64,000 nucleotides of DNA from Actinomadura sp. HBU206391. GTDB taxonomy: Bacteria > Actinomycetota > Actinomycetes > Streptosporangiales > Streptosporangiaceae. Positions 1 through 64,000 of the stretch are shown one piece after another. The stretch's first letter is position 1, and every line of letters starts with the position of its first letter. A program made the translations under genes and the position numbers. The DNA lies in contig NZ_JABVEB010000015.1 in assembly GCF_014323665.1 (NCBI RefSeq), forward strand, positions 1 through 64,000, in the 5' to 3' direction. A model generated the notes under the pieces. That model saw only the letters and a list, made by a program, of their open reading frames with translations. It had not been told where the DNA came from and did no database searches.

Positions 1-838
1 CGCCGATCGAGCTGCCGATCACCACGTCGGTGCGCTTCACGACGTTGTCGACCACCACGCCGGGCGCGGACGGGCACTGGTTGGTGTCGACCCCCCAGGC
101 GGTGAACTTGCCGCCCTTCGCCGCGTCGAAGATCCCGCTGTTGCCGGCCGCCGCGGCGCCCATCACGACGTCGACCCCCTTGGCGGTCAGCGCGCTGGCC
201 TGCTCCTTGGCCCGGGCAGGGTCGCTGAACGGGTTCTGCCCACCGACGTACAGGTCGGTGAACGAGACCCCCGGGTTCACCTTCTCGGCTCCCTGCCCGA
301 AGGGGTCGGAGAACCGGTGGAACTGCGGGGTGTCGAGCGCGGCGACGGCGCCCACCTTCTTGCTCTTGGTGAGCAGCCCGGCCTCGGCGCCGGCCAGGAA
401 GACGCCCTCGTGCTCGCGGAACACCGCGCAGGTGATGTTGGGGAACGGCTTCGTGGTGCAGGAGTCCACGAGCACGAACTGCTGCTGTGGGTTGCGCTCG
501 GCCGCCTGGGCTAGGGCGTCGTTGAACTCGAAGCCGACGGCGACGATGACGTCGGGCTTCTGCTGGGCCGCCGCGGTGACGTTCTGTGTGATCGTGGTGG
601 GGTCGTTGCTCTGCAGCACCTTGGTCGAGGCGCCGTGCTGACGGCCGGCCGCCTCGATGCCCTGCACCGAGAGCTTCAGGAAATCGTTGGTGCCCACCGC
701 GTTCGGGGTGATGAGCACGAACGACTTGCCCGGCTTGCCGGCCTCGGTCTTCTTGTCGGCGGAGGCGTTGCAGCCGGTCGCGAGCACCGCGAGGCCCAGC
801 GCGAGCGTGAGGAGTGAACGAAGTCGTCTGGGGGGCAT
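1..838 (-). CDS. BMP-family ABC transporter substrate-binding lipoprotein (C-terminus outside window)
   Basis: The visible 279 residues read as a secreted solute-binding lipoprotein of the BMP/PnrA family, which usually captures nucleosides or related ligands for an ABC importer. A basic N-terminus, a hydrophobic stretch and the lipobox LATGC (lipid-modified Cys23) are seen. The body has the family pattern of alternating Rossmann segments, for example DVIVAVGFEFNDAL, FVLVDSC and VGAVAALDTPQFHRF. The gene runs off the left edge, so about 60-80 residues are missing compared with the usual length. It diverges from mtnA, and a role in methylthioadenosine or purine uptake is only a guess from that position. 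Confidence 0.85.
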   Translation of the reverse strand, partial: MPPRRLRSLLTLALGLAVLATGCNASADKKTEAGKPGKSFVLITPNAVGTNDFLKLSVQGIEAAGRQHGASTKVLQSNDPTTITQNVTAAAQQKPDVIVAVGFEFNDALAQAAERNPQQQFVLVDSCTTKPFPNITCAVFREHEGVFLAGAEAGLLTKSKKVGAVAALDTPQFHRFSDPFGQGAEKVNPGVSFTDLYVGGQNPFSDPARAKEQASALTAKGVDVVMGAAAAGNSGIFDAAKGGKFTAWGVDTNQCPSAPGVVVDNVVKRTDVVIGSSIG

Positions 839-1009
839 GGGACAGCCTCTTCTGCGGTGCGGCTCGGAAATGATTGAGGAACGGGCGGAGAACAGGGGTA
901 CGGCGGGGTACGGCAGGAGATCGGACAACAGGGGAATGGTACTGCCCTGTTTAATGTCATATGGCATGGTTTGGGCGAAGCAGCGCCATGGCTGCTAGCT
1001 TCACAGGCC

Positions 1010-2026
1010 ATGGACCCTCATACGACGGAGGACCTGCGGGCGGTGGCCTGGAACGGCACGGGCCTGCGGCTCATCGATCAGACGGTGCTGCCGGTGCGGC
1101 TGGAGTACCTCGACATCGACGACGTGGACGGGCTCGTGGCGGCCATCACGACCCTCGCCGTCCGTGGCGCCCCCGCATTGGGCGCGGCCGGGGCCTACGG
1201 CGTCGCCATCGCGCTGCTCCAGGGCATGCGCGAGGGCTGGGATGAGGCGGCCGTGACCACCGCCATCGCACGCGTCCGGGAGGCCAGGCCGACCGCGGTG
1301 AACCTGGCCGGCGGGGTCGACCGCGTTCTGCCGCACGTCGCCGGAGGCGTCGAGGCGGTGCTGGCCGAGGCCGACCGCGTCGTGGCCGAGGACCTGGCCG
1401 CCAATCGCGCGATCGGCGCGTACGGCGCCGACTGGATCCTCGAGCGGGTCGAGCGGCGTCCACTGCGGGTGTTGACGCACTGCAACACCGGGGCGCTCGC
1501 GACCGCCGGCTGGGGAACGGCGCTCGGGATCGTACGGGAACTGCACGCGCGCGGCGTGCTCGACCGGGTCTACGTCGACGAGACGCGGCCGTTGCTGCAG
1601 GGTTCCCGGCTGACCGCCTGGGAGCTGGCGCACGAGGGCATCGAACACTATGTGCAGGCCGATGGCGCCGCCGCCAGCACCATCATGCGCGGGCTGGCCG
1701 ACGTCGCCGTGATCGGCGCGGACCGGGTGGCGGCCAACGGAGACGTCGCCAACAAGATCGGCTCGGTCGGCGTGGCGCTGGCCTGCGCCGACGCCGGCAT
1801 CCCGTTCGTCGTGGCCGCGCCCACCACGACGCTCGACCCGGCCACCGCCGGCGGCGACGACATCCACATCGAGGAGCGCGCTGAGGACGAGGTGCTGTCC
1901 GTGGGCGGTCTGCGGATGGCGCCCGGCGGCTCCCGCGCCTACAACCCGGCGTTCGACGTGACCCCGGCCCGGCTGGTGAGCGCGCTCGTCACCGAGGCCG
2001 GGGTGACTATCCCAGCCGGACACTGA
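1010..2026 (+). CDS. mtnA: S-methyl-5-thioribose-1-phosphate isomerase
   Basis: This 338-residue enzyme isomerises methylthioribose-1-phosphate to methylthioribulose-1-phosphate in the methionine salvage pathway. Family marks are RGAPALGAAGAYG near residue 48, the catalytic Cys in THCNTGALATAGWG (Cys158) and the catalytic Asp in GADRVAANGDVANKIGS (Asp238). The chosen ATG begins MDPHTTEDL; an upstream in-frame ATG would add 13 residues without family similarity. The last 20 bases overlap the end of mtnB on the other strand, so the two transcripts are convergent and interlocked at their stop codons. Confidence 0.93.
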   Translation: MDPHTTEDLRAVAWNGTGLRLIDQTVLPVRLEYLDIDDVDGLVAAITTLAVRGAPALGAAGAYGVAIALLQGMREGWDEAAVTTAIARVREARPTAVNLAGGVDRVLPHVAGGVEAVLAEADRVVAEDLAANRAIGAYGADWILERVERRPLRVLTHCNTGALATAGWGTALGIVRELHARGVLDRVYVDETRPLLQGSRLTAWELAHEGIEHYVQADGAAASTIMRGLADVAVIGADRVAANGDVANKIGSVGVALACADAGIPFVVAAPTTTLDPATAGGDDIHIEERAEDEVLSVGGLRMAPGGSRAYNPAFDVTPARLVSALVTEAGVTIPAGH

Positions 2027-2594
2027 ACTCGAGCAGCCACTGCACCACTTCGGTGTGGTGGCGCGCCCGCATCGGGTCGGCGCCCCACGCGTAGAGCCCG
2101 TGCCCGGCGACGACGACCGCCGGCACCTGTGGATCCCTGGCCGCCTCGAGCCTGTCGCCGAGCACGCCCATGTCCTGGCTGTTGGCGATCACCGGGAGCG
2201 TGACCTGCTCGCCCTCGGCGGCGACGCCGATGCCCTTGAGCATCTCCAGGCCCTCGAGCTTGATCCCCGTCGGCCAGCGGCGGCCGGCCACGACCGCCTC
2301 GACGGTGTGCACGTGCACGACCGCGCCCGCGCCGGTCAGCCGGGCGATCCGCGCGTGCAGCGCCGCCTCGGCCGACGGCCGCCGTCCCGAGTCGTCCACC
2401 GCCGCGCCGTCCTCGTTCACCACGACGACGTCCGAGCCGGTGAGCGACCCCTTGTCGAGGCCGCTGGCGGTCACGGCCAGCCGCAGCGGGTCGCGCGACA
2501 CCACCGCGGAGAGGTTTCCGGAGGTGCCGCGCATCCAGCCGAAGGACGCGAACCGTTCGGACTCCGTCGCCAGGGTCTCCCCCGGTGTCGTCAT
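2007..2594 (-). CDS. mtnB: methylthioribulose-1-phosphate dehydratase
   Basis: This 195-residue class II aldolase/adducin-fold enzyme dehydrates methylthioribulose-1-phosphate, the step after MtnA. Zinc-binding histidines are seen in VVHVHTVEA (around residue 94-96) and in GHGLYAWG near the C-terminus; the N-terminal [20 protein letters not shown] is the usual substrate-binding region. Its start overlaps the stop of mtnD by 4 bases (ATGA), so it is translationally coupled as the second gene of an mtnD-mtnB operon. No mtnC enolase-phosphatase gene is seen in this window. Confidence 0.93.
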
Positions 2595-3169
2595 ATGAGG
2601 GCCTTCAGCGTGTCGAAGTCGGGGAACCGGCTGGAGATGTCACTGCCCGTGAACGTGCCGATCCAGCCGTCCTCCTCGTGGAAGAACCGGATCGCGACGA
2701 AGTCCGGCGAGGTGCCCATGTCGAACCAGTGCGTCGTGCCCTTCGGCACGCCGAGCAGGTCGCCGGCCTCGCACAGCACGGCGTGCACCTTGCCGTCGAT
2801 GTGCAGGTAGAAGACGCCCGCGCCGTGCACGAAGAAGCGGACCTCGTCGTCATCGTCGTGGGTGTGCTCGTTGAGGAACTTCTCGCGGGCCGCCTTGGCC
2901 TTGGCCGGCCACTCCGGGTCGTCGCTCGGGCGCAGCGCCGCCACGTCGACCGTGGCGAATCCCTCGGCCGCGTTGAGCCGGTCGACCTGCTCGCGATAGG
3001 CGGCGAGCACCTCGTCCTGGCCGGCGTCGGGGGGCAGCACTACGTCGGTCGCCCAGCGCTCGAAGCGGATACCGATCTCGGCCAGCAGCGCCTCGATCCG
3101 CTCGGGGTCGGAGGTCTGGTCTAGGAACGTTCCAGGTCGGTCGTCAGGCCAGATGGTCAGCAGAGTCAT
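2591..3169 (-). CDS. mtnD: acireductone dioxygenase (1,2-dihydroxy-3-keto-5-methylthiopentene dioxygenase)
   Basis: This 192-residue cupin cleaves the acireductone of methionine salvage, giving 2-keto-4-methylthiobutyrate and formate with Fe2+ (an off-pathway product arises with Ni2+). The metal site is readable: His102 and His104 in [14 protein letters not shown], the following acid, and His147 in KGTTHWFD. There seem to be four Asp between His104 and Glu109, one more residue than in the commonly quoted enterobacterial site. It is the first gene of the mtnDB operon, about 50 bases downstream of a good sigma-70-type promoter. Confidence 0.93.
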
Positions 3170-3228
3170 GGTGATTCCTCACGTTGGGGCCGGGAACCGA
3201 AGCCGACCGCAGGGGAGCTTGGTCAGTG

Positions 3229-3256
3229 TATCTACCGTCGAAGTAGGAAAAGTCAA
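3229..3256 (-). promoter_or_regulatory. putative promoter of mtnD-mtnB
   Basis: On the minus strand a -35 box TTGACT (3251-3256) and a -10 box TAGATA (3229-3234) are separated by 16 bases. Transcription would start near 3222, leaving a leader of about 50 nt, too short for a SAM riboswitch. Confidence 0.6.
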
Positions 3257-3370
3257 GATGCCTGTCCCTCACTCGCTGGAACGGGTTTGTCACCCTCCAT
3301 TCACTTCCGATAAGGGTTGCCACAAACCTGCCCCCGGCGGCGTACGCTGAGAGGCCTATGCACGACCGCG

Positions 3371-4291
3371 ATGGGCAGGACCATGGTGACCTGGCTCGTT
3401 GAGCGCCCGGTGGGCGACATGCGGCCAGGCGACCACGCATGGCTCGCGTTCGCCAACACCGATGAGCGCGAACAGGTGGTCGGCACGTTCGTCTACGACG
3501 GCCTCAAGACCGACGAGAAGGTCGTCTACGTCACGGACGCGAGCCCCGGCGAGCTGCCGCGCGTCCTGACCCGCCGCATCGATCCGGAACCGTTCGCCGA
3601 GGCCGGTCAGCTGCGGCTCATTCCTCGGGAACACTCTTGCCTCAACCGCGGACACTTCGACCCCGACCTGATGCTACGGACGCTCGAACGCGAGATCGCC
3701 GTGGCCTTCGACGAGGGGTACCGCGCCGTGCGGATCACGGCCGACATGAGCTGGGCGCTGGGCGAACCAAAGGGGTCCGAGCTGCTGCTCGGCTGCGAGG
3801 GGTGGTTCGAGGCGGCGGTCGCGCCCAGCACGATGGCGATGGCGATCTGCCAGATCGATCCGCACAGGTGCACGCCCGATCAGCTCACCGCCCTCCGGAA
3901 CAGCCACGAGGTCCTCGTGAAAGCGAACCCGGCATTCGATGATGGGATATTGCGCATCACGCGCACCTTCGAACCGCACGGCCTGCGCCTCGAAGGAGAG
4001 CTCGACGGGGCGCGGCACGCCGTGTTCGCCGAGACTCTCTCGTCGGTCACGGCCAGCGGCCGGCAGATCCACCTCGACCTGACCAAACTGCGCTTCATCG
4101 ACCTCGGCGCGCTGAACCTTCTCGCCGGACACGCCATGCGGATGCCGGCCGGCAGCGTTCTCGTGCTCGACAACCTGCCGCCGGACGTCGCCAACATCAT
4201 CGAGATGGTGGGCTGGGACCGGTTCCCCGGACTCTCCCACGGCAACGGCGACTCCCGCGGCAACGGCGACCGCAACGGGGTGTCCTCATGA
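3371..4291 (+). CDS. MEDS-domain protein with C-terminal STAS domain
   Basis: The N-terminal 200 residues carry a MEDS domain (named from methanogen/methylotroph DcmR sensors): GDHAWLAFANTDEREQVVGTFVYDGL, then HFDPDLMLRTLEREIAVAFDEGYRAVRITADMSWAL in separate blocks. Residues from about 205 form a STAS/anti-anti-sigma-like domain with the loop DLTKLRFIDLGALNLLAG, but the usual Asp-Ser phospho-acceptor pair reads DLGAL, so regulation by phosphorylation is doubtful. It overlaps the next MEDS gene by 4 bases and is probably its partner. The start may instead be the ATG at 3383; neither has a convincing ribosome binding site. The ligand is unknown. Confidence 0.75.
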   Translation: MGRTMVTWLVERPVGDMRPGDHAWLAFANTDEREQVVGTFVYDGLKTDEKVVYVTDASPGELPRVLTRRIDPEPFAEAGQLRLIPREHSCLNRGHFDPDLMLRTLEREIAVAFDEGYRAVRITADMSWALGEPKGSELLLGCEGWFEAAVAPSTMAMAICQIDPHRCTPDQLTALRNSHEVLVKANPAFDDGILRITRTFEPHGLRLEGELDGARHAVFAETLSSVTASGRQIHLDLTKLRFIDLGALNLLAGHAMRMPAGSVLVLDNLPPDVANIIEMVGWDRFPGLSHGNGDSRGNGDRNGVSS

Positions 4292-5226
4292 CACCACTCG
4301 TGCACCGCGCCCTGCTGTACGGCGGGCAGGACGACATCCTCGACGTGACCGTCCCTTTCCTGCGATCCGGCCTGGAGTCCGGCGAGGCCATCCTGGCCGT
4401 CATCCCCTCGGTCCATATCGAGGCCCTGCGCGACACCTTCGGCGACGACGCCGAGGCGATGACGTTCATTGACGCCGCCGATTGGTACGAACACCCGGTG
4501 CGTACGGTCGCCGCCTACAACGACTTCGTCCACGAGGCCGCGCCACGGCGGGTGCGAGCCCTCGCCGAGCCCATCTGGCACGGGCGCTCACCTGTGCAGA
4601 CCGTGGAGTGGCAGCGCTACGAGTCGGTGGTCAATGTGGCGTTCACCGGCTTTGGAGCTCAGGTCATCTGCCTCTACGACAAGGTCCGCCTGGACAGTGA
4701 GATCATCTCCGCGGCCCTGCGTACGCACCCCGAGGTGGCCGACGGAGGTCGCCCAGGGAGCGGTGCAGCGAGGAGCAGTGACGCGTTCGTCGACCCCGCC
4801 GCCTTCAACGCCGAATGCGACTCCTCGCCGCTACCGCCGCCCGCCGGCGCCGTCGAGTCGCTGCCGATCGCGCGCGAGGACGACCTGCACGAGTTGCGGG
4901 CCTTCGTCACCGAGCGGGCACGGCGGCACCGACAGGCGGACGCCTCTCTGAGCAACCTGCTCGTCGCCGTCACTGAGATCGCCACCAATGCCCTGCGCCA
5001 CGGCACTCCGCCGGTGACCCTTCGCGTATGGGCCGAGGACACCGATCTGGTGTGCGAGGTCGCCGACCACGGACAGTGGGATCGCCACGCCCTGCTCGGT
5101 TTCCTGCCCCCGAAGTCGGCGACGGCCGGTGGCTTCGGGCTGTGGGCGGCCCGCATGCTGGTCGACGTCGCACAGGTGCGCTCCGGCGGATCCGGCACGG
5201 TCGTACGGCTCCACACCGCACTGTGA
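4288..5226 (+). CDS. MEDS-domain sensor with anti-sigma-type HATPase domain
   Basis: The 312 residues combine an N-terminal MEDS sensory domain (about 1-170) with a C-terminal RsbW-like ATP-binding domain. The N-box VTEIATNALRHGTPPV (around residue 230) and G-box regions GGFGLWAARMLVDV are visible. Such proteins usually act as serine kinases or anti-sigma factors without a transmembrane part. It is translationally coupled to the preceding MEDS-STAS gene by the ATGA overlap, suggesting that the STAS half of one protein and the kinase half of the other form an anti-sigma/anti-anti-sigma switch. No sigma factor gene lies beside it. Confidence 0.8.
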   Translation: MTPLVHRALLYGGQDDILDVTVPFLRSGLESGEAILAVIPSVHIEALRDTFGDDAEAMTFIDAADWYEHPVRTVAAYNDFVHEAAPRRVRALAEPIWHGRSPVQTVEWQRYESVVNVAFTGFGAQVICLYDKVRLDSEIISAALRTHPEVADGGRPGSGAARSSDAFVDPAAFNAECDSSPLPPPAGAVESLPIAREDDLHELRAFVTERARRHRQADASLSNLLVAVTEIATNALRHGTPPVTLRVWAEDTDLVCEVADHGQWDRHALLGFLPPKSATAGGFGLWAARMLVDVAQVRSGGSGTVVRLHTAL

Positions 5227-5251
5227 CGCGATCGCCCGAGACACCGCGAGG

Positions 5252-5902
5252 TCAGCCGAGGGCGTCGAGGAACGCCTCCGCCTCGCTCTGCGACATGCCG
5301 GTCTCACGGCACACCAACGCGACGGCGGAGGTGCGGTCACCGGCCGAGATCAGCGTCCGTGCCCGCTCCGACAGCGGGCCCGCCGGCGGCACCCGGCCGT
5401 CGCGCAGCGCTTCGCAGTAATCCTTCGCCTCTATGAGACCGAGCCCGGTCTCTTTCCGTACCAACTTGATCGCCTCGATCATCGCCCCACGCGCGATGAT
5501 CTCCTCAGCTCGTGCCCGCGTCTGCGGAGCGACCCTGCCCGCGGGACCGAAGCCGGGGCCGGGGAATCCGCCGGGCCCGCCGAACCGCCCCGAACCCGGA
5601 TCGAGCGAGTATTCGGCCTCTACCGCATCGACGAGGGCCTTGGCGTCCTTGAGCCCCAGGCCGCTGTGCTCTCGTACGAGCTTGATCGCTTCGATCTTCT
5701 TCCGCCGGGCGACCAGATCGCGCACACTCGCCTCGACCTCGGGCGCCAAGGCAACCTGCGGAGGCATCGACACGGCCTTCCGCCGCGCCGCACCGGCCGT
5801 CGCGAGCAGGCCGATCAGCAGGACGACGAGAAAGAACATCGGTAGGACCAGCAGAAATACCAGCATGGGCGAGATGCCGCCCGACGCCCCCAGCTCCCTC
5901 AT
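5252..5902 (-). CDS. membrane-anchored protein with three L7/L12 C-terminal-like repeats
   Basis: A single hydrophobic helix (residues 13-36) is followed by three copies of a helical motif found in the C-terminal domain of ribosomal protein L7/L12. Copy 1 (62-95) contains KIEAIKLVREHSGLGLKDAK, copy 2 (134-167) contains MIEAIKLVRKETGLGLIEAK, and copy 3 (181-215) is degenerate, with AVALVCRETGMSQSEAEAF. A Gly/Pro-rich linker separates copies 1 and 2. In L7/L12 this motif contacts translational GTPases; here it would face the cytoplasm from the membrane. It stands alone between the MEDS pair and rdgB. The function is unknown and no partner is evident. Confidence 0.8.
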   Translation of the reverse strand: MRELGASGGISPMLVFLLVLPMFFLVVLLIGLLATAGAARRKAVSMPPQVALAPEVEASVRDLVARRKKIEAIKLVREHSGLGLKDAKALVDAVEAEYSLDPGSGRFGGPGGFPGPGFGPAGRVAPQTRARAEEIIARGAMIEAIKLVRKETGLGLIEAKDYCEALRDGRVPPAGPLSERARTLISAGDRTSAVALVCRETGMSQSEAEAFLDALG

Positions 5903-5953
5903 TCGCCCACTTTAGAGGTCCGAAGCCCAAATTCGCCGGCACCTCGCGCGTCG

Positions 5954-6625
5954 TCACGCCCCCGGAGTTTTCCGCCGATCCCGATCCCGGTAACGGTCGA
6001 TCACAGGTGCCAGGGCGCGGAAGGCCCGGCCCCGGTGACTGATGGCGTCCTTGTCCGCGGGCGGCAGCTCGGCCGTCGTGCGCGACTCGCCGTCGGGCAC
6101 GAACAGTGGGTCGTAGCCGAAGCCGCCGGACCCCCGGGGCGCCTCGATGACCCGCCCGTCCATCCGCCCCTCGACCACATGCTCCTCACCTGACGGCAGC
6201 ACGAACGCCGCCGCGCACGCGAAATGCGCGGTGCGGTGCCTCGCCGCCACGTCGCCGAGCTGGTCGAGCAGCAGTTCCAGGTTGGCGCGGTCCTTGTCGC
6301 CCGCGGCGTCGCCGAACCGGCCGGACCACCGGGCCGAGAGCACGCCGGGCATCCCGCCCAGAACGTCGACGCAGAGACCCGAGTCGTCGGCCACGGCGGG
6401 CAGCCCGGTGTAGGCGGCGATCGCGCGCGCCTTCAGCAGCGCGTTTCCCTCGAAGGTCAGCTCGGTCTCGGGGACCTCGGGAGCGTCGGGGAACTCCTCG
6501 AGTCCGACGACGTCGAAGACCTCGGGGCCTGGCCCGTCCACGTGGGCGGCGTCCCCGTCGCCCGCGAGGATCCGCCGCAGTTCAACGATCTTGCCCTGAT
6601 TCCGGGTGGCCAGCACGATCTTCAT
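5954..6625 (-). CDS. rdgB: RdgB/HAM1 non-canonical purine NTP pyrophosphatase
   Basis: The 223-residue enzyme hydrolyses dITP, ITP and XTP to monophosphates and so keeps deaminated purines out of DNA and RNA. Family motifs are TRNQGK at the N-terminus, [27 protein letters not shown] and SHRGRAF. The start ATG was chosen because it begins [12 protein letters not shown] and overlaps the stop of rph by 4 bases, so the two are coupled as in many actinobacteria. Sequence continuing upstream in the same frame lies inside rph. Confidence 0.95.
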
Positions 6626-7344
6626 GACCGGTCGAGGGCTTCCTTCTGAATGCGGGTCAGGTCGGCGCAGCCGCCCGCGGCGAGGTCGAGCAGCGCGTCG
6701 AGTTCGGCCCGGTCGAACGGCTGCCCCTCGGCGGTGCCCTGTACCTCGACGAACCTGCCGTCGCCGGTGCACACCACGTTCATGTCGGTCTCGGCGGTGA
6801 CGTCCTCCTCGTAGCAGAGGTCCAGCCGGGGCTGCCCGTCGACGACCCCCACACTGACCGCGGCGACCGAGGCGATCAGCGGGTCGCCCTTGACCAGCTT
6901 GCGCTCGCGCAGCCACTCGACCGCGTCGGCCAGCGCGACATATGCCCCGGTAATGGCCGCCGTACGGGTGCCGCCGTCGGCCTCGAGCACGTCGCAGTCC
7001 AAGATGATGGTGTTCTCGCCGAGCGCCTTGAAGTCGACGCAGGCCCGCAGCGATCGGCCGACCAGGCGGGAGATCTCCTGGGTGCGCCCGCCGAGCTTGC
7101 CCTTCACGGACTCACGGTCGTTGCGGGTGTTGGTGGCTCTCGGCAGCATGGCGTACTCCGCGGTGACCCAGCCGAGCCCGCTGTCGCGCCGCCACCGCGG
7201 CACATTGGTCTGCACCGACGCGGCGCAGAGCACACGGGTGCCACCGAACTCCACGAGCACCGATCCCTCCGCGTGGGAGAGCCAACCGCGCTGGATGCGG
7301 ACAGGACGGAGCTGGTCGATCGCACGACCGTCAGGGCGAGCCAT
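6622..7344 (-). CDS. rph: ribonuclease PH
   Basis: The 240-residue phosphorolytic exoribonuclease trims the 3' ends of tRNA precursors. It starts [15 protein letters not shown] and contains [11 protein letters not shown], the phosphate-binding region [28 protein letters not shown] in separate blocks, and the usual end [14 protein letters not shown] -10-like TAGGGT ends 6 bases before the ATG, so the rph-rdgB transcript may be leaderless or nearly so; a GAGGA is also present in that spacing. Confidence 0.95.
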
Positions 7345-7356
7345 GTCCTCACCCTA
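7345..7356 (-). promoter_or_regulatory. putative -10 box of a leaderless rph transcript
   Basis: TAGGGT (7351-7356 on the minus strand) lies 6 bases before the rph ATG, the spacing seen for leaderless actinobacterial mRNAs. Confidence 0.4.
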
Positions 7357-7473
7357 CCGTCCGTCGTTCCCCGGGTATTTCCGGCGTCGAATCAGGTCAG
7401 TGGCGGTGGTGGAAACCGCGAATTCGGCCTGTCCGCGAGGCGGCGAGGCCGAATATCGCGCCGCCAGAATGGG

Positions 7474-8226
7474 TCAGCCGAGGTCATAGGACACGCCATG
7501 TTGGGCGATCTCGATATCCCCGCGGAACCCGCTCGCCTTCGCCTCGGTCAAGGTGCGGGCGGCGTCGTTCCATGGCAGCAGATGGGTGAGCACGAGCTTC
7601 TTCGCACCGGCCCGGGCCGCGTGTTCGCCCGCCGTACGCCCGGTCAGATGCATGTCGGGCGGCAGGTCCGGCTGCTCGTACCAGCAGGCCTCGCACAGGA
7701 AGACGTCGGCGTCGCGGGCGAGTTCCACGAGCGCATCGCATTCCCCCGTGTCCCCCGAATAGGCGAGCACCTTGCCGTTGTGTTCGACCCGGAAACCGTA
7801 GGTCTCGATGGGATGGTTCATCCGGGCGGTGGTGACCCGGAACGGCCCGATATCGCAGGGCTCCAGACAATGCGGCTGGAAATCAAAGGTTTCCCGCATC
7901 CCCGGATCAGGGTCCAGCCCGTACGCCTGGGCCATCCTGTCCGCCGTGCCACCGGGCCCGTACACCGGGATCTTGGTCTGCCCGGGCCGCGCGTAGTAGG
8001 TGCGCACGATCCAGTAGCCGCAGAGATCGAAGCAGTGATCGGGGTGCAGATGCGAGAGGAAGATCGCGTCGATGTCGTGCAGGTCCTGGTAGCGCTGCAA
8101 CGGACCCAGCGCGCCGCTGCCGAGATCGATCAGCAGGGTGAACCCGTCCGCCTCGACCAGGTAACAGGACGCCGGGCTCTGCGGCCCCGGCAGACTGCCA
8201 GAGCATCCGATGATGGTGAGCCTCAC
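7474..8226 (-). CDS. MBL-fold metallohydrolase (homologue of M. tuberculosis Rv1339)
   Basis: The 250 residues form a metallo-beta-lactamase fold close to RNase Z and cyclic-nucleotide phosphodiesterases. The metal motif HxHxDH is at residues 59-64 (SHLHPDHC), with further ligands in NHPIETYGF and SGDTGECD and a late His in LTHLLPW. Its position between murI and rph matches M. tuberculosis Rv1339, which has been reported as an atypical cAMP phosphodiesterase; that activity is transferred here only by homology and synteny. It follows murI by 26 bases and is probably co-transcribed with it. Confidence 0.85.
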   Translation of the reverse strand: MRLTIIGCSGSLPGPQSPASCYLVEADGFTLLIDLGSGALGPLQRYQDLHDIDAIFLSHLHPDHCFDLCGYWIVRTYYARPGQTKIPVYGPGGTADRMAQAYGLDPDPGMRETFDFQPHCLEPCDIGPFRVTTARMNHPIETYGFRVEHNGKVLAYSGDTGECDALVELARDADVFLCEACWYEQPDLPPDMHLTGRTAGEHAARAGAKKLVLTHLLPWNDAARTLTEAKASGFRGDIEIAQHGVSYDLG

Positions 8227-8252
8227 ACGTATCTCCTCCTCCGAAACACGGG

Positions 8253-9086
8253 TCAGGTGGCGGTGGACCAGGTGCTCACGACCTGACCGTTCGGCGTGGC
8301 GGTCTCGACCATGCTGATCTCGGGCCCGAGGAACCGGCGGCCGATGGCGGCGAACATCGCGGGATCACCGGTCGCGCGGAACCGGTGCCTCGGCGCGGGT
8401 TTCGGGTCCGCGCGTACCAGCCCCTGGTCGTGCAGCACTCGGTAGACGTCCTTCGCGGTCTCGTCGGCACTTGAGACCAGTGTGACCCCGTCACCGACAA
8501 CGTACGAGATCACGGCGGTAAGCAATGGGTAGTGAGTGCACCCGAGGATCAAGGCGTCGCAGCCGGCGTCGGTGATCGGCCGAAGGTAGTCCGTGGCGAT
8601 CTCGAGCAGTTCGTCGCCCGCGGTCACCCCGCTTTCGACGAACTCCACGAACCGGGGACACGCCACGCTGGTCAGCTCGATGTGCGGGGCGGCGGCGAAG
8701 GCGTCGTCGTAGGCCCGGCTGGTGACGGTCGCGCTGGTGGCGATGAGCCCGACCCGGCCGTGCCGAGTGGCGCGCACGGCCCGGCGGGCCGCGGGAAGGA
8801 TCACTTCGACGACCGGGACGTCATAGCGCTCGCGGGCGTCCCGCAGCACCGCCGCGCTGGCGCTGTTACAGGCGATGACCAGCATCTTCACGCCCTCGGT
8901 GACGAGTTCGTCGAGCATCTCGAGGGCGTAGGAGCGGACCTCGGCGATCGGCCGGGGGCCGTACGGCTGGCGGGCGGAGTCGCCGAGATAGAGGATCGGC
9001 TCGCCGGGGAGTTGATCGAGGATCGCTCGTGCGACGGTGAGACCGCCGAACCCGCTGTCGAAGATCCCGATCGGCGCGTCTGACAT
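8253..9086 (-). CDS. murI: glutamate racemase
   Basis: The 277-residue enzyme makes D-glutamate for peptidoglycan. The two catalytic cysteines are visible, Cys73 in ACNSAS and Cys183 in LGCTHYPLL, together with the N-terminal [12 protein letters not shown] and [10 protein letters not shown]. It is the first gene of a murI-MBL pair. A TAGCCT hexamer (9095-9100, minus strand) lies 8 bases before the ATG, so the message may be nearly leaderless. Confidence 0.95.
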
Positions 9087-9166
9087 GGTGAACCAGGCTA
9101 GGTGACGAGGTGCCGTGTCAGTGGGACATTGCGCTGTACATCACACCATCACCTGCCCGAAAGCGG

Positions 9167-10474
9167 TCAGGGGGACAGGTGCGTGTCCACGAACTCGGTG
9201 GGGATGGCCGGGTCGCCGCGCGACAGCTGAAGGGCGGTCGGCGGAAGCTCGCCGAGCGCCTGCACGTGCCGGGCGCGGGCGGTGGCGAGCGGTTCGCGGC
9301 CGATGACGGCGCCCTCCCGTACGAGGGGCACGAGCGGCGTACGGTCGTGCGGACCCGGGGACGACTCGCCGGTGGTGACGATCTCGGCCTGGGCCACCCC
9401 GTGCGCGTCGATGTGCCTGACCACCGACTTGCGGCCGCCCCGGCCCTGCTTCTCCGCCGATCGCTTGGCCACCGAGCGCATGGGTGCGCCCGGGTCGGCG
9501 GAGTCACCGCGTGCCACCAGCTTGTAGACCAGCCCGGCCGTCGGCGCGCCCGAGCCGGTCACCAGCGAGGTGCCGACGCCGTACCCGTCCACGGGGGCGG
9601 CGGCCAGTGCGGCGATGGAATACTCGTCCAGGTCGCCGGTGACCACGATGCGGGTCTCCTCGGCGCCCAGCGAGTCGAGGAGCGCACGCACCCGGCGCGC
9701 CATGACCGTCAGGTCGCCGCTGTCGATCCGGACGGCGCCGAGCGCGGGCCCCGCGAGCTCGACCGCCACGCGTACGGCCCGCTCAACGTCGTAGGTGTCG
9801 ACCAGCAGTGTCGTGCCGGCGCCCAGCGTGGCCAGCTGGGACTGGAACGCGTGCCGCTCGTTGTCGTGCAGCAGCGTGAAGGAATGTGCGGCGGTGCCCG
9901 CCGTCGGCACCCCGTAGAGGCGCCCCGCCTCTAGGTTCGAGGTGGTGGTGAATCCCGCGATGTAGGCGGCCCGGGCGGCGGCCACGGCGGCCATCTCATG
10001 CGTGCGCCGCGACCCCATCTCGATGATCGGGCGGCCTCCGGCGGCGCTCACCATCCGCGCGGCCGCGGAGGCGATCGCCGAGTCGTGGTTGAGCACCGAG
10101 AGCACCAGCGTCTCGAGGATGGCCGCCTCGGCGAACGTCCCCTTCACCACCAGCACCGGCGAGCCGGGAAAATAGCAGTCGCCCTCCGCGTAGCCCCAGA
10201 CGTCCCCGCCGAAGCGGTACTTCGCCAGCCATCCGGCGGTCGCGTCGTCGACGATGCCGCGGGAGGTCAGGAACGCCAGCGCCGGGTCGTCGAACACGAA
10301 CGACTCCAGCGCGTCGAGCAGCCGTCCGATGCCGGCCACCACCCCGTAGCGGCGTCCGGGCGGCAACTGCCGGGCGAAGACCTCGAAGACGGCCGGCCGG
10401 TCGGCCGTGCCGCTCTCCAGGGCTCCCTGGAGCATGGTCAGTTCATACTGATCGGTCAGCAGCGCTGTGCTCAT
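9167..10474 (-). CDS. pncB: nicotinate phosphoribosyltransferase
   Basis: The 435-residue enzyme joins nicotinate to PRPP for NAD salvage. It begins MSTALLTDQYELTMLQGAL, a typical start, and has MGSRRTHEMA, TSNLEAGRLYGVPTAGTAAHSF and the late VRIDSGDL region (the first two are the substrate-binding blocks). In-frame sequence further upstream belongs to the intergenic region with clpS. A nicotinamidase gene (pncA) lies 8.3 kb away, so both steps of salvage from nicotinamide are in the window. It diverges from clpS as in M. tuberculosis. Confidence 0.93.
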   Translation of the reverse strand: MSTALLTDQYELTMLQGALESGTADRPAVFEVFARQLPPGRRYGVVAGIGRLLDALESFVFDDPALAFLTSRGIVDDATAGWLAKYRFGGDVWGYAEGDCYFPGSPVLVVKGTFAEAAILETLVLSVLNHDSAIASAAARMVSAAGGRPIIEMGSRRTHEMAAVAAARAAYIAGFTTTSNLEAGRLYGVPTAGTAAHSFTLLHDNERHAFQSQLATLGAGTTLLVDTYDVERAVRVAVELAGPALGAVRIDSGDLTVMARRVRALLDSLGAEETRIVVTGDLDEYSIAALAAAPVDGYGVGTSLVTGSGAPTAGLVYKLVARGDSADPGAPMRSVAKRSAEKQGRGGRKSVVRHIDAHGVAQAEIVTTGESSPGPHDRTPLVPLVREGAVIGREPLATARARHVQALGELPPTALQLSRGDPAIPTEFVDTHLSP

Positions 10475-10586
10475 CGGCTCGCTCTGAGATGAATGTGAAG
10501 GCGCATGGTCCACAAGTTGAAACACTAAGGCCCCGTGTGTGCACCATAGATGAGCAGGGCCATGAGCGAAGGGAGCATGCGAGCCG

Positions 10587-10877
10587 ATGAGCACCGCGCC
10601 GGTTGAGCTCGAACGGCCGCGGTCCGACGAGGACATACGGCAGGACCGGCCGTGGATCGCGATCGTCTGGAATGATCCGATCAATCTGATGTCCTATGTC
10701 ACGTACGTGTTCCAGTCGGTGTTCGGCTACCCGCGGAAGAAGGCCGAGAAGCTCATGCTCGACGTACACCACAAGGGCCGGGCCGTCGTGGCCAGCGGGA
10801 CCAGGGAGGAGATGGAGCGGGATGTCGAGATCCTCCACTCCTACGGGCTGTGGGCCACGGTCAAGCAGGACGTCTGA
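10587..10877 (+). CDS. clpS: ATP-dependent Clp protease adaptor ClpS
   Basis: This 96-residue adaptor delivers N-degron substrates to ClpAP/ClpC. It has the actinobacterial core [20 protein letters not shown], the residues [13 protein letters not shown] that line the N-degron pocket, and a C-terminal end GLWATVKQD. It heads a plus-strand series clpS-DUF2017-mec-cysO-cysM. Confidence 0.95.
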
Positions 10878-10925
10878 GCGACGGGTGAGCCGTCGTGCAA
10901 GCCATGGTGCGGGAACGGACCGCCG

Positions 10926-11450
10926 ATGAACACCGGGTTTAAGCGCTCCGGCAAGGGTGTGCGGCTCAAGCTGGGGGCCGAGGAGGCCGCCGTGGTCCGC
11001 ACCCTGGTGGAGCAGCTCGTGGCGCTGGTCGACGAACGGCCGGCCGGCGAGGGTGAACTGGCCGGTTTCGGGATCTCCGATAGCGCCGAGAAGCCGGACG
11101 ACCCCGTGCTGGCCAGGCTGTTCCCGGACGCCTATCGCGAGGACCCCGACGCGGCGCATGAGTTCCGGCGTTACACCGAGGCGGGGCTGCGCGACCGCAA
11201 GCGGCACGACGCGGGCATCGTGCTGGACGGCCTGCGCCCCGGCGAGATCACTCTGGACCAGGATCAGGCCCAGGCCTGGCTGCGGGTGCTGAACGACGTA
11301 CGGCTGGCGCTCGGCACCCGGCTGGACATCACCGAGGAGTTCAACGACAAACTCGACCGGCTCGATGTGCGTGACCCGCGCTACCCCACGTTCGCCGTCT
11401 ACGACTGGCTCACCTTCCTGCAGGAGAGCCTCGTCCGCGCTCTCTGGTAG
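10926..11450 (+). CDS. DUF2017 domain-containing protein
   Basis: The 174-residue acidic protein matches the DUF2017 family, which in actinobacteria almost always follows clpS. Visible marks are FKRSGKGVRLKLGAEEAAV at the N-terminus, LARLFPDAYREDPDAAHEFRR, and the C-terminal YPTFAVYDWLTFLQESLV. No catalytic motif is evident. Its constant position behind clpS suggests a link to regulated proteolysis, but the function is not known. Confidence 0.85.
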   Translation: MNTGFKRSGKGVRLKLGAEEAAVVRTLVEQLVALVDERPAGEGELAGFGISDSAEKPDDPVLARLFPDAYREDPDAAHEFRRYTEAGLRDRKRHDAGIVLDGLRPGEITLDQDQAQAWLRVLNDVRLALGTRLDITEEFNDKLDRLDVRDPRYPTFAVYDWLTFLQESLVRALW

Positions 11451-11503
11451 GCGGCCTGGCGGCCGACCGGGCGGGCGACGGCGGGCGCGGGGCCTCGGCT
11501 CGG

Positions 11504-11509
11504 TAGCCT
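11504..11509 (+). promoter_or_regulatory. putative -10 box of a leaderless mec transcript
   Basis: TAGCCT lies 6 bases upstream of the mec ATG. No ribosome binding site is seen in between. Confidence 0.4.
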
Positions 11510-11515
11510 TCCAGC

Positions 11516-11926
11516 ATGCTGACGATCGAACGGGCCCTCGTCGACAAGATCGTTGCGCACGCGAGGGCCGACCATCCCGACGAGGCGTGCGGTGTCGTGG
11601 CAGGCACGATCGGTTCTGACACCCCCACCCGGTTCATCGCGATGGCGAACGCCGAGCGATCTCCGACGTTCTACCGCTTCGACTCGATGGAGCAGCTTCG
11701 GGTTTGGCGGGCCATGGACGACGCGGACGAGGAGCCGGTGGTGATCTACCACTCGCACACCGCCACCGAGGCCTACCCGTCGCGCACCGACATCTCCTAC
11801 GCGTCCGAGCCGAACGCCCATTACGTGCTCGTCTCGACCCGCGACCCCGGCGATGCCGAATTCCGCTCCTACCGCATCGTCGACGGCCAGGTGACCGAGG
11901 AAGAGGTCCGCATCGTCGAGGCCTAA
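11516..11926 (+). CDS. mec: Mec-type JAMM metallopeptidase, CysO-cysteine hydrolase
   Basis: This 136-residue M67/JAMM protease is the homologue of Mec from M. tuberculosis, which releases cysteine from the CysO-cysteine adduct. The JAMM motif is complete: Glu23 in PDEACGV and HSH (79-81), Ser89 and Asp92 in HSHTATEAYPSRTD. It precedes cysO and cysM in the same direction. Because the CysO here ends in a tail beyond its Gly-Gly, the same protease may also be needed to mature it. Confidence 0.92.
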   Translation: MLTIERALVDKIVAHARADHPDEACGVVAGTIGSDTPTRFIAMANAERSPTFYRFDSMEQLRVWRAMDDADEEPVVIYHSHTATEAYPSRTDISYASEPNAHYVLVSTRDPGDAEFRSYRIVDGQVTEEEVRIVEA

Positions 11927-11937
11927 GGCTGACTCGG

Positions 11938-11943
11938 TAAACT
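11938..11943 (+). promoter_or_regulatory. putative -10 box in front of the cysteine leader peptide
   Basis: TAAACT ends 7 bases before the ATG of the 34-residue ORF, so the A of the ATG would be at or next to +1. The box sits just behind the mec stop codon. Confidence 0.5.
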
Positions 11944-11950
11944 GGGGCAC

Positions 11951-12055
11951 ATGCAGACGATCGAGCGGAGGCCACGCGGCTTCTCCCGTCTGTCGCCCGT
12001 CCAGAACTGCCTGTTCGGGCACTGCCGCGCCGAAGTGGTCTACGACTGTTCCTGA
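11951..12055 (+). CDS. 34-residue Cys-containing leader peptide upstream of cysO
   Basis: A 35-codon ORF (MQTIERRPRGFSRLSPVQNC, then LFGHCRAEVVYDCS) lies between mec and cysO. It has three Cys codons (20, 25 and 33), the last immediately before Ser and the stop. There is no ribosome binding site, but a TAAACT box is positioned for leaderless transcription. The gap to cysO is 158 bases. Cys-rich leaderless mini-ORFs act as cysteine-responsive attenuators in mycobacteria; a similar role here is inferred from position and content. The Cys codons here are spread out rather than clustered, and I could not identify a clear terminator/antiterminator pair. Confidence 0.55.
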   Translation: MQTIERRPRGFSRLSPVQNCLFGHCRAEVVYDCS

Positions 12056-12151
12056 GGTGTCCCCCCGGCCCGGAATTCGCCGAGTGCCCCGCCGAGTTGT
12101 CTAGCGATGGGCCCAGGCCGTGTCCGGTTCCAACGGTTTCAATGGGTCTAA

Positions 12152-13453
<1,302 letters not shown>

Positions 13454-13481
13454 TCGCCAGGCACGCGGCACCTGACTCCCC

Positions 13482-13493
13482 GATACTCGGGGT
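13482..13493 (+). promoter_or_regulatory. small stem-loop and possible -10 box before the AbiEii-like gene
   Basis: CCCCGA and TCGGGG flank TAC directly before the ATG. The same stretch holds GATACT 6 bases before the start codon. It may be a weak terminator of cysM or the -10 box of a leaderless gene. Confidence 0.3.
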
Positions 13494-14183
13494 ATGACGA
13501 CACCCGTCCTGCCGCCGTTCCACCAGCGGCTGGTCGAGTCGGCCCTCGGCCTGTGCGACACCTGCGGGCTGCTGCTCGCCGGGGCCTACTCCATGAGTGT
13601 GCACGGGCTCGTGGACCGGCCGAGCCGGGGTCTCGACCTCGTGACCACCGGTCCCCTTCCGGCCGGCCAGGTGGCGGCCCGGGTCGCGGACGCCTACCGG
13701 GCGCGTGGGTTCACGGTCGAGACGGCGACCGGCGACGAGCGCTCTGCCCGGCTCGTCGTCACCGATCCGGCCTCGGGCGAGTCCTGTGGGATCGACCTCA
13801 TGACCGCCGCCCTCAGCGTGACGCCGACCACGCTGGGTGCCTTTCCGGTCGTCGGCTTCGACGACGCGGTGGGGCTCAGCATGCGTGCGGTCCACGATCG
13901 GGGCATCGCGCCCGATCTCATCGACGCAGCCTCGCTCGCCGGCACCTACGGCTTCGAGCGGCTGGAGTGGCTGTGCCGCTCCCACGAGCCCGACTTCTCG
14001 CTCGACCGGCTCGCCGCCCGGCTGGAGAGCGCCGAGCTCCGTGACGACATGGAGTTCGCGGACTACGGGCTGGACCACGAGGAGGTGCTGCGGGTGAAAC
14101 GGTTCGCCGCGGAGTGGGCCCAGGACATCAATCTGCGCCTGCTCGAAGAGACGCCTTATGAGGACGACACCGACGACTCGTAG
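13494..14183 (+). CDS. AbiEii/AbiGii-like nucleotidyltransferase-fold protein
   Basis: The 229 residues resemble the nucleotidyltransferase toxin family AbiEii/MenT. The N-terminal LLLAGAYSMSVHGLVDRPSRGLDLV is recognisable (split as LLLAGAYSMSV and HGLVDRPSRGLDLV), but the usual G-G-x-A and D-x-D acids are altered: the first Asp position reads Gly, leaving a single Asp. The remainder is helical, with a negatively charged C-terminus (EDDTDDS). No antitoxin gene is adjacent, which argues that this is a domesticated or inactive relative, not a working toxin-antitoxin unit. Confidence 0.6.
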   Translation: MTTPVLPPFHQRLVESALGLCDTCGLLLAGAYSMSVHGLVDRPSRGLDLVTTGPLPAGQVAARVADAYRARGFTVETATGDERSARLVVTDPASGESCGIDLMTAALSVTPTTLGAFPVVGFDDAVGLSMRAVHDRGIAPDLIDAASLAGTYGFERLEWLCRSHEPDFSLDRLAARLESAELRDDMEFADYGLDHEEVLRVKRFAAEWAQDINLRLLEETPYEDDTDDS

Positions 14184-14322
14184 TCCCCGCACGAGCCGAC
14201 GCGGGTCGGTTTCCGAACGGAGGCGGGTGATTCTCCCGCGCCGTCACGGCACGGATGAGCCGGTGCGCTCATCTAACAGCCGACTGCTCTGCCCATCCGC
14301 CTGATCTGCTGGAGACGACTCG

Positions 14323-14778
14323 ATGCCGTTCCTGAGGTCACTGCCGTTCCTGAGGTCGCTGCCGGCGCTGTTGCTCGTCGCGACACTCCTCGCCGGCTGC
14401 GCCCGGTCCGGCATCGATGTCCAGGGAGACGCGCGCCTCGACCGGTCCCTGAGATCGATGACCGAGCAAGGCGGCAGCGTCCTGCTGAGCGATCTCACCG
14501 ACTTCCCCTGGGACTCCGTGTACCTGTCCGGCGGCTACACCCCTGGCGAGGAGATCAACCGCGCATTGGGCGAGCGAGTGGTTTCCGATGCCTACCGGTA
14601 CGGCTACGAGGCGGATCTGCTCTTCTTCACGCACCGAGGCGAGGTGGTCCGCGCTCTGGCCGTCAGCACGTACTTCGACCAGTTGGGCACGAAGTGGGGT
14701 TCCGCCGTCCGGGTCGCCACCACTCGCGCGGGGAAGGATCTCGCGGCTCCGTACCGGCTCGCACTGCGAGAGCCCTGA
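14323..14778 (+). CDS. small secreted lipoprotein of unknown function
   Basis: The 151-residue product has an N-terminal duplicated segment (PFLRSLPFLRSLP), a hydrophobic core and a lipobox LLAGC (Cys26), so it should be anchored outside the membrane. The rest (SVLLSDLTDFPWDSVYLSGGYTPGEEIN in separate runs, then ADLLFFTHRGEVVRALAVST) looks like a compact alpha/beta domain found in small actinobacterial lipoproteins. I do not recognise a named family. The flanking gene downstream is on the opposite strand. Confidence 0.7.
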   Translation: MPFLRSLPFLRSLPALLLVATLLAGCARSGIDVQGDARLDRSLRSMTEQGGSVLLSDLTDFPWDSVYLSGGYTPGEEINRALGERVVSDAYRYGYEADLLFFTHRGEVVRALAVSTYFDQLGTKWGSAVRVATTRAGKDLAAPYRLALREP

Positions 14779-14841
14779 CCGAGGCCGTACGCACGCCACG
14801 GTGCCGGCCCTCCTGGCCTTCCGATCCGGGTCGGGTGTTCG

Positions 14842-15402
14842 TCAGCGGTAACGGGTGTACGCCTCATCGAGGCTCGCACCGTCGAGGACGTCGAGAGCGA
14901 TCCGGGCGGCCACCGCGGCCCAGCCCTGATGCTCCCGTGCCAGGCGCTCCACTGCGGCCCGGTCGGCGGCGGAGAGCGTCCGACGCAACTCATACGTGGT
15001 GTCGATGCCGATCTGGGACCAGATCCACTGCGCCGCGATCACCGCGTCGCCCACGACGGTGGCATCCGCGGTGACCTCCGCGGTCAGGTGCGGCAACCCC
15101 CCGTCGTTGGCGCCGTACGACAACGCGAGCGCGACCAGCGTCCGACCGGCGAGACGGTCATCGGGGTCGCGGTCGAGCCGGTACCTGGCGTACTCCCAGA
15201 GCTTGGTGATGGTGGGCCGGTCATTGGCCCATCCCGCCCAGAACTCGTCCGTGCGCGGCAGCGCGTCCAAGGCCGCCAAGGCCGCGCGCAGCGTCGTCAC
15301 CAGGCGGTCGGCCGTGTCGGGATGCCCGACCGCGTTGGCCGCGGCGCGCAATGAGTCGGCGATCGGCGTGATCTGCTGGTCGATGTCCGCGGCCGTCACC
15401 AT
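14842..15402 (-). CDS. hypothetical protein, 186 residues, helical
   Basis: The product is predicted to be soluble and mostly helical, with many Ala and Leu residues, and segments such as LRAALAALDALPRTDEFWAGWAND and RLAGRTLVALALSYGANDGGL (read in parts). There is no signal peptide, membrane helix or recognisable catalytic motif. The ATG used begins MVTAADIDQQITPI; the frame stays open for more than 250 codons upstream, but that part is antisense to the methyltransferase gene. Its role is unknown. Confidence 0.6.
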   Translation of the reverse strand: MVTAADIDQQITPIADSLRAAANAVGHPDTADRLVTTLRAALAALDALPRTDEFWAGWANDRPTITKLWEYARYRLDRDPDDRLAGRTLVALALSYGANDGGLPHLTAEVTADATVVGDAVIAAQWIWSQIGIDTTYELRRTLSAADRAAVERLAREHQGWAAVAARIALDVLDGASLDEAYTRYR

Positions 15403-15443
15403 CTGAACGTAGATCCAGAAGCCGTACGGTTCGTGGTGAATCC

Positions 15444-15476
15444 GTAACGTTACGACGACATCCGCTGATTTACAGT
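15444..15476 (+). promoter_or_regulatory. palindrome and possible promoter before the SAM methyltransferase
   Basis: A perfect 10-bp palindrome GTAACGTTAC (15444-15453) is followed by a -10-like TACAGT (15471-15476). It could be an operator for the gene starting at 15565. Confidence 0.3.
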
Positions 15477-15564
15477 GACGTGCTATCCGACCAGGACGCG
15501 ATGCGGTCATGGGGCGATCCCACACCGCGGAGCGCCGGACGGCCGGCCACGACTCGGGTTGGGG

Positions 15565-16368
15565 ATGGGACCGGAGATGCCAGAGCAGGACGCACACGGC
15601 AACAGAGCGTCCGTGGACGTGCGAGTCCCGAGCAGCGCTCGAATCTACGACTACCTCCTCGGCGGTAAGGACAACTTTCCCGCCGACCGCGCGGCCGCCG
15701 AGGAGCTCAAGACGGTCGCGCCGGACATCGCCGAGCATGCGCGCGCCAACCGCAGGTTCGTGTGCACGGCGGTGCGGATCGCGGCCGAGGCCGGGATCAG
15801 GCAGTTCGTGGACCTCGGCACCGGCATCCCGACCTCGCCGAACGTGCACGAGGTCGCACGATCCGTCCACCCGGCCGCGCGCACCGTGTACGTCGACAAC
15901 GACCCGATCGTGTCGGCGCACAACCGCGCCTGGCGGTCCCGCCAGGACGGGATCGGCTGCATCGAAGCGGACATCCGCGACCCCGAACCGCTCCTCGCCC
16001 ATCCGGAGCTGACCGGGCTCATAGATCCGGGCGAGCCGGTGGCGGTCCTCATGACCGCGGTGCTGCACTTCACCGAGAACGCGGAAATGATCGCAGGGAC
16101 CTTCCGTGCGTGGATGGCCTCGGGCTCGGTCCTGGTGATCTCCGTGGGCACGAGCGAGAACCCGCCGGACCGGCAACGGTCACAGTTCGCGGACGTCTTC
16201 GATCGGACGACGGCTCAGGTCGTCGCGCGAACCCGTCAGGAGATCGAGGCGCTGTTCGACGGCCTGGAACTGCTCGAACCGGGCGTCGTGGAGACCGACC
16301 GGTGGCGCAACCCGAACGGCAGGTCGTTCCCCGCCAAGACCCTCGCCGGAGTCGGCCGCAAGCCCTAG
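15565..16368 (+). CDS. SAM-dependent methyltransferase, DUF574/SAV2177 family
   Basis: The roughly 267-residue protein belongs to a family abundant in filamentous actinobacteria. It has the family start PSSARIYDYLLGGKDNFPAD, the SAM-binding motif FVDLGTGIPTSPNVHEVA, and VYVDNDPIVSAHNRA for the acidic loop. Substrates of this family are not known. The start is either ATG 15565 or ATG 15577; neither has a strong ribosome binding site. The last base is 23 bases before a 49-codon fragment of another enzyme. Confidence 0.85.
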   Translation: MGPEMPEQDAHGNRASVDVRVPSSARIYDYLLGGKDNFPADRAAAEELKTVAPDIAEHARANRRFVCTAVRIAAEAGIRQFVDLGTGIPTSPNVHEVARSVHPAARTVYVDNDPIVSAHNRAWRSRQDGIGCIEADIRDPEPLLAHPELTGLIDPGEPVAVLMTAVLHFTENAEMIAGTFRAWMASGSVLVISVGTSENPPDRQRSQFADVFDRTTAQVVARTRQEIEALFDGLELLEPGVVETDRWRNPNGRSFPAKTLAGVGRKP

Positions 16369-16391
16369 GCCGCCCTCGTAGCGCGCCGGAC

Positions 16392-16541
16392 GTGGTCATC
16401 ATCCTCTGGAACGAGCCGGTGGAGCCGGCATTGCCCACGGACGACTGGCGCAGCGTCGCGGGCGGCGGCGACGTCCACGCGGGCCGGGTCCGGCTGCCCC
16501 CGCAGGGCTGGATGATCGCGGCTGCGGGCGACGGCGGCTGA
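16392..16541 (+). pseudogene. remnant of a glycoside hydrolase C-terminal domain
   Basis: A 49-codon reading frame encodes MVIILWNEPVEPALPTDDW followed by GRVRLPPQGWMIAAA. Almost all third codon positions are G or C, so it was once coding. The pattern of a hydrophobic strand, an Asn-containing turn and a final L-P-P-x-G strand resembles the small beta-sandwich that ends GH42 and GH2 beta-galactosidases. Nothing upstream in this frame continues a hydrolase, because the methyltransferase gene lies there. I read it as a decayed gene end or a rearrangement scar; a small real protein cannot be excluded. Confidence 0.4.
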
Positions 16542-16572
16542 GCCCGCCGGCCCGGCCGGCCTGCGGCCGGCG

Positions 16573-17733
16573 TCACCGGGCGGTGAGCCACTCCTCCGGG
16601 CGGGCGATCTGACGGGCGCGCGCGTAGGCCACGTCGAGGCCCAGCACCATGGTCCCCCGGTAGCCCTCGCCCTCCCGCGACACCACCAGCGCCGCGTCGA
16701 CGCTCTCGGGTGTGGTGAGCGACAACGGCAGCAGCAACTGCACCCGCTCATGCGCCGGGTCCCAGCACGGCACGGCGGCACGGTAGCTGCGGCGCACCCG
16801 CGACTCCGCGCGCCGGACGGCGCCCTCCAGCACCAGGCTGGCCTGATAGGGGTTGCTGCGCAGCGGGCCGGGCAGCACCGCCAGGCTGTCCTTGGACTCC
16901 AGGAGCTGCTTGGGTACGACCGTCAGCTCACGCCGCCAGTCGTACACGAAATCGCCCGGGTCGTCGGTGTAGGTCGCGAGGCCCGGCAGTTCGGGAAAGC
17001 GGTCGAGCAGGCGCCCGTCGCCCTCCGGCAGCCAGCCGCCCAGTTGCCAGGGCGGCCCGTCGGGGTCGTTGTTGGGCGTGAAGAGGCCGTAGATGGTCTC
17101 CTGCTGCGCGGTGGCCAGACCGGTGTTGAAGACGCTGTGGCCGCCGTCGGGCGAGGTCACCACGAGGCGCTGCTGCTGGAGCCGCTCGAAGGTCCACTCG
17201 ATGTACTCGCGCAGTACCCAGGTCTCATCGGGCCGGCCGGCGGAGCGCCCCGCCCAGTGCTCCCGCTCGGCCAGCCGGGCGAGCCGCGTGAAGCAGTCGT
17301 CGTCACCGGTGCCGAGGCCCAGGTCCGCGTGCTTGTGGAGCAGGCGCTGGGATCGGCGCTGTGCCGCCGGCGGGCCTCCGGGCATCACGGTGCCGCCGGA
17401 CAGCGGCGACGGGCCGCTCGGAATGGGCGAATGGCCCACCGGACGAGTGGACGGCCCACCGGGGAGCGGCGACGGTCCGGGCATCGGCGACTGACCCGCG
17501 GGCATGGACGACGATCCCGCGGGCATGGGCGGCTGGGCGTCGGCGAGCGGCGGCAGTGGAGCGGCGGGCTCGGTGTCGGGCTGCGCCGCCGGCGCCGAGG
17601 TGTCTCCGGCGAAGTGCTGGTGAAGCCGGCCGCGGTCGGTGTAGCCGGCATGCTTCGATTCGTGCAGCGTCACAGCGTCTCTCCGAGTCAGGGAATTCTC
17701 CAGGGTAGTTGCTCCCACATCGACCCCGTTCAC
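16573..17733 (-). CDS. DUF3825 domain-containing protein with Pro/Gly/Met-rich linker
   Basis: The 386-residue product has an unstructured N-terminal third, including residues 68-125 rich in short units such as MPAGSSS, MPAGQSP, MPGPSP and IPSGPSP. The C-terminal two thirds match DUF3825: RPDETWVLREYIEWTFERL, VFNTGLATAQQETIYGLF, LATYTDDPGDFVYDW. This family is sometimes found next to OST-HTH or stress-associated domains, and its function is unknown. The GTG start at 17733 is uncertain; a second GTG at 17673 is possible. Confidence 0.65.
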   Translation of the reverse strand: MNGVDVGATTLENSLTRRDAVTLHESKHAGYTDRGRLHQHFAGDTSAPAAQPDTEPAAPLPPLADAQPPMPAGSSSMPAGQSPMPGPSPLPGGPSTRPVGHSPIPSGPSPLSGGTVMPGGPPAAQRRSQRLLHKHADLGLGTGDDDCFTRLARLAEREHWAGRSAGRPDETWVLREYIEWTFERLQQQRLVVTSPDGGHSVFNTGLATAQQETIYGLFTPNNDPDGPPWQLGGWLPEGDGRLLDRFPELPGLATYTDDPGDFVYDWRRELTVVPKQLLESKDSLAVLPGPLRSNPYQASLVLEGAVRRAESRVRRSYRAAVPCWDPAHERVQLLLPLSLTTPESVDAALVVSREGEGYRGTMVLGLDVAYARARQIARPEEWLTAR

Positions 17734-17844
17734 CCCACCTTGAACAAAGGTCTACGCACGGCCCTTGGGTCCGCCTGCCGGCGCCGCCATCACGCGGGGT
17801 ACAGTTCGACTCGAACGTGATTCTAGAGCCGCTGTGGAGTGTGC

Positions 17845-18651
17845 ATGAGCAGGTTCGGTGAGGCCACGGCGGTACGACGCCTCGAAGAGGGCCGCTACCA
17901 GGCGGAACTCGACGGCGGCTTCGGCTTCGACGAGGCCCTCAACGGCGGTTACCTGATGGCCCCGCTGCTGCGTGCCGCCGTCGACGCCTCCCCGCACGCG
18001 CACCCCGTGGCGACCAGCGCGAACTTCCTGCGGGTAGCCCGCCCGGGAGCCGCCGAAGTGTGGGTCGAATCACGGAAGACCGGCCGCACCGCCGCCATCT
18101 CCCGCGTCACCCTCGTCCAGGACGACCGGCCGGTCGTCGACGCGACCGTGACCACCGGCACACTCGACGCCGACGCGACTCCGGCCTGGTGCGGCGAGCG
18201 GCCGCCCATGCCGCCCATCGAGGAGTGCGTCGGCTTCGACGCCGGTGAGCGGGACCGGGGGTTCGCCGACCGGGTGGAGACGCGCTTCGACCCGGCCACC
18301 ATGGGCTGGCTGGACGGCCGGCCGACCGGGCGACCCGAGTCACGCGCGTACTTCCGGCTGCGGGACGGCTACGAACCGGACGCGTTCGCCCTGGCGCTGG
18401 CCGTCGACGCCCTCCCGCCCGTCGTGCTCAACACGGGCTCGTCCGGCTGGGCGCCCACCGTCGAGCTCACCTGGCAGATGCGCGCCGTGCCCGCGCCCGG
18501 CTGGCTGACGCTGTACGGCAGCGGCCGGCTGGTCAACGACGGCTGGTTCGACGAGGAGGTCGAGGTCTGGGACTCGGCCGGGCGCCTGGTCGCCCAGAGC
18601 CGTCAGCTCGCCAGAACCGGCCGCGGCGACCGCAGAGAGCCCCGCGGCTGA
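17845..18651 (+). CDS. acyl-CoA thioesterase family protein (double hotdog)
   Basis: The 268-residue protein has the two-hotdog layout of TesB-like thioesterases: residues 1-115 with NGGYLMAPLLRAAVDASPHAHPV and residues 130-260 with the second fold. The ATG at 17845 follows GGAG by a good distance; a GTG 6 bases upstream is less likely. Substrate and pathway are not indicated by the neighbours. Confidence 0.8.
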   Translation: MSRFGEATAVRRLEEGRYQAELDGGFGFDEALNGGYLMAPLLRAAVDASPHAHPVATSANFLRVARPGAAEVWVESRKTGRTAAISRVTLVQDDRPVVDATVTTGTLDADATPAWCGERPPMPPIEECVGFDAGERDRGFADRVETRFDPATMGWLDGRPTGRPESRAYFRLRDGYEPDAFALALAVDALPPVVLNTGSSGWAPTVELTWQMRAVPAPGWLTLYGSGRLVNDGWFDEEVEVWDSAGRLVAQSRQLARTGRGDRREPRG

Positions 18652-18799
18652 CGCTCCACGCACCTGGTCGGGCACACCCACGAAACGGCCTGCGGATCGA
18701 CCCGGCACCCGCCATGCCCCTACCTCCGGCCGGCGGGGACATGAGACGATCTCAGCCGGGGTAGCGTCCAGTCGTGCAGGATCACGCGGGAGGGCGAGC

Positions 18800-19378
18800 A
18801 TGAGCAGAGCCTTGATCATCGTGGATGTGCAGAACGACTTCTGCGAAGGGGGATCGCTGCCCATCGCGGGGGGCGGCGAGGTCGCCACGGACATCTCGAG
18901 CCATGTCACCAAGCGCAGGGACGACTACGCGCACATCGTGGCGACCAGGGACTTCCATATCGACCCTGGCCGACATTTCGCCCCGGAGCCGGACTACGTC
19001 GACACCTGGCCGCCGCACTGCGTCGTCGGCACCCCGGGCGTCGACTTCCACCCGAACCTCCTGCTCGCGCCGATCGAGGTGGTGTTCAGCAAGGGGCACC
19101 ACGCCGCGGCCTACAGCGGCTTCGAGGGCTCTGCCGACGACGGGGTCGTCCTCGGCGACTGGCTGAGGGAGCGCGACGTCGACGAGGTGGACATCGTCGG
19201 CCTCGCCACCGACCACTGCGTCCGCGCCACCGCGCTCGACGCTTCGCGCGCGGGTTTCCGTACGAAGGTCCTGCTGGACATGACGGCAGGCGTCGCCAAG
19301 GAGACCACCGAGCGGGCGCTGTCGCAGCTGCGGGCCGCCGACGTCACGCTGGTCGGCGAACCGGTCATCCGGAGCTGA
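18800..19378 (+). CDS. pncA: nicotinamidase
   Basis: The 192-residue isochorismatase-fold enzyme deaminates nicotinamide to nicotinate, the substrate of PncB. The catalytic triad is visible: Asp9 in VDVQNDF, Lys98 in FSKGHH and Cys140 in ATDHCV. Metal ligands Asp51, His53 and His60 lie in RDFHIDPGRHF. A ribosome binding sequence GGAGGG precedes the ATG, and a -10-like TAGCGT is about 30 bases upstream. Confidence 0.93.
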   Translation: MSRALIIVDVQNDFCEGGSLPIAGGGEVATDISSHVTKRRDDYAHIVATRDFHIDPGRHFAPEPDYVDTWPPHCVVGTPGVDFHPNLLLAPIEVVFSKGHHAAAYSGFEGSADDGVVLGDWLRERDVDEVDIVGLATDHCVRATALDASRAGFRTKVLLDMTAGVAKETTERALSQLRAADVTLVGEPVIRS

Positions 19379-19408
19379 ACCGCACCGCCCGCGCGTTCAC
19401 CGCTGAGA

Positions 19409-19475
19409 CGCGGATCTGTAAGACGCGGAGAGCAGGACACGGGCCTGTAGGACACGGACCTGTAAGACACGGCGC
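19409..19475 (+). repeat. three imperfect direct repeats of a CTGTA-GACACGG unit
   Basis: Between pncA and the gluconokinase gene the motif CTGTAAGACGCGG, CTGTAGGACACGG and CTGTAAGACACGG occurs at roughly 24-bp and 19-bp steps. It could be an operator array or a slippage product. Confidence 0.5.
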
Positions 19476-19508
19476 GTACGTCGACAGCGGTCTACCAAGG
19501 GAGTTCAC

Positions 19509-20030
19509 ATGGCTGCCCCCCGGCCCTCCATCATCCTCGTCACCGGGGTCTCGGGTAGTGGCAAGACCACGGTCGGCGAGCTGCTGGCCGACCGTCTCGG
19601 CTGGGACTACGCGGAGGCCGACGACTTCCACCCGAAGGCCAACATCGAGAAGATGCGGGCCGGCATCCCGCTCACCGACGACGATCGGATGCCCTGGCTG
19701 CGCGCCATCGCCCGCTGGATCGACGAACGCCTCGCGAGCGGCAAGCCCGCCGTCGTGAGCACCTCCGCCCTGAAACGCCGCTACCGGGACATGCTTCGGC
19801 GCCCGGAGGTCCGCTCGGTGTTCCTCAACGGCGACCGTGAGCTCATCGAGCGCCGTATCTCCGCCCGCAAGGGGCACTTCTTCCCGGCCAAGCTGCTGGA
19901 GACCCAGTTCCGTGAGCTCGAACCGCCCGAGCCCGACGAGAACACCGTGGAGGTGTCGGTGCGGGACACCCCCGACGAGGCCGTCCAGCAGATCATCGAC
20001 GCGCTGAACGGACCCGCCGGGAAAGACTGA
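19509..20030 (+). CDS. gntK: gluconokinase
   Basis: The 173-residue P-loop kinase phosphorylates gluconate for entry into the pentose phosphate pathway. The Walker A motif GVSGSGKTT spans residues 13-21, followed by the family signature EADDFHPKANIEKM and GIPLTDDDRMPWL. The lid region STSALKRRYRDMLR is present. It stands alone, with repeats in its upstream region. Confidence 0.92.
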   Translation: MAAPRPSIILVTGVSGSGKTTVGELLADRLGWDYAEADDFHPKANIEKMRAGIPLTDDDRMPWLRAIARWIDERLASGKPAVVSTSALKRRYRDMLRRPEVRSVFLNGDRELIERRISARKGHFFPAKLLETQFRELEPPEPDENTVEVSVRDTPDEAVQQIIDALNGPAGKD

Positions 20031-20043
20031 CCCGCCGCCCCTC

Positions 20044-21828
20044 TCAGACTCCGCGTTTGGTCGCCCAGTCGCGGATCTTGGCGATGCGCTTGCGCAGATC
20101 CTCGCCGGAGGCCTGGGCGGCGGGCGGTCCGCCGCAGGTGCGGCGCAGCTCGTTGTGGATGACGCCGTGCGGCTGGCCGGTCCGGTGGTGCCAGGCCCCG
20201 ACGAGGCCGTTCAGTTCCTTGCGGAGGGCGTGGATGTCCTCGGCGACGGTGCGCCCCTCAGAGGCGTCGTCCGGCCCGGACGCGCCGCGCTTGCGCCGGT
20301 TGGACAGCTGCTCGGCCTGCCGCTTGCGCAGCAGTTTGGTGACCTGCTCGGGTTCGAGCAGGCCGGGAATGCCGAGGAAGTCCTCCTCCTCGTCCGAGCC
20401 GGGCGCGACCTGCATGCCGAACTCGCCGCCGTCGTAGAGCACCCGGTCGAACTGGGCGGACGCCTCGACCGTCTCGAACGGCAGTTCCTCGCCGATCACG
20501 TCCTTGGTGTCGCGCTCCCGGTTGGCCTCGGCGAGCAGGTCGTCGTCGAGCCCGTCCTCTCGCACCGACCGGTCGAGCACGTGGTCGCGCTCGGTCTCCA
20601 TCTCGGCGGCATGGCCCATGAGCGTCGGCACCGAGGGCAGGAAGACCGAAGCGGTCTCACCGCGCCGGCGCACTCGCACGAAACGGCCGATCGCCTGCGC
20701 GAAGAACAGCGGGGTCGAGGTGGAGGTCGCGTAGACGCCCACGGCGAGCCGGGGGATGTCGACGCCCTCCGAGACCATGCGGACCGCGACCATCCACCGG
20801 TCCTCGGAGCCGGTGAACTGCTTGATCTTCCGGCTGGCCGCCGGATCGTCCGAGAGCACGACCGTGGCGGCCTGACCGGTCACGCTGCGGATCATCTTGG
20901 CGTAGGCCCGTGCGGCCTCGTGATCTGTGGCGATCACCAGGCCCGCGGCGTCGGGCACGCCTTGGCGCACCTCGGTGAGTCGCCGATCGGCCGCGGTGAT
21001 GACCTGCCGGATCCAGTCGCCCTTGGGGTCGAGGGCAGCGCGCCACGCCTGGGAGGTCTGATCCTGGGTCAGCGGCTCGCCCAGCGTCGCGGTGATCTCG
21101 TCGCCGGCCCGGGTGCGCCACCGCATCTCCCCCGCGTACGCCAGGAAGATCACCGGTCGGACGACCCCGTCGGCGAGCGCGGGACCGTAGCCGTAGGTGT
21201 AGTCGGCGCGGCTGCGGCGGATGCCGTCGGGGCCCTCCTCGTACATCACGAAGGGGATGGGGTTGATGTCGGTGCGGAACGGCGTGCCGCTCAACGCCAG
21301 CCGGCGTGCCGCCGGTTCGAACGCCTCGCGGACGGCGTCGCCCCAGGACAGACCGTCACCGGCATGGTGCACCTCGTCGAAGACGACCAGGGTCTTGCGG
21401 TTCTCGGTGCGGCCGCGGTGCAGCGCCGGATGCGCCGCGACCGTGGCGTAGGTCACCGCGACCCCGTCGAAGTCCTTGGCGGTGCGACCCTGTGAGTTCT
21501 TGAACTCGGGATCGATTTTGATGCCGACCCGCGCCGCCGACTCGGCCCACTGGCGCTTGAGGTGCTCGGTGGGACAGACCACGGTGATCGCCGTGATGAC
21601 CCGGCGGTCCATCAGCTCCCGGGCGAGGCGCAGCGCGAAGGCCGTCTTTCCGGCGCCCGGCGTCGCCACGGCGAGGAAGTCGCGGGGACCCGAGTCCATG
21701 CCGGGCCGGAAGTACAGCTCCAGTGCCTGCTGCTGCCAGGCGCGCAGGGAGGAGGCGGTCCCCCATGCGGCCCGTTCGGGGAGTGCAGGGGGCATGCTCG
21801 AAGCGGCGAAAGTGCTCACGGTTGTCAA
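20044..21828 (-). CDS. DEAD/DEAH-box helicase
   Basis: The 594-residue superfamily 2 helicase has motif I ATPGAGKTAFALRLA, motif II DEVHHAG, motif III ALSGTPFRTD and motif VI QAIGRFVRVRR in order. About 150 C-terminal residues form an accessory region with a coiled coil and no recognised domain, ending EDLRKRIAKIRDWATKRG. This arrangement is common in a conserved actinobacterial helicase lying near DUF3039 and YqgE genes. Its substrate is unknown, and no restriction or methylase partner is adjacent. Confidence 0.88.
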   Translation of the reverse strand: MTTVSTFAASSMPPALPERAAWGTASSLRAWQQQALELYFRPGMDSGPRDFLAVATPGAGKTAFALRLARELMDRRVITAITVVCPTEHLKRQWAESAARVGIKIDPEFKNSQGRTAKDFDGVAVTYATVAAHPALHRGRTENRKTLVVFDEVHHAGDGLSWGDAVREAFEPAARRLALSGTPFRTDINPIPFVMYEEGPDGIRRSRADYTYGYGPALADGVVRPVIFLAYAGEMRWRTRAGDEITATLGEPLTQDQTSQAWRAALDPKGDWIRQVITAADRRLTEVRQGVPDAAGLVIATDHEAARAYAKMIRSVTGQAATVVLSDDPAASRKIKQFTGSEDRWMVAVRMVSEGVDIPRLAVGVYATSTSTPLFFAQAIGRFVRVRRRGETASVFLPSVPTLMGHAAEMETERDHVLDRSVREDGLDDDLLAEANRERDTKDVIGEELPFETVEASAQFDRVLYDGGEFGMQVAPGSDEEEDFLGIPGLLEPEQVTKLLRKRQAEQLSNRRKRGASGPDDASEGRTVAEDIHALRKELNGLVGAWHHRTGQPHGVIHNELRRTCGGPPAAQASGEDLRKRIAKIRDWATKRGV

Positions 21829-21928
21829 AGGTTACCGAGACCCGCCGACAACATGGTCCGACCCGCCGCCGTTCCCCACTCGACCGGCCGGTCGCGGGGG
21901 CCGGCCGGGGCGGCAGCGGGCGTTCCCG

Positions 21929-22177
21929 TTATTCGCCGTCCTTACCCGAGGCCATCGACTCGTAGATCTCTTTGCACTCGGGGCACACCGGGTACTTCTT
22001 GGGGTCCCGGTTCGGCACCCAGACCTTGCCGCACAGGGCGATGACGGGCGTGCCGGTCACCGCGCTCTCGGTGATCTTCGCCTTCTTCACGTAGTGGGCG
22101 AACCGCTCGTGATCGCCGTCACCGTGCGAAAGATCTGGCCGGGTATCACTCTCTGGAAGGATCTTGGTATCGCTCAC
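21929..22177 (-). CDS. DUF3039 domain-containing zinc-ribbon protein
   Basis: The 82-residue protein matches DUF3039, a small actinobacterial family. A zinc knuckle can be read from the Cys in ALCGKVW and the CPEC of YPVCPECKEIYE. The N-terminus is acidic and His-rich. It lies between the helicase and yqgE, all on the minus strand. The function is unknown. Confidence 0.85.
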   Translation of the reverse strand: MSDTKILPESDTRPDLSHGDGDHERFAHYVKKAKITESAVTGTPVIALCGKVWVPNRDPKKYPVCPECKEIYESMASGKDGE

Positions 22178-22210
22178 AGCAGCAGTCTACGAGGTGCCGC
22201 GTGCCACCGG

Positions 22211-22786
22211 TCAGTTCAGGCTCGGATCGTCTGGAAAGGTGGAGACGAAGGCGAGGTCGCCACCCTGCCGGCGCAACACGGCCTGCCAGAGACGCTCAGG
22301 ATCGTCCATGAAGACGTCGCGGGGCTCGCCCGGCAGGACGTACCACGCGCCCTCCTCGATCTCTGTCCGAAGCTGGCCTGCGCCCCATCCGGCGTAGCCC
22401 GCGAACACCCGGAACTGGACCACCTCCGAGGCGATCAGCGATGGCGGAGCGTCCAGATCGACCAGACCGACCCGGGAGACGTCCGACGCGCCGTCGAGAG
22501 CGCGCCAGCCGAGCGGCTCGTCCTCACCGGGCACCGATGCGAGCGCCAGCGCGCTGTCCAACGCCACCGGGCCGCCCTGGAACACGACGGAAGGGCCGGT
22601 CACGAGCTCGCCCCACGGCGGCAGCACCCGGTCCACCGGCACCTCGGTCGGCCGGTTGAGCACGACGCCGAGCGTGCCGTCCTCGTGGTCGTGCTCGACC
22701 ACGAGGACGACGCTGCGCCGGAAGTTCGGGTCGTCGAGGAGTGGTGTGGCCACCAGCAGGCTGCCCACCGCGATGCCGTCGTCCAT
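22211..22786 (-). CDS. YqgE/AlgH family protein
   Basis: The 191-residue protein belongs to the UPF0301/AlgH family. It begins MDDGIAVGSLLVATPLLDDPNFRRSVVLVVEH (read in parts) and contains GVVLNRPTE and the late GYAGWGAGQLRTEIEEGAW. The start was placed at the ATG that opens this conserved region, 12 codons inside a longer frame. The molecular role is not established. Confidence 0.88.
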   Translation of the reverse strand: MDDGIAVGSLLVATPLLDDPNFRRSVVLVVEHDHEDGTLGVVLNRPTEVPVDRVLPPWGELVTGPSVVFQGGPVALDSALALASVPGEDEPLGWRALDGASDVSRVGLVDLDAPPSLIASEVVQFRVFAGYAGWGAGQLRTEIEEGAWYVLPGEPRDVFMDDPERLWQAVLRRQGGDLAFVSTFPDDPSLN

Positions 22787-23007
22787 GTGTCCATCATGCG
22801 GGTGACGGGGCGCGGACGACACCTCGCAGGCCCAGTTGGCTGTTACGCGGTCCCGTTCACGGGGTAATCGGCAGAATACGGGCCAAGTAAAAAATGATCT
22901 AGGAAGACCGGCACCCGCGCTGGACGAGTGCGGAACAATCCCGTCCGTAGTGGCAAGGCAGGCCCTTCCGGCGTCCTCCCGGGCACGGAAGCAGGTGGGA
23001 GGACGCG

Positions 23008-23868
23008 ATGCAGTTGCCCAGGGTCGTCATCGCAGCGGTCTTCTTCGTCATCGGAGCGCTCATCGCGATCCCCGCGATCGCGCGTAGCGTGTCGCGCGAC
23101 TCGACGCCGACGGCCGGCGCCACGACGGCCACCGCCACCCCGGCGCCGTCTCCGACGGTCACCCGTACGACCAGGGCGACGCGCACGCCGACTCCGAGCG
23201 CCACGGCGACCCGCCCGGCCCGCGGGGCCACGCCCACTCGCACGGCCACGCCCACTCGCACGCCCACACCGGTTCGCACGCCGACGCCCGCTCGCACGCT
23301 GACGCCCAGCCGTACGCCCACAACCGTTCGCACGCCGACGCCGACGCCGACGCCGACCAGGGCTCCGGTCGTCCCGCCACCGGTCACGGCGAGGGCGACC
23401 CCGACGCCCACGCCCACACTCACCCGGACCCCAGAGTCGCCGGCACAGCCCTTGAACGTCATCATCGGCTCGGTGCACTGCAGAGCGCGCTCGGTCGAGA
23501 TCTCGGTGACCAACGTGGGCGGCCGGATCGAGGACTACGCGATCGAGGAGGACGGCTCGGCCACGGTCGCCGATCGGATCGGCCCGGGGGCGACCCGTGC
23601 CACCAAGATCAACCTCAAGGAGGACCGGACCACGACGGTCGCGGTGACGTGGCGCAACGAGCCGGTGAAGTCGGCCAAGCGCAAGGCGAACTGCACCGGA
23701 CGGACCGATCCGCCGGAGAGCCTGCCGCGCACCGGTCCCGAGGACGCCACGATGTTCGCGAGGATCGCGACCGGGGTCGCCGCGATGATCACCGGAGTGA
23801 TCATCTTCTGGTACGGCGGCATCTGGCCCCGCCGCCGCGACCCGATGTTCAAGAAGGACACCGACTGA
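23008..23868 (+). CDS. LPXTG-anchored surface protein with Thr/Pro/Arg-rich stalk
   Basis: The 286 residues have an N-terminal hydrophobic segment (7-26) acting as signal peptide, a long low-complexity stalk (about 32-145) made of TPTRT, TPTPT and RTPTPA units, a beta domain (about 150-235), and a C-terminal sorting signal: LPRTG (239-243), a hydrophobic helix and the basic tail PRRR. The stalk is likely glycosylated on Thr, which is inferred from composition. No sortase gene is in the window. The gene diverges from yqgE and is preceded by the ribosome binding sequence GGGAGGA. Confidence 0.82.
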   Translation: MQLPRVVIAAVFFVIGALIAIPAIARSVSRDSTPTAGATTATATPAPSPTVTRTTRATRTPTPSATATRPARGATPTRTATPTRTPTPVRTPTPARTLTPSRTPTTVRTPTPTPTPTRAPVVPPPVTARATPTPTPTLTRTPESPAQPLNVIIGSVHCRARSVEISVTNVGGRIEDYAIEEDGSATVADRIGPGATRATKINLKEDRTTTVAVTWRNEPVKSAKRKANCTGRTDPPESLPRTGPEDATMFARIATGVAAMITGVIIFWYGGIWPRRRDPMFKKDTD

Positions 23869-23889
23869 GCCCACCGATTGAGGCCGGTG

Positions 23890-23935
23890 ATCGGGAAGGA
23901 TTCTCGTCGCCACAACGACGAGAATCCTTCCCGAT
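23890..23935. terminator. bidirectional terminator, 20-bp perfect stem
   Basis: Arms 23890-23909 and 23916-23935 are perfect inverted repeats with a 6-nt loop. It lies between two convergent genes, so it can end transcripts from both sides. No U-tract follows. Confidence 0.85.
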
Positions 23936-23975
23936 CCGGGTCCGGCTGGCTGTGCCTCCGCCTCGCTCCGGGCCG

Positions 23976-25379
23976 CTAGACCTCGGTTCGGCTGCGGCCG
24001 CCGGCGGCCTCGCGGACGGCCGCCGCGACGGCCTGGGTCACGTCGGCGTGGAAGACGCTCGGCACGATGTAGTTCGGGCCGAGTTCCTCGTCGGTCACGA
24101 CTGCGGCCAGCGCCTTGGCGGCGGCGAGCAGCATGTCGGAGTTGACCGTGCGGCTCTGCGCGTCGAGCAGGCCCCGGAACACGCCGGGGAACGCCAGCAC
24201 GTTGTTGATCTGGTTCGGATAGTCGCTGCGCCCGGTCGCGACCACTGTGGCGTGCTCGCGGGCGTCGCCCGGCGAGACCTCCGGCTCGGGGTTGGCCAGC
24301 GCGAACACGATCGCGTCCTGGTTCATCGTCGCGATGTCGTCACCGGTCAGAATTCCGGGCGCCGAGACGCCGATGAAGACGTCGGCGTCCTTGACCGCCC
24401 CGCGCAGGTCGCCCGCGTAGTTGTCGGCGTTGGTGTTCTCGGCGATCCAGCGCAGCGACTCGTCGAGGTCGTCGCGGCCACGGTGCACCGCGCCGCGGAA
24501 GTCGCACACGGTCACGTTCCTGACCCCGGCGTGCAGCAGCAGTCTGAGGATCGCGGTGCCCGCCGCGCCGGCGCCCGCCATCGCGATCCGCACCGAGCCG
24601 ATGTCCTTGCCGACGACGCGCAGCGCGTTGGTCAGCGCGGCCGTCACGCAGATCGCGGTGCCGTGCTGGTCGTCGTGGAAGACCGGGATGTCCAGCAGCT
24701 CCCGCAGCCGCGCCTCCACCTCGAAGCACCGCGGCGCGGAGATGTCCTCCAGGTTGATCCCGCCGAACCCCGGCGCGATGATCTGGACGGTCCGCACGAT
24801 CTCGTCGGTGTCCTGGGTGTCGAGGCAGATCGGCCAAGCGTCGATCTCGGCGAATCTCTTGAACAGCGCCGCCTTGCCCTCCATGACGGGCAGCGCCGCC
24901 TCGGGGCCGATGTTGCCGAGCCCGAGCACGGCCGAACCGTCGGTGACCACGGCGACGCTGTTGCGCTTGATGGTCAGCCGCCGTACGTCCTCGGGGTTGC
25001 GCGCGATGGCCAGCGAGACCCGGGCGACCCCCGGCGTGTACGCCATCGACAGCTCGTCACGGGTGCGCAGCGGCACCTTCGACCGCATCTCGATCTTGCC
25101 GCCGAGATGCATGAGGAAGGTACGGTCGCTGACCTTATGGATCTTGACGTCCTCGACCGCCTCGACGGCCTGCACGATCGCCTCGGCGTGCTCGGTGTCG
25201 CGAGTGGCGATGGTGACGTCGATGCGCAGCGTCTCATGGCCCGCGGTGGTGACGTCGAGTGCGGACACGATGCCGCCTGAGTGCTCGACGACATGAGTGA
25301 TCTGGCTTACCGCCCTACCGCCCGCCGGGACTTCGAGCCGGACGGTTATCGAATAGGACACGCTGGGCACACTGGCCAC
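23976..25379 (-). CDS. NAD(P)-dependent malic enzyme with N-terminal ACT domain
   Basis: The 467-residue enzyme decarboxylates malate to pyruvate. An ACT-like domain (residues 1-85, starting SVSYSITVRLEVPAGG) precedes the malic enzyme part. In the latter SDGSAVLGLGNIGPEAALPVMEGKA (in parts), DDQHGTAI and the Rossmann segment MAGAGAAGTAILRLL are visible. The GTG at 25379 was chosen because GGGAG stands about 10 bases upstream; a longer frame continues through an intergenic region without similarity. The ACT domain suggests allosteric control by an amino acid or thiol metabolite. Confidence 0.9.
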   Translation of the reverse strand: MASVPSVSYSITVRLEVPAGGRAVSQITHVVEHSGGIVSALDVTTAGHETLRIDVTIATRDTEHAEAIVQAVEAVEDVKIHKVSDRTFLMHLGGKIEMRSKVPLRTRDELSMAYTPGVARVSLAIARNPEDVRRLTIKRNSVAVVTDGSAVLGLGNIGPEAALPVMEGKAALFKRFAEIDAWPICLDTQDTDEIVRTVQIIAPGFGGINLEDISAPRCFEVEARLRELLDIPVFHDDQHGTAICVTAALTNALRVVGKDIGSVRIAMAGAGAAGTAILRLLLHAGVRNVTVCDFRGAVHRGRDDLDESLRWIAENTNADNYAGDLRGAVKDADVFIGVSAPGILTGDDIATMNQDAIVFALANPEPEVSPGDAREHATVVATGRSDYPNQINNVLAFPGVFRGLLDAQSRTVNSDMLLAAAKALAAVVTDEELGPNYIVPSVFHADVTQAVAAAVREAAGGRSRTEV

Positions 25380-25706
25380 GTCCACTGCTCCCTTGCACAC
25401 GGAGTACCTCGTCGTACCCGGACCATCGTCCCACTTGTGGAGACGACGGCGGGCCCCCGATCGACCGTCCGCGCACCCGCGTGATCGGCTCGCCACGCGA
25501 TCGCCGCAGGCTCGTGCTGCCGAGCCCCGGGTCGTCACGCCGCGACCGTGCGGGTGACATCCGGCGGACTGCCGCACGTCGGCCGCGCGCACGGTCATCG
25601 ACGCCGAGCATACGTCGTCGCGGGCTCCGGCCCGAGCCTCTCCGCGGAGCTGCCCCGTACCCGAGATGGTTCCGGCACCGGGACTGCCCTCAGAGGAGCG
25701 CCCGCC
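25380..25706. other. 327-bp intergenic region upstream of the malic enzyme gene
   Basis: No gene is supported here. On the minus strand a TATGCT hexamer (25607-25612) is the best -10 candidate, but no convincing -35 box accompanies it. The GC-rich reading frames on both strands lack ribosome binding sites and similarity. Confidence 0.5.
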
Positions 25707-26633
25707 TCAGAACAGCGCCGACTGGAGCGCCTTGCGCGCCTTGACGGTCCGCGCGTCCTCGGGCGGCAGCACCTCGAAGAGCTTGAGCAGATGTACGCGG
25801 GCCTTGTCGCGCTCGTCGCCCGCGGTCCTGCGCACGGTGGAGACGAGCCTCTCCAGGGCCTCGTCGATCCGCCCGGACACCATCTCGATGTCGGCCGCCC
25901 TGGTCTGCGCCTCGGCGTCGCCCGGCTGCTCCGCGGCGTCGCGGAGCGCCTTGTCGACATCGAGCGCCTCGACACGCCTGCTCAGATCCACCAGCGCGAG
26001 CCCCTGCTTGGCGTGGGCGTCCTGCGGCGAGGAGTCCAGGATCCGCTGGAACGAGGCTCCGGCGGCGTCGAGGTCACCGCGCTGCAGCGCGGCCTCGGCC
26101 CTGTCGTACTCGGAGTCGCTCTCGGGCTGACCGGCCTCGGCGGCCTCGCCCTCCGGCTCCTCACCGGCTTCGGGCAGGATGCCCTCCTGCTTCAGCGCGG
26201 CGAACAGCTGGTCGAGGGCCTGGCGCACCTGCGCCTCGGGCGCGGCGCCGTTCAGGAACGGCATGAGCTGCCCGGCCACCACGACGGCCACGAACGGGAT
26301 GCCGCGGATGTCCATCTGCTGCAGGTAGGCGCCGAGCCGCGGGTTGGCGTCGATGTCGACCTTGGCGAGGACCCAGCGGCCGGCGGCCTCGGTCGCGAGC
26401 TTCTCCAGGATCGGGCCGAGCTGCTTGCACGGCCCGCACCACTCGGCCCAGAAGTCCACGAGCACCGGCACCGTACGCGAACGCTCGACGACCTCGGTGT
26501 TGAAGGTGTCGTCGGTGACGTCGACCACATAGGCACTGCCGCCGCCCGCCTGGCGTTCCTGCTTCTTCTTGGCGGCCGCCTGACGGGCACCGAGATCGAC
26601 GGCCCCGTGCAACGAGAAGTCCGATGAAGGCAT
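25707..26633 (-). CDS. ybbN: thioredoxin/TPR co-chaperone YbbN-like protein
   Basis: The 308 residues contain a thioredoxin domain (about 35-145) with the redox motif WCGPC (Cys66 and Cys69), an acidic linker and a TPR-like region with LQRGDLDAAGASFQRILDSS and a C-terminal half typical of YbbN. E. coli YbbN lacks the second Cys (WSxxC form), so this protein is more likely an active thiol oxidoreductase with chaperone functions. The start at MPSSDF is preceded by GGGGCAGGA; an ATG 6 codons upstream is an alternative. Confidence 0.85.
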   Translation of the reverse strand: MPSSDFSLHGAVDLGARQAAAKKKQERQAGGGSAYVVDVTDDTFNTEVVERSRTVPVLVDFWAEWCGPCKQLGPILEKLATEAAGRWVLAKVDIDANPRLGAYLQQMDIRGIPFVAVVVAGQLMPFLNGAAPEAQVRQALDQLFAALKQEGILPEAGEEPEGEAAEAGQPESDSEYDRAEAALQRGDLDAAGASFQRILDSSPQDAHAKQGLALVDLSRRVEALDVDKALRDAAEQPGDAEAQTRAADIEMVSGRIDEALERLVSTVRRTAGDERDKARVHLLKLFEVLPPEDARTVKARKALQSALF

Positions 26634-26651
26634 GAGTCCATCCTGCCCCAT

Positions 26652-26819
26652 GCACGCCCGATCCCATACCGCCGCCCTGTTTATGGGCTCGCTCTGTTCA
26701 TGGCCTCGCTCCGCTCGGCGGCTCGCGGGCGCCTTGACGCGGCGGCTTCCCTCCTCGCTCCGGTCGCAAGCTCCCCACACTCCTCAGTCCAGCCACCGCG
26801 CGCCCGCTCGCAGGACCCC
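26652..26819. repeat. intergenic spacer with a GCTCGCTCCGCTCGGCGG-type element
   Basis: The spacer between the ybbN start and the mutase stop contains CTCCGCTCGGCGGCTCGC (26709-26726) close to a CAT-containing segment, similar in composition to the 104-bp unit repeated at 62838-63060. This suggests one family of dispersed intergenic elements in the genome. Confidence 0.35.
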
Positions 26820-28487
26820 CTAGAACCTGGCGGGTTCGGAGTAGTCGCCCCACTCGTCCTTCAGGGCCCCGCAGATCTCGCCGAGCGTGGCCTCGACCCG
26901 GACCGCTTCGAGCATGGCCGGGATCATGTTGCCGTCGCCGCGCGCCGTCTCGGTCATCCGCGCCAGGGCCGTGTCGACGGCGGCCTGGTCGCGGGCGGCG
27001 CGGCGGCCGGCGAGCACCTGGTTCTGCTCCCGTTCCACCTCGTGGCTGACCCGCAGGATCTCCAGGGGCTCCTCGATGGTGCCGGTGTGGCAGTTCACAC
27101 CGACGATCTTCTTCTCACCCTTCTCCAGCTGCCGCTGGTAGGTGAAGGCGGCCTCGGCGATCTCGGCCATGAACCAGCCGTCCTCGATTCCCCGCAGGAT
27201 GCCGCCGGTCATGGACCCGTCGGGGCTCATGTCCTTGATCTGAGTGAAGATCTTCTCGGCTTCGGCCTCGAGCCGGTCGGTGAGCGCCTCGATGTACCAC
27301 GAGCCCCCGAGCGGGTCGACGACGTTGACGACCCCGGTCTCCTCCATGATCACTTGCTGGGTGCGCACGGCGATCTCGGCGGCCTTCTCGCTCGGCAGGG
27401 CGAGGACCTCGTCGAGCGCGTTGGTGTGCAGCGAGTTCGTGCCGCCGAGCACGGCGGCGAGCGCCTCGATCGCGGTCCGCACCACGTTGTTGTCCGGCTG
27501 CTGGGCGGTGAGGGACACCCCGGCGGTCTGGGTGTGGAACTTCAGCCACAGCGCCTTCTCCGAGGTGGCGCCGTAGACGTCGCGCATCCAGCGGGCCCAG
27601 ATCCGGCGCGCCGCGCGGAACTTCGCGATCTCCTCGAAGAAGTCGATGTGCGCGTCGAAGAAGAACGACAGCCCCGGCGCGAACGTGTTGATGTCGAGCC
27701 CGCGCGACAGGCCTAGCTCGGCGTACCCGAACCCGTCGGCCAGGGTGAAGGCCAGCTCCTGCGCGGCCGTGGATCCGGCCTCGCGGATGTGGTAGCCCGA
27801 GACCGACAGCGGCTTGTACGCAGGGATCTCGGCCGCGCAGTACTCCATGAGGTCGCCGATGAGGCGCAGGTGCGGCTCGGGCGGGAAGAGCCACTCCTTC
27901 TGCGCGATGTACTCCTTGAAGATGTCGGTCTGCAGCGTGCCGTCGAGGCCGCGCGGCGCCACGCCCTGCCGCTCGGCCGCCACGAGGTACATGCAGAAGA
28001 TCGGCACCGCGGGGCCCGAGATCGTCATCGAGGTGGTGATGTCGCCGATCGGGATGCCGTCGAAGAGCACCTCCATGTCGGCCGCGGAGTCGATCGCGAC
28101 GCCGCAGTGCCCCACCTCGCCGAGCGAGCGCGCGTCGTCGGAGTCCCGGCCCATGAGGGTCGGCATGTCGAAGGCCACCGAGAGGCCCCCGCCGCCGGCA
28201 CCGAGCAGCATCTTGTAGCGCTCGTTGGTCTGCCGCGCGTTGCCGAAGCCCGAGAACTGCCGGATCGTCCACGCCCGGCCGCGGAAGCCGGTGGCGTAGA
28301 GCCCGCGGGTGTAGGGGAACTCCCCCGGCCAGCCGATCCGCTCCATCCGCGGGTCGGGGTCGGCGGGCCCGTAGACCGGGTCGACCTGGACGCCCGACAG
28401 CGTCGTGAAGTCGGCGTCCCGCTTGCGCGCCGCGTCGTAGCGCTCCTGCCAGCGCCGTCTGCCTGCCTCGATGTCCTGCGCGTCCAC
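26820..28487 (-). CDS. icmA: acyl-CoA mutase large subunit, isobutyryl-CoA mutase type
   Basis: The 555-residue B12-dependent mutase subunit has the TIM-barrel substrate domain but no cobalamin-binding domain (no DxHxxG), so it needs a separate small subunit, which is not in this window. Two residues that set specificity can be read: Phe78 in TIRQFSGFG and Gln196 in EYIAQKEW. Methylmalonyl-CoA mutases have Tyr and Arg there; Phe/Gln is the isobutyryl-CoA mutase pattern. The GTG start follows CGGAGGTG. A palindromic operator lies in its promoter and a MarR gene precedes it. MeaB, epimerase and a cobalamin adenosyltransferase are encoded elsewhere in the window. Confidence 0.87.
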   Translation of the reverse strand: MDAQDIEAGRRRWQERYDAARKRDADFTTLSGVQVDPVYGPADPDPRMERIGWPGEFPYTRGLYATGFRGRAWTIRQFSGFGNARQTNERYKMLLGAGGGGLSVAFDMPTLMGRDSDDARSLGEVGHCGVAIDSAADMEVLFDGIPIGDITTSMTISGPAVPIFCMYLVAAERQGVAPRGLDGTLQTDIFKEYIAQKEWLFPPEPHLRLIGDLMEYCAAEIPAYKPLSVSGYHIREAGSTAAQELAFTLADGFGYAELGLSRGLDINTFAPGLSFFFDAHIDFFEEIAKFRAARRIWARWMRDVYGATSEKALWLKFHTQTAGVSLTAQQPDNNVVRTAIEALAAVLGGTNSLHTNALDEVLALPSEKAAEIAVRTQQVIMEETGVVNVVDPLGGSWYIEALTDRLEAEAEKIFTQIKDMSPDGSMTGGILRGIEDGWFMAEIAEAAFTYQRQLEKGEKKIVGVNCHTGTIEEPLEILRVSHEVEREQNQVLAGRRAARDQAAVDTALARMTETARGDGNMIPAMLEAVRVEATLGEICGALKDEWGDYSEPARF

Positions 28488-28520
28488 GGTGGCACCTCCG
28501 GGTCGGTTCGTCCCACCTAA

Positions 28521-28548
28521 ATACTAGGACGTCCTAGTATCTTGTCCA
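28521..28548 (-). promoter_or_regulatory. promoter of icmA with a perfect 20-bp palindromic operator
   Basis: ATACTAGGACGTCCTAGTAT (28521-28540) is a perfect palindrome. On the minus strand a -35 box TGGACA (28543-28548) and a -10 box TAGTAT (28521-28526) are 16 bases apart, so the palindrome covers the spacer and the -10 box. A bound repressor would block the promoter. The MarR gene directly upstream is the obvious candidate. Confidence 0.7.
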
Positions 28549-28560
28549 CTCGTGGCCCGG

Positions 28561-29118
28561 TCACTCCTCCGGGCGCGGCTCGTGCGCCGGCTCATTTCCC
28601 GGGTCCGCGACCTTCTCGGTGAAGTCCCCCGCCGCGACGCGCAGTGTCCGCAGCACGTCGAAGATCTCCAGCGACCGCTCGTCGTCGTAGGAGTCCAGCC
28701 CGAAGTCGCGTTCCATCAGATCGGCTGTGGCGCGCTCGACGACCTCGCGCCCCGCCTCGGTGATGCCGGCGAGGACGCCGCGACCGTCGCGGGGGTTGCG
28801 GCGCCGCCGCACGTACCCCTGCCGCTCCAGCCGGTCGATGGTGTTGGTGACGCTGGTCGGGTGCACCATCAGCCGCTCACCGATCTTCGACAGCGGCAGC
28901 GCTCCCGCCTGGCTGAAGGTGAGCAGCACCAGCGCCTCATAGCGCGCGAACGTCAGCTCGTACGGCTTCAGCAGGGTGTCGAGTTCGGCCAGCAGGATCT
29001 GCTGGGCGCGCATGATGGACGTGACGGCCAGCATGGCCGGAGACGCGCCCCAACGGCGCTCCCAGAGGTCCCCGGCGCGGGCGATCGGATCGAACGGAAG
29101 ATTGAGCGGCTTGACCAC
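28561..29118 (-). CDS. MarR family transcriptional regulator
   Basis: The 185-residue winged-helix regulator has the MarR core: YEALVLLTFSQAGALPLSKIGERL, then MVHPTSVTNTIDRLERQGYVRRRRNPRDGRG with the recognition helix and wing. The GTG start reading VVKPLNLPFDPIARA was preferred to an ATG 11 codons upstream because homologues commonly start there. It precedes the mutase gene in the same direction, with the palindromic operator between them. Confidence 0.88.
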   Translation of the reverse strand: MVKPLNLPFDPIARAGDLWERRWGASPAMLAVTSIMRAQQILLAELDTLLKPYELTFARYEALVLLTFSQAGALPLSKIGERLMVHPTSVTNTIDRLERQGYVRRRRNPRDGRGVLAGITEAGREVVERATADLMERDFGLDSYDDERSLEIFDVLRTLRVAAGDFTEKVADPGNEPAHEPRPEE

Positions 29119-29429
29119 ACGAACACGGTAGCGGTGCCGGGGCGTCGGCAAATCGACATATCGACGAGTTCACGCACCGTCGAGCCGTAAATCCCCCCAT
29201 AACATCAAGGTAACTGCTACGGCGGACGACGCTCTTCACAACCTTCTGGCCAGCACAAAAGAGAGCTGACAGCCAACGCCAAGCCTGGTTATAGTCGTGA
29301 TGTCGATGCGTGTTGCGACGGCAAAGATGAGCCTTGACTCGCGTGAGCGAGGGTGGCACAGGGGGAATTACCGCCATCGGATTCAGCTCTCTTGATTGTC
29401 GCAATGGCATGACGATAATGGGGGGTTAC
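29119..29429. other. 311-bp divergent regulatory region between MarR and ABC genes
   Basis: No gene is supported. TCGACATATCGA (29153-29164) is a small symmetric element near the MarR start and may be an operator. The promoter of the ABC pair lies to the right. Confidence 0.4.
29266..29295 (+). promoter_or_regulatory. putative promoter of the ABC gene pair
   Basis: The -35 box CTGACA (29266-29271) and the -10 box TATAGT (29290-29295) are 18 bases apart. A leader of about 130 bases would follow. Confidence 0.55.
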
Positions 29430-30188
29430 ATGATCGCGGATGTTTCCACGATCGTGGCCAGAGGCATGGGGATCCGCCGCGGGGGGCGGTGGATCCTGCG
29501 CCCTGCGGTCTTCGGCATCGCCGGAGGAGTGATCGGCTTCGCCGGTCCGCCGGGCGTGGGGAAAACGAGCCTGCTGGCCACGTTCGCAACGTTGCGCCGT
29601 CCACATGTCGGCGCGCTCGAGGTTCTCGGTCACGACACCGGGAATTCCACAGGGCTGCGGTCGGCCAGGGAGCTGATCGGTTACCTGCCGGGCGACTTCG
29701 CCTGGGCGGCGAATCTGCGCGTCGGCGACTTCGTCGGCTACGCCGCCTACTACAAGCGCATGCCCGCGGGCGCCGTCGAGGCGGCTCTCGACCGGTTCGA
29801 ACTGCGCGACGCGGCGGGGATGGACCTCGCGATGCTGCCCGCCGACATGCGGCTGCGCGCCGGCCTGGCCGCGACATGCGTCCACGAGCCCGACCTCGTA
29901 CTCCTGGACGAGCCGCTCGCCACGATCGGCGACGCGATGGGCGACAAGGCCATGGAACTGTGGCCGGTGATCCGGACGCTGGCGCCGACGGTGCTGGTCA
30001 CGGCTCCGACCGTGGACGGGCTCGTCGGCCGCTGTGATCGGGTCTTCACCCTGGCCCGGGGCCGCCTGACCGAGCTGCCCGCCGAGCCCAGGCGGGCGCT
30101 CCGCACCGGCCAGCGCACCGCCGCACCGGTGCGATCTCGCCGGGCGCCGGCCCGATCTCGTCCGCAGCGGATCGGCGCTGGTGTGTGA
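29430..30188 (+). CDS. ABC transporter ATP-binding protein with degenerate signature, Q and H loops
   Basis: The 252-residue ATPase keeps Walker A (GPPGVGKT, 39-46) and Walker B (LVLLDEP, 156-162). The other catalytic parts are changed: the Q-loop Gln is Gly (YLPGDF, 85-90), the signature LSGGQ reads LPADM (136-140), and the H-loop His is missing (LVTAPTVDG, 189-197). ATP binding is possible, but canonical hydrolysis by a symmetric dimer is unlikely. The C-terminus is rich in Arg and Pro. The ATG follows a GGGGGG run. It overlaps the next gene by 8 bases. Confidence 0.82.
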   Translation: MIADVSTIVARGMGIRRGGRWILRPAVFGIAGGVIGFAGPPGVGKTSLLATFATLRRPHVGALEVLGHDTGNSTGLRSARELIGYLPGDFAWAANLRVGDFVGYAAYYKRMPAGAVEAALDRFELRDAAGMDLAMLPADMRLRAGLAATCVHEPDLVLLDEPLATIGDAMGDKAMELWPVIRTLAPTVLVTAPTVDGLVGRCDRVFTLARGRLTELPAEPRRALRTGQRTAAPVRSRRAPARSRPQRIGAGV

Positions 30189-31440
30189 CCTGGGGCGGGT
30201 GCTGCGGCTCGACGCCCGCCGCACCGCGCTGTTGTTCGCCGTGCCGGTGCTCGCCGCGGTCGGCCTGCCCGCCGCGTGGCGCGCGCTGATCCCTGGTGTG
30301 GCGTACTGGGACAACGCCGTCATGGCGGTGAGCGCCTCGGCCCGGCTGCTGGGGCCGGCCGCCGCGGCGCTGGCCGCCTGGATCGGCATGCGCGAGCGGC
30401 GCCTGGACTATCTGCGCGGCCTGACCGTCCGGTCTCCGGCCACCGGGCCGCTGATCGACCTGGCGCTGCTGACGGCCGCCACGCTCGCGGCGTACTGCGT
30501 CGTCACGATGGTGATCGTCGGTCAGACCGTGCTGCGCGAGGAGGCCGGCCGGTTCCGTCCGCTGGGCGCTCTCGTCGGCGCCGCGACGCTGCTTCTGTAC
30601 GTGGTGATCGGATATCTCGCCGGCCGGCTGGTCCCGCGGCTGCCGACCGTGCCGGCGACGGCCGTGGCCGCCGGACTGTGGATCTGGCTGCGCCACCGCG
30701 GCCAGTCATGGTGGAGCCTGCTACCGCCGGCCGACCTCGGGCACGTCGAGCTGTTCGCCTACCCCCGCACCGGGGTGCTCGCCCACCAGGTGCTCTGGTC
30801 GCTCGGCCTGAGCACGGCGCTGGTCCTCGGCTACGTGCTGGTGGCGAACCGGCGCGAGCTCTCCACGCTGCCGCTCGCCGTACCGCTCGTGACGGCCCTG
30901 GTCGTCACCGCGATCAGCACGAAGCGCCTGCACGACTACGACGGCGTGGCGGTACTGCCCTCGCCGACCGGGCTGACCTGCCGCGAGTGGCCGCTCACGG
31001 TGTGCGTCCACCCGGCGCTGCGCACCGCCCTGCCGTCGCTGGTGGCCGAGGTGACGCCACTGGCGGCACGGCTCACGGGCACCCCCGGCGCCTTCATCCG
31101 GGTCGAGCAGCGCCCGGAGCGCGAGCCCGCCTCGATCGAGGACGGTGTCGCCCGCATCCACCTCAGCGACCTGGCCGACGGTTACGAACAACGGGTCGAG
31201 GACGAGATCCGGACCGGACTGGTCGACATGCGGACCTGCGCCGACCCTCGCCGCGCGCGCGGCGCCGCCTACACCCTGATGGTCAACGCGTGGCTGCTCG
31301 ACCACGAGCCGCAGAACGCTCCGGCCACCGCCGCCGCCCGCCGCTTCGCGAGCTGGGACGAACAGCAGCGCCGCGCCTGGCTGCGCCTGCACTTCGCCGA
31401 CTACCGCAGGTGCGCGCTCGCCGAGGCCGACTTCCGGTAG
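30181..31440 (+). CDS. membrane protein, probable ABC permease partner with extracytoplasmic C-terminal domain
   Basis: The 419 residues begin with six to seven hydrophobic segments (about 15-255), for example LLFAVPVLAAVGLPAAW and LVTALVVTAIS. A soluble domain of about 160 residues follows, containing CREWPLTVCVHPALR and a helical end with many Arg and Ala residues. The GTG start overlaps the ATPase gene, so the two are coupled. The soluble part resembles no peptidase I can name with confidence. The substrate is unknown. Confidence 0.7.
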   Translation: MCDLGRVLRLDARRTALLFAVPVLAAVGLPAAWRALIPGVAYWDNAVMAVSASARLLGPAAAALAAWIGMRERRLDYLRGLTVRSPATGPLIDLALLTAATLAAYCVVTMVIVGQTVLREEAGRFRPLGALVGAATLLLYVVIGYLAGRLVPRLPTVPATAVAAGLWIWLRHRGQSWWSLLPPADLGHVELFAYPRTGVLAHQVLWSLGLSTALVLGYVLVANRRELSTLPLAVPLVTALVVTAISTKRLHDYDGVAVLPSPTGLTCREWPLTVCVHPALRTALPSLVAEVTPLAARLTGTPGAFIRVEQRPEREPASIEDGVARIHLSDLADGYEQRVEDEIRTGLVDMRTCADPRRARGAAYTLMVNAWLLDHEPQNAPATAAARRFASWDEQQRRAWLRLHFADYRRCALAEADFR

Positions 31441-31513
31441 CCGAATCGGTCCGGTAGCCGAATCGGGACTTCCGGTGACCGGCTCGCGCCGGCCGCGGTG
31501 AAACCATGGTGAC

Positions 31514-32296
31514 GTGGACTGGAGCCTGCTGACCTGCGCCCGCAAGGGCCACGTCACGTACGCTCCCGACGAGCCCCGGCTGCGCCGGAGCCTGCACGCC
31601 ACGACCCCGGCCGGAGACGCGTGGCGGTGCCTGCGCTGCGGCGCTTACGCCTACGGCGACCCGCACGGGCGCGGCCCCGCCGACCAGGCCCCCCTCGTCA
31701 TGCGCGGCAGGCAGCTTCGCGACGCGTTCATCATGCGGCTGTTCGCCGTCGAGCGCATGATCCGCGCGCTGATCGTGCTGGCCGCGGCGTACGGCGTCTG
31801 GCGGTTCTCCCACCACCGCGGCTCCATCCAGAAGATCTTCCAGGAGGACCTGCCGCTGCTGCGCCCGCTGGCCGGCAAGGTGGGCTGGGACCTGGACCAC
31901 TCCAAGATCATCATGGGCATCCGCCACGCCCTCGAGGTCAAGGCCGGCACGCTGACCTGGGTCGCGATCGGGCTGCTCGCCTATGGCGTGGTGGAGCTCG
32001 TCGAAGCGGTCGGCCTGTGGCTCCTCAAGCGCTGGGGAGAGTACTTCGCGGTGATCGCCACCTCGCTCGGGCTGCCCATCGAGATCTACGAGCTGACCGA
32101 ACGGGTCACCGTCGTGCGCGTCGGCGCGTTGATCGTGAATGTCGCTCTGATCGTCTATATCGTGATCAGCAAGCGGTTGTTCGGCCTACGCGGCGGCAGG
32201 GCGGCGCATGAGGCGCAGCGGCGCAGCGCCTCGCTGCTGGAGGTCGAACACGCGTCACGCGAGGCGGATCCGCGCCACGGCACAGCGCCGACTTAG
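31514..32296 (+). CDS. DUF2127 family membrane protein with N-terminal zinc-ribbon-like segment
   Basis: The 260-residue protein has CxxxxGH...CLRCG at residues 8-43, which looks like a small zinc-binding head, then a DUF2127 membrane part. Hydrophobic helices cover about 77-95, 145-170, 175-190 and 200-218, with the family segment GEYFAVIATSLGLPIEIYELTER. Its start is a GTG without a strong ribosome binding site. The function of DUF2127 is not known. Confidence 0.8.
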   Translation: MDWSLLTCARKGHVTYAPDEPRLRRSLHATTPAGDAWRCLRCGAYAYGDPHGRGPADQAPLVMRGRQLRDAFIMRLFAVERMIRALIVLAAAYGVWRFSHHRGSIQKIFQEDLPLLRPLAGKVGWDLDHSKIIMGIRHALEVKAGTLTWVAIGLLAYGVVELVEAVGLWLLKRWGEYFAVIATSLGLPIEIYELTERVTVVRVGALIVNVALIVYIVISKRLFGLRGGRAAHEAQRRSASLLEVEHASREADPRHGTAPT

Positions 32297-32330
32297 GTGA
32301 GATGTCTTCTGCACGGGGAATGTCTGAGCC

Positions 32331-33083
32331 ATGGCACGCGTGGATCTGGACGACAACGAGCACAGCGGGCGGAACAGGCCGATGACGACTGATACCAATG
32401 AGCGAGACAGAGCCGACCAGGCCAAGCCCGAGAAGGCGCCCCGGCGACGAGGAGGGCTCGCGTCACTGATCGTGATAGGAGTGATCGTCGCATTCCTGGC
32501 GTTCCAGGTGGTCAACCATTTCGCCGGGTGGTTCAGTCTGAACCCCTTCGCGGAGAAGACCAAGGACCGCAGCGGTCCGGTGCTGCTCCAATCCATCCGT
32601 GACCTGTCCCGTTACGAGGCGGCGAGCGGCAATTTCCAGGTCATCGTGGATCTGGAGAAGGACGCCAGGTTCCTTCCGAGCGCCGTCCGCGGCAAACGCA
32701 CCCTGTTCGTCGGCAATGGCAGCGTGGACGCTTATGTCGACTTCTCCAAACTGGCTTCGGGCGCGGTGACGGTGAACAAGGAGCGCACGGTCGCGACCAT
32801 CAAGCTGCCGCGTTCAGAGCTCGAGCCGACGAACCTGAACACGTCCAAGAGCTACGTGTACGCCACCCAGCGCGGCCTGACCAACCGGTTCGGCGACTTC
32901 TTCAGCGGCAACCCGAACGACCAGCAGCAGCTCTACGTGCTCGCGGCGCAGAAGATCCAGACGGCGGCCGGCGAGAGCGGGCTGCGCGAGCGGGCCGACA
33001 GGAACACCAAGCTCATGCTGGAGAACATGCTCAAGGCCCTCGGCTTCAAGACCGTCACGGTCACCATCGGGTCCGGCACGTGA
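32331..33083 (+). CDS. DUF4230 domain-containing single-pass membrane protein
   Basis: The 250-residue protein has a charged N-terminus, one membrane helix (about 45-64, LIVIGVIVAFLAFQVV) and an exported DUF4230 domain with SIRDLSRYEAASGNFQVIVDLEKD (in parts), LFVGNGSVDAYVDF and a C-terminal helix. An ATG 17 codons downstream (MTTDTNE) could be the true start. The function is unknown. Confidence 0.8.
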   Translation: MARVDLDDNEHSGRNRPMTTDTNERDRADQAKPEKAPRRRGGLASLIVIGVIVAFLAFQVVNHFAGWFSLNPFAEKTKDRSGPVLLQSIRDLSRYEAASGNFQVIVDLEKDARFLPSAVRGKRTLFVGNGSVDAYVDFSKLASGAVTVNKERTVATIKLPRSELEPTNLNTSKSYVYATQRGLTNRFGDFFSGNPNDQQQLYVLAAQKIQTAAGESGLRERADRNTKLMLENMLKALGFKTVTVTIGSGT

Positions 33084-33085
33084 CC

Positions 33086-33113
33086 GGGGCTCGGTGACAG
33101 GGGCTCGGTGACA
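33086..33113 (+). repeat. 14-bp perfect tandem repeat
   Basis: GGGGCTCGGTGACA occurs twice without a gap, directly behind the DUF4230 stop codon. Confidence 0.8.
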
Positions 33114-33159
33114 GGGGTCCCATGCGTCCCGTGACGGGAGCGGTGGGGCCGGCGCGGGA

Positions 33160-34128
33160 CTAGCGCGCGCCGTTGTCGGTGACCGCGGAGACGAGTTCCT
33201 CGGCGGCCGAGTACGGGTCGCACTCGCCGTCGAGGACCTTCCCGGCCAGGACGTCCAGCCGGCGGTGACCGTGCAGGTCCCCCATCCGCTCGCGCAACGC
33301 GGTGACGGCGATGGCCTCCACCTCGTCGCGGGCCCGGGCCAGCCGGCGCTTGCGGAGCGTCCCCGTGCCCGTCAGCCAGGCGTAGTGCTTGTCGAGTGTC
33401 TCCATGACCTCGTCGATGCCCTCGCCCTTGGACGCCACCGTCGAGACGATCGGCGGCCTCCACGCGTCGAGGTCGCGGTCGGCCAGCGCGATCATGTTGC
33501 GCAGGTCCCGTACCGTCTGGTGAGCGCCGTCCCGGTCGGCCTTGTTGACGACGAAGACGTCGGCGATCTCGAGGATGCCGGCCTTGGCCGCCTGGATCGA
33601 GTCGCCCATCCCCGGAGCGACGAGCACGATCGTCGAATCGGCCAGCGACGCGATCTCGACCTCGGCCTGCCCGACCCCGACGGTCTCGACCAGGACCACG
33701 TCGCAGCCGGCCGCGTCGAGCACGCGGATGGCCTGCGGCGCCGCCCACGCGAGGCCGCCGAGGTGCCCCCGGCTGGCCATCGAGCGGATGAAGACCCCGG
33801 GATCGGTGGCGTGGTCCTGCATCCGCACGCGGTCGCCGAGCAGCGCTCCGCCGGTGAAGGGCGAAGACGGATCGACCGCGAGCACACCGACCCGCCTGCC
33901 GAGCTCGCGGAAGGCCGTGACCAGCGCGCCGGTCGAGGTGGACTTGCCGACCCCGGGCGAACCGGTAAGCCCGATGATCTTCGCGTTGCCGGCCAGCGGG
34001 TTCAACGCCGCCATCACCTCGCGCAGGTGCGGCGACGCGTTCTCGACCAGGCTGATGAGCCGGGCCAGTGCCCGCGGCGACCCTTCGCGTGCCCGCGCCA
34101 CCAAATCGCCGACATCCACGGTCCGCAC
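33160..34128 (-). CDS. meaB: MeaB-type GTPase, chaperone of B12-dependent mutases
   Basis: The 322-residue G3E GTPase protects methylmalonyl-CoA or isobutyryl-CoA mutase and gates loading of adenosylcobalamin. Visible motifs are Walker A GSPGVGKST (56-64), VDPSSPFTGGALLGDRVRM, the Walker B ETVGVGQAEVE and the base-recognition NKAD. It lies near the thiolase and epimerase genes as in Streptomyces, and 5 kb from icmA. Confidence 0.93.
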   Translation of the reverse strand: MRTVDVGDLVARAREGSPRALARLISLVENASPHLREVMAALNPLAGNAKIIGLTGSPGVGKSTSTGALVTAFRELGRRVGVLAVDPSSPFTGGALLGDRVRMQDHATDPGVFIRSMASRGHLGGLAWAAPQAIRVLDAAGCDVVLVETVGVGQAEVEIASLADSTIVLVAPGMGDSIQAAKAGILEIADVFVVNKADRDGAHQTVRDLRNMIALADRDLDAWRPPIVSTVASKGEGIDEVMETLDKHYAWLTGTGTLRKRRLARARDEVEAIAVTALRERMGDLHGHRRLDVLAGKVLDGECDPYSAAEELVSAVTDNGAR

Positions 34129-34301
34129 CAGCGACCTCCCCTATCTCCCTGAAGCCGGTTCCGCGCCTGCGTCGACGGCGCGTACGCCGACGGCCGGCCG
34201 CGGCGGGTCGAGCCGCGGGGCGAGACCCGTCCCGAACTCCCAGCCTCGATCATCTCAGGGTCGCCGGCGACCGCACGCGGCCACCGGCACTTCGGCGGCG
34301 G

Positions 34302-35510
34302 TCAGGCTCCGGGGACGCGGATGATCAGAGCGTCGCCCTGGCCCCCGCCGCCGCACAGACCCGCCGCGCCGACACCGCCGCCGCGCCGCTTCAGCTCATG
34401 CGCGAGGGTCAGCAGGATGCGGGCGCCGGACATGCCGATCGGATGCCCGAGGGCGATGGCGCCGCCGTTCACGTTCACCTTCTCGGGACCGGCCCCGAGG
34501 TCGCGCATCGACTGGACGCCCACCGAGGCGAACGCCTCGTTGATCTCGATGAGATCGAGGGCGCCGACCTCCAGGCCCTCCTTGGCCAGCGCGTGCTTGA
34601 TGGCGTTGGCGGGCTGGGACTGCAGCGAGTTGTCGGGGCCCGCCACGTTCCCGTGCGCACCGATCTCGGCCAGCCACGGCCTGGGCCCGTCCGCGGACCA
34701 GCCGAGCTCCTCGGCCTTGGCCCTGGACATGACCACCACCGCGCACGCGCCGTCGGAGATCTGCGACGAGGATCCGGCGGTGATGGTGCCGTCCTCGGCG
34801 AACGCCGGGCGCAGACGGCCGAGCGTCTCGGCGGTCGTGCCCGCCCGTACGCCCTCGTCGGCGGTGAACACCACGGGCTCGCCGCGCCGCTGGGGGATCT
34901 CGACCGGGACGATCTCGTCGTCGAAGAGGCCGCTCTCGATGGCCGCCGCGGCGCGCTGGTGCGAGCGGGCGGAGAACTCGTCCTGCTCCTCGCGGGAGAT
35001 GCCGAGCTTGGCGTTGTAGCGCTCGGTGGACTCGCCCATCGACACGCCCTCGTAGGCGTCGCTCAGCCCATCGTGCGCCATCGAGTCGAGCACCTCGATG
35101 GAGCCGTACTTGAACCCGGCGCGCGACTTCGGCAGCAGGTGCGGGGCGTTGGTCATGGACTCCATGCCGCCCGCGATCACGACGTCGAACTCGCCCGCCC
35201 TGATGAGCTGGTCGGCCAGCGCGATCGCGTCGAGCCCGGACAGGCAGACCTTGTTGATGGTCAGTGACGGCACGCTCATGGGGACGCCGGCCTTGACCGC
35301 GGCCTGGCGGGACGGGACCTGACCGGCACCGGCCTGCAGCACCTGCCCCAGGATCACGTAATCGACCTGGTCACCACGTACGCCCGCGCGCTCCAGCGCC
35401 GCCTTGATGGCGATGCCGCCGAGGTCCACGGCGGAGAAGTCCTTCAGCGAGCCGAGCAGCCGGCCGATGGGAGTACGGGCTCCGGCGACTACCACGGAGT
35501 TCGACGGCAT
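34302..35510 (-). CDS. acetyl-CoA C-acetyltransferase (thiolase)
   Basis: The 402-residue thiolase has all catalytic residues: the nucleophilic Cys in [13 protein letters not shown], His in [13 protein letters not shown] and the late Cys in [12 protein letters not shown]. The start is at [16 protein letters not shown], preceded by GGAGG; longer frames are not supported. It is divergent from mce. It probably forms or cleaves acetoacetyl-CoA. Confidence 0.93.
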
Positions 35511-35531
35511 GCAGGGACCTCCACAATGTTC

Positions 35532-35552
35532 TGGTGGCGACGTTTGCCACCA
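35532..35552. promoter_or_regulatory. inverted repeat between thiolase and mce
   Basis: TGGTGGC and GCCACCA flank a 7-base centre. The position between two divergent genes suggests an operator. Confidence 0.4.
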
Positions 35553-35623
35553 TACCCAGGAGGACCGGGGTCTCCACGCGGAGGGTTCGGGCACCGAGCG
35601 ACAGCGAGCATGGAGGCGGACAC

Positions 35624-36046
35624 GTGCTGACCCGCATCGACCACATAGGAATCGCCTGCCACGATCTCGACGCGACCGTCGAGTTCTACCGCCGTACGTA
35701 CGGGTTCACCGATGTCCACGTGGAGGTCAATGAGGAGCAGGGCGTACGTGAGGCCATGCTCAAGATCAACGACGCCGGGGACGGCGGCGCCACGTACCTC
35801 CAGCTGCTCGAGCCCATCCGCGACGACTCCCCCATTGCGAAGTTCCTCGCCAAGAACGGCGAGGGAGTGCATCACATCGCGTTCGGCACCGACGGCGACG
35901 TGCAGGAGGAGGCCGACGGCATCGCGGGCACGGGCGTGCGGGTCCTCTATGACGCCCCCCGGCCCGGCTCCATGGGATCGCGGATCACGTTCCTGCACCC
36001 GAAGGACTGCCACGGCGTGCTCACGGAACTGGTCCAGAAGGCCTGA
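35624..36046 (+). CDS. mce: methylmalonyl-CoA epimerase
   Basis: The 140-residue vicinal-oxygen-chelate enzyme interconverts the methylmalonyl-CoA epimers. It starts with GTG in [19 protein letters not shown], after GGAGG. The metal residues are His in DHIGIA, the Glu/Gln of YLQLLEP and His in GVHHIAFG; the late Glu is in VLTELVQ. With MeaB and the thiolase it forms the gene neighbourhood next to filP/scy in Streptomyces. Confidence 0.93.
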
Positions 36047-36403
36047 CCCCGTCCCGGGCGCCGGGCAAACGCCGTGCCGCCGCCCGGCAACCCGGCGGCC
36101 AGGATCGTGACGTGATCGCAATCAGACGGTCACGGAAAGCACTCAACCCCTCCTGGTTGTCCAGGTTTTATGGGCTTTCGTCGCATTTCTCAGGACGCCC
36201 CCGGCGCTGCGGAAGCTCCCTTAGCAAACAACTCACACACGACAAAACACGCAGTGCGTCCAGATGAGCCCCCAACACGGCAGCGGCGGGAGTACGCTGC
36301 TGTGGCCGGGATAGGTCTGGGGCCCACAACAGGCCCGTACAGCCTGGTGGTCAGCCGCTCCCGGAACTACCCGTAGCCGACTCGTCACCTCAGGATTGAG
36401 CCC
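36047..36403. other. 357-bp intergenic region upstream of the FilP/Scy-like gene
   Basis: No gene is supported. TACGCT at 36293-36298 is a candidate -10 box. The central part (about 36170-36260) is less GC-rich than its surroundings and contains CAAACAACTCACACACGAC. Confidence 0.4.
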
Positions 36404-37768
36404 ATGCAGTCCGACATCGACGCCCAGCTCAGCAACTTCTTCGAAGACACGCCCCCAGCCGAGTTCGACGTGGTGCTTCGCGGCTACGACCGGCACCAAG
36501 TCGACGAGCAGATCAAGAAATTCGACAACGAGGTGCGGCAGACGCGCGAGCAGACGCAGGCTCTGCAGCGCGAACTGTCCGACGCCCATCGGCAGCTCCA
36601 AGAACAGGAGCGGCCGACCTACTCGGGTCTCGGTGCCCGCATCGAGCAGCTCCTGCGGCTCGCCGAGGAGCAGGCGACCGAGCTCGTCCAGGCCGCCCGT
36701 TCGGAGGCCAACGAGATCAAGGCGGCCGCCAAGGTCGACGCGGCCGAGCACCGGGCCACCGCCGAGAACGAGGCCGCCGAGCTGCGTGCCAACGCCCAGC
36801 GCGAGGGCGATGACATGCGCAACGCGGCCGAGCGGGAGGCCGACGACGTTCGTACCTCGGCCCGCCGCGAGGCCGAAGAGCTCACATCCACGACCGAGCG
36901 CGAGGTGGGCAAGCTCAGGGCCACCGCCGACCACGAGGTGGCGGAGAAGCGCGCCGCCGCCGAGCGCGAGATCGCCAAGCTCCGCACGACCACCGAGCGG
37001 GAGGTCGCCCAGCTCCGGGCGTCCACCAAGCGCGAGCGGGATGAGATCCTCACCACCGCCAAGCGCCAGGCGGACGAGATGCGGGCGCAGGCCCAGCGCA
37101 TCCTCGAGGAGAGCGAGGCACAGCGCGCCCAGGCCGAGGCCGAGTTCGAGATCCAGCTGGCCGCCCGCCGTGAGGAGGCCGACCGGCAGGACGCCGAGCG
37201 GCACGCCGCCGCGCAGACCGCCACGCAGAAGCTGGTGGCCGAGGCCGAGCAGCGGGCCGCCTCCGCCGAGCAACGGGCCGCCAAGGCGACCCAGCAGGCC
37301 GAGCAGACCCGGCGCGAGGCCGACTCGCACGCCAAGCAGCTCGTCGCCAACGCGCGGAAGAACTCCGACCAGGTCATCGCCGAGGCCAAGAGTCAGGCCG
37401 AGCAGTTGCTGGCCGACACCAAGTCCGAGGCCGACCGCATCCGCACGCAGGCCCAGCGCCAGGTCGACGAGCTCACGCGTCAGCGCGACAGCATCACGAC
37501 GCACCTCAACCAGCTGCGCCAGCTGATCGGTGGCATGCAGCCGCCGCCGCTCGGCGGCGACGACGCGCTCGCGGCTCCGGCCGGGAAGCCGGCGCTCGCG
37601 GCGCCCGAGCCGAAGGCCGCCGCTCCCGCGCCGGCTCAGGCTCCGGCTCCCGCACCGAAGCCCGCTCAGCCCACGGCTCCCGCGGCTTCGGCTCCCGCCG
37701 GCGGGGGTGCCAAGAACGCTCCGGCGGCGAAGAAGAAGGACGAGGACGAGGACTGGTGGCAGGAGTGA
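36404..37768 (+). CDS. DivIVA-like coiled-coil cytoskeletal protein of FilP/Scy type
   Basis: The 454-residue protein begins with a DivIVA-like helix pair (AEFDVVLRGYDRHQVDEQI, about 19-37), followed by about 300 residues of Ala/Glu/Arg-rich coiled coil. A Pro/Ala linker and the acidic tail DEDEDWWQE end it. The place behind mce, meaB and thiolase is that of filP and scy in Streptomyces, which organise polar growth. Here only one gene is present; it is longer than FilP (about 310) and far shorter than Scy (about 1300). Confidence 0.8.
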   Translation: MQSDIDAQLSNFFEDTPPAEFDVVLRGYDRHQVDEQIKKFDNEVRQTREQTQALQRELSDAHRQLQEQERPTYSGLGARIEQLLRLAEEQATELVQAARSEANEIKAAAKVDAAEHRATAENEAAELRANAQREGDDMRNAAEREADDVRTSARREAEELTSTTEREVGKLRATADHEVAEKRAAAEREIAKLRTTTEREVAQLRASTKRERDEILTTAKRQADEMRAQAQRILEESEAQRAQAEAEFEIQLAARREEADRQDAERHAAAQTATQKLVAEAEQRAASAEQRAAKATQQAEQTRREADSHAKQLVANARKNSDQVIAEAKSQAEQLLADTKSEADRIRTQAQRQVDELTRQRDSITTHLNQLRQLIGGMQPPPLGGDDALAAPAGKPALAAPEPKAAAPAPAQAPAPAPKPAQPTAPAASAPAGGGAKNAPAAKKKDEDEDWWQE

Positions 37769-37795
37769 TCCTCGCCTGAACAACTCGTCGAAAGT

Positions 37796-37834
37796 CAGAA
37801 AGCCTAGGAGTGGCGATCACCCCTAGGCTTTCTG
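37796..37834. terminator. hairpin terminator behind the FilP/Scy-like gene
   Basis: Arms 37796-37812 and 37818-37834 pair with one mismatch around a 5-nt loop; the outer parts read CAGAAAGCCTAGG and CCTAGGCTTTCTG. Confidence 0.8.
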
Positions 37835-37875
37835 GCGTCTAAGAGATCAAATGTCACCGGCGACGAGGAGACGGC

Positions 37876-39432
37876 GTGCCCGAGGACACCGCCCGCGAGG
37901 GCAAGGCGGAGGCCCCCAAGCCTGCCGTCCCCGACACCACGGACGAGACCGCCGACGAGACCAGGGACGAGACCGCCGCCGACACCGGAGGTGCGGCCGC
38001 CGACGATGGAGCGGCCCCCGACGACGGGGCGGCCGGTGACGGAGCGACAGGCGACGGCGGTGCGGCCGCCGATCGGACGGCGGCCGGGAGGCGAAACGCG
38101 CTCCGCGCCAGGCTCCGTGACGCCAAGCTCGGGGAAAGGGCGCGCGAGGCGATCCGGAACGTCGCCGCCCGCCGCGCGCAGGCCAAGGGGCCCGAACAGG
38201 AGCCCGGCGGTGAGACGGCCGACGAGGCCCGAGCCGAGCCGCCGGCCGAGCCGCCCGCTCCGCTGTCGCCCATTCAGATCAACCCGGTCGCGATCCCGGA
38301 ACAGCGCGTCCATGAGCCGGGCGCCGACCCCCTGACGGACATGGAGGTACGCAAGCGCGAGGCGGGCGTCGAAGACAGCCTCCCGTTCGGGCGGCCCGGC
38401 CAGCCGCTGGGCAGAACGCATCCGTTCATCTTCGGCTTCACCGGCGCCCTCGGGGTCTTCGCCGCATGGACGCTGATCCAGGCCATCGCGAGCGCCCGTC
38501 AGGTGCTGATCCTGATCGTGGTGTCCCTGTTCCTCGCCGTCGGCCTCAACCCCGCCGTCGAGGCCCTGCAGCGCCGCCGCGTGTCCCGGCGGTGGGCCGT
38601 CGCCCTGGTCTTCCTCGGCCTGCTCATGGTGTTCGCGGGCTTTGGCGCCGCCATAGTGCCGCCGCTCACGAACGAGATCACGGCGTTCATCGACCATGTG
38701 CCCACCTACATCCAGCAGCTCCAGCAGAACGCCCGCGTCCGCGAGCTCGATCAGCGCTACCAGCTGCTGGGCAAGCTGCAGTCCACGGTGACGAACGCCA
38801 ACTTCGGCAAGCAGGCGGTGAACGGCATCGTCGGCGTGGGCCGGGTCGTGGTCGGCGGCCTCTTCAGCACGTTCACCGTGCTGATCCTCACGCTCTACTT
38901 CCTCGGTTCGCTGCCCGCCATCAAGAACTTCTTCTACCGCATGGCGCCCCGCTCCAGGCGGGCGCGGGTGGCCCTGCTGGGCGACGAGATCCTGGTTCGG
39001 ATCGGCGGGTACGTCGCCGGTACCGTCGCCGTCGCCCTGGTCGCCGGCACCTCGGCCTATGTGTTCATGCTCTTCATGGGCATTCCGTTCGCGCTCCCGC
39101 TGGCGCTCCTCGTCGCTCTCACCGCCTTCATCCCGCTGGTGGGCGCGACGATCGGCGCCTCGCTCGTCTGCGTCGTCGCGTTCTTCGACGGCACGGGCAC
39201 GGGCATCATCTGCGTCATCTTCTTCGTCGCCTACCAGCAGGTCGAGAACTACGTGATCCACCCGCGCGTCATGAAGCGGGCGGTCGACGTCCACCCCGCG
39301 GCGACCATCATCGCCGCCCTCATCGGCGGCACCCTGCTGGGTATCGTCGGCGCACTGCTCGCGATCCCGACCGCGGCCGCGATCTCGCTCATCGTCCGCG
39401 AGGTGGTCGTTCCCCGCCAGGACACCATGTGA
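37876..39432 (+). CDS. AI-2E family transporter with long acidic N-terminal extension
   Basis: The first 170 or so residues are disordered and rich in Asp, Glu, Ala and Gly; the AI-2E/PerM permease domain follows with about seven helices and the family segments LFLAVGLNPAVEAL, VPTYIQQLQQNARVREL and YQQVENYVIHPRVM. The GTG start follows GAGGAG. The family exports or imports various substrates, so the name should not be read as proof of autoinducer transport. Confidence 0.88.
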   Translation: MPEDTAREGKAEAPKPAVPDTTDETADETRDETAADTGGAAADDGAAPDDGAAGDGATGDGGAAADRTAAGRRNALRARLRDAKLGERAREAIRNVAARRAQAKGPEQEPGGETADEARAEPPAEPPAPLSPIQINPVAIPEQRVHEPGADPLTDMEVRKREAGVEDSLPFGRPGQPLGRTHPFIFGFTGALGVFAAWTLIQAIASARQVLILIVVSLFLAVGLNPAVEALQRRRVSRRWAVALVFLGLLMVFAGFGAAIVPPLTNEITAFIDHVPTYIQQLQQNARVRELDQRYQLLGKLQSTVTNANFGKQAVNGIVGVGRVVVGGLFSTFTVLILTLYFLGSLPAIKNFFYRMAPRSRRARVALLGDEILVRIGGYVAGTVAVALVAGTSAYVFMLFMGIPFALPLALLVALTAFIPLVGATIGASLVCVVAFFDGTGTGIICVIFFVAYQQVENYVIHPRVMKRAVDVHPAATIIAALIGGTLLGIVGALLAIPTAAAISLIVREVVVPRQDTM

Positions 39433-39447
39433 CCCGGCCGCAGGAGC

Positions 39448-40236
39448 TCACCGCATCCGGGCCAGCGCCGAGACGAACTCGGCGACGGCCTGGTTGAACA
39501 GCTCCGGCTGCTCGACCGCCGACAGGTGTCCCGCTCTGGGGATGACCATGAGCTCGGCGTTCGGCAGTGCGTCGGTCATGGCGCGCGCATCGCCTTCGGT
39601 GGTGAGCTCGTCCTCGGCTCCGGTGATGACGAGCGTCGGGACCCGCATGCCCCTCAGGACGTCAAAGGACTCGGGCCGCGCGGCCATCGCGCGCTGCGCC
39701 CAGGCCACGGCCCGCGGCGGCGCGGAGCGTACGAGCCCGCGCACCCGCCCGTACACGAGCGCACGCTGGCGGAACGTGGTGGGACCGACGAGCCGCGGCA
39801 GCACCTCCTCGACCAGGATGCCCACGCTGTCGTCGGCGCTGATCTGATCCGCCATGCGCAGCCGGTTCTGCCGGACGGCATCCGGATCGGCGGCGGCCTT
39901 GGTGTCGGCCAGCAGCATGCCGAGGATCTTCTCGGGATGCCTGCGGCAGAGCGCCATCGTGACGTATCCGCCCATCGAGAGCCCGCCGATGACCGCTCGT
40001 TCGATGCCCTTCGAGTCGAGCAGGGCCGCCACATCGTCGGCCATGGCGTCGATCGACGGTTCGTCGTCGCCGAGGACCGAGCCGCCGAAGCCCCGCAGAT
40101 CCGGCGTGATGACCCGGAATCGCCCGACGAGCGCCTCCCGCTGTTCAAGCCACATCGCCGAGGACAGCGGAAACGCGTGGAGCAGGACGAGAGGAATCCC
40201 CTCGCCCACGTCACGAGCGTTCAGTGCGATGGTCAT
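39448..40236 (-). CDS. alpha/beta-fold hydrolase
   Basis: The 262 residues have a complete catalytic triad: the nucleophile Ser in GLSMGGY, Asp in ITGAEDELT and His in AGHLSAVEQP. The oxyanion segment LLHAFPLSSAMW is typical of the 3-oxoadipate enol-lactonase-like subgroup. The substrate is not known, and the neighbouring transporter is convergent. Confidence 0.88.
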   Translation of the reverse strand: MTIALNARDVGEGIPLVLLHAFPLSSAMWLEQREALVGRFRVITPDLRGFGGSVLGDDEPSIDAMADDVAALLDSKGIERAVIGGLSMGGYVTMALCRRHPEKILGMLLADTKAAADPDAVRQNRLRMADQISADDSVGILVEEVLPRLVGPTTFRQRALVYGRVRGLVRSAPPRAVAWAQRAMAARPESFDVLRGMRVPTLVITGAEDELTTEGDARAMTDALPNAELMVIPRAGHLSAVEQPELFNQAVAEFVSALARMR

Positions 40237-40358
40237 AACGCCCCTGCCGTCCGGTCGTCATCACGCGGAGATCGATCAGTCATGTGGCCATCGTGGCGTT
40301 CCCCGGCCCTTCTCCCGAGAACCATGGCCGTCATCGGCCGTACCGGTTTAGAGCCGCA

Positions 40359-41117
40359 TCAGGTCATGCGGGTGTCGGCGTCCCCTTGATCTGCGTCCCC
40401 TTCATCGGCGTCCCATTCATTCGGGAGCGGGGATGCCTGGGGTGCCACCCTCTTCACGATCTCGTTCAGCACGATGCGCACGTACGGCTCGCCGACCCAC
40501 AGGTGCTTCGCGTCGTCGACCGCGATGACCTCTGCCTGCGGGACGCGCTTGAACCGCTCGCGGGCCTCCGGAGGACGCAGGTAGTCGTCCAGCTCCGGCA
40601 CGAGCGCGACCACGGGGCGGCCGTCCGCCGCCCACGCGTCGAGGTCCTGATCGGTCGCTCGACGCAAGGGCGGCGAGAGCAGGATCACCCCCTCGACCAG
40701 CGGGTCGCGGCCCCACCTCAGGGCCAGCTCGGTGCCGAACGACCAGCCGAGCAGCCACGGGCGAGGCAGATCGTGGTACTCCGTGAACTCCAGCGCGGCC
40801 GCGACGTCGAACCGCTCGGTCTCGCCCTCACCGAACTCGCCCTGGCTGGTGCCGCGCTCGGAGGTCGTGCCGCGGGTGTTGAACCGCAGCACGGCCACGT
40901 CGGCCAGGGCCGGCAGCCGGAAGGACGCCTTGCGGATCACGTGGCTGTCCATCATGCCGCCGTGCGTCGGCAGCGGATGCAGGCAGACGAGGGTGGCGAC
41001 GGGCGGCCGGTCAACCGGCATCGCGAGCTCGCCGACCAACTCCAGACCGTCAGCGGTATGAAGCGTGATCGGTTCCCGCCGGGCCGGCAGCACCGAACTC
41101 GCGCGGATCTCCGCCAT
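40359..41117 (-). CDS. alpha/beta hydrolase superfamily protein
   Basis: The 252-residue protein has the subgroup pattern CLHPLPTHGGMMDSHV, RFNTRGTTSERGTS and the nucleophile elbow GWSFGTELAL. Asp and His candidates are in VVALVPELDDY and DDAKHLWVGEP. The ATG at 41117 is preceded by AGGAGA; an ATG 21 codons upstream is less supported. The next gene upstream is a zinc-ribbon protein on the same strand. Confidence 0.82.
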   Translation of the reverse strand: MAEIRASSVLPARREPITLHTADGLELVGELAMPVDRPPVATLVCLHPLPTHGGMMDSHVIRKASFRLPALADVAVLRFNTRGTTSERGTSQGEFGEGETERFDVAAALEFTEYHDLPRPWLLGWSFGTELALRWGRDPLVEGVILLSPPLRRATDQDLDAWAADGRPVVALVPELDDYLRPPEARERFKRVPQAEVIAVDDAKHLWVGEPYVRIVLNEIVKRVAPQASPLPNEWDADEGDADQGDADTRMT

Positions 41118-41200
41118 GAACTGTCTCCTGTCAGTAGCCCTGCTGTCGGTTACCCCGCCATCGGTCGCCCTAACGCCCATGTCCCTCGACCAGGCCGGCG

Positions 41201-41518
41201 TCAGTAGCGCGGGGCCCCGCGGGAACGCTGGATCCTCGGCGTCCGCCTCAGCCGAGCCTGCCAGCAGGACCGATGCCAGTGCCGCCGGTCGCCCGCGTCC
41301 CGCTCATCGGCCCGCCAGGCGACCACGTGCCCGACGCCGGGCGGGATCTCCTGGTCGCAACCCGGGCAGCGGTACGGCTTGGTCGCGTTGGCCGGCGCGA
41401 TCGTGCGAATGACCCAGTCCCCGTCGGGCGCCTCTTCGATGTTCTGAAGCCCGCCCGCCCATGAACCACCGACGGACCGGCGATCCTCGGCGTCGCGGCG
41501 ATTCTTACGGGGGCTCAT
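41201..41518 (-). CDS. small zinc-finger-like protein, actinobacterial conserved
   Basis: The 105-residue protein has a basic N-terminus (MSPRKNRRDAEDRRSVGGSW), a central beta segment and a zinc-ribbon-like CPGCDQEIPPGVGHVV with HWHRSCW as the second half. The C-terminus is Arg-rich. Homologues in actinobacteria are often labelled ATP/GTP-binding, but no P-loop is visible here. Function unknown. Confidence 0.75.
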   Translation of the reverse strand: MSPRKNRRDAEDRRSVGGSWAGGLQNIEEAPDGDWVIRTIAPANATKPYRCPGCDQEIPPGVGHVVAWRADERDAGDRRHWHRSCWQARLRRTPRIQRSRGAPRY

Positions 41519-41566
41519 GCCATAAGGGTACGGACGGGGGCGTACCGCCGTGTTCCCGAGTCCGGA

Positions 41567-43354
41567 TCAGCGGAGGGTCCGGCCGGCCGTGGCGTACTCC
41601 GCGAGCAGCGCGGCGGGCGCCGACGCGGTTTCGCGCGACTCCCCGTGGAGCGCCCGCAGCACGCGCACGGCCCGGTCGAGCCCGAGCCGGTCGAGATCCG
41701 CGATCGGACCCACCGGGTAGCCGCAGCCCAGCGTCATCGCCGCGTCGATCGCGTCGGCGTCGGCGTAGCCGGCGTCCATCATCCGAACGGCGTCGTTGAG
41801 GTACGGGAAGCGCAGCGCGTCGACGATGAACCCGGCGCGGTCGCGGCAGCGCACGGCCTCGTTCCCGAGCCGCTCGGCCAGCGCCACCACCCGCAGTTCG
41901 ACGCCGGGGTCGGTGAGGACCGTCGAGACGACCTCGGCCAGGTTCCGTCCCGCCTCCGCGAAGTGCAGACCGACGACGTCGCCGGGCCGGCTCGTGGCCG
42001 TCGCGAACTCGATGACCGGCAGGGTCGCGGCGGTGGTGGCGAGGACCGCGCCGGGCTTGGCGACGCCGTCCAGCACGGCGATCGTGGAGCGCCTCGCGGC
42101 GTCATCCCCGGTGACCGACTCGATCACAAGGTCGCACTCGGCCAGCGCACCCGGCTCGGAGCCGACGGTGATCCGGTCCAGGGCCGCCGTGCGGCCGGCC
42201 TCGTGGAGCTCACCGGCGGCCACGGCGCGATCGAGCGACGCCTGCAGGGACCGCCAGGCCGCGTCGGCCCCGGTCCCGGCGTCCCCTGCGTCCTCCGTCA
42301 GGGTCCCGGCGTCTCCGGCGCCCTCGGCCGCGACGAACCGGACCGGGCACCCGGCGCGGGCGGCCCGCAGGGCGATGCCGACCGCCACGTCGCCCGAGCC
42401 GGCCACGCCGACCAGCGGCCGTTCCGGCACCGCCGCCTCCTCGGACGCCGGCGGGGACGACACCGGGGACGGGCCGTCGACGACGACCGGCGATCCGGGC
42501 CTGTCATAGGTGTAGAGGCCGCGGCCGGTCTTGCGGCCGAGCTGCCCGGCGGTGACGAGCCGGCGCAGGATCGGCGCGGGCGCGTGCCGGCGGTCCCGGG
42601 TCTCACGGTAGATCGCCTCGAGCACTTCCAGTGAGGTGTCCAGGCCGATGAGATCGAGCAGGGTGAGCGGGCCCATCGGCAGCCCGGCTCCGGCCTTCAT
42701 CGCGTTGTCGATGTCCTCGCGGGTGGCATGCCCGGAGTCGTAAATCCCCACGGCCTGGTTCAAGTAGCCGAAGAGCAGCCGGTTGGCGATGAACCCCGCG
42801 CGGTCGCCGATGGTGACCGGCACCTTGCCGAGCCCGCTTACGAGTTCGGCGACCCTGGCCACGTGCCCGGGCTCGGTGAGCACCGTGCCGATCACCTCGA
42901 CCAGCCTCATGACCGGCGCCGGATTGAAGAAGTGGACGCCGACGACCGCGGCCGGGCGGCCGGTGGTCACCGCGATCTCGGTGACCGACAGCGAGGAGGT
43001 GTTGGTTGCGAGCACGGCGTCCGGCCGGCAGACCCGATCGAGCTCGGCGAACACCCTGCGCTTGAGCTCCAGCCGCTCGGGCACCGCCTCGATCACCAGA
43101 TCGCAGTCGCGCAGGGCCGCGTAGTCGGTGGACAACGTGATCCGGTCCAGGAGCGCGGCCTGTGCCTCCTCGGTCAGCCTGCCCCGCTTGACGGCGCGTC
43201 CGGTCGAGCGCTCCAGGTGCCCGCGGCCGCTCGCCAGCGCCGCCTCGTTGACCTCGATGCCCATGACGTCATACGCGCCGCCGGCCATCACCTCCGCGAT
43301 TCCGGCACCCATGGTGCCGAGCCCGACAACCCCGATCTTCCGGAAATCGCTCAT
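41567..43354 (-). CDS. tandem 3-hydroxyacyl-CoA dehydrogenase with a degenerate second module
   Basis: The 595 residues contain two consecutive 3HCDH units. Module 1 (1-285) is intact: VGLGTMGAGIAEVM, NTSSLSVTEIA, VGVHFFNPAPVMRLVEV with the catalytic His, and DRAGFIANRLL. Module 2 (about 310-595) keeps the layout but has GVAGSGDVAVGIAL in place of the classic nucleotide loop, GLHFAEAGRNLAEVV in place of HFFNPA, and GFIVDALRFPYLN in place of the GFIANR segment. It may be structural or have lost activity. The first module belongs to beta-oxidation or butanoyl-CoA metabolism. Confidence 0.9.
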   Translation of the reverse strand: MSDFRKIGVVGLGTMGAGIAEVMAGGAYDVMGIEVNEAALASGRGHLERSTGRAVKRGRLTEEAQAALLDRITLSTDYAALRDCDLVIEAVPERLELKRRVFAELDRVCRPDAVLATNTSSLSVTEIAVTTGRPAAVVGVHFFNPAPVMRLVEVIGTVLTEPGHVARVAELVSGLGKVPVTIGDRAGFIANRLLFGYLNQAVGIYDSGHATREDIDNAMKAGAGLPMGPLTLLDLIGLDTSLEVLEAIYRETRDRRHAPAPILRRLVTAGQLGRKTGRGLYTYDRPGSPVVVDGPSPVSSPPASEEAAVPERPLVGVAGSGDVAVGIALRAARAGCPVRFVAAEGAGDAGTLTEDAGDAGTGADAAWRSLQASLDRAVAAGELHEAGRTAALDRITVGSEPGALAECDLVIESVTGDDAARRSTIAVLDGVAKPGAVLATTAATLPVIEFATATSRPGDVVGLHFAEAGRNLAEVVSTVLTDPGVELRVVALAERLGNEAVRCRDRAGFIVDALRFPYLNDAVRMMDAGYADADAIDAAMTLGCGYPVGPIADLDRLGLDRAVRVLRALHGESRETASAPAALLAEYATAGRTLR

Positions 43355-43476
43355 GACCGCGTGCTCCCCTGTCCGCTGGATGCCCGTGTTGCCGGATGCC
43401 CGTGTTCCCTGGATGCCGTATTCGCTGATCAGCTGTTCAGGAGTCTCCCAGACGGCTCGTTCGCGACGAACTCTGG

Positions 43477-43483
43477 TACGAAT
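43477..43483 (+). promoter_or_regulatory. possible -10 box of a leaderless LLM oxidoreductase transcript
   Basis: TACGAAT ends 5 bases before the GTG start; no ribosome binding site is seen in between. Confidence 0.35.
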
Positions 43484-43488
43484 GACGC

Positions 43489-44514
43489 GTGCGCTTCGGG
43501 CTCTTCCTGCCGGCCGGGCAGTTCTCCGGCGAGAGGCACGGTGACGCCTTGGCCCGCACGGTCGAGGCGGCCGCGGCGGCCGAACTGGCCGGGTTCGACG
43601 ACGTGTGGGTGGCGGAGCACCACTTCATGTCGTACGGCGTCTGCCCGTCGGCCGTGACGCTCGCCGGCTATCTGCTCGGCGCCACGTCGCGCATCGAGGT
43701 GGGCACCGCGGTGAGCGTGCTGTCCAACCAGCATCCGGTCGCGCTGGCCGAGCAGGCGGCGCTGCTCTCCCTCGTGTCCGGCGGCCGGTTCCGGCTCGGC
43801 GTCGGCCGCGGTGGCCCGTGGGTCGATCTCGAAGTGTTCGGCACCGGCCTGGAGCGCTTCGAAGAGGGCTTCGCGGAGTCGCTGGATCTGCTGCTCACCT
43901 GGCTGTCATCGGAGCGCGTCTCGTGGCCCGGCCGCCGCTTCCGCTTCCGCGAGGTCCCGGTGGTGCCGCGACCGGATCCGGCGCCGCCGGTCGTGGTGGC
44001 CTGTACGTCACCGGGCACCGAGGCGCTCGCCGCCGCGCGCGGTCTGCCGATGCTGCTCGGCATGCACGTCGGGGACGCCGAGAAGGCGGCCGCCATCGCA
44101 CGTTACGCCGACCTCGGCGGGCCTGCACCGCACATCGCCACCGGGGTGGCGCATGTCGCCGACACCCGCGAGGAGGCGGTGTCGGCCGTACGCCGGGAGC
44201 TGCCGCGCTGGCTCGGTCCCGGACTGGCCGGTTACGTGCCGGTCGACGGCCGGCCGACGAGGCCACGTGATCCGGACGAGTACGCAAGGCTGCTGTGCGA
44301 ACTGCACCCGGTCGGCGGGCCCGACGACTGCGTGGAGGCGCTGACCGCGACCGCCGCCACCACGGGCATCGAGCACGTCATTCTGCTGGTCGACTGCACC
44401 GGCTCCCGCGAACGCACACTGGAGAACATCGCCCGCCTCGGCGCCGAGGTCCTCCCCAAGGTGCGCGATACCGACGTGCACGGCCCCAAGGCGCGCGATC
44501 GACCATGCCCGTGA
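43489..44514 (+). CDS. LLM-class flavin-dependent oxidoreductase
   Basis: The 341-residue luciferase-like TIM-barrel monooxygenase starts with GTG at MRFGLFLPAGQFSGE and has FDDVWVAEHHF, GTAVSVLSNQHPVALAEQAALLSLVSGGRF (in two runs) and GVGRGG for flavin (FMN or F420) binding. The substrate is unknown. The gene diverges from the dehydrogenase upstream. Confidence 0.88.
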   Translation: MRFGLFLPAGQFSGERHGDALARTVEAAAAAELAGFDDVWVAEHHFMSYGVCPSAVTLAGYLLGATSRIEVGTAVSVLSNQHPVALAEQAALLSLVSGGRFRLGVGRGGPWVDLEVFGTGLERFEEGFAESLDLLLTWLSSERVSWPGRRFRFREVPVVPRPDPAPPVVVACTSPGTEALAAARGLPMLLGMHVGDAEKAAAIARYADLGGPAPHIATGVAHVADTREEAVSAVRRELPRWLGPGLAGYVPVDGRPTRPRDPDEYARLLCELHPVGGPDDCVEALTATAATTGIEHVILLVDCTGSRERTLENIARLGAEVLPKVRDTDVHGPKARDRPCP

Positions 44515-44578
44515 CCGACCATGCCGTGATCTGGCGGGCGTTCGCACGGCGAACACCTGCGAGATCGCGAAGTGACGG

Positions 44579-44971
44579 TCAGCAGTCGCGCAGTTCGGGC
44601 GACTGGTTGAGGATCTGCTCGCGAGCCGTCACGAAGCGGCGGTAGGTCCGGCCGCCGGCCGCGGCGCCGGGGAAGACCGCCACCCGGTGGCAGTTCTGGA
44701 ACGCGAGCTTGACCCCGAAGTAGCGCTCGAGCGCGCCGCGCATGGCGTCGCTGGCGAGAACCCGCAGGAGCTGGCCGCGAGCCTGCTCGTCCGGCGGCGG
44801 CGTCTGGTTGTCGGCGAACTCCCCGCCGTCCACCTGGAGCCGGGCCACCAGGCCGCTGATCATCTCCCAGGCGTACGGCAGCGAGGTGCGAATGCACTCG
44901 ACGAACGTCGCGTCGTCGACCTCACCGGACTGTGCCTTTTCCAGGAGTTCCGCAGACACGTCGAGGGACAT
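44579..44971 (-). CDS. SCO5389 family protein
   Basis: The 130-residue actinobacterial protein matches the family named for SCO5389: MSLDVSAELLEKAQSGEVDD, PYAWEMISGLVARL and QNCHRVAVFPGAAAGG. In Streptomyces it lies close to nucS, as here. There is no signal peptide or known catalytic motif. Function unknown. Confidence 0.85.
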   Translation of the reverse strand: MSLDVSAELLEKAQSGEVDDATFVECIRTSLPYAWEMISGLVARLQVDGGEFADNQTPPPDEQARGQLLRVLASDAMRGALERYFGVKLAFQNCHRVAVFPGAAAGGRTYRRFVTAREQILNQSPELRDC

Positions 44972-45200
44972 GGGAGGTTCCTTTCGCCGTCCGTCCTACC
45001 TCACTCCTCTGGCGACGGTAATCATTACGCCCGAGCACGTCTAGGGCAGATTTATAGCGAAATGCCCGGTTGTCCACCATTGGCCGCACCTTGGGCACGC
45101 GTGACCAGCGCCGACGCAAGGCACGCAGAGGGCGCAACCCCACCGTGGTCCTTTGCGCACGGGCGCACCGCACGGAGGCCGCACGGGGCGCATCGCAAGG

Positions 45201-45728
45201 TCATGTGGTGAGGAGGCTGCGGCCCATCAGCACGTCGTCGACATAGCGGCCTTCGAGGTAGAACTCCTCCGGCAGGACACCCTCGACGGCGAAGCCCACG
45301 GCCTCGTACAGCCTGCGCGCTCGGAGATTGACCGACAGCACCCGGAGCGTGATGCGGCGCGCGCCCTGGAGACGGGCCTCCTCGAAGACCGCTTCGAGGA
45401 GCAGCCGGCCGAGACCCCGGCCGCGCTCCGCGGGGTCGACGGCGAACCCCTGGATCTGGCGTACGTGGTCGCCGCTCGGCAGCGGCACCGGTTGGACCAG
45501 CCGGATGAAGCCGAGGAGACGGCCCTGCCGCTCGGCGACCAGGAACTGTTCCGGCGGATGCCCCAGGTCGAAGAACACCGCGTTCTCGTGCGGGCGCGGG
45601 CTCACGGCGTTCTCAGGCGCCCACGTGATCCGGTCGAGTTCGGCGAGGGCGCGATCATCGGACAGCACCGCTCGCCGGATCCGCATCTCATCCGACGCCC
45701 GATCCTTGCCCGTCAGGGTCCACCTCAT
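45201..45728 (-). CDS. GNAT family N-acetyltransferase
   Basis: The 175-residue protein has the acetyl-CoA site QIQGFAVDPAERGRGLGRLLL, with the R-G-x-G-x-G loop, and the C-terminal NLRARRLYEAVGF of the RimI-like type. The ATG at 45728 follows GAGGGAG; an ATG 14 codons in (MRIRRAV) is possible. Target unknown. Confidence 0.87.
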   Translation of the reverse strand: MRWTLTGKDRASDEMRIRRAVLSDDRALAELDRITWAPENAVSPRPHENAVFFDLGHPPEQFLVAERQGRLLGFIRLVQPVPLPSGDHVRQIQGFAVDPAERGRGLGRLLLEAVFEEARLQGARRITLRVLSVNLRARRLYEAVGFAVEGVLPEEFYLEGRYVDDVLMGRSLLTT

Positions 45729-45793
45729 GATCGCACTCCCTCGTCACCTCGCATGAATCGTACGGTGGAGCAGCATCGGAGCCGTGCGCTGAC

Positions 45794-45799
45794 TAGGGT
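45794..45799 (+). promoter_or_regulatory. putative -10 box of a leaderless nucS transcript
   Basis: TAGGGT is 8 bases upstream of the GTG start; no ribosome binding site is seen. Confidence 0.4.
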
Positions 45800-45807
45800 G
45801 ATGCACC

Positions 45808-46491
45808 GTGCGTCTTGTCATCGCGCGGTGCAGCGTCGACTACGTCGGCCGCCTCACCGCCCACCTCCCCATGGCCCCGCGCCTCATTCTCGTCAAGGCT
45901 GACAACTCGGTCTCGATCCACGCCGACGACCGTGCGTTCAAGCCGCTGAACTGGATGAACCCGCCCTGCACGCTCCGCGAGGAACCACCGGCGGACGGCA
46001 GCGGCGCGATCGCGCGGTGGACGGTGACCCACGGCAAGTCCGGCGAGCAGCTCATCCTCACCATCGAGGAGATACTGCACGATTCCAGCCATGAGCTGGG
46101 CCTCGACCCTGGCCTGGTCAAGGACGGCGTCGAGGCGCACCTGCAGGAACTGCTCGCGGAGCACATCACCACGCTCGGCGAGGGATGGACGCTGATCCGC
46201 CGGGAGTATCCGACCGCGATCGGGCCGGTCGACATCCTGTGCCGCGACCACAGCAGCGCGACGGTCGCCATCGAGATCAAACGACGCGGCGACATCGACG
46301 GCGTCGAGCAGCTCACCCGGTATCTCGAGCTGCTCAACCGCGATCCGCTGATCGCCCCGGTGCGGGGGATCTTCGCCGCGCAGGTGATCAAGCCGCAGGC
46401 GAAGGTACTCGCCAACGACCGCGGCATCGACTGCGTCACCCTCGACTACGACACGCTTCGCGGGATCGAGCGCGACGGCACCCTGTTCTGA
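45808..46491 (+). CDS. nucS: mismatch-specific endonuclease NucS
   Basis: The 227-residue enzyme cleaves both strands at mismatches and provides the non-canonical mismatch repair of actinobacteria. The RecB-like active site is visible: Asp142 in GPVDILC and Glu156/Lys158 in AIEIKRR. The C-terminus ends GTLF, as expected for a sliding-clamp-binding tail. The GTG start is at [16 protein letters not shown]; a TAGGGT box 8 bases before it suggests a leaderless message. Confidence 0.95.
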
Positions 46492-46569
46492 CATCGTTCT
46501 GACGACCCCGCCCACCGTCGTGGCCGTACCTGACAGAAGATGGCAGGAATGACGGAAAGGATGGCGCCC

Positions 46570-46965
46570 ATGAGCGAACATGCGAGCGGGACCTTCGATA
46601 TCACCGGCTGGGACGAGAAGGCCACCGAGGAGCGGACCGGCGCCACGATAGGGCGGGTCGGCGTCACCAAGACCTTCCACGGCGACCTGACCGGGACGAG
46701 CGCCACCGAGCTCCTGTCCCTGCACACCGAGGCCGGGCCCGCCGCCTACGTGGCACTGGAGCACGTCGAGGGCTCGCTGAACGGCCGCAGCGGAACCTTC
46801 GTCCTCCAGCACAGCGCGGGGGCCTCGGACGGGGTCCAGTGGATGAAATGGCAGATCGTGTCCACCTCGGGCACCTCGGAGCTCAAGGGTCTGCGCGGCG
46901 AGGGCCAGATCACGGTCGGGCCGGACGGCGAGCACTCCTACACCCTCGACTACGACCTGGACTGA
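46570..46965 (+). CDS. DUF3224 domain-containing protein
   Basis: The 131-residue beta-barrel-like protein begins ASGTFDITGWDEK and contains TKTFHGDLTGTS, YVALEHVEGSLNGRSGTFVLQH (in parts) and a final SYTLDYDLD, all typical of DUF3224. The ATG used lies 9 bases after AAGG; ATGs at 46549 and 46561 are alternatives. Function unknown. Confidence 0.85.
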   Translation: MSEHASGTFDITGWDEKATEERTGATIGRVGVTKTFHGDLTGTSATELLSLHTEAGPAAYVALEHVEGSLNGRSGTFVLQHSAGASDGVQWMKWQIVSTSGTSELKGLRGEGQITVGPDGEHSYTLDYDLD

Positions 46966-47024
46966 TCTCCGGCGGCCACCTCACCATGGGACCCGGCAAC
47001 CGGAGCGGCATGCCCGCTCGGGAT

Positions 47025-47109
47025 ATGTCGCTCCGGTCGGGTAGGTCGCACGGCCGCCCTGCGGTGAACGCGCGGACATCCCGCGGCGCGAACGGCCGCG
47101 TGGTCACGA
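47025..47109 (+). repeat. direct repeat copy A (partner of 48244-48334)
   Basis: This 85-bp stretch begins ATGTCGCTCCGGTC and shares CCCTGCGGTGAACGCGCG, GGCGCGA and the final GGTCACGA with copy B. It ends over the stop codon of the minus-strand gene beside it. Confidence 0.75.
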
Positions 47110-48111
47110 ACAGCGCCAGAGCCACAGACACTTGGCACTTCGCTTGGGAGCCTTCTGAGCGGCGTCCCATTCGTTGCCGAGACGCTCGCTGTTGAGCTGC
47201 GTCACCGCATCGAGCACCGCCTTCCGCCCAGCCTCGCCACCCAGCCGTCGTTCTTCGTCGGTCAGCGACAAAGAGTCGTTGGTGGCTTTCTTGAAGGCGG
47301 TGACATAGGTCTCCAGATAGGGCGGCGTTCCTTTTATTTCAGGGAGATTTGCGCGCATTATTCGGGCGTATGTCGAGGCGATGAGGTAACCGTTCTGCGC
47401 GTTATAGAAATCCGCCAGATGATTCACGCTCTGCTCGATATATTCCTCGCGCGACACGTCGTTCGCATCGAGGCCCTTTTTCTTGGGCGGTTCGACCAGA
47501 TCCGCGAGGGCTCTCTGCCGAGTAGCCTCTCGCTCATGGGGCGGGGTCATCACATCGAGGATGATCTCTCGTTTCGCCTTATCGTAGTCATTGCCGGTGC
47601 CGATTCGCCAGCGAGTCGTGAAGCCGGCCTTCAACTGCCATTCCAGGAATGGTTTTCCGCTCGGCTCGTGCCAACCGGCGATGTCTGCCTTCGCTATCCC
47701 TTCATAGTACCGGGCCGCCTTGAACTGCGCCTCGAACTGCTTGTTCCAGTACTCTGGGTCGAATTCCGGTGGTGGGGACTCCCCTGGCGGTGCCAGCAGG
47801 GCCTTTCGGTCCTTCAACTTCAAGATCTTGTTTGCTCCTCCACCCCCCGTGGGAACTTTGGGCGCCGGGCTCGTCGGGGCGACCGCGGGGACGGCCACCG
47901 GCCGGCCGCCGGTGGGCACGCAGTCGTTCTGCCCGACCCGGCATACCGCTTTCTCGATGCTGGAGGCCACAGCGCTACCTACGCCGCTGGCGACAAAGGC
48001 GGCGGCGACGACCGCCACGAGCAGGACGATGCTCAGATATGATACGGAGCCGTCACCTGTTTCCCGGAGATTGCCTTTTTCCACACAACGCCGTCGTACA
48101 AATTCCCGCAT
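47104..48111 (-). CDS. secreted Flp/TadE-like pilin-type protein of unknown function
   Basis: The 335-residue product has a basic start, then TGDGSVSYLSIVLLVAVVAA with a hydrophobic helix (about 20-48) and KAVCRVGQNDC. This N-terminal layout resembles Flp/TadE-like pilins and secreted proteins built on the same module. A Pro/Gly linker and a soluble domain of about 230 residues follow, with WHEPSGKPFLEWQLKAGF and TRWRIGTGNDYDKAK, ending in AKCLWLWRCS. Many codons end in A or T, unlike the neighbours. It lies between two direct repeats, and its stop codon is inside copy A. No immunity or secretion gene is adjacent. Confidence 0.6.
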   Translation of the reverse strand: MREFVRRRCVEKGNLRETGDGSVSYLSIVLLVAVVAAAFVASGVGSAVASSIEKAVCRVGQNDCVPTGGRPVAVPAVAPTSPAPKVPTGGGGANKILKLKDRKALLAPPGESPPPEFDPEYWNKQFEAQFKAARYYEGIAKADIAGWHEPSGKPFLEWQLKAGFTTRWRIGTGNDYDKAKREIILDVMTPPHEREATRQRALADLVEPPKKKGLDANDVSREEYIEQSVNHLADFYNAQNGYLIASTYARIMRANLPEIKGTPPYLETYVTAFKKATNDSLSLTDEERRLGGEAGRKAVLDAVTQLNSERLGNEWDAAQKAPKRSAKCLWLWRCS

Positions 48112-48243
48112 ATGCGTACGGTATTGGTCCCGATGAATGCCGTCGCAGGGCCCGGGGACCCAAGTCAAGGCCCTTCTTGCCCGGCGCGCGTTCAGGCACC
48201 GCCCGGCCGAACCGCCGGCACCCCGTACCGAGAGGGCTGGGGC

Positions 48244-48334
48244 ATGTCGCCCCGGTCTGGTACGGGACACGGGTACCCTGCGGTGAACGCGCGTGATCGC
48301 TCGATCGGCGCGAGAAGCGAGAGAAGGGTCACGA
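48244..48334 (+). repeat. direct repeat copy B, containing the leader of the M50 gene
   Basis: The 91-bp copy starts ATGTCGCCCCGGTC and ends GGTCACGA. It includes the AGAAGGG ribosome binding sequence and the first base of the M50 protease ATG. Confidence 0.75.
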
Positions 48335-49122
48335 TGGGATCGGTGCACGAGTTGCGGGGGAGCCGCGCGAACGTACGGCTCAGCCCGGTGTTCATCGCCA
48401 TCGTCGCGGCCACCGTGCTGTGCGGCTTGATCGTCTGGCGCTACGGCAACATCGTGGAGAGACCGGCTCGGCTCGCGCTGTTCGGCTTCGTGGCGGGGGC
48501 CTGGATCGTCTCGCTCTGCCTGCACGAGTTCGGCCACGCCTTCTTCGCCTACCGTTCGGGCGACGACAGCATCGCCACCAAGGGCTATCTGACACTGAAC
48601 CCGCTGAAGTACGCCGACCCGATCCTGAGCTTCGCGATCCCGGTGCTCTTCATGCTGATCGGCGGAATCGGCCTGCCCGGAGGCGCGATCTGGATCGAGC
48701 GAGGGAAGATCCGCGGCCGGCTCCGGCACAGTCTCATCTCGGCGGCGGGCCCGCTCGCCAACCTCGCCTTCGCACTCATACTCGCGTTCGTCGTCAAGAT
48801 CCTTGCCGAGGACGACCACCGGATCTTCTGGTCCGGGCTCGCCTTCCTCACATTCCTGCAGGTGACCGCGGCGCTGCTCAACCTGCTGCCGATCCCCGGC
48901 CTGGACGGATTCGGCATCATCGAGCCCTACCTGCCCCGGGAATGGGCACGCAAGGCGAGCGAGATCGGCGGCTATGCCTTTTTCATCCTGATCGCTCTGC
49001 TCTGGCTCGGACCGATCAACCGCGTGTTCTTCGACGCGATCTACACCCTCACCGACGCGCTCGGCATCGGCCGCCTGCCGATCGAACTGGGTCACCTGCT
49101 CTTCCAGTTCTGGAAGAACTGA
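48334..49122 (+). CDS. site-2 protease family (M50) membrane metallopeptidase
   Basis: The 262-residue intramembrane protease has the zinc motif HEFGH (64-68) and the third ligand in NLLPIPGLDGF. Around six hydrophobic helices are present, and an N-terminal tail precedes the first. The start is the ATG after AGAAGGG; a longer frame reaching 48112 runs through the repeat and is not supported. Substrates might be anti-sigma factors or lipoprotein remnants; none is indicated by context. Confidence 0.87.
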   Translation: MGSVHELRGSRANVRLSPVFIAIVAATVLCGLIVWRYGNIVERPARLALFGFVAGAWIVSLCLHEFGHAFFAYRSGDDSIATKGYLTLNPLKYADPILSFAIPVLFMLIGGIGLPGGAIWIERGKIRGRLRHSLISAAGPLANLAFALILAFVVKILAEDDHRIFWSGLAFLTFLQVTAALLNLLPIPGLDGFGIIEPYLPREWARKASEIGGYAFFILIALLWLGPINRVFFDAIYTLTDALGIGRLPIELGHLLFQFWKN

Positions 49123-49219
49123 TCCCCCAGCTGGAGCGACCTGGGGGATCTCCGCCGGGCTGTTCATGCTCGCCGAGGAAGACGCCACCGGGGCCGGCCC
49201 GATGCTGTTCCTATGTACG

Positions 49220-49252
49220 ATGCCCCGCCGACCACGAGGATCGGCGGGGCAT
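49220..49252. terminator. terminator between the M50 and GntR genes
   Basis: Arms 49220-49231 and 49241-49252 are perfect 12-bp inverted repeats with a 9-nt loop, between convergent genes. Confidence 0.75.
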
Positions 49253-49255
49253 TTG

Positions 49256-50098
49256 CTATTCCCCGCGAGCGACGGGTGGGCCGTCGGGCCCGTTCTGGCT
49301 ATGCGGCCAGGCGGCCGAACGGTCGCGTTTGAGATAGACGATGTCCTCGACCCGGTCGGAGGGGATGACGACCTGCGTCACCTCGATCGCCGCCCCGTCC
49401 TTCGCGGAGAAGCCGACGCGGATGACCTCCTGCACGGGTAGGCCGGTGGGGATCTGGAGGAGCGCGGCCTCATCCTGATCGGGCAGTCGGCCTCGGTGAA
49501 TCTCCATCCACTCGATCGGCCCATGACCGGCCTCCTCGAGCCGGTCCAGCCACCCGCCGGGGCCGGGGCCCTGCTCGGCCACGGCCGGAGCGTCGGCGAC
49601 GCCGCGCGGGTGAATCCACGAGTCGCTGATCTGGAACGGCGGTTCGTTCGGAGGCCCGGTGACGCGCCGCCGGCGTAGCGCCGTAGAACCCTCGGGGACG
49701 TTGAGGAGTGTCGCGACCCTGCCCGTGATGGCCTCTTCCGCCGCGGTCGCAGGCACGTGGTGAATCCACAGTTCGTTACCTTCGGCCGCGGGGAACGAGT
49801 AACCGCCAGCGTTTTCGCTTCCGTCCGGGCGGCGGTGCCTGGTGTTCCGCTTCACTACGTTCCCGCGGACGATGCGGCGGCGCTTGGCCGGTCGGACGAT
49901 GGTGCCGCGTCGAGGGACCGCCCACACGAGGCCATCGTTCTCCAGCTCGGCGACGGCGCGAGCGACCGCGTTGCGAGACACGTTGAACTCAGCGGCCAGG
50001 TCGGTCATGCGCGGCAGGTTGTCGCCGGGCTGCCACTCACCCTCATTGATCCGACGGCGGAGGTCGTCTGCGATCTCGCGGTATCGCGCTGACGCCAT
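49256..50098 (-). CDS. GntR family regulator with UTRA domain
   Basis: The 280-residue regulator has a winged helix-turn-helix (residues 5-72: YREIADDLRRRINEGEWQPG, then LAAEFNVSRNAVARAVAELENDG) and a C-terminal UTRA ligand domain of HutC type. The ATG is preceded by GAGAGG. Two copies of GATTTGTTGAAGCA upstream are probably its own operator. It is divergent from an uncharacterised gene set and likely controls it. Confidence 0.88.
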   Translation of the reverse strand: MASARYREIADDLRRRINEGEWQPGDNLPRMTDLAAEFNVSRNAVARAVAELENDGLVWAVPRRGTIVRPAKRRRIVRGNVVKRNTRHRRPDGSENAGGYSFPAAEGNELWIHHVPATAAEEAITGRVATLLNVPEGSTALRRRRVTGPPNEPPFQISDSWIHPRGVADAPAVAEQGPGPGGWLDRLEEAGHGPIEWMEIHRGRLPDQDEAALLQIPTGLPVQEVIRVGFSAKDGAAIEVTQVVIPSDRVEDIVYLKRDRSAAWPHSQNGPDGPPVARGE

Positions 50099-50113
50099 GA
50101 GCACCTCTCAACG

Positions 50114-50127
50114 GATTTGTTGAAGCA
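50114..50127. promoter_or_regulatory. GntR operator, copy 1
   Basis: GATTTGTTGAAGCA is repeated exactly 60 bp away. This copy lies between the likely -10 box and the GntR start. Confidence 0.6.
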
Positions 50128-50141
50128 TATTGACTCCCGGG

Positions 50142-50147
50142 ATTGTA
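50142..50147 (-). promoter_or_regulatory. putative -10 box of the GntR gene
   Basis: TACAAT on the minus strand lies between the two operator copies. Confidence 0.45.
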
Positions 50148-50173
50148 GTCGCCACCATGGAGCCTGGCATGTT

Positions 50174-50187
50174 GATTTGTTGAAGCA
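50174..50187. promoter_or_regulatory. GntR operator, copy 2
   Basis: Identical to copy 1; here it forms part of ATTTGTTGAAGCAAAT, with 5-bp inverted ends. It lies between the divergent GntR gene and the plus-strand gene. Confidence 0.6.
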
Positions 50188-50246
50188 AATCGGGACGTAT
50201 GCCAGAGGTTGCCCTGTGCAGCGGCCACTACGGAGGTGATGGTGCC

Positions 50247-50687
50247 ATGACCGGCGCCCTGCCACGAAGGCATTTGGATCCGCCACGGATGTACTCGTGG
50301 ACGATCGCCGGAGGCGACGGCGCCGGCGCGTGCGGTGTTACCGGCGACTACGACCGCACTCTCGACGATGTCGTCGAAGCGCTCGCGAGCGCCCCGGCCG
50401 GATCCCGCGGCCTCGTTCACCGGGTCATCCTCAGCTTCTCCCGCGTCGGCTACGTCTACCAGGGCCTCGTGGCGCGCTGCCGGATCGACCCGCCCACGGG
50501 CGACGTCGTGTGGGACAGCCTCCCGTCGCCGGCCTCGTGGTCGACCCTCGCGCCGATGTTCACCGACCCGCCCGAGATCCTCGGCGACGGGATACCGCCC
50601 GAGGCGATCGCGACCTGCCTGGTCGACCTTGCCACGCACGAGGAGCGCCTGGCGCAGACCACCGTCGGCTCCGCAGATCGGCGGTAA
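50247..50687 (+). CDS. hypothetical protein, first gene opposite GntR
   Basis: The 146-residue protein starts MTGALPRRHLDPPRMYSWTI at an ATG 9 bases behind GGAGGT. An ATG 16 codons upstream is possible but lacks a ribosome binding site. The sequence has a GGDGAG turn near residue 22 and a beta segment HRVILSFSRVGYVYQGLVA, with a short C-terminal helix. No membrane helix or catalytic motif is visible. Its place next to the GntR gene and the Cys-tail protein suggests one regulated module. Confidence 0.65.
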   Translation: MTGALPRRHLDPPRMYSWTIAGGDGAGACGVTGDYDRTLDDVVEALASAPAGSRGLVHRVILSFSRVGYVYQGLVARCRIDPPTGDVVWDSLPSPASWSTLAPMFTDPPEILGDGIPPEAIATCLVDLATHEERLAQTTVGSADRR

Positions 50688-50818
50688 TCGTGGGCATCTC
50701 GTGGGTCCGCAGTCGTGGGCGCGCCGTAGCAAAGCACGGGACGGCGCACCCCCTCACAAAAGCGGCCGAGAAAAATAGCGGCCGGGTGACCCCTGCCAGC
50801 GGCAGGCCGGCGGCCAGG

Positions 50819-50877
50819 CCTCGCACCCTCTGAGCGGTGCGGGGCCCAAGACTCCCGCCCGGCACGGAGCCGGGCGG
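50819..50877 (+). promoter_or_regulatory. tandem hairpins in the leader of the Cys-tail gene
   Basis: One hairpin pairs 50819-50827 with 50836-50844; a second, stronger one pairs 50855-50863 with 50869-50877 (9 bp, 5-nt loop). The second ends 5 bases before AAGGAGG, so it may serve as terminator or regulate translation. Confidence 0.45.
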
Positions 50878-50894
50878 CCAGTAAGGAGGAAACC

Positions 50895-51365
50895 GTGTTA
50901 CTCACCGCCGATCCCCCGGTCCGCGGCATCGACCCCCGGGACCTGATCCCCGCCGCGCTCTTCCGCAAGCTCGTACGGCGCATCGTCGCCGACGAGGAGA
51001 TCGGGCAGGCCATGGCCGAGCGCATCATGGGCCAGGCCCTGGCGTTCCTCAAGGCCTGCGCAGACAACCCCGGCGCCGGCCTGGCCCCCTCCCCGGTCGT
51101 CGAAATCGGCTGGCACGCCTTCGTCCTGCACACCCGCGAGTACGCGGCGTTCTGTGAGCGGGTCGCGGGCCGGTTCATCCACCACGAGCCCACCGACGAC
51201 CACAAGTGCGGCGGGATCGGCGACGCCCCACCGCCCGAGCGCGGCCACCTCCCCGCCACGCTCGCGGCCATGCGGGTCTCCGGCGTGCCGGTCGACGAAC
51301 CGCTGTGGCGCGGGCGCTCGGGTGACTGCTCGCAGTGCCACCAGGGCTGCGTCGACAGCAACTGA
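50895..51365 (+). CDS. glycine-rich-domain-like protein with CxxCxxxC tail
   Basis: The 156-residue protein has a helical first half, then the segment PVVEIGWHAFVLHTREYAAF and FIHHEPTDD, recalling the glycine-rich-domain protein family. The C-terminus ends in DCSQCHQGCVDSN, with three Cys in close spacing that could bind metal or be modified. The GTG start follows the very strong AAGGAGG by 5 bases. I recall similar actinobacterial proteins with the same kind of tail beside GntR genes; no function is known. Confidence 0.6.
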   Translation: MLLTADPPVRGIDPRDLIPAALFRKLVRRIVADEEIGQAMAERIMGQALAFLKACADNPGAGLAPSPVVEIGWHAFVLHTREYAAFCERVAGRFIHHEPTDDHKCGGIGDAPPPERGHLPATLAAMRVSGVPVDEPLWRGRSGDCSQCHQGCVDSN

Positions 51366-51437
51366 CGCTTCCCTCCCCGGCGGCCCCAGGTCATATGCTC
51401 GGCGACCTGGGGCCGCCGCCTACCCAGCGAGGACGCT

Positions 51438-52333
51438 ATGACCCGACGTGAGTGGGACGCCCTGCCCGACGGTGTCCGCAGAGCCGTGGAGGACCGGTGC
51501 GGGCCGGTGAACAAGGCAGAGACACCCGCGTGGGGGTGCAGCTCGGATTTCTCCGCCACCCTGCACGTGGAGAACGGCCAGGTGTTCTGCAAGGGCATCC
51601 AGGCGACCGCGCCCGGTGCGTGGATGCACCGCCGCGAGGCCGAGGTGAACCCGCACCTGCCGCAGCTCGCGCCCCGACTGCTGTGGCAGTTGGAGGCCGA
51701 CGGGTGGCTGATGCTCGGTTTCGAGCACGCGCCCGGCCGGCACCCGGACCTCTCCCCCTACAGCGCCGACCTCACCCCGGTCGCCGAGGCCGTGACCGCA
51801 CTGCGACCGGCGCTGACGCCGTGCCCGATCCAGGGCCGCAGCCTCGCCGCGCGCTGGGCCCAGCTGCCGGTGTGGCAGAACTACGCCGACGACCCGCCCG
51901 CCGACCTCGAACCATGGGCGGTCGAGCACCTGCCGCACCTCGTCGAACTGGAGGCGTCGCGGTCGAGCACCTGCCGCACCTCGTCGAACTGGAGGCGTCA
52001 GCGCCCGAGCTGGTCGACGGCGACACGCTGCTCCACGCCGACCTCCAGCCCGGGAACCTCCTCACCGACGACGGCCAGGTCCGGGTCATCGACTGGGCAT
52101 GGTCGTCGCGGCGCGCGGCGTGGGTGGACCCGGCGTTCCTCGTGATCCGGTTGATGGCGGCCGGGCACTCACCCGAGTCCGCAGAGGCGTGGGCGAGTCG
52201 GGTCCCGGCGTGGCGCGTGGCGCCGGCCGAGGCGGTGACGGCGTTCGCGGCCACGGTCCTCGGCCTGTGGGAGCACAAGACCCGGACGGCCCCAGCGGCC
52301 GCACTCGCAGCGGCTCACGGCCGTCGCCCGTGA
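51438..52333 (+). pseudogene. APH-type phosphotransferase broken by a 41-bp tandem duplication
   Basis: The 5' part (51438 onwards) encodes the N-lobe of an aminoglycoside-phosphotransferase-like kinase; the 3' part encodes the catalytic loop HADLQPGN and the metal Asp in VIDWAW, but in another frame. A perfect 41-bp tandem duplication at 51918-51999 causes the shift. Removing one copy restores 284 codons in one frame through AVEHLPHLVELEASAPELVD. As written, the product would stop after 235 residues with a wrong tail and no active site. Confidence 0.85.
51918..51999 (+). repeat. 41-bp perfect tandem duplication
   Basis: Copies 51918-51958 and 51959-51999 are identical. The unit is not a multiple of three, so it shifts the frame of the kinase gene. 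Confidence 0.95.
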
Positions 52334-52554
52334 CTGGGCACGGTACCGGCTGGAGAGCAATCTGACACCGCCCCCGCCGCGAACGTACCTCCCGACCACC
52401 CGCGAAGGCACAGGAGGCCGAGCATGAGCCGCCGGAGCCTCGTGGTCGATAGACCGGCGGATGCCGGGCATGGACGGGAATTCTGCCCCGGCCATGACGG
52501 CTCTGTAATGCTTTACTGGGCGGTAAATCACAGGGCGGTGCCGGGAGGTTCTCA

Positions 52555-54057
52555 ATGTCCGTGGCGATCGAGACGGGGAGCGGAACCTTCGAGTCGCTCA
52601 ACCCGGCCACCGGCGAGGTTCTCGCCGAGCACCCGGTGCACGACGAGACGGCGGTGCGGGCGGCCGTCGAGCGGGCCCGCGCGGCCGCCGTCTGGTGGGG
52701 ATCGCTCGGGTGGCGCGAGCGGCGGCTGCGGCTGCTGAACGTCAAGGGCGCACTGACCCGCGACCTGGGCCGGCTGGCGGAGCTGATCCACCAGGAGACC
52801 GGCAAGCCGGTCTCCGACGCCATCCTGGAGGTGGCCGCCACCGTCACCCACCTGGACTGGGCCGCGCGCCACGCACAGAAGGTGCTCGGCCCGCGCGGCG
52901 TCTACCCGGGAGTGGTCGCCCTGCACCAGAAGTGCACGCTGGAATACCACCCGCTCGGCGTGGTCGGCGTCATCGGGCCGTGGAACTACCCGCTCTTCAC
53001 CCCGATGGGCTCGATCGCCTATGCCCTCGCGGCGGGGAACGCCGTCGTGTTCAAGCCGTCGGAGTACACGCCCGGCGTCGGGACGCTGCTCGCCGAGATC
53101 TTCGAGACCGTCGTACCGGAGCAGCCGGTCCTGCAGGTGGTGACCGGCCTCGGGCCGACCGGCGCGGCGCTCGCCTCCAGCGACGTCTACAAGATCGCCT
53201 TCACCGGTTCGACGGCGACCGCCAAGAAGGTCATGGCGGCGTGCGCCGAGAACCTCACCCCGATCGTCGCCGAGTGCGGCGGCAAGGACGCCTTTCTCGT
53301 GGACGCCGACGCCGACCTCGACGCGGCCGCCTCGGCCGCCGTGTGGGGAGCGATGTCCAACGCCGGGCAGACCTGCGTGGGCGTCGAGCGGGTGTACGTC
53401 GTCGAGGACGTCTACGACGCGTTCATCGGCAAGCTGACCGAGCGGGCCGAGGCGCTGCGGGCCGGCGCCGGCGCGGAGGCCTCATACGGACCGATCACGA
53501 TGCCCCGGCAGCTCGACGTCATCGAACGGCACATCAAGGACGCCCTCGACAAGGGCGGCACGGCGGTCGTCGGCGGCCCCGAGTCGGTGCGGCGACCGTA
53601 CGTCGACCCGGTCGTGCTGACGAACGTGCCCGAGGACTCGACGGCCGTGAGCGAGGAGACCTTCGGGCCGACCGTCACCGTCACGAAGGTGAAGGATCTC
53701 GACGAGGCCGTGGTGAAGGCCAACGCCACCTCGTACGGCCTGGCCGCCGCGGTGTTCGCCGGCAGCAGGTCCCGTGCCATGGACGTCTCGCGCCGGCTGC
53801 GCAGCGGCATGACCTCCATCAACGCGGTGATCGCCTTCGCGTCGATCCCCGGCCTGCCGTTCGGCGGGGTCGGCGAGTCCGGCTTCGGGCGCATTCACGG
53901 CGCCGACGGCCTGCGCGAGTTCGCCCGCGCCAAGGCCATCACGCGGCAGCGGTTCAACCCGCCCATCGACCTCACCTCGTTCGCCCGCGGCGACAAGGAG
54001 ATGCGCCGGCTGACCCGCGTGGTGACCTTCCTGCACGGCCGCCGGTACGGGCGATAG
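52555..54057 (+). CDS. aldehyde dehydrogenase, succinate-semialdehyde dehydrogenase-like
   Basis: The 500-residue NAD(P) enzyme has the cofactor loop FTGSTATAKKVMAAC, the catalytic Glu in ECGGKDA and the catalytic Cys in NAGQTCVGVERV. The end RRLTRVVTFLHGRRYG is shared by a membrane-near actinobacterial subgroup. The ATG follows GGGAGG. The substrate aldehyde is not indicated by neighbours. Confidence 0.9.
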   Translation: MSVAIETGSGTFESLNPATGEVLAEHPVHDETAVRAAVERARAAAVWWGSLGWRERRLRLLNVKGALTRDLGRLAELIHQETGKPVSDAILEVAATVTHLDWAARHAQKVLGPRGVYPGVVALHQKCTLEYHPLGVVGVIGPWNYPLFTPMGSIAYALAAGNAVVFKPSEYTPGVGTLLAEIFETVVPEQPVLQVVTGLGPTGAALASSDVYKIAFTGSTATAKKVMAACAENLTPIVAECGGKDAFLVDADADLDAAASAAVWGAMSNAGQTCVGVERVYVVEDVYDAFIGKLTERAEALRAGAGAEASYGPITMPRQLDVIERHIKDALDKGGTAVVGGPESVRRPYVDPVVLTNVPEDSTAVSEETFGPTVTVTKVKDLDEAVVKANATSYGLAAAVFAGSRSRAMDVSRRLRSGMTSINAVIAFASIPGLPFGGVGESGFGRIHGADGLREFARAKAITRQRFNPPIDLTSFARGDKEMRRLTRVVTFLHGRRYGR

Positions 54058-54063
54058 CCGCTC

Positions 54064-54100
54064 GGCTCAGGCAGGTGCCGGGGGGCGACCGGCCTGAGCC
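54064..54100. terminator. terminator behind the aldehyde dehydrogenase gene
   Basis: GGCTCAGGC (54064-54072) and GCCTGAGCC (54092-54100) are perfect inverted repeats. Confidence 0.65.
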
Positions 54101-54167
54101 TAAGGCGAAGCCCGGCGGACGGCAGGCGGCTAAGGCGATACGGCGGGTACTAAGGCGGCATAAGGCG
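54101..54167 (+). repeat. four TAAGGCG heptamers at 30, 20 and 10 bp steps
   Basis: Copies start at 54101, 54131, 54151 and 54161. All spacings are multiples of 10 bp, so all copies would face one side of the helix. Confidence 0.7.
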
Positions 54168-54267
54168 GGGAGATAGGGCGTCGTCCCGATGTGGCCCACC
54201 CCCCCTTAGGACGAACCTTGTAGTCGTAGGGCCGGAAGACACCGGCCCAGCGACTGAGGAGAACAGC

Positions 54268-54384
54268 ATGAACGCGCACCCCGGCGTCATGAAGGTCATC
54301 GCCAACGACCGCGTCCGGCGCCTGCAGGCCGAGGCGAAGAAGGCCGGCCGGGTTCGCCGGGCCCGCCAGGCGCGGACCCGTTGA
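54268..54384 (+). CDS. 38-residue basic small protein
   Basis: The ORF encodes MNAHPGVMKVIANDRVRRLQ and ends AGRVRRARQARTR, with the ribosome binding sequence GAGGAG 7 bases before its ATG. About one third of residues are Arg or Lys in an amphipathic helix. Small proteins of this kind starting MNAHP or MN-S-P are common in filamentous actinobacteria. A strong hairpin follows, supporting it as an independent transcript. Function unknown. Confidence 0.6.
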   Translation: MNAHPGVMKVIANDRVRRLQAEAKKAGRVRRARQARTR

Positions 54385-54432
54385 CCAGAAGGGACCCGGC
54401 TCCGGCCGGGCTGCCCGGATGCCGCCTAAGCG

Positions 54433-54480
54433 GACGCCCTCGCCCCCTCCCCCGTTCGGGGAGGCACGGCGGGGGCGTTC
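54433..54480 (+). terminator. long GC-rich terminator behind the small basic ORF
   Basis: An imperfect stem of GACGCCC...GGGGGCGTTC type encloses the core CTCCCC/GGGGAG around CGTTC. Confidence 0.6.
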
Positions 54481-54647
54481 TCCGTTACGGCCGGCCGAAT
54501 GCGCCCCGGCTCCCCCGCGCGACCGCGGACCTGGCCTCTTGCCGCCGCGCAGTGGACTGTCACCTTCCGGCCACCTTCTCACCTGCACCTTCACTGGGCC
54601 CGCCCCTGCGCGCTATGCGAACATCTTCGCTCGGGGGAAGGGGGCGT

Positions 54648-55256
54648 ATGAGCGAGTCGCGAACATACCGGGGGATGTCCGCGCAGGAACGGGTCGCCGA
54701 GCGCAGGGAACGGGTGCTCGCGGCGGCGTTCGACCGGTTCGGCACCAAGGGCTATCCGGCCACCACCATCGACCTTCTGTGCGCGGACGCCAAGATCTCC
54801 ACCCGTGCGTTCTACCAGTGCTTCGACGGACGCGAGGCCGTCCTCAGCGCGGTCTACAACGGGATCGTCTCCGAGGCCATGTCGAACGTGCGGGGCGCGC
54901 TCGACGAGGCGGGTGACACCCCACGCGACCTCGTGCGCGCGGGACTCTACGCCTACATCCGCTACATGATCACCGATGAGCGGCGGGCCCGTATCGCCCA
55001 TGTCGAGGTCCGGCGGGCCGGCGACCCGCTCCTGCCGGAGCGGCTACGCACCGTCAACGAGTTCGCGGCGCTGATGGCGGGGCTGATGCGCGACCACACG
55101 GTCATCGAGGGGATCGACCACCACAACCTGGCGATCGGGCTGATCGGGGCGGTCCAGGAGCTGATCACCACGGGAGTGCAGGGGGATCCGCGGTGCGCCG
55201 AAGAGGACCTGCTCAAGACCGCGGAGTACATCTTCCTCGCGGCCCTGCCGAACTGA
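54648..55256 (+). CDS. TetR family transcriptional regulator
   Basis: The 202-residue regulator has the N-terminal helix-turn-helix AAAFDRFGTKGYPATTIDLLC with STRAFYQCFDGREAV (residues about 22-68), and a divergent ligand domain. The ATG lies behind GGGGGAAGGGGG. No divergent target gene is adjacent; the next gene downstream is a cobalamin adenosyltransferase with its own promoter. Confidence 0.88.
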   Translation: MSESRTYRGMSAQERVAERRERVLAAAFDRFGTKGYPATTIDLLCADAKISTRAFYQCFDGREAVLSAVYNGIVSEAMSNVRGALDEAGDTPRDLVRAGLYAYIRYMITDERRARIAHVEVRRAGDPLLPERLRTVNEFAALMAGLMRDHTVIEGIDHHNLAIGLIGAVQELITTGVQGDPRCAEEDLLKTAEYIFLAALPN

Positions 55257-55276
55257 CTCGCGTCGGAGCCTGCGTC

Positions 55277-55282
55277 TAGGGT
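55277..55282 (+). promoter_or_regulatory. putative -10 box of a leaderless adenosyltransferase transcript
   Basis: TAGGGT lies 7 bases before the ATG; no ribosome binding site is seen. Confidence 0.45.
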
Positions 55283-55289
55283 GGCGCTT

Positions 55290-55934
55290 ATGGCGAAACG
55301 TGATGAGACACCGGTCGTGCTGTCCCGGATCTACACCCGGACCGGCGACGATGGAACGACCGGGCTGGGCGACGGCAGCAGGACCGGCAAGACCGACCCC
55401 CGGCTGGCCGCCTACGCCGACGTCGAGGAGGCCAACAGCGCCATCGGGGTCGCCGTCGCCATGGGCGCGCTGCCCGAGGACATCGCCGCATTGCTCACCC
55501 GGATCCAGAACGACCTCTTCGACGTCGGAGCCGATCTGTGCGCACCGGTCGTCGACGACCCTCCGTACCCGCCGCTGAGGATCGACGAGTCCTATGTCGA
55601 CCGGCTCGAAGCGGCGTGCGATGCCTACAACGAGCGGTTGCGGCCGCTGCGCAGCTTCATCCTTCCCGGCGGCACGCCCGGCGCCGCGCTGCTCCATGTG
55701 GCGCGCACGGTCGTACGGCGCGCCGAACGCTCGACCTGGGCGGCCATTGACGCGCACGGCGCGGCGGAAGGCGGCGACGACGGGGCCCCGTCGGCCGCCG
55801 GAGGCGTCAATCCGCTGACGGCGCGCTACCTCAACCGGCTCTCCGACCTGGTGTTCATCCTGACCCGGATCGTCAACGCCGACCACGGCGACGTCCTCTG
55901 GAAGCCCGGCGGCCCCTCCTCCCCGGCCGAATGA
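55290..55934 (+). CDS. PduO-type cob(I)alamin adenosyltransferase
   Basis: The 214-residue enzyme makes adenosylcobalamin, the cofactor of the mutase encoded at 26.8-28.5 kb. Motifs are IYTRTGDDGTTGLGDGSRTGKTDPRL in parts (the ATP site), FILPGGTPGAALLHVARTVVRRAER in parts, and YLNRLSDLVFILTR. The ATG at 55290 is supported by a TAGGGT box 7 bases upstream, which suggests leaderless translation. Confidence 0.92.
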   Translation: MAKRDETPVVLSRIYTRTGDDGTTGLGDGSRTGKTDPRLAAYADVEEANSAIGVAVAMGALPEDIAALLTRIQNDLFDVGADLCAPVVDDPPYPPLRIDESYVDRLEAACDAYNERLRPLRSFILPGGTPGAALLHVARTVVRRAERSTWAAIDAHGAAEGGDDGAPSAAGGVNPLTARYLNRLSDLVFILTRIVNADHGDVLWKPGGPSSPAE

Positions 55935-56062
55935 GAACGGCCGGGCCGGTCCGGCGGTGGGGTTAGCCCCACCGTTGAGACGCCTGTGGGCCACCTGTCG
56001 GGATCTCCTCGTCTCCTCGATGCTGTACACATGCGAAGAGCGCGACCGGAAGCGAGGGGACG

Positions 56063-56884
56063 ATGAAGGTTGTCACAGGTGCGGTGGCGCTGGCCGGAAT
56101 GGCCGTGGTGGCCGTGAGCGGATGCGGTATCAGCGTCAGCACCAAGACCCTCCACGAGGACCGCTCCTACGACGTCACCGGCCAAGTCGACGCCCTGCGG
56201 GTGAAGGCCGACGGCGACCGGATCGAGGTCGTCGGCACCGACTCCACGAAGATCGTGGTGCAGGAGCGGCTGTCGTACGGCAAGGGCGAGCGGCCCACCC
56301 CGCTGCACACCACCGAGGACGGCACGCTGTCCCTGCGGTACAAGTGCCCGGGCGGCATCCATGTCGGGATCGAACCGACCTGTGCCGTGAGCTACCGGGT
56401 CACGGTGCCGCGCGGCACCGACGTCCAGGTGACCGGCGACAGCGGCAGGGTGCAGGTGACCGGCGTGGCGGGTTCGGTGGACGCCCGCACCGATTCGGGG
56501 ACCATCGACCTGGTCGACCTGCGCTCGCCGAAGCTGACCGCCAGATCCGACTCCGGGCGGATCCGGGTGGCGGGGCAGGCGCTGACCACGTCACTGCAGA
56601 CCGACTCCGGAGCCATCACCGCCGAGAGACTCAAGGTCTCCGACCTCACGGTCCGCACGGACTCGGGGCCGATCCGGGCGAGCTGCACCGAGCCGCCCGC
56701 CAACGTGAACGCCGTGACCGACTCGGGCGCCGTCCAGCTGACGCTGCCGGGTGACCGCGAGTACGCGGTCAGTGCCCGCACCGACTCAGGCGCGGAGACC
56801 ATCGACGTCAACCGCGACTCGACCTCTCCGCTCCAGGTCAAGGTGATCACCGACTCCGGACCTATCAAGATCGTCAAAGCCTGA
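56063..56884 (+). CDS. DUF4097 family lipoprotein with TDSG beta-repeat
   Basis: The 273-residue protein has a signal peptide and lipobox VSGC (Cys21), then a right-handed beta repeat in which TDSG, SDSG or GDSG returns about every 18-24 residues (for example ARTDSGTIDL, ARSDSGRIRV, LQTDSGAITA, VRTDSGPIRA). This is typical of DUF4097/adhesin-like beta-solenoids. It is convergent with DUF2550. Its function is not known. Confidence 0.88.
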   Translation: MKVVTGAVALAGMAVVAVSGCGISVSTKTLHEDRSYDVTGQVDALRVKADGDRIEVVGTDSTKIVVQERLSYGKGERPTPLHTTEDGTLSLRYKCPGGIHVGIEPTCAVSYRVTVPRGTDVQVTGDSGRVQVTGVAGSVDARTDSGTIDLVDLRSPKLTARSDSGRIRVAGQALTTSLQTDSGAITAERLKVSDLTVRTDSGPIRASCTEPPANVNAVTDSGAVQLTLPGDREYAVSARTDSGAETIDVNRDSTSPLQVKVITDSGPIKIVKA

Positions 56885-56899
56885 GGGGCGGCCCGCCCG

Positions 56900-57442
56900 T
56901 CAGTTCGGGAAGTCGATGGGCAGGCCCGGGGGCGCCGCCTCGAGCCAGGCGAGGAAACCCGTGAGGGCGGCCCCGCTCATGGCCAGCTCGACCGTGAGCT
57001 CCCCGTCGCGGACCTCGATGATGTCGGCGTCGGGCACGAGGGCCGCGACCTCGTCGCCCTCGGGGCGACGTCGATTGGACACGACGAGGCCCCGGCGGTG
57101 GATCACCTGCCGGGGCCTCTTCCGGAAGCCGAAGATTCGATGCCAGTGCAGCTCGTCGCCCTTGTAACGGCCGAGGCCGAGCCGCCATACCCCCGCCGTC
57201 GCGTCCGGTTCGGCGCCGGCCTCGGAGCCGTCTCGTGCCTCACCGTCGGGCCCGCCCTTGGACGCACCCCGGGCGTCGCTCTCGGACCCGCCGGAGGGCA
57301 GCGTCCGGAGACTGCATTCGACAGTGCCGCCCGCGCGTTCGAAGAGCCACCGCCGTACGGAGACCACTAGGAAGCCGAGCACCACCGCGAGCAGGATCGC
57401 GGCGAACACCCCGCCGACGTCAAGTGCCAGCTGCTCGCCCAC
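56900..57442 (-). CDS. DUF2550 domain-containing membrane protein
   Basis: The 180 residues have one N-terminal helix (about 12-28), a Gly/Asp/Glu-rich insert (about 50-82) and the DUF2550 core GVWRLGLGRYKGDELHW and FGFRKRPRQVIHRRGL. The insert is not part of the core and looks unstructured. It follows the ATP synthase operon in the same direction with a 21-base gap, a place conserved in actinobacteria. Confidence 0.88.
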   Translation of the reverse strand: MGEQLALDVGGVFAAILLAVVLGFLVVSVRRWLFERAGGTVECSLRTLPSGGSESDARGASKGGPDGEARDGSEAGAEPDATAGVWRLGLGRYKGDELHWHRIFGFRKRPRQVIHRRGLVVSNRRRPEGDEVAALVPDADIIEVRDGELTVELAMSGAALTGFLAWLEAAPPGLPIDFPN

Positions 57443-57463
57443 TCCCCCCGCCTTCAGCGTCGA

Positions 57464-57865
57464 CTAGACCTCTTCACCGGCGGCCCGCAGACGTGCTCGG
57501 GCGCGTCGCTCGGCCACCACGGTCTCCGGGGCTCTGGCCTCGGCCTCAAGAGCCTCCTGCAGCGCGGCGCGTGCCGCGGGAACGTCGATCATGGCACCGA
57601 GTTCGGCCTGCTCGGCGAGCACGGCGACCTCGTCGCCGGCGACCGAGAAGAACCCGCTGCCCACCATCGCGGTGACCCAGTCCGACTGGTCCACCGGCTT
57701 GATGCGGACCACGCTGCCGTCCACGAGGACGCCCAGCACCGGAACGTGGCCGACCAGAATGCCCATCTCGCCTTCGATGGTCTGAGCGATCACCTGCTCG
57801 GCTTCACCGGACCAGATCTCACGCTCCGGCGAGACGAGTCCGACCTTAAGCGTTGCGCTTGCCAC
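57464..57865 (-). CDS. atpC: ATP synthase F1 epsilon subunit
   Basis: The 133-residue subunit has the beta-sandwich core VGLVSPEREIWSGEAEQV, EGEMGILVGHVPVLGVL and a C-terminal helical pair. It is the last gene of the atp operon, about 100 bases behind atpD. Confidence 0.95.
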   Translation of the reverse strand: MASATLKVGLVSPEREIWSGEAEQVIAQTIEGEMGILVGHVPVLGVLVDGSVVRIKPVDQSDWVTAMVGSGFFSVAGDEVAVLAEQAELGAMIDVPAARAALQEALEAEARAPETVVAERRARARLRAAGEEV

Positions 57866-57962
57866 TTGCTTCCTCCGGGTGGGGCGGCTGTGCGAGAGAG
57901 GATAACGGTCGGGGTGGGCCCGGCCGGTCGACGGGTCGACCGCCCGGGCTCACCCGTACCGG

Positions 57963-60328
<2,366 letters not shown>

Positions 60329-60334
60329 CGCCGA

Positions 60335-61972
60335 TCAGCTCTTCTTGACCCGGGTGATCTTTTCCTGCTCGACGTCGCTCTCGTCCAGCGCCTCGACCGG
60401 TTCGTCCTCGATGAGGAGTTCACCGGTACTGGCCTGGAAGCCCTTCTTGAACTCCGTGATGGCGTCCTTCAGGGTGGTCAGCGCGTCGTCGGACAGCTCA
60501 CCGGTCTCGCGAATGGAGTCGAGTACCCCACTGTAACTGTGCGCCACGAAGTCGAGGAACTCGCTCTCGAAGCGGCCGATGTCCTCGATCGGCACGTCGT
60601 CCAGCTGGCCCGAGGTGCCCATCCAGATCGAGATGACCTCTTTCTCGACCGGGAAGAGGACGTGCTGGCGCTGCTTGAGCAGCTCGACCAGCCGCGCGCC
60701 GCGCTCGAGCTGGGCGCGGGAGGCCGCGTCCAGGTCGGAGGCGAAGGAGGCGAAGGCCTCCAGGTCACGGTACTGCGACAGGGCCAGCCGAAGCGTTCCG
60801 GCCACCTTGCGCATCGCCTTGACCTGCGCGGAGCCGCCGACCCGGGAGACCGAGACACCGACGTTGATCGCCGGGCGGACACCCTGGTTGAACAGGTCGG
60901 TCTCCAGGAAGCACTGACCGTCGGTGATCGAGATGACGTTGGTCGGGATGTAGGCCGACACGTCGTTGGCCTTGGTCTCGACGATCGGCAGGCCGGTCAT
61001 CGAGCCGCCGCCCATGTCGTCCGACAGCTTCGCGCAGCGCTCCAGCAGCCGGGAGTGCAGGTAGAACACGTCGCCGGGGTATGCCTCACGGCCCGGCGGG
61101 CGGCGCAGCAGCAGCGACACCGCGCGGTAGGCCTCGGCCTGCTTCGACAGGTCGTCGAAGATGATCAGGACGTGCTTGCCCTCGTACATCCAGTGCTGGC
61201 CGATGGCCGAACCGGTGTAGGGGGCGATGTACTTGTAGCCCGCGGGCTCGGAAGCGGGAGCGGCCACGATCGTGGTGTACTCCAGCGCTCCGGCCTCCTC
61301 CAGGACGCCGCGCACCGACGCGATCGTGGAGCCCTTCTGGCCGATCGCCACGTAGATGCAGCGCACCTGCTTGGAGGGGTCGCCGGACTCCCAGTTCGCA
61401 CGCTGGTTGATGATCGTGTCGACCGCGATGGTGGTCTTGCCGGTCTGCCGGTCACCAATGATCAGCTGCCGCTGGCCCCGGCCGATCGGCGTCATCGCGT
61501 CGATCGCCTTGATGCCGGTCTGCAGCGGCTCTTTGACCGACTGCCGCTGCACGACGCTGGGCGCCTGCACTTCGAGCGGCCGTCGCACGTTCGATTCGAT
61601 GTCGCCCTTGCCGTCCATCGGGTTGCCCAGCGAGTCGACGACACGGCCAAGGAAGCCGTCGCCGACCGGCACCGAGAGGACCTCGCCGGTACGACGGACC
61701 GGCTGACCCTCCTCGATGTTGCTGAAGTCGCCAAGGACAACGGCGCCGATCTCACGGACGTCCAGGTTCAGAGCCAGGCCACGCGTGCCGTCCTCGAACT
61801 CGAGGAGCTCGTTCGCCATGGTCGAGGGCAGGCCCTCGACGTGGGCGATGCCGTCGCCGGAATCGACGACGGTGCCGACCTCCTCGCGCGCGGCCGCTTC
61901 GGGCTCGTACGACTGGACGAAGCGCTCCAGCGCGTTCCGGATCTCATCCGGACGGATCGTCAGCTCCGCCAT
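60335..61972 (-). CDS. atpA: ATP synthase F1 alpha subunit
   Basis: The 545-residue subunit has Walker [31 protein letters not shown] and [17 protein letters not shown]. The start is [16 protein letters not shown], which opens the family domain. The C-terminal tail beyond residue 510 is acidic, as in other actinobacteria. Confidence 0.96.
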
Positions 61973-62039
61973 GATTCCTCTCTTGCTTCCTCTGTACGGG
62001 GTCAGCTCGTTGCGTGTTCTCGGCTCAGCCGCCGGCTCG

Positions 62040-62855
62040 TCAGCCCGACGTGATCCGGCGCCGGACGTCATCCAGCCGCCTGGCCACCGTGCCGTCGATG
62101 AGCTCGTCCCCGATCTGGACGGAAATACCGCCCAGGACACCGGGGTCGACCTCGATATTCAGGTATACGTCATGTCCGTAGGCCGCCGAGAGCGCCGCCA
62201 CGAGCCGTGTCCGCTGGTCCTCGCTCAGGTCCGTGGGGGTGCGCACCAGCGCGACCAAGCGGTCGCGACGCTGGGCCACGAGTCGGCCGTACTCTTCCAG
62301 CGCTCGTTCCAGGCTACGTCCCCGCGAGTCCGTTACGACCTCGCTGATCAGCCGCGACGTCGAGGGCGTGACCTTGCCCTCCAGGAGGGCGCCCACCAGT
62401 TCCCGCTTCTGCTCGGCCGGCGGCCGCGGGCTGGTCAGGGCGTTGCGCAGTTGCGGCTCCCGATCGATCACGCGGCCGAAGCGGAAGATCTCGTCCTCGA
62501 GATCGTCGATCCGGCCCTCGCTCTCGGCCCGAGCCGCCTCGGCGATCACCGCGAGCCGCTCGAACGCGTCCGCGAGCTCTCGCGGCCGCGACCAACGCTG
62601 GCGTACGACGTCCGCCGCCAGCTCGAGGGCCGGCTCGGAGATCTTGCCCTCGAGCAGGATCCGGATGAGCTGTGCCTTCTCCTCTCCGTCCCGGGAAGGG
62701 TCGGAGAGGGCCCGGCGCAGCGACGGCTCGCGATCGAGCAGGCGCGTGATGCCGAACAGCTCCTCACCCAGCGTGGTGAGATCGGCCGTGGAAAGGACGG
62801 CCTCCAGCCGTTCCACGGCCTCGGCCAGCGATGCCCTGCTCGCCGCTCCGCTCAT
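62040..62855 (-). CDS. atpH: ATP synthase F1 delta subunit
   Basis: The 271-residue subunit has the duplicated helical part found in actinobacterial delta (residues about 5-100 and 100-200) and the C-terminal [20 protein letters not shown] that ties the peripheral stalk. The ATG at 62855 lies inside the first copy of a 104-bp tandem repeat; a ribosome binding-like AGAAGG is 11 bases upstream. A longer frame reaches 63023 but consists of repeat sequence. Confidence 0.92.
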
Positions 62856-63060
62856 GGTCGCGCTCGCCTTCTCGCTCGCTGCGCGAGCGGCGCAAGAGAA
62901 CGCTGCGCGTGACGCGCACCGCTCACTCCGCTCGCTCGGCGGCTCGCCGCTCCGCTCATGGTCGCGCTCGCCTTCTCGCTCGCTGCGCGAGCGGCGCAAG
63001 AGAACGCTGCGCGTGACGCGCACCGCTCACTCCGCTCGCTCGGCGGCTCGCCGCTCCGCC
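62838..63060 (-). repeat. 104-bp tandem repeat (two full copies plus a short third) between atpF and atpH
   Basis: Copies begin at 62838 and 62942, and a 14-base third start is at 63046. The unit carries the atpH ATG and its upstream sequence, and several small inverted repeats such as CGCTCGCTGCGCGAGCG. Confidence 0.95.
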
Positions 63061-63071
63061 CCCGGTCTGGG

Positions 63072-63632
63072 TCATGAGACCTGCTCTCCCGCCTGCGCCC
63101 GAGCCCGCTCCTCGAGCTCCTCGAGGAAGCGGTCGACGGTGCGGCGCTGCCTGGCCTCGTCCTCGAGAGACTCGCCCACGACACGGCTCGCCAGCTCGAC
63201 CGCCAGTTCACCGACTTCCGCGCGCAACCGGGCGAGCGCCTGCTGGCGCTCGGCCTCGATCTGCGCCTGCGACGACTCGGCGATGCGCCGCGCCTCCACC
63301 TGCGCCTGCTCGCGCATCTCCGCGATGATCTGAGCGCCCTGCTCACGCGCCTGCTCGCGCAGACGTGCCGCCTCGTGCCTGGCCTCGGCCAGCTGGGCCC
63401 GGTACTGCTCCAGCGTCTCCTCGGCCTCGGCCTGGGCCGCGTCGGCCCGCTTCAGCCCGCCCTCGATCGCCTCCGTACGCTCTTCGAGCGTCTTCTGGAT
63501 CCGAGGTACGAGCATCTTGCCGACGACGAGCAGGACGACGGCGAAGGAGAAGATGCCGACGACGAGCTCATAGGTGTGCGGAAGGAGCGGGTTGTTCTCC
63601 TCCGCGGCCAACAGCGAAGCTGCCGTGATCAT
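63072..63632 (-). CDS. atpF: ATP synthase F0 b subunit
   Basis: The 186-residue peripheral stalk subunit has one membrane helix (about 22-41, ELVVGIFSFAVVLLVVGKML) and a long charged coiled coil. The start MITAASLLAAEENNPLLP is typical for actinobacteria. It lies 32 bases behind atpE. Confidence 0.95.
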   Translation of the reverse strand: MITAASLLAAEENNPLLPHTYELVVGIFSFAVVLLVVGKMLVPRIQKTLEERTEAIEGGLKRADAAQAEAEETLEQYRAQLAEARHEAARLREQAREQGAQIIAEMREQAQVEARRIAESSQAQIEAERQQALARLRAEVGELAVELASRVVGESLEDEARQRRTVDRFLEELEERARAQAGEQVS

Positions 63633-63664
63633 GTTTGCGGCCCTCCGTCAGGAATTCGGTCCTG

Positions 63665-63937
<273 letters not shown>

Positions 63938-64000
63938 TCACCGGTCTGGTCTGGTCTAACTGGGGTCTGGCTGTGGGGAATCAGCCGGTCGGGTGACTCA

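What the first reader, a model, noticed from the sequence alone, without database searches (positions are those of the whole stretch)
47025..48334. Pilin-like gene flanked by 85-91 bp imperfect direct repeats, one carrying the leader of the next gene
Copies A and B share long identical blocks (CCCTGCGGTGAACGCGCG among them) and both end in GGTCACGA. Copy B includes the ribosome binding site of the M50 protease, while copy A ends in the stop codon of the inverted gene between them. The enclosed gene has more A/T-ending codons. The picture is an inserted or recombined cargo gene at the leader of the protease gene, without any transposase.
Basis: partly seen in the sequence, partly recalled or inferred. 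Interest (0 to 1): 0.72.

Follow-up and report, generated by a model that had tools for sequence, protein, structure and literature searches.

The report
Pilin-fused effector gene inserted beside protease
A foreign-looking gene sits between two copies of a neighbouring gene's start region; it belongs to a set of about 36 genes in this actinomycete that fuse a pilus-protein head to different, often toxin-like, enzyme tails and share a switch sequence with one pilus-assembly operon.

Summary
Repeats are real but shorter than claimed: a firm 55-bp block (80%; 47020-47074 / 48239-48293), then a weak 36-41 bp tail. Only these two places in the 8.2-Mb genome match. Copy B is the promoter/leader of the M50 protease gene; copy A is a decayed duplicate. 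The sister species and about 40 related M50 loci show one leader; the sister has neither copy A nor the enclosed gene, which is strongly atypical (GC3 0.72 against 0.90 +/- 0.04). Insertion or recombination at the leader is supported; its molecular mechanism is not resolved. The cargo is more interesting than the scar. The gene is one of about 36 in this genome sharing a prepilin-type N-terminus (invariant Gly, Cys pair) and a Pro-rich linker, with varying C-terminal modules (DUF6782 metallopeptidase, ADP-ribosyltransferase, calpain, lipase, PI3/4-kinase-like, HINT). Most carry a 7-2-7 inverted-repeat promoter motif that also precedes the 75-aa pilin and the operon of one Tad (Flp) system carrying its own kinase/NarL-type regulator. 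The window protein is a DUF6782-type member without the HExxH site. I infer a Tad-linked arsenal of modular-pilin effectors; secretion and toxicity are untested.

The parts
47020..47074 (+). repeat copy A, firm core: decayed duplicate of the M50 leader (its -10-like TACCCT is changed to CGCCCT)
47075..47110 (+). weak tail of copy A, ending in GGTCACGA; overlaps the stop codon and 3' flank of the inverted gene
   Evidence: p 0.01 with, 0.12 without the last 8 nt
46990..47014 (-). possible remnant of the 5' end of the gene that lies next to the leader in the sister genome (about 17 of 20 nt alike); suggestive only
   Evidence: (p 0.0044 by shuffling)
47104..48111 (-). 335-aa modular-pilin effector-like gene: prepilin-type N-terminus, Pro-rich linker, DUF6782-type C-terminal domain without HExxH
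48118..48123 (-). TACCGT, candidate -10 element 6 nt before the ATG (leaderless transcript inferred)
48142..48163 (-). Tad/effector regulon motif TTGGGTCCCCGGGCCCTGCGAC, 21.1 bits
48239..48293 (+). repeat copy B, firm core: M50 promoter/leader with TACCCT
48294..48333 (+). rest of the M50 leader with ribosome binding site AGAGAAGGG (48320-48328)
48334..49122 (+). M50 family metalloprotease gene
46540..46965 (+). DUF3224 gene, conserved left neighbour
45808..46491 (+). NucS endonuclease gene, conserved neighbour

Best explanation
In the lineage of this genome, after its split from the sister species, a gene of the Tad-linked modular-pilin effector family, with its own promoter, was inserted at the leader of the M50 protease gene. 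The event left one leader copy on each side: B, still in use by M50, and A, decaying. Shown: the duplication, its uniqueness in the genome, its absence in the sister, the foreign composition, the family membership, the shared promoter motif with a Tad operon. Inferred: the event was integration of an incoming DNA that carried or duplicated the leader (homologous recombination at the leader, or repair of a staggered break by end joining with capture), not transposition. Inferred function of the cargo: the N-terminal pilin module is cut by a prepilin peptidase and used by the Tad machinery of contig C73 to display or release the C-terminal domain; here that domain descends from a zinc peptidase but lost its catalytic residues, so binding, decoy or immunity-like action is more likely than proteolysis.
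For: Repeat core and uniqueness. Sister genome: single leader, no cargo. At 55 columns A agrees with B against the sister at 10 sites and with the sister against B at 2, so the duplication is younger than the split or A and B come from one close source. GC3 and GC of the cargo about 4 sd low. Family: about 36 N-terminal hits in own genome, full-length paralogue 42% identical on C124; invariant G19, C57, C64; varied Pfam domains PT-HINT, Peptidase_C2, ADPrib_exo_Tox, PI3_PI4_kinase, Lipase_2, DUF6782. C-terminal domain against DUF6782-type paralogues: hhalign 98.9%, E 1.8e-17, HExxH and EE ligand invariant in those and absent here. Regulon motif: about 30 of 36 promoters, 1 hit above 13 bits in 520 kb of background, present in related genera not used to build it. 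Tad operon with RcpC, CpaE-like, TadE, T2SSE, two T2SSF, HisKA_3 kinase, LuxR-type regulator, and a 75-aa pilin of the same N-terminal type behind a 20.6-bit motif.
Against: Only one sister genome covers the site; G002 lacks the M50 gene or contig. A and B are 20% diverged and only 55 bp are firm, so an exact target-site duplication cannot be shown. The E at +5 of canonical Flp pilins is Ser in the window protein. No secretion, toxicity or immunity evidence; no immunity-like gene adjoins. The structure model was useless (pLDDT 39.5).
Confidence: 0.68

Rival explanations
1. The leader was duplicated first, as a promoter duplication or remnant of a tandem M50 duplication, and the effector gene entered the spacer or replaced the extra M50 copy later.
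For: A tandem M50 pair exists in Actinomadura xylanilytica (L099). Copy A shows decay, as an abandoned promoter would.
Against: No M50 coding remnant follows copy A; the effector stop codon lies in its very end. No relative has two leaders without cargo.
Confidence: 0.17
2. Transposon-like mobilisation with a long target-site duplication, mediated in trans by a lost or distant recombinase.
For: The topology leader-insert-leader resembles a target-site duplication; an IS701-like transposase lies next to the closest paralogue on C124 (by inspection).
Against: No terminal inverted repeats at the borders, no transposase in the insert. Copies are not identical and far longer than usual duplications. 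The other family members lack flanking repeats of this kind; the C124 repeats are copies of the promoter motif.
Confidence: 0.06
3. The two copies are unrelated promoters sharing regulator sites.
For: Part of the identical block is a -10-like element with flanks (GTACCCTGCGGTG), and promoter sharing explains the repeats at the paralogue C124.
Against: Similarity extends over 55 bp without gaps and copy A has no gene to drive: it lies between convergent genes and lost TACCCT. The regulon motif is in neither copy (best 2.7 bits).
Confidence: 0.09

Closest known systems
Modular type IV pilins (PilB of Streptococcus sanguinis; Raynaud et al. 2021, PMC8179133)
   Same: A functional module joined to an N-terminal pilin module; widespread and diverse; one architecture with a peptidase is listed there
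   Different: Here the module is a Tad/Flp-type N-terminus with a Cys pair and the C-terminal part varies across about 36 paralogues of one genome, several of them toxin-type enzymes, under one promoter motif
Tad (Kil) pilus with adaptable tips of Myxococcus xanthus (PMC12075869, PMC8460266)
   Same: Tad machinery with variable minor pilins carrying extra domains, used against other cells
   Different: Kil tips are four heterotrimeric minor-pilin sets whose own toxicity is unproven; here dozens of single pilin-enzyme fusions in a monoderm actinomycete, killing untested
Polymorphic toxin systems (Zhang et al. 2012, PMC3482391)
   Same: Constant N-terminal trafficking part, variable C-terminal toxin-type domains including PT-HINT, ADP-ribosyltransferase, peptidases
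   Different: That survey's text does not contain the word pilin; no immunity gene was found beside the window gene
DUF6782 putative metallopeptidase family (PF20573)
   Same: The C-terminal domain is homologous to paralogues that hit PF20573
   Different: The window protein itself does not hit the model and lacks HExxH

Membership tests
Modular type IV (Tad/Flp) pilin | prepilin peptidase site: Gly before a hydrophobic helix | tested here: met
   G19 and G21 invariant in 28 sequences including the 75-aa pilin of the Tad operon; hydrophobic stretch follows
Modular type IV (Tad/Flp) pilin | Glu at +5 and Tyr at +6 | tested here: not met
   Tyr present; +5 is Ser in the window protein and most paralogues, Glu in a subset
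Modular type IV (Tad/Flp) pilin | additional module behind the pilin part | tested here: met
Modular type IV (Tad/Flp) pilin | incorporation into, or export by, the filament machinery | not testable with these tools
   only indirect: shared promoter motif with a Tad operon and its pilin
Polymorphic toxin family | constant N-terminus with variable toxin-type C-termini across paralogues | tested here: met
Polymorphic toxin family | adjacent immunity gene | tested here: not met
   window gene lies between convergent DUF3224 and divergent M50 genes; not surveyed for the paralogues
DUF6782 metallopeptidase | profile match | tested here: inconclusive
   no direct Pfam match; hhalign to DUF6782-type paralogues 98.9%, E 1.8e-17
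DUF6782 metallopeptidase | HExxH zinc site | tested here: not met
   absent in window protein, invariant in L061, L051, L055
Transposon insertion with target-site duplication | transposase and terminal inverted repeats | tested here: not met
Transposon insertion with target-site duplication | identical short direct repeats | tested here: not met
   55 bp at 80% identity
Integron cassette | recurrent attC-like sites | tested here: not met
   repeat occurs only twice in the genome

The most novel reading that the evidence does not exclude
A Tad (Flp) pilus system of Streptosporangiales actinomycetes displays or releases a large set of pilin-fused polymorphic effectors, switched on together by the kinase/NarL-type regulator in its own operon through the TTGGGYCY-N2-GGRCCCTGTC motif; member genes enter and leave genomes rapidly by recombination, the window gene being one insertion caught with its scar.
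Probability: 0.45. Interest if true: 0.85.

Novelty: new variant of a known kind. Interest (0 to 1): 0.6.

Why it matters
The scar is a datable example of gain of one gene at a conserved locus without a recombinase. The cargo points to a trafficking route for polymorphic effectors that I did not find described in the papers searched: a Tad-pilin head on varied enzyme tails, in up to dozens of copies per genome and in 25 of 70 sampled genera of the order (some of these hits are plain pilins). The shared promoter motif gives a direct handle: one regulator and one ATPase gene can be deleted to test the whole set at once.

Tried and rejected
Flanking repeats as a general insertion signature of the family: rejected; only the window gene, the paralogue on C124 and a tandem array exceed controls, and the C124 repeats are two copies of the promoter motif. 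The motif in leader A or B: absent. Genome-wide family of GTACCCTGCGGTGAA sites: not above the control pattern in an informative way (16 against 8, mostly two-mismatch coding matches). Hairpins at A and B: no better than shuffles. Empty-site comparison at C124: left flank matches the sister but the right side is an insertion sequence, so undecided. Ancestral status of the sister's 182-aa gene: it has one weak homologue in 120 relatives, so it may itself be a gain, and the remnant beside copy A stays suggestive. Single-sequence structure prediction: pLDDT 39.5, not used for a fold search. PDB sequence search and PADLOC: nothing. G002 could not serve as a second sister: its NucS gene lies at a contig end and no M50 gene was found.

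Full report
Observation. The window carries NucS (45808-46491), DUF3224 (46540-46965), an inverted gene (47104-48111, minus) and an M50 protease gene (48334-49122). Two direct repeats flank the inverted gene. The firm part is 55 nt at 80% identity, 47020-47074 and 48239-48293. Searched with the M50 leader, the own genome (8.24 Mb, 586 contigs) gives copy A at E 4.6e-7 and then nothing better than E 0.13. The flank-to-flank score is 55, against a maximum of 31 for 128 control genes. The closing octamer may be chance or a microhomology.

Empty site. In the sister genome G001 (M50 90% identical) the interval holds an unrelated 182-aa gene, one leader, no copy A and no effector gene. In related Actinomadura, Thermomonospora and Actinoallomurus loci the order NucS-DUF3224-M50 is kept in most, with the pilin-like gene in none of the 42 loci or the sister; 41 loci scored have no second leader of comparable strength. 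Across the 55 columns A and B agree against the sister at 10 sites, A and sister against B at 2, B and sister against A at 6: A is the copy that drifted, and A and B share a more recent origin than either with the sister. Copy A has lost the TACCCT that B and the sister keep. Left of copy A a 20-nt stretch resembles the 5' end of the sister's 182-aa gene (about 17 of 20; p 0.0044), which would put copy A in the old left context. That gene is rare (one weak homologue in 120 relatives), so I treat this as suggestive.

Composition. The inverted gene has GC 0.61 and GC3 0.719, against 0.703 +/- 0.023 and 0.896 +/- 0.040 for 61 window genes. Family members elsewhere in the genome are also low (GC3 mean 0.783), so low GC is a family trait and not proof of recent arrival.

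What the cargo is. A search of the own genome returns many paralogues; after fetching them I count about 36 genes or fragments with the N-terminal part, the best a full-length paralogue at 42% on contig C124. The N-terminus has an invariant Gly (G19), a hydrophobic helix and a Cys pair (C57, C64), then a Pro-rich linker. C-terminal parts differ: DUF6782, PT-HINT, calpain-type Peptidase_C2, ADP-ribosyltransferase, PI3/4-kinase-like, class 2 lipase, a weak GDPD-like match. The window protein has no direct Pfam match, but its domain aligns with the DUF6782-type paralogues by hhalign (98.9%, E 1.8e-17). Those keep HExxH and a downstream EE; the window protein and its nearest paralogues do not. It is most likely a pseudo-peptidase.

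Regulon and machinery. Aligning promoters gave a motif TTGGGYCY-N2-GGRCCCTGTC, roughly a 7-2-7 inverted repeat, in about 30 of 36 members, typically some 100-110 nt before the G19 codon and often followed by a TAnnnT box 6 nt before the start. The window gene has it at 48142-48163 (21.1 bits). The background of 520 kb from related genomes has one hit above 13 bits; random 180-bp stretches exceed 10.7 bits once in a thousand; family members in several other genera, not used in the model, reach 14-24 bits, while members in more distant genera lack it. The motif also precedes a gene with a TadE/G-like and an NlpC/P60 domain and a 75-aa pilin whose N-terminus is of the same type (20.6 bits). That pilin follows, on contig C73, an operon with RcpC/CpaB, a CpaE-like ATPase, TadE, T2SSE, two T2SSF proteins, a HisKA_3 kinase and a LuxR/NarL-type response regulator, with weaker motif matches at its head (14-15 bits). 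Two other Tad loci have ordinary Flp pilins and no motif. That the C73 regulator binds the motif is inference; NarL-type regulators are known to bind 7-2-7 inverted repeats (own knowledge).

Distribution. With the N-terminal profile 95 of 347 genomes and 25 of 70 genera of the order match; counts per genome are capped at 16 and some matches are short pilins.

Mechanism. Shown: duplication of the leader, its lineage restriction, insertion of a foreign-type gene between the copies. Inferred: integration by recombination or end joining with duplication of the leader. A classical transposon is unlikely: no transposase, no terminal inverted repeats, long imperfect repeats, and no such repeats at the other family members. 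Function: inferred as a Tad-handled modular pilin whose C-terminal domain acts outside the cell; neither export nor toxicity has been tested.

Comparison with the known. The nearest published ideas are modular type IV pilins (PMC8179133), the Kil Tad pilus with variable tips (PMC12075869, PMC8460266) and polymorphic toxins (PMC3482391, whose text does not mention pilins). I found no description of pilin-fused polymorphic effectors under a Tad regulon in the searched library, which is incomplete. I rate this a new variant of a known kind.

Noticed in passing
G000 contig C73 (L225:1170-12370): Complete Tad operon with its own HisKA_3 kinase and NarL-type regulator, followed by a 75-aa pilin whose N-terminus matches the effector family; same promoter motif.
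   Followed up: yes
L055:2514-3725 (G000 contig C24): Protein with a TadE/G-like N-terminus fused to an NlpC/P60 domain behind a 21.6-bit copy of the regulon motif; could open a path through the wall for the pilus.
   Followed up: partly
L049 (G000:C552:9000-14000): Tandem array of several full and fragmentary members of the effector family, suggesting local duplication and decay.
   Followed up: partly
L063:2482-2732 and 4750-5000: A 251-bp direct repeat (76%) flanks the GDPD-like family member at a greater distance; probably duplicated neighbouring genes.
   Followed up: no
L099:2691-3476 and 6001-6783: Tandem pair of M50 protease genes in Actinomadura xylanilytica at the equivalent locus.
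   Followed up: no
L201 (G000:C35:78427): A 23-bit copy of the regulon motif in front of what looks like a small secreted protein without the pilin N-terminus; candidate further regulon member.
   Followed up: no
G000 against G001: The genome of the window holds about 36 family members, its sister species only about 3: strong lineage-specific expansion or loss.
   Followed up: partly
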